A stretch of 64,000 nucleotides of DNA. It comes from Tetrahymena elliotti 4EA (lineage: Eukaryota; Ciliophora; Oligohymenophorea; Hymenostomatida; Tetrahymenidae). The stretch lies in the NCBI GenBank assembly GCA_000231825.2, contig JH720378.1, forward strand, positions 56,848 to 120,847, in the 5' to 3' direction. The notes below the pieces were generated by a model. It made no database searches. It had not been told where the DNA came from and saw only the letters and a list, made by a program, of their open reading frames with translations. Below are positions 1 through 64,000 of the stretch, in pieces (within the stretch, counting starts at the first letter, position 1; each line of letters begins with the position of its first letter). A program made the translations under genes and the position numbers.

Positions 1-1112
1 TGTTGATTTTGTCCTTATAAGCAGGATCAATAGTATCAACTTTAGCAGGAACCTAATATTACAATTAAATGATTAAAAGCAATCTTAATTTTCATAAATT
101 CAATAAATTATTTTCTTCTTGCTAACATTTATGCTAAATTATAAACAAACTTATTTACCTTCTTAGGAGCTTCAGTAGCAGCAGGCTTTTCAGGCTTTTC
201 TTTTTTGGCTTCTTTTTTCTCAGCCTTTTCAGCCTTTTTAGGGTTTTCTGCTTTTTCACCTTTTTCTACCTTTTCAGGCTTTTCAGGTTTACCTTCAGGT
301 TTTTTTTAAGGAGCCTTCTTTTCTTTGACTACGGGTTAAGCAACAAAAGTTACTGCTTAGCTGACAGCTACTTCTAAGGTAGATTAAGCAGCAGTAAACC
401 AATCATGAAGATGAGTAAAACGCTTGATTCCAAAAGGAAGATCCTTAACAAAGGCTCTAATACGGGTATAAGCAATAACATCAATTTCTCCGAGTTCTTC
501 CTAAATTATTAAAAAAAAAATTTAAAACTTGTCTTTAATAATTCTTTGAAGTTAATAGCTAAATGAGTGAGTATAGATGTTTTTCTCCATAGAAAAAATT
601 AAAATAGCCTTATAATAAAGAAATGAATTTACTCCACTTAAGAATTATCTGGTAGAGAGAATTTTATTCAAGTACTCTAAAGCATTTTCTTCAATTAATC
701 TTTTACCAGCCTAAGTTATTGTATGAAAAAATATATTTAAGATATTAATTTGTGTTGAATGTAAATAAATACCTTTAATTAGTTGCAAACAAAGTAGAAA
801 TCGCCAAACAAGGGACTGTCGATCTTTAATTCAAGAAGATAAGAGAAAATAGCAGTCCATCCACTAATTGCCTATTAATTTTAGATAGTAAGAGTGTCAT
901 TTGCTACAGCTATATTTATAGAAATTACATTAATAAATTGTTTGTTTTTATAATTTTCAAGAAATTGTCTTTTTCTAATGAAAAACGAATTTGTAAGTGA
1001 ATTTGGTACATTCGTCTCTTAAGAATTTAATTGATTTTTCCTAGTGGAAAAGATTGGCTGAAGCAACAAGTGCTTGAGCCTTAGTTGTGAATTTTCTAAG
1101 TTTAACTTCCAT
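1..1112 (-). CDS. GST-C-like domain protein with K/E/P-rich linker (5' part; runs off window)
   Basis: Spliced model, minus strand: exons 1112-1010, 909-773, 710-633, 500-159 and 52 to beyond the edge, all phase-consistent, with GTA..AG introns. The ATG at 1112 opens with MEVKLRKFTTKAQ. Residues ~30-170 look like a glutathione-S-transferase C-terminal fold (AISGWTAIFSYLLELKID, then ALEYLNKILSTRQFLSG, then EELGEIDVIAYTRIRAFV). A linker of about 60 residues follows that is almost only K, E, P and A. The last visible exon begins VPAKVDTIDPAYKDKIN. Known families with a GST-like head plus charged linker are the eukaryotic Glu-, Met- and Val-tRNA synthetases, AIMP/Arc1p and eEF1B-gamma; the visible part does not decide between them. 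A translation-associated role is inference; the gene structure is well supported. Confidence 0.75.
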
Positions 1113-3127
1113 TTTTCAAAATATTTTGAATCTAGCTTTTTTCCTTCTTTTAGAAATGTAGTATTTTCAAATTTAGATGAAATTTATTAATTTTTTTTCT
1201 AAGGTAATTAATTATTTTAAATTTTTTAATTGCTTTAAAAGTAAAAATCTTTCTCTTTTTATTTTTATTTATAAATCTTTCGCGTATTTATATGTATCTT
1301 TATAGTTTCCTGTTCTGATTAATAACCAAATAAAGCAGAATTTATCATAAGTATCATTCAATTTATCAAGAAATTATTATGTCTATGATGATGCAATAGT
1401 AAAACTTTGATACTGTCTATGCTTTAAATTTTAAAGAAAATATATTCATTTATCTATTTCTATATGGTGTGATTTTATGATTGTTGGTTTAATTCTACAT
1501 TTAATCTAGTAATACCTCAATAAAATAAATAGTTTAAGAGTAAATAAATCACTCTCAGCCTCATAAATATACTTACTACATTTCCCTAAAAAACTTTCAG
1601 TATCATTTTAATTTATTCTTTTATTACTTCTATGTTCTAGTATATTTCATCTTTATTCAATAGAATGATTCCAGAATAAATTTTAATAATACGTTTATAA
1701 TCAATTAATTAATTAAAAGGACAATGATGTCTTCATGACTGATCTTTAATAATTTTTACCATCATATTGATCAACTTTCTCTATTCTGACGAAATAATTC
1801 TTGAAATGTAATATTTTTTAAATGTTAATCATCAAAAGTTTTTAGTTGTATTTCAAGTTAGAATTTTTAAAATTCTTGTCACAAACAAAGGAAAAGAAAG
1901 AATAATATGAAAAGTAACTAAAATATTTATTTCTTCTATTTTTTGGTGATAAGACTTATTCTATTTTCGGGATTTTATTTAAAGGATTTTAATAAAATTG
2001 TACAATGGATTATGAAGAAAATTAGTGGTGATAATTAAAATAGGACTTGACCTGTTGAAATTTGGTGTACTCATTAATTCAAATAGATAATGGAGGGAAA
2101 TAAATGTAAAATAAAATACTATTTTCAAAATTTGTCTATTTAAAAATTCAATAAACTAAAATATGATTTAATTTTTAAAGAACTTGCAATTTAAATACCT
2201 TTAGAAGTAAAAAATTTGATAGTTATTTCCATACTCAACAAATTATTATTTTAACAGAATAACTTCATGGAAATATGAAGAAAGACTTATGGTTTTTAAT
2301 CGCCAAAGCTACTTATTTAAAATGAATTTCTTCTGCTATGAAAATGTTTATAGTAATAATATCAATTCAAAATAATAGAAAGAAAGAAATATTCGATCAA
2401 TGATTCAATCAATACTTAAAATGTCATATTTAAGAATAAATTAAACTTAGAAATATTTAAATAAATTTCAACTTAAAATAAAATAACACTTTTTTCAAAA
2501 GAAAAAAAAATTTATTCTTAAAAATGTAAATCAAATGAATCTTATTAAAAAAAATATTAGTTGAATATTATTATTCTATTGTTTGATTAAATAATATTAA
2601 GAAATAAAATTTTACTATTAAAATGAAAAAAAATTAGTGGTGACAAATCATCAAAATATTTAATTTATCAAATACCAAAGCTACAAAGATTTTTGTGCTG
2701 ACTCAGTAATTTGAATTGATAAGCATTCAGAAAAGTAAAGAAATCATGACATAATAAATTTAAAAATCTTTTTTAATAATTAATTAATTAAACTTAAAAA
2801 TGAAGTGATATGTATTGTAAATAAATAATTTCAACATAGAATTATTGAAGTGAGCGATAATTGAAAAATAAATTTTAAAATGAATATTTGGAATATAAAC
2901 AGTTTTTTAACAGTAGTAGATATTATATATGCAAAATTATTTGAAAAGTAAAACTAATATAAAATAAAGAATAATCATCAATAAATGAATAAAATTTATC
3001 AATATTTAATTTATTAATAAACTTTTATATTTATTTATCATAACTAACAACAGATTATAAGATATATTTATTTAAACAAAAATCCTTATTTCAAAATAAC
3101 TAAGCATACATTTATACATTTTCTAAA
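1113..3127. other. intergenic, AT-rich
   Basis: I see no gene here. The stretch lies between divergently transcribed genes (start codons at 1112 minus and 3128 plus), so it must hold both promoters, but no recognisable motif stands out from the A/T background. Confidence 0.6.
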
Positions 3128-5437
3128 ATGATTTTGATGGGAAGTCGTACTCAAAAGAGACTTGCTGCTCTTTTGATGTAGCTTATTGAAAACGAAAATA
3201 AAATTGAGCATTGTCGTCTTAGTCTCTTTAAGAATCCAAATATAGATTTATTTAAAGTTTTTTAACAAATTGATCTGAAGCGTAGAGGATTTTTTAGGAA
3301 TGAAGAATTGCTTGACTTTTTATGTAAAAATAACATTTTCGCTACTACCAGAGAAGTTAAATTTTTAACTGATTAACTTGATACTGATAAGGATTCTATT
3401 GTAACTTATGAAAAGTAAATCATATTTAAATTTATTATTTTAATATTAATAACAATAAAATATTAAATAGCTTTTTGCACTTTTTAGCTCCTTAGTAAGA
3501 TGAAAACTTTAGGAAAGAAATTTTAGTAAGAGAAAGGATTCAAGCAACATAATAGTTAGATGAATAGTTCTTTTATATTAATAATAATACTCCCACTCCT
3601 TAAAAAATGAAATAAAGCAATCTTGGTGCAAGTGCATTTTTGTCAACTGCTAAATCAAAACCATAAAATAGTGGAAATCAATAGCAAAATTAATCTTTCC
3701 ATAAGCAATAGGATGTTTTAGGAGTAGACCCAGAAACAGAATATTTGCTTTCAAAGCTTTTTTATTAGATTATATAAAATTTCAAAGCAATTGAAGCTAA
3801 AAAAGAAATATTAAATGGTAGCAACGATTTCTAATTAGAAATCGCATTCAAAACAATTGATACTTCAAATATAGATAAATTGGACTATGAAAGGTAAATA
3901 AAAGATTTTAAAATTAATATTTTCTTATTCCTATTTTATTTAATCATTTTTCAATGAATAAGTTTGTTAATATTTTACAATAAATTACATTAGAAAAAAC
4001 ATATAAATGAATAAATAGTTACTGACTTTAATTTTTTTTATTTATAAAAATTTGAAAAAAAGCTTTGAAGAATTTCTTAAGAAGTTTAATTATTAAATTT
4101 AAGAAAAAGACTTACTTGTATTGATAAGAACTTTTGGTAGTTTGACAGATGGGTTTATTAATCAAGCATAATTCTATGATATGGTTTTATCTTATGAATT
4201 TAACTTAAAGAAGAATGCAGTTAAATAAAGCTTTGCAAAATAGTCAAAAATTGATTAAAACATCAGTTAAGTGGTTCAGAAACCAGATCCTTTAGTTGAT
4301 CCAGCAACAGCAAAAAGATAGGTTAACTTTGGGCAATCCTAAGGAGATACAGAATAATCTTTTACAAATAAAAATAATTAATTAGGATAGTCAACATTAA
4401 AATCAGGAACTTAAGCAAATATCAAAGCTAATGATACTAAAACAGTGATGATGACTTAAACAAAGCTAACAAACGATGTCTATTTGAATAGCCAAAAGTA
4501 GATAGATGGTAATTCTTTTACTATAAAGAAGCCACTGTGTAGAGGTACCTTAAAAACTCCTTATTCTAAAAGATTTTTATCTACAGTTTAAATTCGCCCT
4601 GGAGTATCCTCTTTAATAAATTTAAATAACATGGAAGATGATGCTGAATAATATGATGAAATAGCAAGAGGAAAATATCGTAATTCTGCTATGAAAGGTG
4701 ATGAAGAAGAGTTTTTCGTTTAAAAATTATATGAAATTGTATTAAGTGATATTAAGTTAGAAGAATTCAAGCAAGAATTGTCAACTTAAAAAGACTTCAA
4801 CTTGTTGGATTCTTTTTACTTTATTGATTTGCAAGGGAAAGGATATATCACATAACAAGATTTGTATTTAAACCTGAAATAAATTGGCTTAAGTCCTACG
4901 AAAGATTAAATCTACTTGTTTTTCAAGCAGTATGATTTAGATTTCTCGAATAGATTAGAATTCTCTGAGTTTGTTAAGACATTTATACCTATTGAATAAG
5001 AATATAGAAATCTATTAAATAATAGAACTGCTACAGGAAATGGATTCAGTTCATAAACTAAGCATTTACTTAAAGAAACATTTTAATATATACTACAAAA
5101 CTCATACGATATGGAATTTATTCGTCAAACCCTTAATCGTCGTAGACTTTTTAATACATATGATGCTTTTTGTGCCATAGATTAAGATAATAATGGTTTT
5201 ATTACTTTAGAAGACATAAGAACACTTTTCCTTGATTATGATATCCACTTTTCTCCTAAAGAATTATATTACTTTTTCCGTAGATTTGATAAAAGTCTTG
5301 ATGGTGAAGTTTGCTATGGTGAGTTTTTCTCAGAACTAACCCCGAAAAGTCCTTATGCCCTATCCGAAGAGCGTTATACACAAGTTAGAAAATCAATGGT
5401 CTCTTTGAGTAATATAGAGAATGCTAAGTTTTAATGA
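3128..5437 (+). CDS. multi-EF-hand calcium-binding protein, 694 aa
   Basis: Exons 3128-3414, 3471-3893 and 4063-5437; phases agree and the frame ends at TGA 5435-5437. Several EF-hand loops can be read: DTDKDSIVTYENF near residue 90 (split by intron 1), a degenerate pair around intron 2 (DTSNIDKLDYERSFEEF), FIDLQGKGYITQQDLY and YDLDFSNRLEFSEFV in the C-terminal half, and the well-formed IDQDNNGFITLEDI and FDKSLDGEVCYGEFF near the C terminus. About 250 residues between the N- and C-terminal EF regions are Q/S/T-rich and probably disordered. Long EF-hand proteins of this layout are common in ciliates and often cytoskeletal or ciliary, but I cannot name an orthologue. The last two loops keep acidic residues at most coordinating positions, so calcium binding there is likely. 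Confidence 0.9.
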
Positions 5438-6815
5438 AAAATGATTAAGATAGAAGAAAAATTTGATATAGAAACCTTTAAATAAAAATATATGTTCTTT
5501 ATTTCCGAAGGGTGGAAAAGTACCAAATATTATCTCTATTATTCTGAATTTAAAACTAATTTTTAAATTGTAAGTAAGTTAATTAATCTATGTACTCTGT
5601 AAAAATTTAGATCAATATTGTTATAATAATGTTTTATCACTCACTCACTCACTCACTCACTCATTCATTTTGTTAACATTAATAATTTTTAAATTATTAT
5701 GTCATTCTTTTTGAATTTTTGAAGATTATTTTTATTTATTTATTATTATCCTTTTATTTTATTGAATAAACTTAATATTATTTTCATTTAAAAAAACTAA
5801 AAACATAGCAACCAATTTATGCATATTTGCTATCTTTAAATTATAATTAAATTGAATTTAAATAAATCTGGTTTTAATACAATTACTTAAGAAATAACAG
5901 TAATAAAAAGAATAATTGTTAAAGTATCCTTCTTAATAACTTTATTAATGGTGTTACTTAAAAGATGGAGAACATTTATTTATTCTTATATTCAAAATTT
6001 AAGATGAGCAGTTTAGAAATTATTTTACTATCATTATTCAAATAAATGTAATTATCTGATTAAATAGTGCTTCGTTTTATCAGTTGATAATTCCAGATTT
6101 CCTGATTTCATACTATAATAGTATATTAAGTTTTGGGGAATGGGGTTAATAATTTATGTGAATTATATTGTTTACTTTTTTTAATTTTCAAACTTAAAAC
6201 TAAACATTAACAAACCATATGTAATTTTGATATTAAGATAAGTTTCTATGAAAATAAAAAATTCTTTATTGTTTTTAAATTTATTTTACAATATTTTTAT
6301 TATTTTATTTGTAAAGTTTTGCTGTGTCTACTAATTTATAGCCTTAAGATTCTAAAATTTTATTTTAAAGTTAAGTTTTAATAAAAATAAAAAATATTCT
6401 TAAGTTAAGTTTCAGTTTTTGTTGTTTTTTAGTTTTAATGGCTTTAAATGAAACTTAATTTAACAATATAAATGTTTTATTGTATATTTGATTAGTAATT
6501 GCTGGCTGAGTTGTATTGTATGAATTATGTTTAAAAATGTATCAATAAAATGAAATTCATATTAGTATAACTTTTCAAAGTAGTTTTAAAGAATAATGAT
6601 TAGAATCTATTAATTTTATATGATAGTAATAAATTGCTGGATTTTATAATTTTGAATTAGTAATTATTTCAATATTTATTTCACATTCCTTTTAAACAAT
6701 AATTTCTGAGAAATATTGTCAAAAAACAAACACCAATTTCAGCTAAAGCAAGTAGTTAATAGTTTTAAATTTTAGGATCTTGAGCGAATCTAAATAGGTT
6801 AATAAAGTAGTCCAA
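5438..6815. other. intergenic, AT-rich
   Basis: No gene seen. It holds the 3' flank of the EF-hand gene, the TCAC microsatellite at 5637-5668 and the promoter region of the SPEF1-like gene. Confidence 0.6.
5637..5668. repeat. TCAC/TCAT microsatellite
   Basis: Six perfect TCAC units followed by two TCAT units, about 200 bp after the EF-hand stop codon. Confidence 0.95.
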
Positions 6816-7655
6816 ATGGACGCCCCTCCATTAAATGAAGAGGAGTTAAATTAGATTTATAATTGGATTGATGGAATTCCTCTTTCTCGTCCAAAAAAAA
6901 ATATAACTAGAGATTTCGCAGATGGATGTATGTTGGCAGAAGTTGTTAACCACTATTGTCCTAAGATGGTTGAAGTTCACAATTACTCATAAGCACACTC
7001 TGTAACATAAAAGCTTTATAACTGGAATACCTTAAATTGTAAAATTTTTAGTTTATATCTAGAAGAGCATTCAAATTTCAAAATGTGAAACTTTAATACA
7101 ATTTTAAATTATTCAAATAATTAGAGAGAGTTTTAAAGAAAATGGGATTTTAAATATCTAAAAATGACATTGATTGTATAATAAATGCAGTACCTGATGC
7201 AGTTGAAAGGGTTTTGAAGGTTGTTTAGATAAAGCTTGATAAATATCTTGATGATTAAAAGAAGAAAAAAGATTAACAATAATATATAGAAAACGCATAA
7301 ATGATGTAAAATGGAAATAAATTACAGCCTGGTAATTCAAGCAATCCTTATTAGTATGCTGAATTGTAATTTTTATATTTTTTAAATAATTTATAATCTT
7401 TTACAATTTAAACTTGTATTTTAGTTTAAATCCCAAAGAAGTCTCATAAATGCTTTTTTAAAGAGATACAACAATAAACGAGCTGAGGGCAACTATCGAG
7501 GTATTTTTTTTGAATTTCAAAATAATTTAAATAAAATTTTATATATTCTAAAGATACTTGAACTTAAGATCAAAAAAATGGATTAGCTAGTTAAACTAAA
7601 AGATAGCAAAATATAAAGTCTTATAAATAAATTATCTTCAGCTGGATTGTCTTGA
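6816..7655 (+). CDS. SPEF1: SPEF1/CLAMP-family calponin-homology-like protein, 213 aa
   Basis: Exons 6816-7038, 7125-7365, 7425-7500 and 7554-7655; 214 codons including TGA. The N-terminal ~110 residues match the CH-like CLAMP domain of sperm flagellar protein 1: IYNWIDGIPLSRPKKNITR, DFADGCMLAEVVNHYCPKMV, then EVHNYSQAHSVTQKLYNWNT and QRVLKKMGF. The start at 6816 gives the family's usual short N terminus. The C-terminal ~35 residues form the short coiled coil typical of the family (RDTTINELRATIEILELKI...LVKLKDSKIQSL), assembled across introns 3 and 4. SPEF1 proteins bind and bundle microtubules, in particular along the central apparatus of motile cilia. Family assignment is strong; location in this organism is inferred. 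Confidence 0.95.
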
Positions 7656-9129
7656 ATTTACTAAAATAAATAAATAAAGTTTGCAAGAAAAGATGCAGCG
7701 AATAATTAAAAAGTAATAAAGAAAGTTTCTAGATAAATATTCAATTATAAAAGGTTTATCAATTAATTATATATGGAATTAAAATTAAGAAAACTCTTTA
7801 CTAAATTTATATCTAACTCTTTTTATAATGTATTTTATTCTCCCAATAAAATTATTTACATTTACTTTAATATCCTCAGATACAAAAGTTTAATTCAACA
7901 TTTTTAGTTTTCTTTCAAAATCAAATTAATAAATATTAATTATTATTTAAGTGGTTAATTAAAATATTTTTTAAAGGTTTTATATTATTAATTAAATATT
8001 TTATTCTTCTAACCATTTTTTTTAAAAAGTACATTTTATGTTATTTTTTATTTAGAAGGAGTGAGCAATTATAAAAAGAGTTTCTACTTGTGGTGGTTAT
8101 TTTTTTAGATTTATTAAAATATTTGCTCAAAATTAAGATAAAATTAAAAGATGAGATAGAATTCTGAAATTATCTCTTCTAGAAAAGAATATGTTTATTA
8201 CATAATAATTAATAATATTTACTTAAGTTAAAAATTTTTATAATTAATTTTATACTAATCAATTTAATTATTTCTTCAATTTAAACATATACTGTTTAAT
8301 CCAAAAAGAAGTACAAAGAGCAGATGAATTTACCTACTTCCTTTTTATATCTAAAGTTTTGTTTTAAATATATTTTATTATTTAAAAAACTATCAAATAA
8401 TTTATAGAAAATAGTATGATTACAAAAATTGTAATTATTTAAAAATATTTTTTATTTTTAATAGGAATTAAGAGCTCTGATTTATTGATAAATGCTCTAG
8501 AAAAAGAAAAAGTTAATGTTTTAAAAGAAATGAATAGAAAGTAAAACATTTAGATTATATAATTGTTAGTTCTCGTATGTTCTCGTATGATAAATAAAAT
8601 ATGTTTACTCTTTAAGATTTATTAACATATTTAATTTAGCTATTTAAACATAAATATAATATGATTATTATAAAACTATTATAAGTTTATTTATATATTT
8701 AAGTAGGTATTCATATTATTCAGACATTAAGATATCAATATAATTATTTTATTTAGGTGCATTAATTACTAACCTTTTAACTAGCAAGCAGGTAAAATAA
8801 ATAAATAACTTACTTACTTACTTAATTTATAACTAACTATATTTTTATCTTGTAAATTTAGACCTATTCAAGAAAGATATTAAATAAAACTATAGTGAGT
8901 TTGTAAATCATTGATTAGTAGTACACTTATTCATATTAATATAATATAAAGCTGATCTATTAATCTAAGTAATTGCTATAACTAGCTAACTTATGAAATA
9001 ACCATAATTATTAAGGGAAAGTTATGCTAATATTTAACTTTTTTACTTGTAAAATAATATCAGCATAGTAATTAAATATTATATATCATATTATTATTGC
9101 TTCAATTATTTGATTGTAATAGCTTTAAT
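7656..9129. other. intergenic, AT-rich
   Basis: Convergent 3' flanks of the SPEF1-like gene and the minus-strand coiled-coil gene. Only short open stretches made of A/T triplets; no gene or RNA signal seen. Confidence 0.55.
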
Positions 9130-9945
9130 TCAGTCTACCAACCTAATAAAAATATTATTTTAATTTATAAATAGTTTTAATTTATTAATACGTGACTCTA
9201 GGATCTGTAAGCATTAAGTAACTGGGTTGTTTAATTTGTTCATGTTGTTGTTGTTTTTCGATTCTCCAAGAGATTGAGAATCTTCTTAACTTTAACTCTA
9301 AAAACTCTATAGTATGTTCATCTTGAAAATATCAAGACTCTTTTAATGAGCTTCGTTTTACAAATTTTGCTTTACTCTTTCTAATTTAGGATCAAACAAA
9401 TGAATGTTTTTCTTTAAATTGTCTATACTCTAAAAGCTAAATTTCTTTCCTATCTATAAATAAAAAAAGCAAATTCATTTTATGTAAAAGGCTTTGAATG
9501 TTAAGAATACCTCATTAAGGCTATCTATTATCTTTTATTCTTCATTCTATTTATCTATTTTTTATAAGTTAAGTTAATACTTGCTGATGTTCCATTCAAA
9601 AATGAATGTAAATTACTTTCCTCCTTAACTTAAGATGAAGCTGGAACTGCTTTAACTAATTTATCTTTTTATATAAAAATAAAATATGTTCATAATTCTT
9701 CTGTTAATTCTATTCTAATTTAATTATACTCTTAATTTTCTAAGATAATTCATACAATTTATCAACTTCTTTAGCTAATTCCTTATTTTTAATTATTTGA
9801 GCGAAATTTAGATCTGAAATACATTTACAGTATTTAATAATAATTTTACTTCATCATATGCTACTTCAGCATTTTACGCTATGGTAAATCCCAAAAATGA
9901 AGGGTTAATAACTTGATTAATCTTTTATGTAGTTGATAAACTCAT
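9130..9945 (-). CDS. small coiled-coil protein of unknown function, 206 aa
   Basis: Minus-strand exons 9945-9829, 9781-9730, 9664-9581, 9554-9511 and 9453-9130. The phases close exactly (207 codons with TGA), which is the main support because the product is not one I recognise. The N terminus starts MSLSTTQKINQVINPSFLGF. Residues ~30-60 are helical (AYDEVKLLLNTELAKEVDKL), followed by a short S/N-rich stretch. The last exon has another heptad-rich region (IGKKFSFQSIDNLKKNIHLF, KLERVKQNLQNEAHQKSL), then Q/S/N-rich sequence and a short helix. Some introns are very short (25-65 nt). The overall shape recalls small coiled-coil subunits of trafficking or cytoskeletal complexes, but no family is claimed. 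The exact stop is the least certain part. Confidence 0.65.
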
Positions 9946-10254
9946 TTTTAACTAAAAAATTTATTGGAAGATATTAACAGTTCTTATTTTGTTAATGAAA
10001 ATAAATATAAAAATTTTAAATTATTCACAAAAGTCTTTATTAAAAAAATATCTTTTAATTTCAATAAACTTTCTTTGAAATGCATTCTTCATTCACTTAA
10101 AAATAACTCACAAAAATGAATTCAAACAAACAGAACATCTTTTTTTTGCAATTTTTTTGAAAACAAAAAGTAAAGCAAAATAATTTAAAATATTTTATTT
10201 GCTTTTATTTAAATAATTTTCTACTGAATTTAAAATGGAAATATTTAATTATTT
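9946..10254. other. short intergenic spacer
   Basis: About 300 bp between two minus-strand genes. It must contain the terminator of the calcineurin-B-like gene and the promoter of the coiled-coil gene. No distinct motif seen. Confidence 0.5.
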
Positions 10255-11059
10255 TCAAAAATTTATATTTAATCTAAATTAAAGATCTAAATTATCAACC
10301 AAGTCTTTAAATTCACCAAAATCAAGCTCTCCACTCCTATCTTTATCAAAATCATTCATTATATCTTTAGCTAGAGAATCTAAATAGTCTTAATTTGCCA
10401 TAAACGCTTCTTTAAGTTCTTCTAAATCTACATTTTTTTTCCTTTAATTTCCTTCTTTATTCTCATCATCTATTTAAGATTAAATTAAAAAGTAACTTAA
10501 ATATATACAATTCCACAATGCTATTCATAAATATTCTAAAAAATTACTCATTTTTTCTTTTGATACTTAAATTGAGTAAATAATCTTCATAGTTGCTTTG
10601 ATGTCATCTTAAGAAATCAGATTATCCTAAAATATTTATAATTCATTTATTTACTAAGGTATTTACTCACATCTTAATAATTACTTTATTTATATCATAG
10701 ATGTCAAATAAAAGTTTATATTTTAAGTCAATTGAAGTCAATGGATGAAAGGGAGTCAACACTTTAATAAAATAATCAAAATCAATATCTTATTTATTTC
10801 TCTTGGCCATTTCTTACTCTACTATCTAATATATCCTTTCTCTAAAAAAATGTGTCTTAAGCTCTAGTAGTTGCTTGAATCCATTTATAGTTAATGTAGG
10901 CTTATTATCAGATAATAACCTAAATTTTTCTCTCAACCTTTAAATTTCTACTTCAGCAAAAGGCTCATATTTTTAAGACCTACTCTAATTTTTTTACAAG
11001 TCCTATAGAGTTTAGTCTATATTTTTTTCCTTCTTTTTATTAGAAGATCCATTACCCAT
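10255..11059 (-). CDS. calcineurin B-like EF-hand protein with N-myristoylation signal, 222 aa
   Basis: Minus-strand exons 11059-10685, 10626-10548 and 10469-10255; 223 codons, phases exact. It begins MGNGSSNKKK, a classical myristoylation context (Gly2, Ser/Asn at 5-6). The body follows the calcineurin B / CBL / NCS layout: VEIQRLREKFRLLSDNKPTL aligns with the first helix-loop-helix, FDYFIKVLTPFHPL with the second, YKLLFDIYDINKDNLISQDD with the third (loop spliced across intron 1), and NDFDKDRSGELDFGEFKDLV with the fourth. Only the third and fourth loops keep the residues needed for calcium; the first two are degenerate. The family gives regulatory subunits of phosphatases or kinases tethered to membranes. 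Calcineurin B proper is shorter and better conserved, so a divergent CBL/CNB-like paralogue is more likely. Confidence 0.9.
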
Positions 11060-12221
11060 ACTAAATCAAATTATAAAAAACACTATGCAAATATAAAAAA
11101 TTAATAAAATAGAGCTTAAATTTTACAAATATCTGATAGAAAATGTGATAAGTACTTAATATATCACACATAATTTTTTTAAAAATATAAATTTTTGATT
11201 TAAGTTGCTTGAAATAAATAATTACCATTAAACTTAAAAAATAATAAAATGTAAAATCAAAATACATCTAGTTTAAATTTTAGCTGTTCTATTATTTATA
11301 TGAAGTTAATCAGAACTTGATTCTTTTTTAAAATGCATTCTTAATCCTTCAAAGTGAAAATCTTAAAATTTTATAAAGGTTTGAATTTAAATATGTAAGG
11401 TATTACCATTTTAGAAACTATAAATTGTTTTTACTTTATATAATTATTGACTTAAAAATTAATAACTTATATAAAAATTAAATAATTAACAAAAATTAAA
11501 CCAATTACTGACTTTAAATAGTAAAAATTAATTTAAAGATTTTAACAAAATGTTTATTTATTATTGAAGTTATTTATAATGAAAAAGACATCTTAAAATT
11601 AGATATATTTTGAATTGAATATATCAATTCACAGTAAACATATTTATTTGGATCTAAAAAGTAGCCAGTTCCACCATTTTAAATTCAAATCATTCTTTTT
11701 AAATAATTTCAAAAAATTCTATAAATAAAGCTAGAGTACTTTGTATTAAATTCATTATTTGATAATTTTTCAATCTATTACAAACTCATTAAGTAATTAA
11801 AAGAGAATATTATCTTAATTATTTATCGAATTCAAATTATTTTGGGCTATTTTATTGAATAATTTATTTTTTCATTCTTATCAAAGCACATAAAATAGCT
11901 TCAAACAATTTATTTATTATAATTAAATAAAATAAGATGATTTTTGATTAAAAATTTTAATTTTAAATTGTATTAAAATTAAACTATTTAGAATAGTTTT
12001 ACCCCATATTTAGTATTAGTTGTTTTTTAGACACTTTTATGATGTTTTATTGTAAAAAACCACTAAAAATCAAAAATCAAAATATTTATTGAATTTATTA
12101 TCCTAAAATTATTATGGATTCTAAACAGTACATAAAAAAATTAATAAAAAGCACCATAATTTATTGTAAATCTTTATCTAAAATTATTTTTGTAATTAAA
12201 AACCTAAACTGATATTTGAGT
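11060..12221. other. intergenic, AT-rich
   Basis: No gene seen. The short open frame around 11061-11267 on the minus strand is F/Y/I-rich low-complexity sequence typical of A/T DNA in this code. Confidence 0.55.
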
Positions 12222-13176
12222 TCAATTTTTTAATTTTTTTCTGTTTTTAATTTTATCAATTAAACTTCTTGCATTTTAAACAACTTCATCTTCTTCATCA
12301 TTTTATAACTCTTTTTTAAATTATTCTAACTCTTCTTTATTTAATGGATCTTCTTCATATTCCTCAGCTTTTTTTTATGCATCTTTATTTTCTTCATTAT
12401 TATCACTTGTTTTTTAATCAGTTTAATCATCTTATTTATCTTAAATCTGGTCTTGGCTTTGAGATTCATCTTCACTTTCTTCATCTTCTTCATCACTTTT
12501 TAAATCTTCTGGCTTTCCATTCAAAATTTTATTTTAAAGTTCTATTAATTATTATTATTTTATTTTTTCTGATTCTTCTAATTCTTTCTAAACCTCTTAT
12601 TTTAATTTTCTAAATTCCTCCATTCTATATAGAAATAATGTAAGATAAACTTATTGCAAAAATGCATACCTTGCTAAAGCTTCTTATCTTTCAATTTCTT
12701 CAATTCTTTTTATTTCTTCCAATTCTTCTTTTCTTAACTTTTCTGCAAGCTCTCTGATTTAACATATTTTAATTACTAAAAATAAAAAATCTCAATAATA
12801 ATTACTCATTATCTTCTAAAGCAGCTCTTTTAAGTTATAATTGCTGAGCTTCTTTCTTTTTCTAAGCAGCTTCTTTAATCTTTTCCAAAGTCTATTATAT
12901 AGAAAAATTCTTTAATATATTATTTATTTATTGCAAATATTACTTATAAATGTCTTTCTTCTGTCAAATGACGTTGAAATAGAGGAATAGTTTTGCAAAT
13001 TTATTTACAAATGATACATTCAAAAACATTCTCTAATTTCTCATTCCTTACTTATCTATTATAATTTTATAAATTATATAGAATATTTTAATACTAAATA
13101 TCACAGTAGTGTAAAAATTATACACTGCAAATTATGGTAAAGCAACTTTTTTGTTGTTTGCTAAAGTAGAACTCAT
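12222..13176 (-). CDS. one-zinc-finger, coiled-coil acidic protein, 245 aa
   Basis: Minus-strand exons 13176-13124, 13055-12944, 12891-12806, 12753-12670 and 12624-12222; 246 codons, all phases consistent. Residues ~25-55 contain one C2H2 finger of the U1/matrin-like type: CIICKQICKTIPLFQRHLTE continuing to a second His, with C-x2-C and H-x5-H spacing as in zinc fingers of nucleic-acid-binding and splicing-linked proteins. A basic/acidic coiled coil follows (EKIKEAAQKKKEAQQ, EKLRKEELEEIKRIEEIERQ), then a long acidic D/E/Q-rich segment and a basic tail (DKIKNRKKLKN). The layout of a single N-terminal finger plus coiled coil resembles ZNF830/CCDC16, a spliceosome-associated nuclear protein. That similarity is by eye and only suggestive. 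Confidence 0.8.
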
Positions 13177-14509
13177 AATTTATATCTTTAATATAAAAAT
13201 TAGGTTAATTAGACAATAATTATTTGCAAATTAAATTATTCAAAATTTCTTAAATTGATTAGAAATATCTTTTGCATTAAACTAATTATAATATTTTATT
13301 CTACCTTTGCTCTTGCGTTCTATTTTTTAAAATTTTTAATAAATCTTAACTAAAATTCTTTAATGATAAGCTTAAGGGGAAAACATTTTACTTTCTTATT
13401 TATTTAATTTTTATGAAGTAGATTCATTCAAAATCAATGTATTTTTTTTAAATTGTTTTAAAATTAAAATACTAGTGACAAAAAAATACAAAATTATCCA
13501 TTTTTTTTTAATTAATTCATTTACTTATTTTTATTTTAGAAAAATTAATATTCAATTTTTTTGGTTGGTAATACAAATAAATTTTATTTTGGAAATAATT
13601 TATTATTTTTCTTCGGAATTAGAGTTACATACACTCATAATATTTAATTATCTTTTTTTTTGCGCTTTTTATTATTATAAATAGAAATAAATTTTTTCTT
13701 CTTAACTCTCTGGCTTATGATTTTAATTTTTTGAGAGATTTTTATGGTATTTTCTGAGAAAAAAATCGATTCTTAAGTGTATTAGAGAACACCTCAACTG
13801 TTATTGTCCTTATTGAAATAAATATAGATTTTTGATAGGTTTTGTAACATTTTTAAGAGACTATAGTAAAAATAAAGGGAATTTTTTTGAAAAAATTGAT
13901 ATTAATATAAAGAAGATATTTAATATAGATTTATATGTATAGATGTTGTAATTATTTGGTATTTTAGTGATTAAATAAATAAAATTTAGAGACTAAAGTT
14001 ATAAGTTTAATTCTAAGGTAAAAAATTAGTTATTTTCATCACTTTACTTCTTATAAGATTAATATCGAAATTGGATGGTTTTTATTTTCTCGCAAAAGGA
14101 AATAAGTTGATTTTTAATTTATAAGATTAGTTGTAAAAAGATTTGTTTGGTTTATTTTGATAAGTTTTAAAGCCTTTATAATTCAATGAATTGGTGCAAG
14201 CAAATGTAAAGAATAATGATTTATTATAATATTAAGCCTATTAGTCATGATAAGTACTATTGAGGTTGTTAAGCAGAACAAAGCAAAGCAAACAAACAAA
14301 CAAATATTTGAATTTAATTATTAGTTTTGTATATTGAATATATTTTGCAATATTAATTATATTTATTGAATTAATTAATATAAATTATTGGTCAAAAAGA
14401 AACAAATCTCATAATTTATAAAGTTATTTGATTATCATTTATCCAAATAGTCAAGTTATAATATCAAATATTTCCATACAAATAAAGCCAAGCACATACA
14501 TAGTTAGAT
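13177..14509. other. intergenic, AT-rich
   Basis: Divergent promoter region between the zinc-finger gene and the giant TPR/IQ gene. An open frame at 13475-13684 is F/Y/I-rich and has no coding character. Confidence 0.55.
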
Positions 14510-17500
14510 ATGATTTAGAGAGACAATTATTTTATTTAGCATGCTGCTTAGCGAGGAAATAACATTCCTCGCCAAAACCAGTAGATGGGAAATGTAGAAG
14601 AGGATTATTAATATGATTAAGAAGAAGGTGGTTAAAGTAGTTAAAAAATGTAAAATGGTTTTTATGACCTAAACTAGCAAATAGACGAATAATCTCATGA
14701 AGATGATGGAGAATGGCATGATCAAGGAAATACAAATGGTAGCAATTCAGATCTTCCATACGAATAAAAGATCTTAAACAAGAGACTGAATGATGCTGTG
14801 CAAAGCATCAGATAAGATGAAAATTTAGTCTAATCTCTTAATGAGATTAGTTAATGTAAAGAATTTTAATAAATTTCATTGATTTTTATATTGAAATTTG
14901 AAAGGAATTTATTAATTTTTAAATATTTTACTATTGATATCATAAAGTGGTTTTAAAGGCTAAAGAGTTCTTAGATGATGAGAAATACAATTACATGTTC
15001 GAAACAGTTATAAAGGTGTTGAATAAGGATTCAGTAGAGTCTTTGAATGATAACTATTGGGAAAAATGTTCTTAGATATTGAATGTGTGCGATGACTTAA
15101 CATAACCACATAAATATGGATTTTTTGTAGAGATGAGAGCACTTACTCTAAATAATTAGGGCTGCATGTATAAGAGAATGCAAGAATATGAAAAGGCACT
15201 AGGGTGCTTCTAAAAAGCTTTATATTTACAGATATAGCAAGAGTCTAAGCTTTATTTAGGATATACCCATCTAAATTTATCAGCAGTATTTAACTAGATT
15301 GGAGAGTAAGTTTATTAAACAGTATTTTAAATTAGAATATTTACTATAATAATTAAGTCATAAGTAGGCACTAAGCCATGCAAAGAAGTCTGTAATTTAA
15401 TTACACAAAGACTTTCAAGAGTATTAAAAAGAGAATAGAGATATTTAGTTATTAAAATAAATGGAAGGATATACAGAGGTCTGCAACAATTTAGCTCTAG
15501 CATTTTATAATGTTGCAGTGGAAGAAGAGTTTTTCAATAATATTGATATGGCTACATTGAATTATGAAAATGCACTTACCTTTTCAGAAGAAAATTTAGG
15601 CTTAACTCATCACATGACAAACAAATTCAGAGAAACTTTGAACGAATTCTTATTGGTACAAATTTTTGAAAATTAAAAAAGATTAATTTGATTGATATGC
15701 TTTGTATTTTAATTAATTTAAGATCAATATTAAAAGTGAAAAATCCTAACTGGCTAGCTAGCTAACTTACAATCAATCATTCAATAAATCAATTAAACAA
15801 ATAAATCCAAATTTGAAATTTATATTTTTTAATTAAAATAGAAACTGTAACAAAAAGAAGAGGAGGAGTTAAACAGGACTGCAGTAAATGAAAAACCAAC
15901 TATGAGGCCTAAAGGAAATGTTAAAAAAATAGTACTTACTTAGAATAAAGTTCTTAGACCAAGCAGTGCTCCTAAAAAGGGGTAGCAAGCTTTGGATTAA
16001 ATTGCTTAGATAGAAAAGAAGATATCAACTATAAAAGATGCTTATAATTTAAAGGGTTAAGATTTCGAATTCAAAGGTAATTAAGTGAGAATCCGTTCAG
16101 CAAATAGAAGACCAAACTAAATTAATAATTAAAACATAAAAATAGTTTAAAAAAAAGGCAACTCACCCAATGCTGATAGATTAAATTAGCAAAGCTAATT
16201 ATAATAGTAATAAATTTAATAATAAAATCAATTATCATCTCTCTATACACAGCAATCAAACCCATAGTAATTGTACTAAAAATATTTAACTGATGCTAAT
16301 GGAACGAGAGGAGCTATTACAGCTTCTATTCGTTTTCATAGAACTCCAGAATAGTCTTCTAATAAACTCTTTAGAATTGCACAGAGAGGAGCTCCTGTGA
16401 CTGCTAATCATAATAACAGTAGAGTTTACTTAGATTATTCATAAAACTCAGGATAAAATATGTCTTAATCTCATTAGAATCATCCTTTAGTTAGTAATTA
16501 AAGACCTTCAAATTCTAAACTACGTCCAACATCAGCTAATCCTAGATAATTCAAAAAAGAAATGTAAAATGATTATTAATAACATAATATTAGTTACACT
16601 CAAGGTATCAATTTTGATAACAGCTATGTTAACACTAGCTATCAACACAATCAATCTTTAAATTCAGGAGATTATCAATAGAGTTAAAAATTCCCTTATC
16701 AATATCCTGTATTGAAGAGAAATAACAATCATGAAAATAACTATGATCAAAATGCTATGAATGTTTCAAGATAGAATTAAAATTATGCATAAAACTCTTT
16801 CAATCATGGATCATCTTATCATAATAACTCTAATGGGAGAATCAACATCAATAATGCTTAAAATAGTTCACAATACAGCTAACTTAATGGTACTGGCTTA
16901 AGTGTAAATTAAAGCACAGGATATTCTACAAGAGGTTTTAACTAATCATAATTATAAAAAAATTCAAACAAGGTATATTTAAAGCAATAGTCACCTACCA
17001 AAAGCAAAAGAGAAGTTACTTTTTCTGAAGAAGATGAACCAGAATAAGCTCAATATAACAATTAAAAATATTAGCAGCCTACTTCATACAATAATTACTT
17101 CAACTAAAGCAATTAGTAAGATAGTTATCATGAATAAAATTAAAATTATCATAATCAATATCAAATTGATTAAAGTAATCATAGCAATTATCAAGTTGAA
17201 AATCAACACGGTTACAGAATGCAATAGTAGTAATAGCAATAATAATATGCTAATTAAAATAAATAAGCAAACAAAAAGCATTATGATGATTTTTATCCTG
17301 AAGATATTAATAATGGTGGTACAGAAGAAGTTTATGAAGCTATTCAAGAAGAAGATGAAAATGATATCAATAATCATCGCTCTGTCTCAGTTGCTGGTGT
17401 TTCATAAGTTTAAAATAACGCTGTAGAAAATTATGATTTGGATTGGGAGGAAGACATCTAGGAAAATGATGATGATGGAAATGCTTAAATTTAAGATAAA

Positions 17501-20500
17501 TAATTAAAAATAAATTAATCTGATTTTTTGAACAATTTAAAGTAAAATTTTGATAATGTTTTATAAAAAATTAAAATTATTTTATTTAAAAAGATAAATA
17601 AGTTAGAAAAATTTGGAAGACAAAAATATTTTAGATAAGGATATTGAACAGAAGAGGAAAGAGTAAGAGGAGTTATAGAAAAAAATAGAGTTGCTCAAAG
17701 AATAAGAGAAGTAAGAGCAAATAAGATTGTAAGAATAAGAGAAAATAAAAAATTAACAATTGAGTGAGATTTAAACGAAGGAGTAATTGCTTAATTAAAG
17801 AATTCAAGAGTTAATTAGAACAGAAAATGAAGAAAAGCAGAAATATGCAAAGCTAAAAGAACAAGAAGAAAAGGCAAGATTAGACAGATTAAAAGAATTA
17901 GAAATCATTGCAAAGCAGGCAGAAGAGTAAAAGCAAAAACTTGAGCTTATTAAATAAAAGGAAATGGAAACAAGTAGTAATTTATAAAGATCTATAAGGA
18001 TAGGAAGTGAAGAGCAATTAGGTTCTTAGATATCTGAAAGGCCTTCATCATCAAAAAGAATATTAATTAAAAAATCATCTGGTTTGCAACTCTAAGGAAG
18101 TTAGGTTCATAACGATTAAGAACTCTCAGAAGAATTTCTTAATTAATAGTTAAAAGCCAATTAGAATTATATTGTCATAAAAGAATTCAGTGAAAAAGAT
18201 GTTAATATTTGTGAGAATGAAAAGCCAAATTCTTCATCTTCATCTTCTTCTTCTTCAAGAATGACATCCATATATTAATCAACCAGAAGGGGTCTTTTAG
18301 CAGTTGTTTATGAAATTAATTTACATATGCTGATAGTTATTTATGTTGATAATTAAATTAGACTTTAATAATAATCAACTTAGCCTTTCTAAATTTAAGG
18401 TTTCTCATCATCCTCACTCCGTCGTAAGCAAGATTAGTGGTAGCACACTATTGATTGGTCTGATTTCAGTTCTTATTTAGAGTAAAAGTAACCTGAAGAA
18501 CTTTAGGCTATGTTCTTAAATATTTTTGAATCTTAAATTGAGAAAAATTTAAGAGTTAATTTAAGAGAAAAATTTGTAACTTTGTCAAATATAAAAAAGA
18601 TAGAATTATTAGAGAATAAAAACATAATTATTTTCAAGTTTTAACTTAAAAAAAATGCCAAGTCTTCTTATGTTGAATTAGATAATACAGCTTAATCTTT
18701 GGTAGAGTTATAGAATGAAACTTTATTTAAATAAATTAAGTAAGAGGATGTTATATAATAATATAAACCTCTTGAACTTTTCTGCAGCAGTGGAAATGAA
18801 AAATCTGGTATATTTGGAGTGTATTTTGATAGAGTTAAGTAATAAATTGTATTTAAATTTATAACTTTATTATCAGAAGAGTAATTTTGTAGGTTTTCTT
18901 ATCATCATTATGTAGATGTATCTTCATTGAAGGACCACTACAAAGGAGGAGAATATTTAACACACTCTGAGTTCACTAAAGTGGTCTAGATGATTTATGA
19001 AGAATACTAAAAAGTATATTTATAAGTAAGTGCAATAGATGAAAAAGATTAGAATTAATCATTTTATCCTCTAAAAATTCCTTTTTCTTAGAAATGGAAT
19101 CATCATGAAATAGTTTAAGACACACCAAAGCATACAATCGAAGCAAATTTCTTATTAACCTAGAACTCATCCAATTTTTAGACTACTCTAGTTATAGAGG
19201 AGATATTAAATGAAAAGAAAAAAAATGAACTGACTGAATAAGATATTGATACTTTAATTTGGAATGCGAAAGAATAGCTTCTTTAGAAGATTAAAGAAGA
19301 TGATATTTTGATAGAATATCATTAATAGTAAATAGAATCAATCAAAGGTAAAAATAAAGAAAACAAAACTAAAAATGGTATATTGGGTGTATTCTATTTA
19401 AGAGAGAGCTCTAGAATTATAGTGGAATTTATTGCAGTCAGAAATTTTGATATTGAAGATACTCACACTTATTAACATATTTTAGATCTCAAATTAGTAA
19501 GTTAGCATTATGATAATGCAGAATATTTAAATAACGAGTAAATGACTAAAGTAGTAAAAGAAATATTAGACTAATATCTTACAGTAGAAAATAAAATTAC
19601 AATTGAACCTCATTATCTCAAAATTCCATTTGATCAAGATTGGTAATATGAAGAAATTACTTAAAATGATCAGACAAAAGTGTATACATTCTTTAGTTTC
19701 TCGACACGTCCTTAGGGCAAAACAATAGTTGAAAAGAAATAAACAATTCAAAATCTCCTACCTTAAACTAAGAAAAATAAAAAACAACAACCTTTGCAAG
19801 TTTAATACTCAGAATAAGAAGCAGAAGCAGCCTAAAAAATCCAAAAATATTATAAAATTTAAGAAAATTACAAGTAAACCAAAAAAGATATTTAAAGCAG
19901 AAAGAGATAAATATTCTCTAAAAAGATTTACTTAGAAAGTTAGCCTTATTTCATATAATTCTATTAAGAAATTCCTTAAAATCAATATTATTGCATTGTT
20001 TAAAGTTTGAATTCTAGAAAATTCAACAACTACATTCATATCAAATAAGAAATAGTTGATAAAGTAGAGGAGATATTGCAAAATCACAACCTGCTCTTAC
20101 AATATGTAAACATTCATTTTATGAAATATTTATTTAAAATTTATTAAAAAAATTAGTATTCGCTAGACACTTAAGCAAAGAAATTAGTTTTCAAAGACAA
20201 GAAAGATGAAGCAGCTAAAAAAATAACAAGACTTTTCTATTTAGTAAAAAGATAGAAATCCCTTAAGAATAAGGTAAAAAGAGCAGACCTTCCTTTCAAG
20301 GTTATGGCATTAAGAAAAATAAACTTTGAAGATAAATATTATTTATTTACTATTGTTGACAAGAAAAAAAATAACAATAAGCACTAATTCACAGCAAAAT
20401 TAGAAACATTGAATCAAAAAGGTATGAATAGATGGAAAAGCGAAATTGTTATATCCTCTTATTTTGCAAAGACTATTACATCTCATACTCATGTCATTCA

Positions 20501-23500
20501 ATCCTAGAATAAAACATCTAAGAAATAAAAGAAAATAAATCCTTTTAATTATGTAAATAATATAATCTCATTTAAATCAATCATCATTTATTGTTTTTAT
20601 TATTTAGTTTGATATTGATTTTGAAAAAAGACAAATCAGTGTAAAGCACTAAGTGGAAAAGTAAATTTCTTCATAGTTCATCTCTAAAAACATAAAAGGA
20701 AGATATTAGGTTCAAGCTAAGTTTGTTGCTAAAAAACCATTTAATACTAATTAAGATTTATTGCTCAGCATAACAAAATCCACTAATAAAAAATCAAGAG
20801 GATTTTCTGGTTTAATTGAATCTATTAAAGCTTCCAATAAATTAAAATAGCATATTAAATTAAGCTCAATTGAAGCAAAATATTTGATCCAGCAGATCAA
20901 GAAAAATTGCCTCAATTTCGAATAAGAAGTAATTTTTTAGTAAATTTAGTAAATTTATTTAAATGTTTTTGATAAAAAATAGTTTAACTTCAATGTTGAA
21001 AACAATGTCTTTGAACTTAAAAAAGAAAGAAAGCAAGTAATAGCCTAGAATTACATTTAAGCATTCATTAAATCTAGATTAAGATTTAGAAAATTGTTCA
21101 AGGAGTTATTTATTTATTAAGTTAGAAAATGTATTCAAACAGAACTTCATGGCAAAAAAGTTAAATATATGTTTATTATTACTAAAAAAATAACTCAAAA
21201 GATCACCACTGCTTAGGTTTTAGTAACCATAGGAAAGAGTATCAACAAAAAAATAAATATTCCAAATGTTATTGGTAAATTCTTTAATTTAGAAAGTAGA
21301 ATTATGAAAGACAAGTGGGACCCAACATCATATGTAATTATTATTTAGCTCATTATTTAAGTTATATTTTATTTTAAAAATAATTTAAAGTTTGAAATTG
21401 ACCCTATCTATGGCTTCTTTGAATGGAAAAAAGGTAAGAAAGAAGAAGTAGCTATTAAATTAATTATTTCTGCTTTGAGAAGAAGAAATTTCAAGAAATA
21501 ATTATAAAAATGCAAAACTCTTAGATTTATTCAAAAGATAACTCCAGATATTTTACTTACAATAAGATCAATAGATAGTATATCAACTCCTTATCTTATT
21601 AGAACTGATTTAATAAAAAAGAGCTCTTAATCCAAAGTAAAGCCAGGATTTTTAAGAATTTCTTAGCCTTAATATGATGCATTGAATAAAGATGGCAACA
21701 TTCAATTGAACTTAGTAATTTAATTTTTTTATTTAATAAAAATAATGAAAAATATTTTTTAATTTAGATTAAAGTTGATGAAAAAACATTGTAAATCACT
21801 ATTCTTGAAGAGAATATCACAATTGAACAAGAGTCTTTGACAAATAATAATATTAATGAAAGTAAAAAAAAACTATCTTTTATTAAGTTTATATTAAATT
21901 AACTTTTACTTGTTTATTTTATTAGATATTTCTCCAATTAAAAAGAGATAAAATTCTGGTCTTCTTACTTAGAATGAAATTTAGGAAGACTTTGCAAGTA
22001 TTTCAAGAGCTTTCTAGAGTAACTAAAGAAATAAAGATGATGCTGATTTAGAGTTATCACCTTCTATTGATAGATAATCAGATAATGGAAAAGAATATGA
22101 TAAATAAAAGATTCATCTTGAAAGTGCCTTTGACAGAAATCATAGCCAATAAAAACTAACTGAAGATTAATTATAAGATAATAATGAGAGTTCAAAAAAG
22201 AATGATTATCATTCCAAGGCTGAATCATAATAGAAATTATAATTTTAAGACAATTAGAATGATTTTAATTTTGATGATCTTGAGTATGACTAAAGCTATG
22301 AGAGATCTCAAAAGGAATCACCTATCAAAACTTAAAGATCAGACTAAAAGCATTAATAAAATCAAAATTATAACTTAGAAGAGCTTAAAGAATCATTTAA
22401 AGAAGAAGAAAATAAGTATGAAGATAATGAATTTTATGAATCTGCTGCAGAAAATTAGGAAGAAAATTCCAAAAGTAACAATGCCTAACATTCAGATACT
22501 AAAGAATAATAAGATTAAAAACTAAAAAGCGAAAAAAATAGTAAATAAAATTTAAAAAATACTGATTCTCATGGAAATACTCATAAAGATTAATAGCATA
22601 ATTAGTATAGTGAGAGAGGATTTGAGTTAGATAGCTCACCTTCTCCTTAGAAGTTAAATTAAAGCTAAAAATCATTAAAAAATATCAAATAAGAAGGATA
22701 AGAGAATCTTCAAAGATTTAGTTTGACAGAAGAAGATTTGTTTGATTAATCAGAAGCAAATCAATACAAATCTATTCATCATTAAGATCTAGATTTGAGA
22801 CCAAAAAAACTAGAGAATTTAGTTTTAGATACAATTGAAATTTACAATATTTCTAAGAGAAATTAGAAGACATCTTATTCGACTTTAGCTCTTGATAGTC
22901 AATTTAATTTATAAACATCTAACATTTAATTTTTCTGCCCTACTAACCATGAAATTAAGCAAATCGAATATAAAATTAACTTAGATAAGTTCAAATTTGC
23001 CAGTTAAAATTCTTCTGGATAATTAAATAATATCAATCGTGAAGAAGCTGTAAATGAAATTTAAGAGTTTATTTACAACAATTTGATGGTTTATGTTGTT
23101 GAAAGCAAGTAAATAATTGTTCTTTCTGAAGATGAATTGAATTTAATTAAGAAAATACAAAAGAAATTCATTCTTAAGCATTACCGTCTTAAATACAATA
23201 TGAATATATCAGATGAATTCCTAGCCACCTCATACTCTTGTTAATTATAATTAGGAGCGATTAAAAAAGATATTTTTGTTTTAGTGATAACTTAATAACT
23301 TTCTCAGAGAGGATAAAGTAATGATTAAGTCAAAAAATTTGTGAAATTGTCAAATGTTTCAGTAAGAAAGATTGCCAAAAACAAATAAAAATATCTTTTC
23401 GATCACGTTCATTTTGATTCAACAAATAAATTCTTTTACTTTGATTTATCTTCTTTTAAAGCAGTTTTAGAATAAGATAGATTATAAGAATAAAATAAAA

Positions 23501-24618
23501 AAGACATCACTCACAGTGATTAACCTTCTATTCCTCTTCACTAAACTATTAATAATGATCACAAATCTGTTAACGATGACCATAAACCTGTTATTAATCA
23601 TGATAAAAACTAATCAAATGGCTCATAACATGTTATTAATACTAATCATGAGGAAGATAATAAAAAGAAAAGCATAGAATAAAATTTTGATCATGTTGAT
23701 AATGATCATAAAAATAATTTAAAGTAAAGTGATTAAATGAAATCAAATAAGAGTATAAACTCAAATAAAAATTCTGAGAATGTATTTGAACTAGTTGATG
23801 TTGAAAAGAGCTAAAAAGAAAAAAGCTCTCATCAATAAATTGAAAAAGCAGCTCCCCCAACTCATAATCATAATCACCAAAATAATACTGATTAGAATTT
23901 TGATGAGATAAAAATTGATCCAGAGTATAAAGAAGATCTTGAATAACCTAAAAATGTTTTGTTGGCAAAAGATTTATTGGTTAATCAAATTGGTAGTAAT
24001 CCCAAGCAATTTAAAATTTCAGCCTTTTGGTAATAAGAAGAAAATAAGATAATGTTTAAAGAAGATTTAACTGAGAGTTTGATTTAGCCATATTTTTATG
24101 AAATCAATTAAGACATTGATCTAAATTAACTAGAATTACTCGCCAACTAATTTATTTCTAATTGTGTGATTGATAAAAACAGAATCATCTATGTAGGACA
24201 ACTTGACGAAGCAGCCATAAAATTACAGACTGTGATTTCTAAAGAAATAATTGTAAAAGAAATAGATATTAATTTAGCCAGTGCAAAGAAATTAGGTAAT
24301 TCATAGTTTGGTAGAAAAGGAGGTAAATGGTTTGTAAGACTATTTACTTACAACAATTTCAAAATTCTAGATCACATTGAAGATAATCAAAGCTAAGTCA
24401 GATAATTGAAATAAGAAAAGATATAGACTGATTATATTGAAATCAAAAAGATGAACAAGTAAAACAAATAAAAAATAATAAAATACTTCGATTTCTTGAT
24501 AAATTCAAATATTGAAGTCATTGCTGATCAGTTCAAATTTATAGATAAAGAAGAATTCCTTAAAAATATTTCACTCCAAATTTTCTAATCACCAAAGAAG
24601 GAATAAGTCTTAGCTTGA
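14510..24618 (+). CDS. giant TPR / Q-N-rich / coiled-coil / IQ-motif protein, ~3184 aa
   Basis: Exons 14510-14855, 14948-15305, 15358-15655, 15842-17541, 17594-20552, 20608-21714, 21768-21861 and 21926-24618; eight exons, 3185 codons, every junction in phase. Residues ~150-330 are TPR-like (YKRMQEYEKALGCFQKALYL, TLNYENALTFSEENLGLTHH). Residues ~340-880 are Q/N/S-rich and disordered. Residues ~900-1040 form a K/E/Q coiled coil. From ~1130 a region recurs with the pattern G-I/L-x-G/A-V-x8-I-V-F-x-F: GLLAVVYEINLHMLIV (~1131), GIFGVYFDRVKQQIVFKFI (~1303) and GILGVFYLRESSRIIVEFI (~1496), the last two each followed by a ~70-residue segment ending in LKIPF. An IQ-like motif (EAAQKIQKYYKIQENY) lies near 1643. 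More divergent hydrophobic segments follow to the C terminus, interrupted by a charged low-complexity region (~2260-2560). No homologue recognised. Alternative: two genes split near 15700 or 17550, but the frame and splice phases run through. Confidence 0.8.
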
Positions 24619-25802
24619 AAATCTTTATATTAATTTTTGTTTGGTTTTATTAAATTATGTTAGTAACCATCATTCAATTTTCCAATTCTTTCATTTCAAG
24701 TTTTTATTCAATTCCTTTTACTTATTTAATTTTGAATTTTTATTTAATAGCATTCAAATTTAACAAGATTTCCATTAACTTATTTTACTTTCAAAATTAA
24801 AATATTTTATCTTATTTTTAAAATTTTTTGAATCATCATTGATAAAAAATTTAATAATATTTTGAAGTAATTAATTTAAGATCTCATTTTGTAAAATTAA
24901 TCATTTTTTCATAGCAACAAAATAATCATTCCTAATTTTTTTGGATTTCTTTTAAAATTAATTTATAGGTAAATTATTTTGTTTATTCTATTAAAAATAA
25001 ATACAATAAATTTAAAACATTTAATACGTTAAAATTGAATGATTATAAAGTGAACAAAAACTAATTTCCCATATTTTGACTTCTAATTTAAGTTTTTCCA
25101 TTTTATTTGTAAGAATTAAATTTCTAAAATATTCTAACTCTCAAATCATAATAAATATTTTAAAATTACTCATAAATTCCCAATTTTGTTTAATTATAAA
25201 TTGGTTTTTTCATACTTTTTGACAATAAAATATCAAACCCACAGTAAAAAAATTATTTATTTTACAAAATAAAAAACAAGCTATTATTCAATTTCTTTTA
25301 ATATTTAAGTTTTGTTTGATAAATTTTTCTCATAATTAAATATTAAAATATGTTATCACTTCAGGAGTATAGATAAACTTAAAAAATTTCATTACTCCTG
25401 CTCCTCCTCCCTCTAATTTATACTATCAAAAATTTTAAAAAAACAAAAGAACAAAGTCATTTTTTTTATTCAGAACCTTTTCCTTAAATGACTATTTATG
25501 TAAATATATACTTATTTTAAAGATCCTAAAATGTTTTTATTGATAGAATTTTATTTTGATTTTCTTTATTTATTAAACAATTTTGAACACTTTAATTGAT
25601 GTTTATTTAATAATTATTGCTTGCAAATTATATGATTTGATATTCTTAAAAACAGGTATTTAATTAATATTTTTTAGTAAGAATGAAAATATCATTTTTC
25701 ATGATTTTTTTAATATTTTATAATATTTAATATATAAGTCTAATATAAAGTAAACAGATCTAAATATTTAACTAATTCATTTCAATATTTTTTATGGTTT
25801 TT
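24619..25802. other. intergenic, AT-rich
   Basis: Convergent 3' flanks of the giant gene and the small TPR-like gene; nothing else seen. Confidence 0.55.
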
Positions 25803-26207
25803 TCAATCTTAATTTAAAGTTAATTATGGAAATAATATTTTGGTAGCTACTAATGAATCAGAGAGCTCATTGAATTTTTATAATTTTTTAAGAAGTCTAA
25901 TTTTAGTTTAATGGCATTCCATATTAAAAGGTTGAATCATCAGCATCATATTAGCAGTTCTTAATGCTTCATCTATTTTACCAAGCTCTTCTTCCGATTT
26001 CATTTTAAATCTAAGTATTTCCATATTTGTTGTATTTTCCTTAAATGTTTTTGTTGCTAATTCATATACTTTTTTATAATCTCTTCCTCCAAACATATCA
26101 GAAAGCTTCTTAATTATTTATTATAACATTAATGCATTTTAATTTTATGTATTAGCTGCTATTCCACTTTGTGGCTATGAATTTGTAATGTTATTGTTTG
26201 TATTCAT
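25803..26207 (-). CDS. small TPR-like helical protein, 134 aa
   Basis: A single uninterrupted frame of 135 codons, ATG 26207 to TGA ending 25803, with several internal TAA/TAG read as Gln. After a short N/Q-rich head (MNTNNNITNSQPQSG) the product is one helical hairpin array: MFGGRDYKKVYELATKTFKE, EILRFKMKSEEELGKIDEAL and RTANMMLMIQPFN, which fit the A/B helices of a tetratricopeptide repeat. A further helix follows (TKIRLLKKLQKFNELSDSL). Stopping at the TAA after MECH, as the standard code would, removes the last third. The partner is unknown. It is head to head with the mitochondrial-type gene at 26828, so the two may share a promoter region. Confidence 0.75.
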
Positions 26208-26827
26208 TTTCTAAAATCACCAATAAAATTTTTGAAATTCTTCTACTAAATTAATTAAAAACTAATTTATTATTTATGTTTCTAAAAATAATAATTTTCA
26301 TTCAAAAAACAACAATTTTTTAATATGTATAACTCTATCTTAATTAAATTCAAATAAATATCATTCTTAAAAAATCTAACAGCAACCTTTTAAATAAACC
26401 AAACATCTTTAAATTTTTTTATTGGATAAAATTAAACTATAAAATAATTTTTTTAATATTTTGAGAAATATCCTTTTTGCATCATAAAATAAAATATTTA
26501 AAGAGAAAAAAAGATATTTTATAAATATAAAAATGTAGATGAAAAAGAAGAAAATGAATGTAATAAATCGCTTATGAAGAAACAAAAGAAGAAGAAGAAA
26601 AAAGAAAATGGTAACAGGAAGAAATAAATAAAATGAAATGAAATAAAAGAAGAAACAGAGTGAATATAATGCGAAAAGAAAATTAATTAATTAAATAAAT
26701 AAACAAATACAAAGGAAGATAGGTATGTAGGTAGGTTGATAGGTAGGTTTGTGAATATTTATAATATAAGGAGAAACAAAAAAATAAAATAAAATAGGAA
26801 AGATAAAGAAGATTAATATTTTGAAAG
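26208..26827. other. divergent promoter spacer with purine-rich tract
   Basis: 620 bp between two divergent start codons. It contains a long GAAGAA/AAAGAA purine tract (about 26535-26690) and an irregular GGTA/GTAG repeat (26720-26750). The purine tract reads open on the plus strand but as low-complexity K/E/R; I treat it as untranslated leader. Confidence 0.5.
26720..26750. repeat. GTAG/ATAGGTAG simple repeat
   Basis: Irregular tetranucleotide repeat (GGTATGTAGGTAGG... then ATAGGTAGG) about 80 bp upstream of the ATG at 26828, in the 5' flank of the mitochondrial-type gene. Confidence 0.8.
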
Positions 26828-27951
26828 ATGTTTGGAAGATTAGTTTTAAAACAAACCAGAAGAGCTTTATTCAATCCCTTATTAAAGAATACCTTCTGTA
26901 TTTATCAAGCTTACTAGAACCCCTTGCGTCACATTAACACTGGACACAATCCCAATAATGTTTATGAAGATATCGTTATGCTCGGTGATTACCCTGTCCA
27001 AAATAGAACTCATCACAAGGTTCTTTCTCAATCTTACGTTCCTGCTATTGCCAATATTGCCTTCACTCATTTGAGCAAGAAATACGTAAGTCTCTTTACA
27101 TTTATAACTTAAGTATAGAAAGTGGGAATATTTGCTGCAAAGATAAATAATAGATTAACAGATTACGATAGTTAGGATTTAATTATAGCATATAAAGCAC
27201 TTAATTAGCTCAATTTATTGCCATTTTTAGAGAAATCAAATTGGTTTATTTTACTTGTTTGTTTATTAATAAGTGATTCTAACTAATACTCTCAAGTTAA
27301 TTAATCAATTTAATCATTTAGGTTTTTATTTAGTATACAAAAAAGCATAGCAAATAATAGCAAGAAACAAAGAATATCCAAAAGCAAATCTTTTACAAAA
27401 ACCAGCACTCATGAAAATTCAATCAACCTGGATTTTCCAATGCAGCAAAAGCCCCTTTTTAAAATAAATTAGAAATTGCATGTTATTAAAATTCTATATT
27501 TTAAAAATCATAGCCTCAAGCTGGCTTGAAGCTCGATTAACTTAGCGCTTTGAAGGAAAAGACTTGGAATGATTTGGGTGTTAACATCGAACACGAAAAG
27601 CAAGAAATTTTAGTTGATTTAAGTGAATAAATTTTTGTTAAGGAAAGCAAGCTTAGATGGGTTCATGAACAAAGATAAAGATTAGCTCACACTACTTATG
27701 TATTCTCTGGTCTTGAATTCTAAAACGCCAAGGTTGGTTTCTTTATTGATACATACAACTTCCTCTTACACGAATTGGCTGCCCGTTCAAATCTCTATCA
27801 ATCAAAGGATATTATTGGTGAAAAGAGCTTCCACGAAAAGCATCTTGAATAATAAACTGCTCCCTACGAAGGTGTTAAATCTCTTGAAGAACCTGTTGCT
27901 CACAACAAGTCCTTCATTAACTCTTTAATGAGAGCCATCCACAACAAGTGA
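26828..27951 (+). CDS. probable mitochondrial protein, highly expressed type, 231 aa
   Basis: Exons 26828-27085 and 27514-27951, phase 0 at the junction, TGA at 27949-27951. The N terminus (MFGRLVLKQTRRALFNPLLK) is basic, amphipathic and free of acidic residues, as expected of a mitochondrial presequence. The mature part is soluble-looking: VYEDIVMLGDYPVQNRTHHK, then in exon 2 QAGLKLDQLSALKEKTWND, a W- and R-rich segment (KESKLRWVHEQRQRLAHTTY) and FFIDTYNFLLHELAARSNLY. Codon choice differs from neighbours: many TAC, AAC, ATC, TTC, CAC and AAG, the bias of highly expressed Tetrahymena genes. This suggests a structural subunit of a respiratory complex, ATP synthase or mitoribosome, many of which are ciliate-specific; I cannot say which. 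The intron (428 nt) is the longest in this part of the window. Confidence 0.8.
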
Positions 27952-29438
27952 GTTAATTGAAAGAGCAATAAATTTTTATTTTTCAAAAGCCTAACACTAA
28001 TAAATATATACACATATCAGATTTGAAATTTTAAGTCAATGTAAATCTAGCAATTAGTTTTTAGAGAGTTGGTCTAACTAAGATAACAAAAAGGAATGAT
28101 TTAAAAATATATAGATAGATATAATGTATCAGTGTGTTTCTCATTAAGTATTTAGCTATTTCTTAAAACATATTTTAATGCAGAAACTAACCTTTAATTA
28201 TTATTACACTACTATGCAAAATAACAATAAAGCTTAGCAAATTAGCAAACAAACAAATAAATATATTAGTAAACAGCTTGTCTAAGTTATACAATTTATA
28301 TCTTTTATTTCTATATCTTTCTAATTCATAAGTGCAGCTTGCTCTCTTAAAAATTTAGACTAGAATTTTTAATTATTCAGTTCAAATATTATAATTAATT
28401 TATCTAATTTCATCAAGTAAACTCAAAATTCAATTTTTTGTGATTTTACAAATGCCTTTCTTTATTTACTTATCAAAATTTTTTTTTTATTAAATCATTT
28501 TTAATTGCTTTCAAATTTTATCTAAATTCAATTTTATTCTAATTCATCTTCACTTAATGGCATTTTTCTGATCTTTTTTTTGACATTATTGGTATATTTA
28601 ATTCTAATAACTTTCCTAATGCAATCAGCTAGCTTGTAATTGTATTTCCTAAAGTTATTCTAACTAAGTATCAAGAAAATTATAATTTTGAATGAATCAA
28701 AAAGAAAATTAAACTGTTTTATTTTCATATGAAGAGAGATTTTATAAATTCATATTAAAATCCTACATTTGGTTTTTGAAATAAAAACTAGACATGTTTA
28801 GGAAATAAATTTCAAGTTAAAAAAATTTATTTTATCATTAAAATACCAAAATAAATAATGTCTTTAAGCTATTTCTTAACTTTTAGACATGATGTAAATT
28901 TAAATCTAAAATTAATATAAACAAAAATCATGTTTTTCTAAGTATTCAATAAACTGAAATAAATAAAGTATGTAAGTTATTTATAATTATTTCTTATTTT
29001 AAATAATAATTTTTCCCCTCCCTTATTTTTAATCATTATTTAAATTTAAATCTTAAATTAATTAAAAATCATGCTTCTTTGAAATTAAATTTATCAAAAT
29101 AATTACATTTATGATTTTAATTAAGATTTTAAGACTTGAAATATGTAAAAAATACTAGTTTTGTATTGTATCTAGAATATAGTTTGAATATTAATCAGAA
29201 CTGTTTATCTATTTTAATTTTTAACTTACATATAAAAAAATTAATTTTATTTAAATTAGGTTTTGAATTAATTTTGATGAGAAAAAAATTGGACTATTAT
29301 AATAATATAAGATGTTTTGATTAAAATTTTTAAAAAACAAAGAATTTTTGATCATTGTAAATAAATTTTTTTACATAAAATATTAATTAACTAAATATTA
29401 AATTGTTTTTTTAATCATAAATTTATATATTGTTGTTC
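27952..29438. other. intergenic, AT-rich
   Basis: Convergent 3' flanks. The open frame at 29136-29324 is hydrophobic A/T-driven sequence. No gene called. Confidence 0.55.
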
Positions 29439-31189
29439 TCAACAATCTATTTATGAGTTAGCAAACTTTACAGAGTTCCAATAAGTGGCAATCTATTAAT
29501 TGTTTAATAAAATAATTATTTTTACAAACAGGTTAGATTAAAATAAAATACCTTCATGTTTAAGTTATATTATAAGTTGGAAACTCTTTGCATGATATTG
29601 TAATATCTATTTTGCTTCTAATTTTTAAATTTATCAACTTCAACATAACCTATGATTACAGTTATCAAATCAGCTAATAAACTGTAGTTCTCCAATTCGT
29701 GTTAAGTCTATTAAAAATAATGATTTTAACATAACAATTTTTAGCAATACATTTCAATTTACTTCATAGATAGATTTTTCTAATTTTTAAACTTTGTCTT
29801 CTTTTGTTCCTTTTGAGAATAATGACTTGAATGTGGTTTTACCTGCCTATAATTTAGTTTATTCAGATTATTCTGTTTTTAATTTAGCTTAGGTTTGTTA
29901 TTTCTTTTCTTCAATCAAATCTTTATTTTTAAGTGCTTCAATGAAAGATTCAACTTCCTTAAGTTCCATTCTAATCATGTTAACTAAGAGTTCGTAATCA
30001 TTATTTTTGTTCATTGCTTCCTAATTATTTTCAAAAAACAATTTATTTAAATTTTAGAACTAAATTCAACAAATTTTTCTTACGACTTCTCTAAAGTTAG
30101 CCTTCAAATTTTCATCTCTATTGTAGACCATTAAATTTTCATTTTGTAAAGCATATTCAAGGACACAATACTTTTCATAATCAGGAATAATTGAGTTATT
30201 CATTGTAGCTAATTATTATATAACAATTAACATGCTTAATAAACTTCATAATTATATTTTAAGTCATACCAAGTTGGGCATCGAATTTTTCTCTTGATGC
30301 AGAAAGTGTTCTGCAAAATATTTTCATTTTCTATAAAAAATTATCAAACAAATATTTAATTTTGATCAAGTTAGAATAAATTATCAAAATTACCTCAAGC
30401 TTTTTAGCAGCAGCTTCAAGGAATTACTTGAATTTAGATATTTTGGTATTTATTTCATTGTTGATTTCAACCTAATTAAAATATTTAAATGGATTTATTA
30501 ATATTTTTCTAAAGCTTTTTATTTATCTTACACCAGCCAAATTACTGAAACAAGTTTTATATTTGCTAATGATGTCATCAGTAGTTTGCTTAGGCAAGTT
30601 GTTCAAAACCTTTTCAAAATCATTGCTTGTGTTGCGAATAAATTCTTTATTTTCTTCGGAGTACCAGATATAACTAATTTCAGCAATTTTTTCAACAAAA
30701 TATTGTAAGAAATTCTTTCTGTCTTCCAAGAACTTAGATTCTTTGTTACCCTAAATATAAGAAGTTAATAGAGAGGAAATTAACAAAAAACTATCTTACA
30801 ATAGTCTTTTTAGAAGGGATAGGAGGAATAAAGCATCCTGGCCATCTTTAAACTAATAAAGTTCTGTATTTCCATTTATATTGAATAAATAAATATTATT
30901 TGAGGAAGAAAAAATTAATGTAAACCTGAAGTGATCAAAATCGCTGTATCTTCTAAAGACTTCAAAAGGACCGTCCTTATCACTACCACTGATAGTATAT
31001 ACAATATATTTTCCACCATCCTTCATAACAGGATCAGAAACATTAACGCTAATCTTTTTTAAGTTAAAAAATCATATTTAACAATTTAATTGTGAAATGC
31101 TTTTGAGAAATTTGATCGATATGAATTATTTGTTCCTCATTCAATAATTATATTACTATATCGTCTGTTTGGTGTCCTAAAAATGCCAT
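29439..31189 (-). CDS. sorting nexin, PX plus BAR-type C-terminal domain, 391 aa
   Basis: Ten minus-strand exons: 31189-31157, 31053-30926, 30863-30800, 30750-30532, 30471-30394, 30330-30270, 30208-30084, 30020-29763, 29707-29552 and 29492-29439; 392 codons, all phases exact. Residues ~12-120 are a PX domain: ISVNVSDPVMKDGGKYIVYT, then FEVFRRYSDFDHFRTLLVQR with the phosphoinositide-binding RRYSDF motif, and RWPGCFIPPIPSKKTI with the conserved PxxP loop. The rest is helical: KFLEDRKNFLQYFVEKIAEI, KFKQFLEAAAKKLEKMKIF, GKTTFKSLFSKGTKEDKV and YYNIMQRVSNLQYNLNM, as in the BAR domain of SNX1/2/5/6 and SNX4-type proteins. These act on endosomal membranes in recycling or retromer-linked sorting. The exact SNX subtype cannot be told by eye. 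Confidence 0.93.
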
Positions 31190-32336
31190 CTTACTCCTAC
31201 TTTTTTTAACTTTTGTTTGTTTTTACTAAAATTTTTACTTCTAGAATTAAAAACTTTTTTATTAATTTTGATTTTTGATTGTTATCTTTATTTTTTTCTT
31301 TTATTGTGACAAATTTTGCTTGCTCTAGATAAGGCAATCCCGAGAAGATATTAATTATTAAGGTAATTACTTATTTCTCTGTAATTAAATAAATAAATGA
31401 ATACTCATCAAAACTAACAAAAATCATAAAGTGATTAGGAAGGAGAATACTTCTTGTTTTGGATACACAAAAAAGTTGTGTGTGGTTCACTAAATATAGT
31501 GATCAATCATAATCATCAAAATAAATTAAAATATAATTTAATAAAAAAATATTAAATGTAATCTTTCTAATTTATTTTTGATAAAGAATTTATCATTAGC
31601 AAATATTCTGATCGTCATCAATTTAAATATTTCTGCTAATAGATTTCAAAATTTACCTAAATCATTATCTTTTTTATCTATCTACAATTTAGACCATAAG
31701 CAAGATATTTAAAAAGCATGAATTTTTTTTATACAATTGAGTATTTAATGATTAATCTAAATATTTCAATTTTTTAATTATTTTTAAAATTTTTTCTAAA
31801 TTAATTCCCATCAAATCCATCCTTTAAAATATTTTAAAATTTTTGAGAAGCAGATCTCAAAAATCAAAAAATTAAATTTTTTAGTTTGATTCTAAATTTG
31901 AGTAGAAATTCTGAGAGTATTTAATTTGTTTTTCTCTTTTTAAAATTAAAATTTTATTGGAAAAAGTTAAATAAAGTTTTTTATTAATATTATTTTAATT
32001 TGATTTCTAAACAAATTTTTAACACTAAAGAAATGTCGAAATAAAATCTACAATATTTTACAGAACTCAGTGATGTATTTTAATTTTTTTAGATATGCAA
32101 ATATATTTTCACATTCACTTATTTAAAGTTACTAAGCTCTGATTTTTACTTCATACTCAAATATCGATATTAGATTAAAGTAAAGGCATTCATTATTTTT
32201 TCAAGTTATCTAATCTCACTTTTACTTGATATTTATTTACGAATTCATTTAGTTTTATTTATTGTTTTCAAATTTAAATAAAATTTTTAAATAATTCTTT
32301 ATTCAATAATTAATTATTTTTATTATTTTTTAAAAT
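31190..32336. other. intergenic, AT-rich
   Basis: 5' flank of the sorting nexin gene and upstream flank of the LRR fragment. No N-terminal exon for the LRR fragment could be recognised here, although one may have decayed beyond recognition. Confidence 0.5.
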
Positions 32337-33720
32337 TGGGAAAAATTTGGCAATACTGGTGCCTCAGAATTAGGGTCTCAGTTAGCAAAATGTTCTAATC
32401 TCTAAAACTTAAAAATGTTTATCTGGTAAAAATAGTGATTCAATTTATATTAAATAGAGACTTTAATTTATATTTTTTTATTTTATTTGACATTTGTTTG
32501 GTTAGTTTATTAATTTTAATTTTCTTTTTTATCAAATTTCTCATTCTTTTAAATCTTTATTAGATATTTATTTTATAATTTTTTAAAAGCTGCAATAATA
32601 TTGGTGGAACTGGTACATCAGGATTAGCAGATGGATTAGGAAAATGCTCTAATCTCTAAACTTTAACTCTTAAATATAGATAAAAATAACGTTTCAATAT
32701 TAATTAAATATCTTTCATTAAATAAAAACTTTAATTAAAAAACAACTGAAAAATTTTTGTTGGTTTACATACATGATATTATTTAGGTTTAAATTTTATT
32801 TTTTTCAAATTTGCTTCAAATTTTTATGTTTTCCTCATTCTTTTAAATATTTCTTTATTTAATATTTATTTTTATAATTTTTAAAAGTGGAAATAATATG
32901 GGTAATCTCGGAGCATCTAAATTAGGTTCTGCTATATCAAAGTGCTCTAATCTCTAAACTTTGTCTCTTGATCTTAGGTAAAAATATTATTTTCAAAATT
33001 AATTATATATTTTAGAATCAATAAATAAAGACTTTAATTGATAAGCTACTTATTAACTGAATGATTAATTTGAGTTGGTTTACTTGATATTTATTTGGCT
33101 CGTTTCATTAATTTTAGTTTTGATTATTTTAAAATTTAATTCATTTTACTTACTATTATTTTCAATATTAATTTTTAAAAGTTCCAATAAAATTGATGAT
33201 TTAGGGATATAAACAATCGGATCAGACCTAACAAAATGTTCTAATCTTTAAATTTTGACTCTTAACCTTAGGTAAAAATAATTTTTCAATATAAATTAGG
33301 CATTAATAAATAAAGACTTTTATTTGTGAGTAACTGACTGATTGAGGGTTTTGTTGGGGTTAACTTGATATTTTTATTTTTTATTTTCAATTTTATTCAA
33401 ATATTTCTGTGTTTGCTTCTTATTCTATTAAATATTTTTTATTAAATTTTTATTTTTAACATTTTTAAAAGTTAGAATAGTATTGATGACTCTGGTCCAT
33501 ACAAATTAGGGGTTGAGTTAGCAAAATTCTATAATCTCTAAGCTTTGTCTCTTGACCTTAAGTAATAATAGCTTTTCAATATGAATTATCCACTTTTTAT
33601 TTAATTCAAATTTTTAATTTTTTAAAGATTTCCTTTTTATTTTGATAATTTTTTAAAAGGAACAATATGAGTTTTAATTACAAACCAGAATTAGGACCAA
33701 AAATTTTCAAAGCTAAGAGG
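32337..33720 (+). pseudogene. leucine-rich-repeat exon array, probably a gene fragment
   Basis: Six units, each a 30-codon LRR exon plus an intron of ~200 nt: 32337-~32425 (degenerate), 32590-32679, 32888-32977, 33182-33271, 33472-33561 and a shortened one from 33660. The four full units are exactly 90 nt, enter after ...TTTTAAAAG, and three keep a recognisable GT donor. Translations share N-x-I-x-x-x-G-x-x-x-L-G-x-x-L-x-K-C-S-N-L-Q-x-L-x-L, for example SKLGSAISKCSNLQTLSLDL. Decay signs: the first unit's acceptor AG is changed to AT and one base is missing; the second unit's donor GT is AT; the last unit is truncated. No start exon or stop exon was found. It may be the remnant of a gene related to the LRR gene just downstream. 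A living gene with unrecognised ends is possible. Confidence 0.7.
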
Positions 33721-34800
33721 TTAGTTTTATTATAATAAAAATTTTAATAAGATTATATTGAGAAATAAAATAACAGACATAAGTTATTTTCCAGTAATCT
33801 AATGATTAACACACAGAAATATATTAAAATGTGTTATTAGGAAGAATAAAATTAATTAAAACCTAACTAACTACAAAAGAGAGAATAAATGAATTAAAAA
33901 ATATTGTAATTAATATTTAATTTTGTATTTCAATATTAACATTTTTTTGTATTTAATTTTAAATAACTATTTAGATTTATCTTTTATTTTTTGTTAAAAA
34001 AAGAAAGTAAAAATTAGCCTATTAAGTTATATTTCTAAAAAAATAAATGTATGTAGTAATATTTAAAAAATACAAAGAATTACTTTTTAGTGATTACTAT
34101 TTATTTTGATAAGATATTAAGTTAATAAATTAGAAATAGTTAAAAAACAACTTAAATATGATTAATACTTAATTAAGTTCCTTCTTTTCTTTCTTAGAAA
34201 AATTCTTCAATTATTTCTTGCATTATTTCTATTCATTAATAATTCTTTCGTATTCTACTTTTTAAGTTTTAATTAGATGATTTTTGTTGATTTTGATTGT
34301 CTAGTTTTTTATAATTTTTATTAAAAAGAAATTAGTAAAATGTATTAAGGGAAATCTTTATTTGATAGATTTTTTTGGTTGAAAGAAATAAACTAATCTT
34401 TTATCAGTAAAGAAAAAGTAAGAGTATTGCTTGTTGTGAATAAATAAATTTTTTTTTGAAAAGAAAATCAATCATAAATTTCTAATTAAACTTCATACAA
34501 TGAGGAAAGAAATTAAAAGAATCCAAAAGGTCTTAGGATAAGATAATTTTTTTACTTTTCAGATTAACCAAGAAAATAAATAGTTAAGAATAATATTTTG
34601 TTTTTTTGCTAGTTTTTTAGTAAAATTGATTGTAGATGATGAAATTTTGTAAAATTTTAATTTCTTAAATTTGTTTATTTTGGGGTGAGAAAATATAAAC
34701 TATTTTGTATAATATACTTAACTAGCTTTTTTTTTACTTGATAACTACATAATAAATAGAGGCACAAGTAAGTAAATAAGATAAATCGCAGCGTAATATA
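33721..34800. other. intergenic, AT-rich
   Basis: Between the LRR fragment and the next LRR gene; no coding signal seen. Confidence 0.5.
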
Positions 34801-36981
34801 TGGCTGATCAAGTCCAGTAAAAATAAGATTTAGTAGATTTCAATAAGTAGAATAAATCTAAGTACAAGAAAGTTAAATAATCTTTTTATAATAATTCAAC
34901 TCAAAATAAATAAGGTTTAGTAACATTTCTGAAATTTGTAGATTAAGATAAAATATCGATATGGAAGAAAATGATGAGGCTTAGACAGATGATAATTCAT
35001 AAAATAAAAAATTAGAAGAAATAAATTTCGGTGGCAATTAGTAATAAATGTTCAAAATTAAATAGGAAATGGAACATTCATTATTCTTTATAAAATAGAT
35101 CCAAAGGCTTTGTTGAAAATCTTATCAAAAAAATCCAATCTAATCCAAATTAAATTTCATATAATTTCTAGTATGAACAAACTTTAGCTTTCATAAAAAT
35201 CAATTCGCTAAAAAATTCGATATATAAATTAGAATGAAAAGACTTACAATAAAGGGGATTAAAGAGATAGCATATTCTTTTACCTTTCTAACTAATTTGG
35301 TCCATTTAGAACTGCATATAGAGTAATATTTCAAGATATGCACTTATTAATTATTTATAATACTCAATCAAGATAGCCAAGCAGATTTTAATTTATAATA
35401 AAATAGACTTAATGAAGTCACCGATTAAGGCATTACATATATTGCTTAAGGCATAAGTTAGCTTGCTAATCTTTAAATACTGTAGCTATATTGTGGGTAA
35501 AGCCTTTATTCTTGTTATTTTTATTGCTTGATTTTAAAGCATTTTTAAAAGTTGTTTAGAATTTATTTAGCAATTTATGCTAGTTTACAAAATCAAGTCT
35601 GTTTTAATTCAAAGAATATGTCTGACATGATGAAAATTCTCAATAGAAAATGAAAAATACATTTATAGAGAGAAGGAATATAATGAAAAATATTCAGTAA
35701 AAATATAGCATTTCAAAAAGAGTAATAGCTAATCTTGATTATTGATAAGATAAAATATTTTTATAGTCTTTCATTTACTTAATTTGAGCATTAGATTGAT
35801 TTGGGTGAAGATAATAAAATAGCAAATAAAAAAACAATAATAGTTTTTAAAGTTGTTTAGAATAGCAATTTATGTAAGCTTATTAAATCAAGTCTGTGTT
35901 AATTCAAAGAATATGTTGGATACGATTAAAATCTTTTAATAGTAAAGGAAAAATACATTTAAAGATATTAGGAATACAATTAAAAATATAAAGTAAAAAT
36001 ATAGCATTTCAAAAAAAGCAAAAGCTAACCTTGATGATTGATAAGATAAAATATTTTTTTGGCTTTAATTTGCTTAATGCAATTATTGGATTGGTTTGGG
36101 GGAAGATAACAAAACAAAAAATAAACAGTATTAGCTTTATTTAAATATTTCCTATATTTTATTGAATATTAGATGGTCTAAAGTGGGCTCTTAAGGAATA
36201 TGTAATTTAGGAGAGTATCTTAGTAAATATAATCAAAAACTTAATCATATTGAGTTCTTCTTTTCGTAAAAAATGCATTTAAACAATTTAAATATATTGA
36301 TTTATATATAATATGTAGAAGGAGTGATTCAATAGGATCTGCTATGGGTTAATTTGCTCAACTTATATAAGATATAAGAGGAATATAAAATTTACTTCTC
36401 TATTTTTGGTAAATTATTGAATTAAATAGCAAAGAAGAAAATTTTTTATCAGGGAAAATAAATTAACAGATTAGCAACTTCAGAATTTGTGTGTTGGATT
36501 AGCAAAATGTAGTAATCTTAGCAAATTGACTTTGTTGCTAGGGTAAAATTATTTAAAAAACAAGTTTTTGCATAATCTTTCTATTCATAAATAATTAGAA
36601 ATAATGATATAGGTCAATAAGGAATTTAATTCTTAGCAAATACTATATAATAGATACCAAAATTAACTCGTTTAGAATTAGATTTATGGTATTATCATAT
36701 TTTTTAAATATTTTTAAAAGCAATTTTACAAATAAAAAAAGTGAAACATAAATAAATGGAGTTTGCATGAACTATTTAGGCAGATAAATATTAAGAACAC
36801 AACATTTAAATTATTTAAAAATAAATTATAAGTAAATTATATTGATTCATTAGTTTTTCAATTTGCTTTAAAAATATTTTAAAACAGGGATAATCCATAA
36901 ATTACTTAAGACTCTAGATAAATTGGATAAATGAAAAAAAATATTTTCCATTCTAAAAGATTGGTTTAAATCAAATACTGA
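34801..36981 (+). CDS. leucine-rich-repeat protein gene with one exon per repeat
   Basis: The likely start is ATG 34801 (MADQVQQKQDLVDF); the first exon(s) to about 35170 are uncertain because two frames look partly coding. The following exons are clear: 35233-35322, 35407-35496, 36319-36408, 36453-36542 and 36599-36688, each exactly 90 nt in the same phase (one base completes the previous codon, two bases carry over), then 36721-36831 (111 nt, same phase) and a terminal exon 36888-36981 with TGA. Repeats read for example NEVTDQGITYIAQGI + SQLANLQILQLYCG, and TDQQLQNLCVGLAKCSNL, as in RNI/NOD-type LRRs. A donor at 35171 joins the ATG frame to the first LRR exon in phase. LRR arrays mediate protein binding; ligand unknown. 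Large LRR families are typical of ciliates. Confidence 0.7.
35535..36125. repeat. intronic tandem duplication, ~300-bp unit, two copies
   Basis: Within the 822-nt intron between LRR exons 35407-35496 and 36319-36408, the sequence from about 35535 to 35830 is repeated, diverged, at about 35840-36125. Both copies begin near AAAGTTGTTTAGAAT, share ATTCAAAGAATATG and AATATAGCATTTCAAAAA, and end with GATAAGATAAAATATTTTT. The unit length resembles the ~295-bp exon-plus-intron unit of the upstream LRR fragment, but no LRR frame survives in it. Confidence 0.8.
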
Positions 36982-38027
36982 CTAATTTTATTAATTATTA
37001 TTGCAAAATTACTTATTTATATTTGTATTCAATTTCTAATACTTTATATTATATTCATTCAAAAATCTCTCTCATTCTCTCTCATTCAGTATTAAATAAT
37101 CAAACAAACAAACCAAAAAGGTAAAAAAATAATAAACAAATCAAAAAACAATAAGCAAAAGATAACAAAATATAAATTTTTGTTTGAATTTTCTCTTAAA
37201 AAAAATAAAAACTTTAGTTTTAATTATTAAATTGCTTTGGTGGGTGCCTTGTTTTATTTTAATTTATATTTTTTGTATTTTCTGGGTATTTTTATTTATT
37301 TTTGTTTACTTTTTTAATTCTTTTATTATGCTTTTTAATTCAATTTTATTTATTTGAATTTTCTTTTTATATATTTATTCTTTTTTCTTTTTATTTTTTT
37401 GAGCTGCTTCAAGCTGAGATCAAGTCCTTAGTTCATTCATCTGGATGTTGCTTCTTGTGCATTTATTTGCCTAAAAAAAATACTATTTATATATGAAGAG
37501 ACTAAGAGAGAATTTTCAGATTTTTAAATCTTGAGGGAAAAAACGAATGTTTTGAAATATCCTAGGATTATTTATCTTTTATTCGATAAAATATTTTTTT
37601 ATTTTAAGAAATAGAAAAGGCTTATCGAAAGTAGATATGATTTTGCTTTAAAGCAAGGAAAGGAATACATTTTATTATTCTACTTTATAGCCAAGATTCG
37701 AATTTGCGGTTTTGCAGGGGATTTTAAAAACTTTTATTTTGCTTTTCTTTTCTTTCTTAAAAATTAAAATTTTTATTTATTTTTTTCAATTTATTAATTA
37801 ATTTTGCTTTTCCTTTTCACTTTTTATTTAAAGAAATCTTAATTAATCACTAAATAAATAAATATCTCAAAATCTTCTTAACAAGCAACTGAATTGAAAT
37901 TTAATTTGAATTTTGAAAAATCACCCCAAAATATTTTCTTATTTTTAATAAGAAAAGAAAAAGATAATAAATAGTAAAGCAAAGCAAAACAGAATATGTA
38001 TAGAGCGATGATTAAAGTTTAAGGTTA
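36982..38027. other. intergenic, AT-rich
   Basis: No gene seen. A short CTCTCTCATT duplication lies near 37065-37090. The hydrophobic frame at 37302-37496 is T-rich low complexity. Confidence 0.5.
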
Positions 38028-38278
38028 TTAACATTCATTGGAACCGGTGTTAGAAAATTTTTTGCGGCGAGGCCCATCCACATCCGTTAATCTAGCCATA
38101 GCTATACATATTTTAAGCAGCTGCTTTCTACATCTTTTTAAAATACTCCATGCTTGATATGAATAGGAAGTTCGGATTTTGTATGCTTGAGGCTTCTTTG
38201 TTTTAAAGTTTAAGTTTTTAAATTGGCGACCCAAAGTCAAATACCAGACAAGCATAAGTATACCAACTAAAAGAAGTT
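38028..38278. other. GC-elevated block, left edge of the hairpin island
   Basis: About 230 bp with base composition unlike the surrounding DNA (for example TTGCGGCGAGGCCCATCCAC near 38062). A minus-strand frame of 75 codons (38255-38028; contains QAWSILKRCRKQ and ARLTDVDGPRRKK) is open, but plus-strand frames are also open, so coding is not established. It adjoins the hairpin array directly. Either the 5' part of a non-coding transcript or an eroded coding segment; I cannot decide. Confidence 0.4.
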
Positions 38279-38930
38279 AGTACAAATGAAAAACATCCTT
38301 TAGTAAAGAGAATGAAGTATAGATTGAAACTCATTTACTCTAAATAGTAAACTGTACACTTCAAATTCGTTACATCTAATCATATTTTGATTAGATCAGA
38401 TTGAAACTTAAAATATTGTACAGAGTATCGTAAAGGAGTTAAATCCATCAGCTTGTAACTAAAAAAAAGAATGATATTATAAAAAAATTAAAATAATATC
38501 ATGAGTACAAATAAATGATTCGATATTTATTTTCATTAGCTTGAAAATGAATTTAAACAGATTGAAACTTAAAAAATGATTCCTTTAATAAAGGATGAGT
38601 ACATTGTACGTTAAAAAAGATTTGAAACTTAAACAGATTGATATCAAATTAGATATCATGTGTACATTAAAAAGATCATTTTTAATAAAATGAATCTAAA
38701 ATAGTTTGAAACTTAAAACAAAGATTGATATACAAAATGATATCATGAGTACAATCAAAGACAAATAAATCATTTTAAGTTCTTTAAAATGTATTTAAAA
38801 AAGTTTGAAACTAAAAAAAATGATTCCTATTGATTAATCAATATGGATGAGTACAAAAAAAAAATCAGTTTGCAACTTTAAAAGATTAATACTATGTATT
38901 ATGAGTACAAATGAAAGATTGAAGCAAGCT
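38279..38930 (+). ncRNA. candidate structured RNA: array of about eight hairpins with conserved flanks
   Basis: Units follow the pattern G(A/T)TTGAAACTTAAA - spacer - hairpin - ATGAGTACA. Hairpin arms: 38334-38351 (TTTACT/AGTAAA), 38374-38396 (ATCTAATC/GATTAGAT), 38473-38500 (GATATTAT/ATAATATC), 38579-38596 (TCCTTT/AAAGGAT), 38640-38657 (GATATC/GATATC), 38727-38744 (GATAT/ATATC), 38823-38848 (ATTCCTATTGATT/AATCAATATGGAT) and 38887-38901 (TAATAC/GTATTA). GAGTACA or a close variant follows six of the eight stems; TGTACA follows the first. Extra hairpins without that tail lie at about 38676-38693 and 38771-38791. The stems differ in sequence but stay paired, while the flanks are kept: the pattern expected when structure is under selection. 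The strand is chosen only by the orientation of the motifs. No known RNA family recognised. Confidence 0.55.
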
Positions 38931-38989
38931 ATTTGGAGTACTAAGTGAGACAAGTGGAAGTGAGTATGAGTTGAGTTGAGTGAGTGTCT

Positions 38990-39395
38990 ATTTGTGAGTA
39001 ATGCTAGAATGATAAGGTTTGCTCTGGACTTGTGTCTACCCCCGAAGGAGGGATGTTAGGCATAAATGGGGGTCTAAACATAAATAAGTCCTAAACCTGT
39101 TGCACATTAAATCTAATGAGAATTTGGACTGGGTAGAAAAAATAAAGCAAATCGTCTACATGCAGCCAGCCAAGGACAGATTCAAATTAGATTAAGTTTT
39201 TGAAGAAAGCAATACGCAGGCTATCATTAAAAAGCTTTCAAGATTCGCCCAAAAGGATCTCGCCTATTGATACCTGGGTCGGCTACATCTGAAAAAGCTG
39301 ATAGCAAGTTTTTAAACGATGAATAAAAAAGCTTATTCCTTTTCAGGGATAAGCTCGGGCAGATAATCCCATGTAGATGTGCTCTCTTTTTGAAA
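38990..39395 (+). ncRNA. GC-elevated structured block, possible Pol III transcript
   Basis: About 400 bp, clearly GC-richer than its surroundings. A strong hairpin lies at 39331-39354 (GCTTATTCC / GGGATAAGC, 9 bp with one U-G, 6-nt loop). TCTACATG near 39153 is complementary to CATGTAGA near 39371, which could close a domain; ACCCCC near 39038 can pair with GGGGGT near 39068. The block ends in CTCTCTTTTTG (T5 near 39387), a Pol III-style terminator, just before pure A/T sequence. A competing reading is protein: a plus-strand frame ending at TGA 39268-39270 contains NENLDWVEKIKQIVYMQPAK, and another frame continues with ADSKFLNDEQKSLFLFRDK, so a frameshifted gene relic is possible. It matches none of SRP, RNase P/MRP, telomerase, U1-U6 or U3 RNA as I know them. 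Confidence 0.4.
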
Positions 39396-41122
39396 AATAT
39401 TAAGCCTAATGAATTTAAAAATAAAAAAAATTGATTAAAAAAAACATATTAAAAAAATTAAAAAACTGATAAAATATTTTAAAAAAACATATTTAAAAAC
39501 TAATTAAAATAAACTAATTTAAAAAATAAAACATTTATGTAAAAAACTAATAAAAAATAATTAAAAAAAACTATAAAAAAATCACCCTATTAAAAAAAAC
39601 TTAAAACACTACATTAAAAAAACTAAATCAGCAATTGAAATAAACTAAAAATAAATGAATTCAAAAAACAAACAAATAATCAAACAAAATAAAGCAGCAA
39701 CTTTTCATTATGTTTTATTTTTTTAATTTTTGAGCTATTTTCAAGTTTTATTTTCTTTTTATTTTTATTTATCTTTTCAAATGTTTTCAAAAATGTAATT
39801 TTAAACCACCTTTAACAAATAAAAATGTTTAAGTAGCATTATTTTTATTGATTTTGTTTTTCAAAAAACTGTTTTGTTTATTTTGAAATAATTTTATGCT
39901 TTTTTTCATGTTTATTAAGTAAAATAAATGGGAAATTAGTTTTAAATATGATATTATTTTTTAATTAAAAAATGCAAATAATATCCAAACAGTGAGTATT
40001 TTTTTATTTCAAGCAGAATTAATTTGAAAAAAAATAGATAAATCAAATTTAATTAGATATGAGTTTTCAATTAGAAATCTGATTTATTTTTCACTTGAAA
40101 TTCAAACAAAAATTCTTGTAGAATAAATTAAAATTTTACTCAATCCATCAACAAGAAATTTACAAAAACAGCCAAATAGAAATTTTTAATTTAATAATAA
40201 TTTCTTATTTTGCATATTATAAATCCTTCCTCAAATTAACCTTGCCATATTTTAAGTTAGAAATATTAATTTTTCATTCTGAGTTTATTTATCAGAAAAA
40301 GAAAAATTTCAATAGATTTTAATAAAAGAATATACAATATAAATAATAAATTGGACACATTTAGATGCCTGAAAACAAAAAATGAGTTAATGTAAATGCT
40401 CAAATTGGTTATTAAATAAAAGAGAAATACTAACTCATTGGAATAGAGACTTTAATTTATTAGCAATTCATTGATAAGTTTTTGTTGATTTAATAGATAT
40501 TTGCTTAACTCTGTTGCTCATTCACTAATTCTTATTTTGTAATCAAAGTATATTGAAGAATAACCAGAATTTTTTTTATTTTATTTTATGCTAAAATTTA
40601 TGCTGAAGAAGTGTGATTTAAATTAAAAAAAATTAGTTCATTAGTTAAATTAAATGCCCAAGATATGTTTATTATGTGAAATATTCTAAGATCCAAAAAT
40701 AATGATTGAAATTTACAGTTTTAATTCTCCTTGGTTTTTCCATGAAAACAATTAAATTATTTTTTAGGAGGAATAAACAACTTAAATTAGTGAGAAAATA
40801 AAATAGTCTTAATCATAGAAAATGAAGTGATTTGATTTGGAATAATCTTAATTAGAAGTTTAAACAGATATAATAGTTTTTGCTTTACTTTTTATTTATT
40901 AGGCGTAGATTATTTATTATAGTTGGACATACTAATTAATTAGTTCTAATGTATTTTGGAGGTTTTTTGTATAGTTTATTTTTATTCCACAAATGTTATT
41001 TAGAATAAAATAAAGCACACAAGTTATTTTGATTATACTTTTAAAACTTATTTTATAAATAATTATAAAGTCTTTATCAAAATAAATAAATTAATCAGAG
41101 TAGTGCCTTTACAAGCAATCAA
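39396..41122. other. intergenic, A-rich
   Basis: The first 250 bp are dominated by AAAAA/TTAAAAAA runs. No gene seen. Confidence 0.55.
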
Positions 41123-43067
41123 ATGACAGAGAAGCAAGTTGACTAATAAAGTTAGTCTGCTTTAAATTAAGATTAAGCTGAAAAAGATAAGTAGCAACAT
41201 CCTTCTAAACAAAATCTCGATTAGAGTGCAGAAAATGGCTAGAATACTGATACAAAGCATGTTGAGTAGTAACATGAGAGTAAATCTCAATCTTAAATAA
41301 ACTAGTAGACTCCAATAAAAAGAAATTCAGTGAATGAAAATAATAAAAATTAGAGTTAAAGTAACATACAGCATGAGGAAAAGAATTAGGAACTTAGTGC
41401 AGAAAAAAATGATTAGAATACTAATTAAATTAGAGAATCAAATCATAATTTAAAAGAATAGTAAAAAGTATCTTAACATCATTTAGGTACTCATAACTCT
41501 CTGGAAGAATAATAAAATAAAGTTTCTCATTAAAGTACAAAGTAAGAGAAAAGAAATAGTGAAGCAGCTCTTAAAACATAGAGCAATAACTAAAATAAAG
41601 AAACAGAAGGAAATCTGACAAGCAGAAAGTCTAAGGAACTTCCTCCTTTAATAAATGAAAAATTTCATAAAACGGGAAACTCTTCAGCATCACATTTAAG
41701 TGCATCTAAATACTCAGAAGGGACAAGTTTAGGAAAGGTGTTAGGAGAAATGAAGAGAAATAGGAAACAAGCAGAGATAGAATCTGCTATACTAAGTGGG
41801 AGAATAGCCTTACTAAAATAAGAAGAAATTAACAGTAGAAAGAAAATTTTTTAAACAAAAAAGTAGACATTTGAGTATTATTTGCTAAAGAAATCAAATG
41901 AAGAACTTTAAAATTAAGTAAACATTCTTAGCTAATTTTAATTTCAAAGAAGACATTCAATAATTAAACGCAATAAGCACCTAATAACAAACAAATAATA
42001 ATTTTTTATTTATTTATTGGGTATTTAAGTATTCTCATAAACATTTTGAAATAATTATAGAAAAATAAATGATGTATTTGAGTAATTTTTTAATATTATA
42101 GAAAAAAAAAGATGAGGAAGAAGAAAGGGAAAAATTAAGATTAAAGTAAGAATAAAATGAACGTTTTAGACTGAAAAAAAAAGATGATAGAGATTAAGCT
42201 AGAAATGGATAACTTAACATTAATAAGTCTCATTATAATACGGTTAAAAAACAAGTATAGGAAGATGAAGAGAAAAGAAAGCTCTATTTGGAGAGATAAG
42301 CCCTGGAAAATTAAAAGAAAAAAATGTACATATAACAACAATTACTAAAGGGAACTCTTCGTGTATCTGAATATAAAAATAAATAAAATGAAAGACAGCT
42401 TGAAAATTATCGTAAATAAATACAGGAGGAGGAATATTTAAAGTAGTAAAAATAGTATGAAATTTATCAAATGGAGCAACTAGAGCTTAGTCTCATTAAA
42501 AAGTTACAAGCTACATAATCAATTTAAAGAAAATGTTTTGAAGAATTGCAAGGAGTTATCACATTAAAGACAGATGAGTTTAAAGACTAATATAAACCAG
42601 TGTTTTCTAGAAAAAAAGTGTACAAAATGATAATGAGTTCAACTCAATAGGTATTAAAGCAAGGCGAAGCAGATACAGATAGAAAAATCAATACTCATTA
42701 AAGCTTAGAAAATTTGGGAGCTCATATTTAGTCTGAGAATAAAAATAACGCTTCTTAAGAAAAAATCAGTGATCAATAACAAAAATAGTCAAATGAGAAA
42801 TTAAATACTGAATCATAAATACCTAACTCAGAATAGAATTAAAATAAAGAAGAAAAGATGATTGATAGTTAAGTTACTTAATAATAAGAGAGGAAATAAT
42901 CTTTAAATGATATCAACAATAATTCATCTGTTTAGAGAAGTCATTTAAAAATCACCAACGGAATAGAAGAGGAAGAAGAACAAGAGAAAAAAAAGAGAAA
43001 GAAAAGTAAATCAAAAAAAAGAAAAGTAAAAAGAATTGTTAAGGAATATCCAGATTTTGTTTTCTGA
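41123..43067 (+). CDS. Q/N-rich coiled-coil protein with basic C terminus, 623 aa
   Basis: Exons 41123-42028 and 42102-43067, phase 0; TGA at 43065-43067. Residues 1-180 are Q/S/N/K-rich and probably disordered. From ~200 there is helix (GKVLGEMKRNRKQAEIESAI, QTFEYYLLKKSNEELQNQ). Exon 2 opens with a strongly charged coiled coil (DEEEEREKLRLKQEQNERF, KRKLYLERQALENQKKKMY, ENYRKQIQEEEYLKQ). The C terminus is very basic (KKRKKSKSKKRKVKRIVK) and could act as a nuclear or nucleolar signal. The region just before the intron is A/T-rich, so the donor could lie elsewhere. No family recognised. Low-complexity coiled-coil proteins of this kind are common in ciliate cytoskeletal and basal-body proteomes, which is only a general guide. 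Confidence 0.75.
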
Positions 43068-44136
43068 TTCAAATTAATTAAAAAAGAAGGCAAAATTTAT
43101 TACAAATAAAGTTAAGTAAACAATCACAAAAGATAAATTATTTAAAAACAATTAATTGCAATCAATTTACATCATTTCATTTTTATTTATTTATTTGATC
43201 ATTCTATTCTCTTATTTGTTGTTGCTTTAAAATAAAAAAATTCACAATATTAATATAACTGTTATTTTAAATTTCTCATATTTTATCATTGAAATTTTTC
43301 TTTATAATTAAATAATCACTGCAGGCTCTCCAAAATATAGAACCACTTATGATTAAATTCAACACTTTTTTGATGCTATTTTTTTACAAAGTTAAACTAA
43401 ATTCCTAATGTTTGAATAAGGGTCAAGGATAAAAAAATCAAATTACAGAGATAATTACTTTAATTTATTTTTGTTATCAAAATTTTAAATAATAATGTAA
43501 CAAAGATGAATAAAAATTTACACTTGCTTTTCTTTCATATCCCATTTGAAATGTTTTTTAGTTTGTAATTTATTTATCCATCAAATTTGGTTTTTAAATT
43601 AACTCATTTAAATAATAAGTGAGAGATAGGCTGATAAATTGATTGGGATCCTAAATTTTTATAAATTAAAAGCAGTTTAGAAAGAATATAAATAATATTG
43701 CACTCATAAATTTTATTTAAGTTAAATTTGATTTGATTATTGATTCTTACAATTATCAAAAGGCATTTTTAAAGCAATGGTTTTTTTAATATCATAAGAT
43801 AAACTAAGCAAAAATAAAAATTTTAAATTTAAAATATTTTAAATATGAAACAATAGAATAATGAATTATTTGAAATAAATATAACATAAAATATAAGGAC
43901 TATTTATTATTTATTTATTTGAAAAGAATTTGATAAACAGACGTCAGTCATGTTGATAAATTTTGTTGTATTAAATTTTAGATAAAAAATCTTTACCAAT
44001 CTTTATCATTAAAAAAGTAACTAACTATTATATTCAGTAAATATATTATTTTGGCACACATTTTAAATATAATAATACAGATAAATTATTATTTTTCAAG
44101 CCTTATTTTTTATTTAAATTGCTAATCTTAAAAGCT
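43068..44136. other. intergenic, AT-rich
   Basis: Between two plus-strand genes; no coding or RNA signal seen. Confidence 0.55.
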
Positions 44137-46997
44137 ATGATTATCAGGAATACTAATTTGCTTGTAGAGAATTTATATTATTTGCTTTGGCTTAAGGATT
44201 CTGGGTTGAAAGATGCCAGCTTTAATGTAAAAATTCCAGATACTATTATTGTCTAGTCTGGAAAAATTATGAATTGGTTTTTCACTTCAAAAAATGGTGA
44301 AGGCATTCTCATGAAAAAGGATTTTAACCTGAAAAATACAAAAATATTTGAGGCATTCACAAAGAATGAATCAAAAAGTGGAATAGTAGCTATGTTTATA
44401 GAAAATGTAAGGAATGATGACAGTTAGGAAGATGAAAATACTAAAAAAAACTATAACTCTAAGGCTAATAGTAGTCATAATGATGAAAATATAAAATTTG
44501 ATATTCCTAAAAATGAAGGATAAATTGTTATTCGATATTTGACAAAAGAGAAATTAAAAGAATTTTTATTCACTGATTTTACAGAAAAAAAATCAGGCAT
44601 TTTATAGAAATTTATTGATCCATATGGTGATAGTTAAGCAGCTATTCAAGCAATATGGTCACCTTAGCTTTGTGTTTTTTCTAAAAGAGTAAATTATCGT
44701 CATTTATATGATAAAAGATATGATCCTTATGAAAGATTACCTACTTTTGATGGAGCTGAGATGTATTCGCGTACAGTTCCTTTGAGAGGTAAAGTTATTT
44801 CATAAGAAATGAGAAAATTCTGTGAGAATATTGTCTAAAGAATAGCACATGTATCATTTTAAAAGATTATGATACAAAGAATGGTTGTTTATTTCAAGCC
44901 TGATAAGAATAACAATCTTTATTTTCTTTACTGTAGCAGCATGAGATTGCATGGTGAGAAGATTGATCCTGATATACTTGAGCAAAATTAGTACAAAATA
45001 AAAAACACTCCTTTAATTTTAGATACTAATTACTAAAGACCTGAAGAGATTAAACTGATTCAAACAACAAATACAATGAGACCTATTTCACTTGAAAATA
45101 ATATTTAATGCTTCTATTGCTAATAGAAAGTTTAGAAAAAAGATTTAGTTGCAGTTACATATGAGTTTATTATCAATAATTTTGAAGAAAATCCAAATGC
45201 TAAATATTCCAAAGTGAGTTCAATAGCTGTATTAGAAGTTCCTAAAGAACAAAATTTTATTTTAAACACAGAAGAATCTCATTATGTAAAAGACAAAACA
45301 AGTGAAATTCCAGAACTGATCACAAAATTGTATCCAAAATTAACAGTTGAAAATTATCATAAACTCAGATAAAATAAAAAGTTTTTGAGTTAGAAAGTAA
45401 ATTTTTGATTAATATTTTTATAAGATTTATTAATATTATTAAAATATAATAGATAAGATTGTGCTAATATTGTTATTTGGATTTCTCTCGTTATGTCAAA
45501 ATGAGTGGAGCACCTTTAAAAGGGGAAGAAGATTTCAAATTTATGAAAAAAGGTCTAGCTAAAAAAGGATCTTTGTTTACAAGAGAAATGAAAGCAATTG
45601 TAGCAGCTAAAAATGTTGAAATGGCTGAATAAAAAGGAGCTGAATTTGTCAAATATTAGAATAAAGAAGTTTATTAAAGGATGCTTGATTAATTGAATGA
45701 AGAAATGGAGGTAATTTCAAGAGAGAGAAGGAGAAAATAAGAGCCAAATTAAAGAATTTAATAATAAGAAGATAATCTAGAGGAAATTGATGATGAAGAG
45801 GAAGAAGAAGAAGAAGAATAGGAAAAAGAGGAAAGAAATAAAAAATAGAATCATCCTGCAAAGTTTAAAATTTCCAAAAGTTAGGCATTGATAAAACCTG
45901 TTCTTTCTAGACCATAAAGCTGCACAAATTTTAATCAAGAACTGAAATTAAAAGAAATTCAAAAGCAAATATAATTATTTGATAAGAAAGTAGGTAGTTA
46001 ACGAAGAATAAATAACTTAAAAAACAAACCTTAAGATTTAGATTAAAAGAATTAGATGATTCCTTAAAGATAAAAAAGTAAAGATTATCTTGATAGAGAT
46101 TATCTAGAAAGGAATGAATATGATGAAGAAACGCAAAATGAGATACTTGAAGATAATCGTTCAAACACTGATAAAAACAAATATATAAATCCTGAATCTA
46201 TTTAGTAATAAGCTTAATTAGAATTCTAATATAAATTGAATGCTCAGTTCATAAAAACTAAGAAGTCTTAATTAAGCATTAATTCTTAAGCTAATCTATC
46301 AAAGAATTATCATAGACAAGTTTTCCAAAGACCCTAATCAACTACATTTAGCTCTTCACATTAGATAATCAATTTAAACAGTACTAAAGATACACATCCT
46401 TAAAGTGGAAACATAAATTAAAAGTTAGCTAACGAAAACGATATTTAAAATTAGAATCCTAACTAAAGAAGTTAAGGTTTCTTCCATTTAAACAAGCCAT
46501 ATAGGATATAAACAGCTACAATAAGATAAAATAAATAATCAAACCCAAATATTGGAGCTTATGGGTCTGCATAAACTATTAAGTCTCCTTAAAGCACAAA
46601 GTATTCATCATAATCAGCTATTCAAAGTAGTAAGTAATCTTAACCTTTTGTTGCTGGCTAACAGTAGTAATTATTTTAGTTTTCAAATCTTAAGAGACCA
46701 TAAAGTCATTAAATTTCATCTAATCAACCCTCAAAACCACTATCTCCATAATAAGAATAAGTAAGAATTAAGACTGATGGCTCTTAAAGAAATATTTACC
46801 AAGAAAAAAATAATTATAGAGGGTTTGCAGATGAGCAAGGAAATGAAATCATACTAGAATAAAATTTTGATGACAATGAAAATTAAAATCAATAAGAAGA
46901 AATTTTAGAACAATAAGGAGAGGATTATTTCAATTATGAAAATTTAGACTTCAATTTTGAAGAAGTTAATGAAGACTATGTCAACCAAAGAGATTGA
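44137..46997 (+). CDS. protein with conserved N-terminal domain, two CxxC pairs and Q-rich tail, 934 aa
   Basis: Exons 44137-45396 and 45453-46997, phase 0; TGA at 46995-46997. Residues 1-320 look like a folded domain not rich in Q: NLLVENLYYLLWLKDSGLKD, QAAIQAIWSPQLCVFSKRVN, ENIVQRIAHVSFQKIMIQRM and VVYFKPDKNNNLYFLYCSSM. A CFYC pair at ~residue 326 and a CQYC pair at ~424, directly after the intron junction, could form one split zinc site. After that come a basic segment (SGAPLKGEEDFKFMKKGLAK), helical E/R-rich and poly-E stretches, and a long Q/N/S-rich disordered tail ending in acidic EEVNEDYVNQRD. The N-terminal domain has the look of a conserved eukaryotic protein, possibly ciliary, but I cannot name it. 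Confidence 0.8.
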
Positions 46998-47400
46998 AAA
47001 TACTTTTGATAGATAATCTACAAAAAACAACAAAGCAAGCAAAAAAATTGTTTATTATTTACTTACATTAATTACATTAAAAGGTCAATAAAAAGAAAAT
47101 TATTTATTTATTTTAAATCAATCTTTATTTTTCTATCCTTGTTTTCTCCAATTATTAAAATTTAAACTTAGATTTTAAGGAAGTTAATACAAACCATTTT
47201 AATCAAAGAGATTGAATACACTTTTGATAGCTACACAAAACAATAAAACAAACTAAAAAATAATTTATTTATTGACTTACTTTAACCACATTTTTAAAAA
47301 AAATAAAATTATTTATTAACTTTTTATTAATTTTAAATCAGTCTTTGTTTTTATCAATAGTTTTACTTAAATTTAATTAAAATTTACAGAAATTATAAAT
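46936..47400. repeat. tandem duplication of the 3' end of the preceding gene
   Basis: The last ~55 coding bases and the 3' flank (about 46936-47150) recur diverged at about 47157-47390. Both copies read AATTTA-GACTT..ATTTT, GAAGTTAAT, CAAAGAGATTGAA and CTTTTGATAG, followed by AAA/CAAACAA-rich sequence and a TTTAAATCA(A/G)TCTTT block. The second copy lies outside the gene and is not translated. The unit is about 220 bp. Confidence 0.85.
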
Positions 47401-47800
47401 CAGTCTGCTTACTAAATATTTTCAAAATAATATTAAAGATGAGAGATGAAACAAAATAAAAAGATTATTCAATTTAGATTAACAATATGTTTATTAATTG
47501 TTTATTGAATAAATTTTTTGCTTGCTTGCTATTTTTATATCAATTTTATTTTTAATAGATTTGCAAAATTTTTTTCAATCATACCTCTCTTTTTTTAACT
47601 CAAAACTGATTAGAAAGAGTAAAAATAACTAAAAACCAACAAAAAAAATGTTTATTATAAAGCAATGATAAGAATTATTATTGAATTAATTTTTTATTTA
47701 GTTAATTATTTATTCGATTGATTGATACTATTTTTATTCAAGTTTATTTTTCTCTGAATTTATTCTGTCTATTTATTTTTCTAATTTAATTAAATTGAAT
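47400..47800. other. intergenic, AT-rich
   Basis: Flank between the duplicated gene tail and the tRNA gene; nothing seen. Confidence 0.5.
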
Positions 47801-47806
47801 AAAAAA
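47801..47806 (-). terminator. Pol III terminator of the tRNA-Lys gene
   Basis: Six T residues on the minus strand, five bases after the 3' end of the tRNA, the usual RNA polymerase III stop signal. Confidence 0.9.
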
Positions 47807-47811
47807 GTTTA

Positions 47812-47883
47812 GCCCGCCGTGGGGCTCGAACCCACGACCACAAGATTAAGAGTCTTGCGCTCTACCGACTGAGCTAGGCGGGC
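47812..47883 (-). tRNA. trnK-CUU: tRNA-Lys (anticodon CUU)
   Basis: Complete 72-nt cloverleaf on the minus strand with no intron: acceptor GCCCGCC/GGCGGGC, D arm GCTC-AGTCGGTA-GAGC, anticodon arm CAAGA-CTCTTAA-TCTTG with anticodon CTT, and T arm GTGGG-TTCGAGC-CCCAC. The A box (TAGCTCAGTCGG) and B box (GGTTCGAGCC) are intact. CCA is not encoded, as usual for eukaryotes. It decodes AAG. Confidence 0.98.
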
Positions 47884-48167
47884 AGGACAATAAATTTGAG
47901 TGATTCATTTGATATTTTGTTAATTTTGTCAATACAATAAAAAATGTAAGAATTTAAAGAGGTAGTTTGAAATGAAATACAGTTTTGATAATATAAAATT
48001 AGTTACAATTTTTAAATTGAAGAGAAGATTAGCTTCTTCAATTAACATAAAATATCATATTTGAAATAAATTGATTCATTAATTAGTTTGCATATTATAT
48101 ATTATTTAGCTATTATTTATTTACATTTTTTAATTAATTTCTTATTATTTGAGTCTAATGGAATATC

Positions 48168-50796
48168 TCAGTGCAATTTTTAATCTGAGAGCATCTTTAG
48201 GTTGTTAATAACTTAAGACATTTAGTTAATATTTTCATCCTTTTTTAATAAAATTATTTAATAATAGATTTGCTTTGTAATTAATTTACCTTAATCATGC
48301 TGCTGCTGCTTTTACGTGAATTCTCAAAATTCAAACTTTGAGAAGAATTCTTTTGATCTGTTTTGAATATCCTTTGAGACTCTATCTCAGGAATGCTAAA
48401 TTAAGATCCACTTTTTTCACTAAATTTCAGCTTTTTTATATCTAAAATTTCCTCAGAGTTTTCAAAGCTTTATTTTTTTTGCATAAGAATATTGGATGGG
48501 AAAGTATTTTCCTACTAACCAATAATTTATGTAGATTTCATAGAATCCATCTAAGATTTATTATAATACCTAATTGGGGTTTGATTGTTTGAGTCCTTTT
48601 AGACTAACACTGTTTCAGTTAAATAAGGACTGAAACTTCTTTTTACATTGCTTTGTTCATACATTTAAGATTCACCATATTTATTTTATATCTATTTTTG
48701 TTATTTAAATTTTAATTAACTGAAATAATAGTGAAAGATTAAATTTATTTACTTGACTCTAAATATAGTCAATAAAATCTTTAGAAGATTTAGCTTGCTC
48801 ATGATTTAAGATGTAACTTCTCAACAAATTTATTTGCTATAACTGAATTTATTCATTTTAGAATTGGAATTTTTAGATTTCTTCTTCATATTTGCTAATA
48901 ATTTCTTTTAAATATTTAATTTCTGATTATTTATCAATCATATCTGAATGATGAACATTTTCTTTAGATTTAAAACTACTGAATATTTCATCAATTGTGA
49001 GCAAGTTTTTATGGATTTAGTCTTTTAATTTTAAAATAGAATTTTCTAATTCAACAATTAATCGCTCTTTTTGTTCAACCTATTTTTAAATTTTCAAAAT
49101 TTTATTCAATAAACTCACCAAAATAATAAACTAACTTACTTTATCACATGCTTCTTGCTTTTCTTTTTCAAGTTGTTAAATCTAATCTTTAAGAGAAGCA
49201 CCCTCTTTCTGAAGCTAGTTGTTGAGCTGTTAAACAATATTTGTTTGCTTTGTGTGGATATCAAACTATTCTTACAATTTCTATAAACTCTATTAACTAT
49301 TAATTAATTCACTTTGTAAATTTATAATAGAATTTTGCTAGCTTTTGCTTTACTCATCAATCTACTTTTTAAACATTCCTTCTTTATCTTCAAGTGTAAT
49401 TTCCAACTCTCTATTTATTTTTATCAAGGATGTGTTTTGAAGAATCAAATTTCTATTGTTTTAAAGAATTCTTTCTAACTTTTCATTAACTGTTATGATT
49501 TATTTAACTACAAGCTATTACTATTCTGAGAGTTAATCATTAAGCTTAAGGTTATTTCTATCATAAACTTCATTATTAATTTCATTACTAGTAATTTGAA
49601 ATTCTTCAACAATTTTTTTAGTTTTAGAAAAGCTATCAGCAATCTAAATAATGAAATGATTAAATTATTTATCAATTTCTTCAAATTGAGTGTTTTTTTA
49701 TGCAATAGCTTAATTATTTTGTTTTAAAGAATTTAATTCTTGCTAAAACTATTGAATTTTCTCATTTAAAGATGTGTTCTCTGTTTGTAGATGATCATTT
49801 TCAGAATTCAAAATCGTAATTTATCTTAAAATTTCTTTATTCTAATTCACTAAATCTTGGTATTCATTACCACATTTTTAACGAATACTCTTAACACCTT
49901 ATTCTTATAAAACAAGCTATTCAGTAATTTAAGCTATCTTCTTTTCTTTCAATTCTACTTCCCTTTTATTTGCCTTTTTTCATTATATTTATATTTTAAC
50001 TGAAACTTAACAATTTTAATTACTTCTTGCTGTTCTTAATAAACAATAAATATTTGCTTTAATTTGCCTTCTGTTTCTTCATATTTAATCATAATTTCAT
50101 GCAGCTAATCCCTCAATTATAAGTTTTCTGTCTAGCAGAATTATAAAGTTTCACTCAGATTAGATTTATCTTTTATCAGCTTATCTATAAACGATAAATA
50201 TTAGTTCAAAATGGTCTTAAATTCCATTCTTTGCTGAATCAGCCCATCTTCCATTCTCGCTTTCCTTAATATTTAAATATCTTGATCAAAAAAAAAATTG
50301 AGAGAAAGGAAATAATTTACATTTGTAGTTTCAACATATAAACTTGTGTGTCTAAATCATTTTCATAAAAATTGTTAATTTTATCATTATATTAATCTAT
50401 ATCTTTATTGGCCTCCCTTATTTCTTGCATTATTTTTGTTGGAGATAGTGTTCCTACTTTCTCTATTGCAAGGAGAGTTTCGTCATCCATATAAGGATTT
50501 TTAATGCTGTATTCTAATTCATCTGGACTTTTAAATTGAAAATCAGCTGTTTATTGCCTTTTTAATTGTTCTATTTAATCTTCGTTAATCATGTAATACT
50601 CTCTTAAAGTATCAACTTAAATCATATCATTATCTTCAACAGAGTTGCTAACAACCCCCAAGCTTTGAGTATCATCCATTTAAGGATTTTTTATGGTTTT
50701 GACATTGGAAGATTTCATTAATAAATTAATATTCTTGCAGATGGTTTAATTGTCTTTCTAAAAGTTATTTTTAAAGTCTTTGAAAGAGAAATTCAT
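48168..50796 (-). CDS. long coiled-coil protein, ~768 aa
   Basis: Minus-strand exons 50796-50321, 50264-50024, 49973-49140, 49079-48753, 48691-48290 and 48194-48168; 769 codons, phases consistent. The N terminus (MNFSFKDFKNNFQKDNQTI) is followed by two similar short motifs, KNPQMDDTQSLGVV and KNPYMDDETLLAIEKVG. From residue ~130 to ~625 nearly everything is heptad coiled coil (REANKDIDQYNDKINNFYEN, LQFCQTENLQLRDQLHEIM, VEQKERLIVELENSILKLKD). The C-terminal ~135 residues are S/N/Q-rich (QSLNFENSRKSSSSMIK). The last exon is the weakest call; reading through the last donor would extend the protein to a TGA near 48038. No orthologue named; the shape suits a centrosomal, basal-body or Golgi tether protein. 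Confidence 0.75.
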
Positions 50797-50871
50797 TTAT
50801 TCTTTTCACTAAAAAAGCTGTAAAAAATTACTTAATATTTTGTAATTCAAAAATTTAACAACTATTTTTAT

Positions 50872-51066
50872 TCAATTATTTTACTCGCTCACAAACTCAC
50901 TTGCACTTGAGAAATAATCTCTAACTAATTATTAATAAAGATAAATTGATTCTATAAGTTAAGATTTAGTGGCTTATTTGTATAACGCAAATATTTGATT
51001 ATCGAATAAAATTACCTCTTTTTCTAACAACTATTTTTTGAGAGCGTTAAGAAATTCGACACTCAT
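50872..51066 (-). CDS. small ORF, 64 aa, possibly a real protein
   Basis: Uninterrupted minus-strand frame ATG 51066 to TGA 50874-50872. The product is not the usual F/I/K/N low complexity: it starts MSVEFLNALKKQLLEKEVIL, continues FALYKQATKSQLIESIYLYQ and ends RDYFSSASEFVSEQNN, an amphipathic helical pattern with balanced charge. It sits about 75 bp upstream of the coiled-coil gene on the same strand, but an in-frame TGA and phase rule out a simple fusion. Alternative: a 5' untranslated exon of that gene. Confidence 0.45.
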
Positions 51067-52176
51067 ACTTAAGAACTGAAAGTCAGCCACAATTAAATTT
51101 ATTATAGATAATAATTTATTTCATTTAAATAATTTAAATTTAATATTTATCTTATGAATTTATTTGATTTTATTGGACTAAAAATGTTTTTTTTATTAAT
51201 TTATTTATTATCTTTAAATTAAAAATATTAAAATTAAAATATGATTTTTGAAACATTTTATTCAGGTTAACAAAAATCTAAAATTAAATTAGGTAAAATT
51301 ATTATTTTTTAAATTATTTTAAATACTTTTGTACAAAATTTATTTTCAAGATTAAAATAAATAAAAATATTGATATCTATTTAAAGATCAATTTAAAAAT
51401 ATTTCATAAATAAAGCTCTTTGATAAATTAATATTTATCTTATCAATATAATTGTTAAAAGTCAAAAGTAGTGTAAAGATTAATCTGAATCTAATAAAAA
51501 TAATTATGAATAGTTAATAGAAATGCAAAGGTTAATATTTATTAAATTAAATATAATTATAAACAATTTTTAGGTGTGTTAAGATTAATTTTTATTTTAA
51601 AATATTCACTTAAATTTTGTTAGAAAGTAAGATATCCCATAAATATTCACAAAACATAAATAAAAATAAAATATAATCTACATATCATATATCTATCATA
51701 TATTTTTAATTAGATGAGGCTTTATACCATTTTTTTAATTATGAGTAAATCACTTTTTTTAAGTTTAAAAATGAGGAGAATTTTACTTTTAAATTTTAAA
51801 AATAAAAAGGGATTAACTAATTAAGAAATGTTTAAAAGCTCCTTAAAATCATTCAGATATAAAATGATTTTAATTTTTTATTTCAATATAAATTTTGGAT
51901 ATCAATAATAAATAATGGAGATAAATTTGTTTCCATTATTTATTTTAAATGTTAATCTTTCTAAATTGTAACAAAAATTTTAATTTAGCTGTAATGACTT
52001 TTTAATTTCTCATCAAAGATAAATTTTAAGAATAATTTCAAAATCTTATTTTTTTTAAAATAGATCATAAATCCATTTTTTGAGGAATTATTATTAAGTT
52101 TAGTGGATGGAGGTAAGAAAAATTAGTGGAAAAAAATAAGCACAATAAGTTTAATTGAAAAAAGAAAAGAAAAAAA
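51067..52176. other. 5' flank of the START array, with segments repeated later
   Basis: No gene. The stretch at about 51655-51800 (ACATATCAT, then AGATGAGGCTTTATACC) recurs diverged at about 61790-61920, and 51955-52075 recurs near 56980-57115 and 62065-62205, so this flank belongs to the duplicating units of the array. Confidence 0.6.
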
Positions 52177-52197
52177 TTTTGCTCTTTAAATATTGAG
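52177..52197 (+). promoter_or_regulatory. conserved upstream element of START copy 1
   Basis: TTTTGCTCTTTAAATATTGAG, about 80 bp before the ATG. The same element lies upstream of all six copies, in otherwise changing A/T sequence; it is the most GC-containing part of each 5' flank. Role as a core promoter or transcription start is inferred. Confidence 0.55.
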
Positions 52198-52272
52198 TTT
52201 AAATTGGAGAAAAATGTATAAATAAATAATAAACCAAAAATAAAATTATAAACTAAACAAATAAAAAAGAAA

Positions 52273-52894
52273 ATGGAAGGAAACAAATGCTCTGATCTTA
52301 TTTAGAACAGGTTTGTAGAAAATCTCTCTCTCAGATATATAAAAGATGGATGGATGGAAAGAAATTAAAAAAGGAAATAATGTCCACTTATATAAAACTA
52401 AGTATAAGAATATAGACCTTAAACTTGCAAAAACTAAAGGTGTTACTCCTGTTAATATTGAGAAGGTTTAAACCTACTATTTAATAATTTAGAAGGTTAA
52501 AAAAGTGCAGAGAAATGTGTGATTAGTTAACAATAGTAGAACAAATAGATAACAATACAGTAATTATTCTTTCTAAAACAAGAGTAAATTATTAGTCAGC
52601 TCTAGAGAAGTTCTTGGAGTACAACATAGAAGAAAGCTGAATGAAAACCAGTATATGATTACAAGAGATCATCTAGAAGAGCAACCTAATGTACCTAAAT
52701 CTAAGGATGTAGTTAGAGCAGAATACAAATTCTTTGTCATTCTCTTAACAAAAGTTGATGAAAATACAACTAAATTTGAAATTTATGTCATATTCGACCC
52801 CAAAGGTAGTGTTCCTGCTGCAGTAGTTAATTCTTAAATTGAAGAAATGCATGAAGCAGTTTTAAAGGATATTGAACTCATGAAAATAATTTGA
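52273..52894 (+). pseudogene. START-domain gene copy 1, frameshifted
   Basis: Aligns with intact copy 2 over its whole length but carries at least three frame changes: a 4-bp duplication (GATGGATGGATGG instead of GATGGATGG, near 52345), loss of one base in the A-run near 52507, and loss of one T near 52581. The N-terminal frame (MEGNKCSDLIQNRFVENLSL) runs into TGA after the first shift. The C-terminal half (from ~52655, MITRDHLEEQPNVPKSKD) is still open and ends at TGA 52892-52894. A start codon, the upstream element and the stop are all kept, so decay appears recent. Confidence 0.85.
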
Positions 52895-53440
52895 TAAATA
52901 AATTAATACAATAATGTTGTTCAACAAAATTTTATTTCTTTTTTTTACAAATTTGTATTAATTCTTATTTTTTTATCATAAGTATAATTAATTACTGCTT
53001 ACAGAATTTGAAAAAAATGAAAAGTATAAAATTATACTAACCAAATTGAAGTTTATAATATATTGTTTAATTAAAGTAAGGTAATTATCCTAAGGTGTAT
53101 CAATAAGTTCGTAGCATAAAAAATAATATCTTTTATTATTTATTCAAAAATTAATTTGAGAACTTTAGTATGAACAATAGTGTATATTTTTAATGATCAC
53201 TCCATTCTATCAAATTTTATAAATGAAATCTAGAACCCAAAGAACAACCCTTTATTTAGACAAAAAAACTACTATCCAGCTCATTTTCTTAAAATTTTTG
53301 GTTAAAGGAATTAAATGGATTTGCAAAATTTTTTTTACTAGCCCTCACTCAAAATGTTTTCTAATTTTCACTATTAACTATACTAACTTTTCCAAAAATT
53401 ATTAATGAAAAGATTTTGATAAACTTTTACAGCGAAAACA
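52895..53440. other. 3' flank of START copy 1
   Basis: The first ~170 bp are shared with the 3' flanks of the other copies (TACAAATTTGTATTAATTCT and AAATTGAAGTTTATAA). No gene; the open frame at 53223-53405 is unsupported. Confidence 0.5.
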
Positions 53441-54560
53441 AAAATAGCAGATAGTGTAGCAGTATTATTAAAATCTATTCATTTATAGTTCTAAAGTTAG
53501 TAGAAACAATATTTTTCACTTTATATAATTAAGTAAGATCGTAATTATGTTTAAAAAAAATTAATTTCTTTTAAATTTTATCTTAAGTTGCTTTTTTATT
53601 TTAAAAATAATAAATAAGTTAATTAATTTAATTTCTCTCTTCTATTCATTAATAGTTTTAAAGTTATAAACAATACTTTTTATCTTAAATTTTGTTTCAT
53701 TTTAAAATAATAAATTTAAAATATTAAATATCTTCTCTTTGTTTTTAGTCAATTAAAAAAATCTAATGTGTAAAGTAAAAAATGAACAATATTTGAAAAT
53801 TATGTTTAAACTACTTTCATCTCTCCTATTTAGAATTAAATTTTTTTTAGATGTAAAAGCTATCAAAATCTTTTCATTAATAGTTTTAAAGTGAGTAGAA
53901 ACAATACTTTTTGACTATTTTGAATTCAGTAAGATAGTTATTATGTTTACACTGCTTTAATCTCTGCTATTTGTAATTAAATTTTTCTTTTAGATGTAAT
54001 AACTTATCAAAATCTATTGATTAATAATTTTTAGTAAAGTTTTGTAACTCGACTTGATTAAAAATTAATTTCTGATAAATTTTATCTTAATTTTATTTTT
54101 TATTTTAAAGCAATAAATTTAAAATTCATTTATCTTCATCTCTTATGATTGTTTTAGGTAATGAAAAATAAACTAAAAATATTAATTATAAGTGTAAATT
54201 ATTTTTTAACTACTTTAATCTGATATTTGGAATTAAATTTTTGTTTTAGCTGTAAGAGCTTATCAAAATCTATTCATTAATAATTTAAATATTAGTAGAA
54301 ACAATATTTTCTCTTTATTTAATTAAGTAAGATCATTATTATGTTTAGATTTTTTAATATCTATGATTTGTAATTAAATTTTTGTTTTCGCTGTAATATC
54401 TTATCAAAATCTATTCATTAATAATTTTTGGAAAAGTTTTGTAACTCTTCTTGATCAAAAATTCATTTCTGATAAATTTTATCTGAAGTTTTTTTTCCCT
54501 AATTTTCTTAAATTCAGATTACATTTTAAAAAAATAAAATTATTTTTTCAAGCTGTGCTA
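53440..54560. repeat. spacer repeat block A between START copies 1 and 2
   Basis: Several diverged units, each with AGTAGAAACAATATTT, then TTAAGTAAGATxGTTATTATG, then CTGCTATTTGTAATTAAATT, then AAAATCTATTCATTAATA and TTTGTAACTC. Full cores are at about 54009, 54268 and 54405. The same unit recurs in every spacer of the array. Confidence 0.75.
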
Positions 54561-54871
54561 AATAAAGTAGCAAAATTATTTAAAATCTTCTTTTTATTTT
54601 TAAAAATAAATCTAGTTTTAGTTGCTAAAAAGGAAAGACTATAAATAGTAAATTGTGTTCTCTCTATTATAAAATGTAGTTTAAATAATTAGAATCTTTA
54701 CAATTTAATCTTACACTTATGATATCTAATCAGATTTTAATCGAACATATTTGAGGTATTTACTCTTCATAAATAAATAAAAAAAGTTACAAACCAGTTG
54801 TAAATAAGTTAAAGCTTTAAAATAGAAAAATTCAATTGAATGATGACACTTAGTTTTATAAAAATATTTAA

Positions 54872-54985
54872 CAAGACCTATTATTAAATGAAAATATTAA
54901 TTTATATTCCATTTACTCGTCTAATAATCATTATTCTAAATATGTTCATTAGGCAAGCAATCATTTTGGTAGAGTTATTTTGTGA
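54872..54985 (+). pseudogene. relic reading frame upstream of START copy 2
   Basis: A frame reading QDLLLNENINLYSIYSSNN and ending at TGA 54983-54985. Equivalent positions upstream of copies 4 and 6 read EDVLLNESINIYS and QDLLLNESINLYS. Amino-acid pattern is kept while flanking bases drift, so it may descend from an exon. No start codon in frame here. Confidence 0.4.
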
Positions 54986-55105
54986 ATTAAAAGCCTAAGT
55001 AATTTGAATAATGTATTCTCATTAGATAAATTTAGTTGAAATATGAGAAATTAGTGAAAAAAATAAGCGCAACAGTAAATGTAATTGAAAAAAGAAAAGA
55101 AAAAA

Positions 55106-55126
55106 TTTTGCTCTTTAAATATTGAA
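55106..55126 (+). promoter_or_regulatory. conserved upstream element of START copy 2
   Basis: TTTTGCTCTTTAAATATTGAA, about 75 bp before ATG 55201. Confidence 0.55.
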
Positions 55127-55200
55127 TTTAAATTAGATAAAAATGTATAAATAGATAATAAATCAAAAAGAAAATTCAAAACTAAAAAAGAAAAAAGAAA

Positions 55201-55821
55201 ATGTAAGGAAACAAATACTCTGATCTTATATAGAGTAACTTTGAAGAAAACCTCTCTCTTAGAAATATAAAAGATGGATGGAAAGAAATTAAAAAAGGAA
55301 ATGATATTCATTTATATACAACTAAGTATAAGAATATGGAACTTAAACTTGCAAAAACTGAAGGTGTTGCTCCTGTTAATATTGAAAAAGTTTATAACTA
55401 CTATTCTAATGATTTTGAAGGTTAAAAAAAATGCAGAGATATGTGTGAATAATTAACAATAGTAGAAGAAGTAGATGATGATACAGTAGTTACTCTTTTT
55501 AAAACTAAGAGTAAATTCGTAGTCAGCTCTAGAGAAGTTCTTGGAGTATAACACAGAAGAAAATTGAATGAAAATGAGTACATTATTATAAGAGATCATC
55601 TCGAAGATCATCCAAATGTACCTAAATCTAAGGACGTAGTTAGAGGAGAAGGAAAATTCTTTGTTATTGTCTTAACAAAAGTTGATGAAAATACAACTAA
55701 ATTTGAAATGTATGTCTTATTCGACCCAAAAGGTAGCGTTCCTACCTCAGTAGCTAATGCTTTGATTGAAGAATAGCATGGTGCTGTTTTAAAGGATGTT
55801 GAATTCATGAAAAAATTGTGA
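55201..55821 (+). CDS. START-domain protein, copy 2, 206 aa, intact
   Basis: Single exon of 207 codons, ATG 55201 to TGA 55819-55821, with in-frame TAA/TAG for Gln (the second codon is TAA). The whole protein is one START (StAR-related lipid-transfer) domain. Typical signatures are IKDGWKEIKKGNDIHLYTTK at the start, VYNYYSNDFEGQKKCRDMC, FKTKSKFVVSSREVLGVQH (the central strand with the R-E/D-x-x motif), DHPNVPKSKDVVRGEG, and TKFEMYVLFDPKGSVPTS leading to the C-terminal lid helix LIEEQHGAVLKDVEFMKKL. START domains bind one lipid or sterol in a hydrophobic pocket. There is no signal peptide or membrane segment, so a cytosolic lipid carrier is likely; ligand unknown. Best-preserved complete member of the array with copy 4. 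Confidence 0.93.
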
Positions 55822-56368
55822 TAAATAAATTAATACAATAATAATAATAATAAATAATGTTCTTCAGCCAAAATTATATTTATTTTTGTTTACAAATTTG
55901 TGTTAATTCTTACTTTTTTATCATAAGTTTAATTAATTACTGATTACAAAATTAAAAAAAAGCAAAAAGTATAAAATTATGTCAATCAATTTGAAGTCTA
56001 TAAAATATTGTTTAGTTAAAGCGGAGGTAATTATATATTTATCTAAATGGTTTATTTTTATGATGCAAAGAGAATGTTAAGTTATTTCAGAGCATTTCTA
56101 TCACCTTCAAATATTTACAAAATCTATTCATTAATAACTTTTGGAAAAGCTTTGTCAGTCACTCTACATGGTAAAAATTTACTCATGATAAATTTTATCT
56201 AAAATTGAATCTTACACTCCAATATCTAATCAGATTTTAATAGAAAATTTTTGAGGTAATTACTGATAAAAATAAAAAAGAGTTATACACAATTATAAAT
56301 AAGTTAAAGCATAAAAATATAAAAATTAAGTTAAATGATAACATTAAGTTTTAAAAAATTGAAAAGAA
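55822..56368. other. spacer between START copies 2 and 3
   Basis: 3' flank shared with other copies, one spacer core at about 56119 (AAAATCTATTCATTAATAAC), and at 56205-56340 the block ending with GTTAAATGATAAC that also precedes copy 5. Confidence 0.6.
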
Positions 56369-56389
56369 TTTTGCTCTTTAAAATATATT
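56369..56389 (+). promoter_or_regulatory. conserved upstream element of START copy 3, joined to truncated gene
   Basis: TTTTGCTCTTTAAAATATATT, here only a few bases before the remaining coding part, because the leader and first ~70 codons are missing. Confidence 0.5.
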
Positions 56390-56818
56390 GAGTATTTCTA
56401 TTTTAATGATTTTGAAGGTTAAAAAAAATACAGAGTTATATGTGATTAGCTAGTAAAAGTAGAAGAAATAGATAATGATACAGTAGTCACTCTTTTTAAA
56501 ACTAAGAGTGAATTCTTTGTCAACTCAAGAGAAATTCTTGGAGTACAACATACAATAAAGTTGAATGAAAGCGAGTATATGATTAAAATAGATTACCTTG
56601 AAGATCATCCTAATGTACCTAAATCTAAGGATGTTGTTAGAGCAGAAGAAAAATTCTTTGTTATTATCTTAACAAAGGTTAATGAAAATACTACAAATTT
56701 TGAAATATACATGTTATCAGACCCAAAAATTAATATTCCTTCCTCAGTAGTTAATTCTTTAATTGAAGAATAGCATGAACCACTTTTAAAAGATATAGAA
56801 GTCATGAAAAAAATGTGA
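56390..56818 (+). pseudogene. START-domain gene copy 3, 5'-deleted
   Basis: Compared with copy 2, the untranslated leader, start codon and about 70 codons are gone: the upstream element is directly followed by TTCTATTTTAATGATTTTGAAGG. The remaining frame is open to TGA 56816-56818 and reads VVTLFKTKSEFFVNSREIL, YMIKIDYLEDHPNVPKSKD and NFEIYMLSDPKINIPSSV. A later in-frame ATG (56561) could start only the last third, so a functional product is unlikely. It shares private residues with copy 5 (ESEYMIKIDYL, NIPSSVVNSLIEE), showing the two derive from one ancestor. Confidence 0.85.
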
Positions 56819-58608
56819 TAAATAAATATATTAATTAATAAAATAGCAAATAATCTTGTTCAGCCAAAATTGTATTTTATATTTTTACAAATTTGTTTTA
56901 ATTCTTATTTTTTTAGTTTAAATAAACTTTAGTTTTTTTTAGAAAGACAGATACAAAATAAATACTCACACATTTTAAATGCTAGTCTTTCCAAGCTGTA
57001 ACAAAATGTGAAATTTAGCTGTAATGACTTTTAATTTCTAATCATTTTTCATTTTCAGAATAATTTCAAAATCTTTTTTTTAAAAATAGATCATAAATTT
57101 ATTTTTTGAGTAATATTGTTATAGAAGTAATATATCATTTGCTTGACCAATATCAAAGTATTAAAGTTAGTAGAAAAAATATTTTTTTACTTTATTTAAT
57201 TAAGTAAGATAGTTATTATGTTTAAACTGCTTTAATCTCTGCTATTTGCTATTTGTAATTACATTTTTTAGACAGCTGTAAAAGCTTACCAAAATCTATT
57301 TATTAATAATTTTTGGAAAAGATTTGTAACTCTTCTTGGTAAAATATTAATTTCTGATCAATTTTATCTTAAGCTTTTTTTTATTTTAAAATAATAAATT
57401 TCAATAATTTAATTAATTTACTTTTATCTATTCTATTCATTAATAGTGATAATTTTTCACTTTATTTAATTATGTAAGTACGATAGTTGTTGTGTTGAAA
57501 CTACTTTTATCTCTGTTATTTGTAATTAAATTATGTTTTCACTGTAATAACTCATCAAAATCTATTCATTAACAATTTTTGGAAAAGTTTTGTAACTCTA
57601 CTTTGTAAAAATTAATTTCTGAGAAATTTTATTGGAATCATTTTAAAATGTTAAATGAATTTACCTTCATCTCTTCTCTTTGCTTTTCTTCAATTAGAAA
57701 ATTGAATGTGTAATGGAAAAAGTAAAAAAGTAATGTTATTTGTAAATTATGTTTAAGCCACTTTAATCTGTTTTGGTCTTTGCTATTTGTAATAAAATTT
57801 TTATTTTAGATTTCATTGATAGTTTTAAAGTTAGCAGAAATAATTTTTTTTTTATATATAATGAAGTAAGATAGTTATTATGTTTAAATAGCTTTAATTT
57901 CTGCGATTTGTAATTAAATTTATGTTTTTGTTGTAAGAGCTTATCTAAATCTATTCATTAATAATTTTTGGAAAAGTTTTGTAACACTACTCGGTAAAAG
58001 ATAAATCCTGATAAATTTTATCTTAATCTTTTTTTTCTTCTTCTTTATTATTTAGCTAAACTTCCCTGATTTGCCTTATTCAATCCAGATTAAATTTAAA
58101 AAAAATAAAATTGTTTTTTAAAATTGTGATAAAATAGTCAAATTATTTAAATATCTTAAAATTTTAAAAAATAAATCTAGTTTTAGTTGTTAAAAAAGAA
58201 TCACTATGATTTATCTATTTATTATAAAATGCAGTTTAAATTATTAGAGTTGTTACAATTTAATCTTACACTTCAGATATTTTGTCAGATTTTAATAACA
58301 TATTTCAAATATTTACTCATTAAATAAGTTAAAGATTAAAAATTGAAAAATTTAGTTCAACGATGGATGACATTTAGTTTTTATAAGAAGATGTCTTGTT
58401 AAATGAAAGTATTAATATATATTCTAATTACTAATCTAATAATGGCTTATTCTAATTCAAGATATATACATTCAGCAACAATCATAATGGAAAAATTAAT
58501 TTGATATACCTAAATTGAATGATGAATTATCTTATATAATTTACTTGAAATAAGAAAAATTGTGCAAAAAAATCCAGCATGGAAAGTTTAATTTATAAAA
58601 GAAAAAAA
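56819..58608. repeat. spacer repeat block B between START copies 3 and 4
   Basis: Contains spacer cores (AAAATCTATTCATTAATAATTTTTGG and variants) at about 57291, 57557 and 57946. The order of sub-segments from ~56940 to 58690 matches that from ~62040 to 63805, so this spacer was copied together with its genes. Confidence 0.75.
58363..58518 (+). pseudogene. relic reading frame upstream of START copy 4
   Basis: 51-codon frame ATG 58363 to TGA 58516-58518, reading MDDIQFLQEDVLLNESINIY, related to the frames upstream of copies 2 and 6, where the start is lost or frameshifted. It could be a real micro-ORF only at this copy. Confidence 0.4.
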
Positions 58609-58625
58609 TTTTGCTCTTTAAATAT
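58609..58625 (+). promoter_or_regulatory. conserved upstream element of START copy 4
   Basis: TTTTGCTCTTTAAATAT, about 70 bp before ATG 58692. Confidence 0.55.
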
Positions 58626-58691
58626 CGTGGTGAATTGATAAAAATGTATAAATAATAAATCAAAAATAAAATTCAAAACTAAAGAAAAGAA

Positions 58692-59312
58692 ATGATAGGA
58701 AAGAAATACTCTGATCTTATACAGAACAAGTTCGAAGAAAATCTCTCTCTTAGAAATATAAAGGATGGATGGAAAGAAATTAAAAAAGGAAATGATGTCC
58801 ATTTATATACAACTAAGTATAAGAATATAGATGTTAAACTTTCAAAAATTGAAGCTGTTGTTCCTGTTAATATTGAGAAGGTTTAGAATTACTATTTTAG
58901 TGATATAGAAGGTCAAAAAAAAAGTAGAGATATGTGTGAATAATTAACAATAGTAGAGTAAGTAGATAATGATACAGTAGTCACTCTTTTTAAATCTAAA
59001 AGTAAATTCGTAGTCAGCTCTAGGGAAGTTCTTGCTGTACAACATAGAAGAAAGTTGAATGAAAATGAGTATATGATTACAAGAGATCATTTAGAAGATC
59101 ACCCAAATGCACCTAAATCTAAGGATATTGTTAGAGCTGAAGGAAAATTTCATGTTATTTTCTTAACAAAAGTTAGTGAAAATACAACTAAATTTGAAAT
59201 TTATGCCTTATTTGACCCCAAAGGTAGTATTCCATCAGCAGTAGTTAACTCTTTGGTTGAAGAAGAGCATGGAGCAGTTTTAAAGGATATTGAAGTCATG
59301 AAAAAAATCTGA
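58692..59312 (+). CDS. START-domain protein, copy 4, 206 aa, intact
   Basis: Single exon of 207 codons, TGA at 59310-59312, the same length as copy 2. It starts MIGKKYSDLIQNKFEENLSL. Differences from copy 2 are spread along the protein, for example IDVKLSKIEAVVPVNIEKV in place of ELKLAKTEGVAPVNIEKV, and FHVIFLTKVSENTTKFEIYA. The conserved START strands and C-terminal helix (LVEEEHGAVLKDIEVMKKI) are complete. It pairs with copy 6, which shares its start and the VKLSKIEAVVPVNI segment. Function as for copy 2: binding of a hydrophobic ligand, inferred from family. Confidence 0.93.
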
Positions 59313-60766
59313 TATTTTAATAAATTAATACAATAATAAATAATCTTGATAAGTCAAAACTGTAATTATTTTATTTTTTTTTACAAGTTTGTGTGAATTC
59401 TTAATTTTTTATCAAGAGTTTAATAAATTATTGCTTAAAAAATTTGAAAAAAGTGATGAAGAGTATAAAATTATACTAATCAATTTGAAGTTTATAAATT
59501 ATTGTTTAATTAAAACAAAATTATTTATTTATTGAAAATTATTGATGCAAGTGAATGTAACTTAGTTCAGGGATTTTTGTCACCTCATAATATATGTGAA
59601 AATATTAAAAATTTTACATAATAGGATCACAGCCTAATCAACCTTAAAAAACATCCTATTTATTTTATTGTCAATCATATTCAAATAACAGATTTATTTT
59701 ATCAAAATACTGAAAAAAATTAATTGGTAATTTTAAAAATATTTTGGAAATACTTCTACATTACAACTCATGATTTTATATTTAATGTGATATAATTTTA
59801 TGTGGTGAAAAATCTCCTAAACTCCTTTAAAAAAAATAAATCATAAGCATAGATTATACTTAAACTGCTTTAATCTTTGTTATCATAAAATATTCATTAA
59901 TAATTTGAAAGTTAGAAGAAACAATATTTGTTCAACTTTATTTAATTAAGTAAGATAGTTATTATGTTTATACTTCTTTAATCTCTGCTATTTGTAATTA
60001 AATTTTTGTGAAAGCTGTAATAGATAATCAAAATCTATTCATCAATAATTTTTGGAAAATATTTGTGTCTCTACTTATTAAAAAATTAATTCCTGATTAA
60101 GTTTTATTTTTTCATTTTAAAATAATAAATTTAAATAATTTAATTAATTTCCCTTGATCTCGTTCTCTTTGTTTTTATCCAATTAAACAATTTAATATGT
60201 AATGGAAAGAGTAAAAAAATAAATGATAAGTGTAAATTAAGTTTAAATTGCTTTAATCTCTGATAAATTGTAATTAAATTTTTGTTTTAGGTATAATAGC
60301 TTATCAAAATCTATTCATTAATAATTTTTGGAAAATCTCTGTAACTCTACTTAGTAAAAAATTAACTCCAAATAAATTTTATCTTAAATTTTTTTATATT
60401 TTTTAGTTAAATTTCCATATTTTACTTAAATTCAGTTTGAATTTAAAAAAATGTGTTTGTTCAAATTGCGTTAGAATACTTCTTTGTGTTTTTTAAAAAA
60501 TAAATATAGTTTTAGATGTTAAAGAAAGATATCATATTTTGTGTTCTATATTTTAAGAAATCTAGTTTAAATAATTAGAGTGTTTAAAATTGAATCTTAC
60601 ACTCCAATATCTAATCAGATTTTAATAGAAAATATAGGAGTTAATTACAGATCAAAAATTAAAGAAAAAGTTAGACACCTATTGTAAATAAGTTAAAGCA
60701 TAAAAATATGAAAAATTAAGTTAAATGATGACTTTAAGTTTTATAAAATTGAAAAATTGAAAAAAA
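59313..60766. repeat. spacer repeat block C between START copies 4 and 5
   Basis: Shared 3' flank, then unrelated A/T sequence (~59560-59860), then spacer cores at about 60030 and 60305 with the AGTAAGATAGTTATTATG and CTGCTATTTGTAATTAAATT blocks. The last 150 bp match the block in front of copy 3. Confidence 0.7.
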
Positions 60767-60787
60767 TTTTGCTCTTTAAATATATTG
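60767..60787 (+). promoter_or_regulatory. conserved upstream element of START copy 5
   Basis: TTTTGCTCTTTAAATATATTG, about 65 bp before the former start position. Confidence 0.5.
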
Positions 60788-60831
60788 AGTATTAATTGAT
60801 AAAAATGTATATATGATAAATCAAAAAGAAA

Positions 60832-61450
60832 ATAATAGGAAACATCTACTCTAATCTTATATAGTCCAAGTTCCAAGAGAATCTCACTTAGAAATATAAA
60901 AGATAGATTGAAAAAAATTAAAAAAGGAAATGATGTCCATTTATATCCAATTAAGTATTAGAACTTGGAAGTTAAACTTGCCAGAATTGAAGGTGTTGCT
61001 CCAGTTAATATTGAAAAGGTTTAAAATTTCTATTTTAATGATTTTGAAGGTTAAAAAAATGCAGAGATATGTGTGATTAGCTAAGTAAAAGTAGAAGAAG
61101 TAGATAATGATACAGTAGTCACTTTTTTTAAAATTAAGAGTAAATTCGTAGTCAGCTCAAGAGAAATTCTTGGAGTACAACATAGAAGAAAGTTGAACGA
61201 AAGTGAGTATATGATTAAAATAGATTACCTAAACGATCATCCTAATTTACCTAAATCTAAGGATTTTTTTAGAGCACAAGGAAATTTCTTTGTAATTATC
61301 TTAACAAAGCTTAATGAAAATACTAAAAAATTTGAAATGTACATGTTATTAGAACCAAAAAGTAATATTCCTTCTTCAGTAGTTAACTCTTTGATTGAAG
61401 AAGAATAGCATGAAGCAGTTTTAGAAGATATAGAAGTTAAGAAAAAAATG
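60832..61450 (+). pseudogene. START-domain gene copy 5, start and stop lost, frameshifted
   Basis: Full-length relative of copy 4. The start codon position holds ATA (60832-60834) instead of ATG. The CTCTCTCTTAG stretch is two bases short near 60885, the A-run near 61057 is one base short, and one base is gained near 61083. The usual terminal TGA is replaced by TTA so the frame runs into the flank. The C-terminal half from 61193 is still open (ESEYMIKIDYLNDHPNLPKS, EMYMLLEPKSNIPSSV). Clearly decayed further than copies 1 and 3. Confidence 0.85.
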
Positions 61451-63722
61451 TTAATTAATACAATAACAAATAATCTTGTTAAATCAAAATTGTATTTTAT
61501 ATTTTTACAAATTGGTTTAAATTCTTATTTTTTAGTTCGATTAATTTATTTTTGCTTAAAAAATTTGAAAAAGCGAAAAGTAGAATTAATCACAACTTAA
61601 AATTTTTTATCATATTAAGTTGAGGCAATTAGATATTATTTTTTGGAATCAAAAAAAAATGTTTGTATCTTACTTAATTTGTCTTAATTAATGAGAATTG
61701 ATAGTCTGTATAACTGAAAAAATAAACTTGAGTTTTTTTTCAGAAAGAAAGATTTTAAATAAATATTCAAAAAAGAGAAATTAAAATAAAATATTATTCA
61801 CATATCATGCATCTACCATAAATTTTATTTATAATAAGATGAGGTTTTATCCCATTTTTTCAATCATGAATAAATTAATTTTTTTTAAGCTTCAAGTGAG
61901 GAGTATAAATTTATTTTCAATTTTTAAATTAAAAGATGTTTAAAAGCTTTTTAAACAACCATTCAGATATAAAATTATTTTAATTGTTTACTTCAAAAAA
62001 AAATAGGATATCAATAAATTTAATCAGTAATTGACAAATCTGAATACATCATTTATTTTAAATACAACAGTCTTTCCAAGTTGTAACAAAATGTTTAATT
62101 TAGTTGTAATGACTTTTAATTTCTAATCATTTTTATTATCCAGAATAATTTCAAAATCTTCTTTTTTTATCAATAGATAATAAATCTATTTTTTGAGTAA
62201 TATTGTTATTATTTTGAAGATATTTAAATATAGAAGTAATATATTATTTGCTTGACCAATATCAAAGTATTAAAGTTAGTAGAAAAACTATTTTTTTACT
62301 TTATTTAATTAAGTAAGATAGTTATTATGTTTAAACTACTTTAATCTCTGCTATTTAATATTTGTAATTCAATTTTTAACAGCTGTAAGTGCTTGCCAAA
62401 ATCTATTCATTAATAATTTTTGGAAAATATATGTAACTCTTCTTGGTAAAATATTAACTTCTGATCAATTTTACCTTAAGCTTTATTTTTTTTTTAAAAA
62501 TAAAAAATTTCAATAATTTAATTAATTTACTTATATCTATTCTACTCATTAATAGCTATACTTTTTCACTTTATTTAATTAATTATGTAAGTAAGATAGT
62601 TATTATGTTGAAACTACTTTATTTCTGTAATTAAATTTTCTTTACTGTAATAACTTATCAAAATCTATTCATTAACAATTTTTGGAAAAGTTTTGTAACT
62701 CTACATTGTAAAAATTAATTTCTGAGAAATTTTATCTGAATCATTTTAAAGTATTAAATTAATTTACCTTGATCTCTTCTCATTTTGATTAGAAAATTTA
62801 ATGTGTAATGGAAAAAGTAAAAAATTAATGTTATGTATAAATTATGTTTAAACCGCTTTAGTCTTTGCTATTTGTAATAAAATTTTTGTTTTAGCTATAA
62901 TAGCTTATCAAAATCTTGATAGTTTTAAAGTTAGAAGAAATAATTTTTTGTTTTTTTAATGAAGTAAGATAGTTATTATGTTTAAATAGTTTTAAAATCT
63001 GCGATTTGTAATAAATTTATGTTTTACTGTAAGAGCTTATCTAAATCTATTCATTTATAATTTTTGGAAAATTTTTGTAAATCTACTTGGTAAAAAATAA
63101 ATTTTATCTTAATCTTTTTTTTCTTCTTCATTATTTAGTAAAACTTCTTTGATTTGCTTCAATTCAGATTAAATTAAAAAAAATAAAATTATTTTTTCAA
63201 ATAGTAAATTGTGGTAAAATAGCCACATTATTTAAAAATCTTCTTTCCATTTTTTTATAAAAATAAATCTAGTGTAGCTGTTCAAAAGGAAAGACTATGA
63301 TTTAATATATTATGATTTATTTATTAAGTTTTTAGAGTTGTTACAATTTAATCTTACACTTCAGATATTTTGTCAGATTTTAATAACATATTACAGGTAA
63401 TTACTCATCAAAAAGTCACAAACCAACTGTAAATAAGTTCAAGCTTAAAAATAGAAAAATTAAATCAAATAATGGATGACATTTAGTTTTATAAACGTTG
63501 AACAAGACCTCTTGTTAAATGAAAGTATTAATTTATATTCTATTTACTAATCTAATGACAGCTTATTCTAATTCAGAATATGTTCATTAAACAACAATCA
63601 TAATAGAAAAATTAAAAACATACAAAAATTGAATGATGAATTATCTTAGATAATTTACTTGAAATAAGAAAAAATTGTGCAAAAAAATCAGCATGGAAAG
63701 TTTAATTTATAAAAGAAAAAAA
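61451..63722. repeat. spacer repeat block D between START copies 5 and 6
   Basis: Contains the 51655-51800-like segment at ~61790-61920, spacer cores at about 62399, 62660 and 63042, and from ~62040 on follows the same order as block B. A decayed copy of the relic frame begins with ATG 63472 and has a frameshift (TGA after ten codons). Confidence 0.75.
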
Positions 63723-63743
63723 TTTTGCTCTTTAAATATTGAG
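63723..63743 (+). promoter_or_regulatory. conserved upstream element of START copy 6
   Basis: TTTTGCTCTTTAAATATTGAG, about 65 bp before ATG 63807. Confidence 0.55.
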
Positions 63744-63806
63744 TGAAAATGTATAAATGATAAATCAAAAAGAAAATCATAAACTAAAAAATAAAAAAGA
63801 AAAGAA

Positions 63807-64000
63807 ATGATAGGAAACAAATACTCTGATCTTATACAGAACAAGTTCGAAGAAAATCTCTCTCTTAGAAATATAAAGGATGGATGGAAAGAAGTTAAAA
63901 AAGGAAATGATGTCCATTTATATACCACTAAGTATAAGAATATAGATGTTAAACTTTCAAAAATTGAAGCTGTTGTTCCTGTTAATATTGAGAAGGTTTA
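63807..64000 (+). CDS. START-domain protein, copy 6, 5' part (window edge)
   Basis: Open from ATG 63807 to the end of the window, without frame change: MIGNKYSDLIQNKFEENLSL, NIKDGWKEVKKGNDVHLYTT and VKLSKIEAVVPVNIEKV. Nearly identical to copy 4 over this stretch, so this is probably its recent duplicate and likely intact beyond the edge. Confidence 0.85.
   Translation, partial: MIGNKYSDLIQNKFEENLSLRNIKDGWKEVKKGNDVHLYTTKYKNIDVKLSKIEAVVPVNIEKV

What the first reader, a model, noticed from the sequence alone, without database searches (positions are those of the whole stretch)
38279..38930. Array of about eight hairpins with conserved flanks but different stems: candidate new structured RNA
Each unit has G(A/T)TTGAAACTTAAA, a short spacer, a hairpin, and in most units ATGAGTACA. 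Stem sequences differ from unit to unit (GATATTAT/ATAATATC, TCCTTT/AAAGGA, GATATC/GATATC, a 13-bp-arm AT stem at 38823-38848, TAATAC/GTATTA) yet pairing is kept. Conserved linkers with covarying stems are what selection on RNA structure looks like, and simple A/T drift would not keep the flanks. I know no eukaryotic RNA with this design. It could be a multi-hairpin lncRNA, a small-RNA precursor, or a tandem array of tiny RNAs.
Basis: partly seen in the sequence, partly recalled or inferred. Interest (0 to 1): 0.88.

Follow-up and report, generated by a model that had tools for sequence, protein, structure and literature searches.

The report
Hairpin-and-linker array, probable Tetrahymena ncRNA
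A stretch of ciliate DNA between two genes carries eight copies of a small module in which two short conserved sequences are held a nearly constant distance apart by hairpins of changing sequence, which looks like a non-coding RNA that binds several copies of a protein, although nobody has yet shown that it is transcribed.

Summary
At 38322-38909 (+) lie eight copies of motif A (consensus GWTTGAAACTWAAA), each followed by motif B (GTACA in 8 of 8, ATGAGTACA in 5 of 8). A hairpin sits between A and B in 7 of 8 units; four more lie 2-7 nt upstream of an A. Stems differ but pair: in the four units alignable by stem, 24 of 24 cells pair and 4 of 6 pairs changed on both sides. Stems abut B (0 of 5000 shuffles). 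Removing the hairpin cuts the A-B distance in U3-U8 from 27-44 to 12-15 nt. A and B are conserved far above the bases next to them. No second copy was found in the 90-Mb genome, no Rfam match, and no clear coding signal. Best reading: a lncRNA with repeated two-part protein sites, each pinched together by a hairpin whose sequence does not matter. Transcription, strand and conservation in sister species could not be tested. The hairpins pair equally well on both strands with almost no G-U, so a DNA element or palindromes kept by template switching remain possible. A small ORF 3' of the array has a sub-threshold Pfam match.

The parts
37990..39390 (+). candidate non-coding transcription unit (5' part, hairpin array, GC-rich 3' part)
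   Evidence: GC .33/.22/.39 in the three parts against .20 upstream and .18 downstream; array and 3' part purine-rich on +; no clear coding signal in six frames; ends are approximate and inferred from composition only
38322..38909 (+). array of eight A-hairpin-B units
38322..38358 (+). unit U1: GATTGAAACT, 6-bp hairpin 38334-38351, GTACA (divergent)
   Evidence: R1 9.9 bits, E 0.18; hairpin
38399..38423 (+). unit U2: A motif joined to GTACA without a hairpin
   Evidence: R1 20.5 bits
38451..38509 (+). unit U3: degenerate A (GCTTGTAACT), 10-bp hairpin 38471-38502, ATGAGTACA
   Evidence: R1 36.8 bits
38560..38603 (+). unit U4: A, hairpin TCCTTT/AAAGGA 38581-38595, ATGAGTACA
   Evidence: R1 63.9 bits (used to build R1)
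38620..38666 (+). unit U5: A, hairpin TGATATC/GATATCA 38639-38658, ATGTGTACA
   Evidence: R1 55.4 bits (used to build R1)
38704..38753 (+). unit U6: A, hairpin TGATAT/ATATCA 38726-38745, ATGAGTACA
   Evidence: R1 60.8 bits (used to build R1)
38803..38855 (+). unit U7: A, 9-bp bulged hairpin 38825-38847, ATGAGTACA
   Evidence: R1 42.1 bits
38868..38909 (+). unit U8: A (GTTTGCAACT), hairpin TAATAC/GTATTA 38887-38901, ATGAGTACA
   Evidence: R1 60.2 bits (used to build R1)
38374..38396 (+). upstream hairpin a1, 9 bp, 2 nt before A of U2
38525..38552 (+). upstream hairpin a2, 11 bp (with the only G-U pair), 7 nt before A of U4
38673..38697 (+). upstream hairpin a3, 10 bp with a bulge, 6 nt before A of U6
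38766..38797 (+). upstream hairpin a4, 13 bp with a bulge, 5 nt before A of U7
38440..38945 (+). likely ~245-nt higher-order repeat in two copies (about 38440-38700 and 38690-38945)
   Evidence: repeat families at spacing 243-244 (D1, D3, D8, D11); gapped alignment 186 of 220 aligned bases identical, but the same method gives 146 of 186 for a pair not in register, so the alignment alone is weak

Best explanation
A long non-coding RNA from a locus found once in this genome, most likely read from the + strand, whose middle part is a multivalent protein-binding array. Each unit presents two short single-stranded sequences, A (UUGAAACUUAAA) and B (UGAGUACA). The hairpin between them acts as a clip of no fixed sequence: it loops out the spare length and holds A and B 12-15 nt apart, so that one RNA-binding protein, or a dimer, reads both. 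Six to eight such sites in a row would sequester (sponge) or assemble (scaffold) that protein. Shown here: motifs, hairpins, paired changes, nearly constant effective spacing in U3-U8, conservation of A and B far above their surroundings, no second copy found. Inferred: transcription, strand, lack of coding function, existence and identity of the protein, and sponge or scaffold action.
For: 24 of 24 stem cells paired, 4 of 6 pairs changed on both sides, covariation 0.778 against 0.234 in shuffles (0/500) and at most 0.222 in slid versions (4 of 8 units). Stems abut B: summed length 43 against 21.4, 0 of 5000 (7 units). A-B distance in U3-U8: SD 6.2 nt linear, 1.5 nt with the hairpin removed. 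Pairwise identity in 8 units: A 86%, GTACA 100%, 15 nt upstream 43%, 15 nt downstream 35%; alignment z 24 for A and 20 for B against 2.5 upstream and 0.3 downstream. In the four stem-aligned units A, B and linker are 84-94% identical, stems 61%, loops 39%. Array z -5.5, flanking parts 0.1 and -0.5. No clear coding signal, no protein relatives of two overlapping ORFs at E up to 10, no Rfam family, no copy elsewhere found.
Against: No transcript data and no sister-species DNA were available. Hairpins pair equally well on the minus strand (z -5.95) and hold 91 Watson-Crick pairs to 1 G-U (stretches chosen around good stems), whereas an RNA under selection is usually expected to show more G-U (recalled). 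Of 36 stem-pair comparisons, 14 changed on both sides and 0 on one side, which also fits template-switch mutation. U2 has no hairpin and U1 a hairpin-removed distance of only 4 nt. Units are related by duplication and so not independent. The 15 nt upstream of A are somewhat alike (2 of 500 shuffles as good). The 5' and 3' parts fold no better than shuffles. The + ORF 39013-39270 in the 3' part has a DUF2247 match of 21.5 bits (E 2e-4 for one protein; curated cut-off 25), though only E 0.08 over the genome and with codon usage at the low edge of real genes (2% of 91 coding windows lower, 23% of 902 open frames higher).
Confidence: 0.43

Rival explanations
1. DNA-level element: a cis-regulatory, origin or attachment region in which proteins bind motifs A and B as double-stranded DNA, the palindromes acting as cruciforms, secondary sites or spacers.
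For: Both strands fold alike and G-U pairs are nearly absent; it lies in a gap without clear coding signal.
Against: The linear A-B distance varies from 9 to 44 nt over the 8 units, and in U3-U8 becomes nearly constant only if the hairpin is extruded; stems lack a shared sequence; the flanking parts have raised GC, as a transcript might.
Confidence: 0.2
2. Neutral array: a short segment duplicated in tandem, whose palindromes are mutational hot spots kept perfect by template switching during replication, without any selected function.
For: Likely ~245-nt higher-order duplication; 14 two-sided and 0 one-sided stem changes; template switching is reported to create stems and multibase compensatory changes (PMC8794818: outline with abstract and start of introduction seen).
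Against: A and GTACA stay conserved in all 8 units, U1 and U2 included, while the bases just outside are far less alike; duplication alone would not do that. Hairpins of 8 or more bp are denser here than in any of 598 other windows.
Confidence: 0.12
3. Part of a protein-coding mRNA (untranslated region, or leader of a small ORF such as 39013-39270), with the array as a post-transcriptional control element.
For: The small + ORF 39013-39270 directly 3' of the array has a sub-threshold DUF2247 match (21.5 bits, cut-off 25); such control elements are often hairpins in UTRs (recalled).
Against: That match is E 0.08 over the genome and one of two sub-threshold places; codon usage is not clearly coding; NCBIfam gives nothing near a cut-off. 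The nearest strong coding signal starts near 41.1 kb, over 2 kb away, and the upstream ORFs end by about 36.98 kb with weak codon scores.
Confidence: 0.12
4. Remnant of a germline-limited or mobile element kept in the somatic genome.
For: Repeats and palindromes are common in such elements (recalled).
Against: Only the locus itself is found for the whole and for each of three parts; no Pfam match above its cut-off in the ORFs scanned.
Confidence: 0.08
5. Precursor of small RNAs cut from the hairpins.
For: Several hairpins in a row.
Against: Stems are 5-13 bp, too short for Dicer-type processing of a 23-24-nt duplex (recalled); stem sequences are not conserved.
Confidence: 0.03

Closest known systems
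meiRNA of fission yeast, decoy of the YTH protein Mmi1 through repeated UNAAAC (DSR) motifs
   Same: A lncRNA with many copies of a short motif that lures one RNA-binding protein; here T[TCG]AAAC occurs 8 times on the + strand against about 1 expected, 6 of them as TGAAAC inside motif A; this genome holds YTH domains at about five places.
   Different: Here the constant part is far longer (A plus B) and comes with a hairpin clip; no Mmi1 relative or binding was shown; meiRNA facts from passages of PMC6789587.
roX RNAs of Drosophila (stem-loops with roX boxes)
   Same: Several stem-loops with conserved short sequences act on proteins.
   Different: roX boxes are uridine-rich and linked to the MLE helicase (passages of PMC6451107; the rest recalled); A and B are different sequences and lie outside the stems.
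CsrB/RsmZ-type bacterial sponge RNAs (recalled)
   Same: Many hairpins of differing stem sequence carrying one constant protein-binding motif.
   Different: There the constant motif GGA is in the hairpin loop; here loops are free and the constant parts lie on both sides of the hairpin.
Xist A-repeat (recalled)
   Same: About eight repeated units in a lncRNA.
   Different: There the repeat core is conserved and the linkers vary; here the linkers are conserved and the stems vary.

Membership tests
meiRNA/DSR-type YTH decoy RNA | enrichment of U(U/C/G)AAAC on the transcribed strand | tested here: met
   8 on +, 2 on -; shuffled mean 1.37, max 6, 0 of 1000 reach 8; that + is the transcribed strand is inferred
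meiRNA/DSR-type YTH decoy RNA | a YTH protein of Mmi1 type that binds it | tested here: inconclusive
   six YTH matches above cut-off at about five places; type and binding unknown
meiRNA/DSR-type YTH decoy RNA | transcribed in meiosis, nuclear dot | not testable with these tools
   no expression data
any of the 4227 Rfam families | covariance-model match | tested here: not met
   only gathering match in the window is a tRNA elsewhere; in 37700-39700 at E up to 5 there is one sub-threshold A/T-rich match at 37926-37973, outside the array
roX RNA | roX boxes in stem-loops bound by MLE/MSL | not tested
   resemblance in layout only; no Rfam match
microRNA/siRNA hairpin precursor | long stem able to give a 20-24-nt duplex | tested here: not met
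   longest predicted hairpin of the 11 folded is 13 bp
multivalent repeat lncRNA (sponge or scaffold) | several copies of one module in one unit without coding function | tested here: inconclusive
   8 units; no clear coding signal but a sub-threshold Pfam match in a small ORF beside the array
multivalent repeat lncRNA (sponge or scaffold) | transcribed and bound by a protein | not testable with these tools
   no RNA or protein data

The most novel reading that the evidence does not exclude
A new design of eukaryotic structured RNA: repeated two-part single-stranded recognition sites whose halves are brought to a fixed distance by 'blank' hairpins under selection for pairing only, used as a multivalent decoy or scaffold in Tetrahymena.
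Probability: 0.3. Interest if true: 0.75.

Novelty: new variant of a known kind. Interest (0 to 1): 0.55.

Why it matters
Few long non-coding RNAs show clear structural constraint. Here one locus carries its own comparative experiment: related units in which linkers stay alike, stems change in matched pairs and the effective spacing stays nearly constant. That gives a clear, testable prediction of what is read (A and B) and what is only geometry (the hairpin). It would also be a good test case for whether compensatory stem changes come from selection or from template-switch mutation.

Tried and rejected
Known RNA family: Rfam at gathering and at E up to 5, nothing in the array. Protein coding: six-frame codon score (one 240-nt window, 38200 in + frame 1, reaches +1.0 with one stop; the downstream gene reaches +24.8), Pfam on ten ORFs near the array and in neighbouring genes and on six ORFs, two of them scanned before, NCBIfam on two, and two protein searches (none at E up to 10). 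The one match worth telling is DUF2247 in ORF 39013-39270 (E 2e-4, 21.5 bits, cut-off 25); it is E 0.08 in the genome-wide search and the codon usage is ambiguous, so I set it aside but raised the mRNA rival from 0.10 to 0.12 and lowered the best explanation from 0.45 to 0.43 when I rechecked it. Other copies: DNA searches found only the locus itself and one 20-nt self-match inside the array. GWTTGAAACTWAAA has 38 sites genome-wide, 4 in the array; the backwards control gives 37. R1 on 30 of the 34 other sites gave at best 31.3 bits at L029, a place chosen for its A motif; I read eight of the nine best hits (seven loci; L026 not read) and none is an array. Alignment of seven units misplaced the stems, so no pair count was made on it; one search uses the four units with 6-7-bp stems (U4, U5, U6, U8). 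In the model alignment U7 and U1 each show positions marked as not standard pairs. Pol III transcription was set aside because of a T6 run at 38058-38063, a judgement from recalled rules. CRISPR-, integron- and H/ACA-like readings were dropped on anatomy alone. Degenerate units at 38265-38284 and 38917-38942 were seen by eye but are not found by R1 at E up to 1. Paper searches: among the rows listed, judged by titles and starts of abstracts, none describes this locus; several searches had far more hits than were listed, and the library lacks most subscription journals.

Full report
What is there. The window lies in contig C89 (286,999 bases) of an 89.95-Mb, 134-contig assembly. A neighbouring gene (44443-46994) is related to a Tetrahymena malaccensis protein, 96% identical over one stretch and 70% over the next, so this is probably a Tetrahymena close to, but not identical with, that species. 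No tool named the species.

The array. Between 38322 and 38909 on the + strand there are eight copies of motif A (consensus GWTTGAAACTWAAA), each followed by motif B. B is ATGAGTACA in 5 of 8 units, ATGTGTACA in one, and only its core GTACA in U1 and U2. A hairpin stands between A and B in 7 of 8 units; four more hairpins (a1-a4) stand 2-7 nt upstream of the A of U2, U4, U6 and U7.

Chance. Ordered A..B pairs (A with up to 2, B with up to 1 mismatch) number 6 in the array and 1 elsewhere on the + strand, 0 on the - strand; 20 whole-window shuffles give 0 or 1 per strand. TGAAAC occurs 6 times in the array against 0.14 expected from the window rate (0.49 in shuffles of the array), and GAGTACA 5 times against 0.05. 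The seven spacers fold at -28.9 kcal/mol in sum against -9.2 +/- 3.3 in 1000 shuffles, none as low; singly, five of seven have 45-156 shuffles as good. Stems end next to B: summed stem length 43 against 21.4, 0 of 5000 shuffles (U7 taken with its unbulged 3 bp, which alone is no better than chance). The array as a whole has z -5.5, the 5' and 3' parts 0.1 and -0.5. Against this, a 150-nt scan ranks the best array window only 5th of 639 and the other array windows are modest; hairpins with arms of 6 or more bp are dense but 7 of 598 windows equal them, 6 of 598 for 7 or more bp, none for 8 or more bp.

Covariation. On the four units that align by stem (U4, U5, U6, U8) all 24 cells are standard pairs, 4 of 6 pairs have changes on both sides, covariation 0.778 against 0.234 in shuffles (0/500); slid versions reach at most 0.222. 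Only four related rows were used and the stem was drawn from these sequences, so this is support, not proof. A covariance model from these four (R1) finds the two strong units not used to build it, U7 at E 1.3e-6 and U3 at 1.7e-5, then U2 at 0.045, and nothing below E 1 elsewhere in the window.

What is constrained. Across all eight units, motif A (10 nt) has 86% mean pairwise identity and GTACA 100% (chosen by eye in U1 and U2), while the 15 nt just upstream have 43% and the 15 nt just downstream 35%. Alignment scores against shuffles are z 24 for A and 20 for B, 2.5 upstream (2 of 500 shuffles as good) and 0.3 downstream. In the stem-aligned four, A is 85%, linker 84%, B 94%, stems 61% and loops 39%. 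The array probably contains a ~245-nt higher-order duplication (repeat families at spacing 243-244; gapped alignment 186 of 220, though an out-of-register pair also gives 146 of 186). Plain duplication would not leave A and B so much better kept than their neighbours. In U3-U8 the linear distance from A to GTACA is 27-44 nt (SD 6.2); with the hairpin taken away it is 12-15 nt (SD 1.5); U2, without a hairpin, has 9, and U1 has 4. Length variation among U3-U8 is thus held almost wholly inside the hairpins. This is the main reason for the clip model.

Surroundings. From about 36.8 to 41.0 kb no 240-nt frame has a coding score comparable with that of the downstream gene. The 5' and 3' parts have raised GC (.33 and .39; the array .22; outside .20 and .18; the two-change-point fit itself picks 38920-39385), and the array and 3' part are purine-rich on the + strand. 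I read 37990-39390 as a transcription unit on the + strand; that is inference. Two ORFs that overlap it have no relatives found among 5.8 billion proteins at E up to 10. Against a purely non-coding reading, the 85-aa + ORF 39013-39270 has a DUF2247 match of 21.5 bits, E 2e-4 for that protein, under the curated cut-off of 25. In the genome-wide search the same place is E 0.08, and its codon usage lies at the low edge of real genes: 2% of 91 coding windows score lower, 23% of 902 open frames score higher. I take it as probably chance, not as excluded.

Uniqueness. Motif A as a pattern has 38 sites genome-wide, 4 of them here; the backwards control has 37. ATCATGAGTACA has 6 sites with 2 here (control 5), GGATGAGTACA 8 with 2 here (control 10). 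A whole-genome search with the covariance model was not possible.

How it would work. A and B are the constant, mostly unpaired parts and so the natural binding sites; the hairpin has no constant sequence and so is geometry. I propose that one protein (or dimer) reads A and B together on an RNA, with the hairpin taking up the slack, and that six to eight sites make the RNA a decoy or scaffold. A YTH decoy like meiRNA is one concrete version: motif A contains UGAAAC, which fits the Mmi1 motif UNAAAC (passages of PMC6789587), and this genome has YTH domains at about five places. Motif A also contains AAACU, which fits the m6A consensus DRACH (recalled). Both are leads, not tests.

What keeps this from being settled. 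The hairpins are equally good on the minus strand and have 91 Watson-Crick to 1 G-U pair on the + strand, and stem differences are two-sided in 14 comparisons and one-sided in none. That is what template switching in DNA replication can produce (PMC8794818: outline with abstract and start of introduction seen), and it does not choose between RNA and DNA hairpins. On rechecking I moved 0.02 of confidence from the best explanation to the mRNA rival because of the sub-threshold Pfam match.

Noticed in passing
39013-39270 (+): 85-aa ORF just 3' of the array with a sub-threshold DUF2247 match (21.5 bits, cut-off 25) and ambiguous codon usage.
   Followed up: partly
38946-39390: GC-rich (0.39) 3' part with possible nested pairing by eye (GGACTT 39026-39031 with AAGTCC 39086-39091; CCCCC with GGGGG between), but it folds no better than shuffles (z -0.5).
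   Followed up: partly
39415-39626: A-rich short tandem repeats begin shortly after the candidate transcript.
   Followed up: no
38265-38284 and 38917-38942: Possible degenerate half-units (small hairpin plus AGTACA; GATTGAAGC...GGAGTACT) at both ends of the array, not found by model R1 at E up to 1.
   Followed up: partly
16301-16450, 1-150, 2401-2550: Strongest local folding signals of the window (z -3.9, -3.65, -3.56).
   Followed up: no
47811-47883 (-): tRNA-Lys (CTT), the only Rfam gathering match in the window.
   Followed up: yes
51427-51560: 52-nt tandem repeat, 2.6 copies.
   Followed up: no
G000:C11, C32, C34, C49, C60: YTH-domain matches at about five places in this ciliate genome.
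   Followed up: partly
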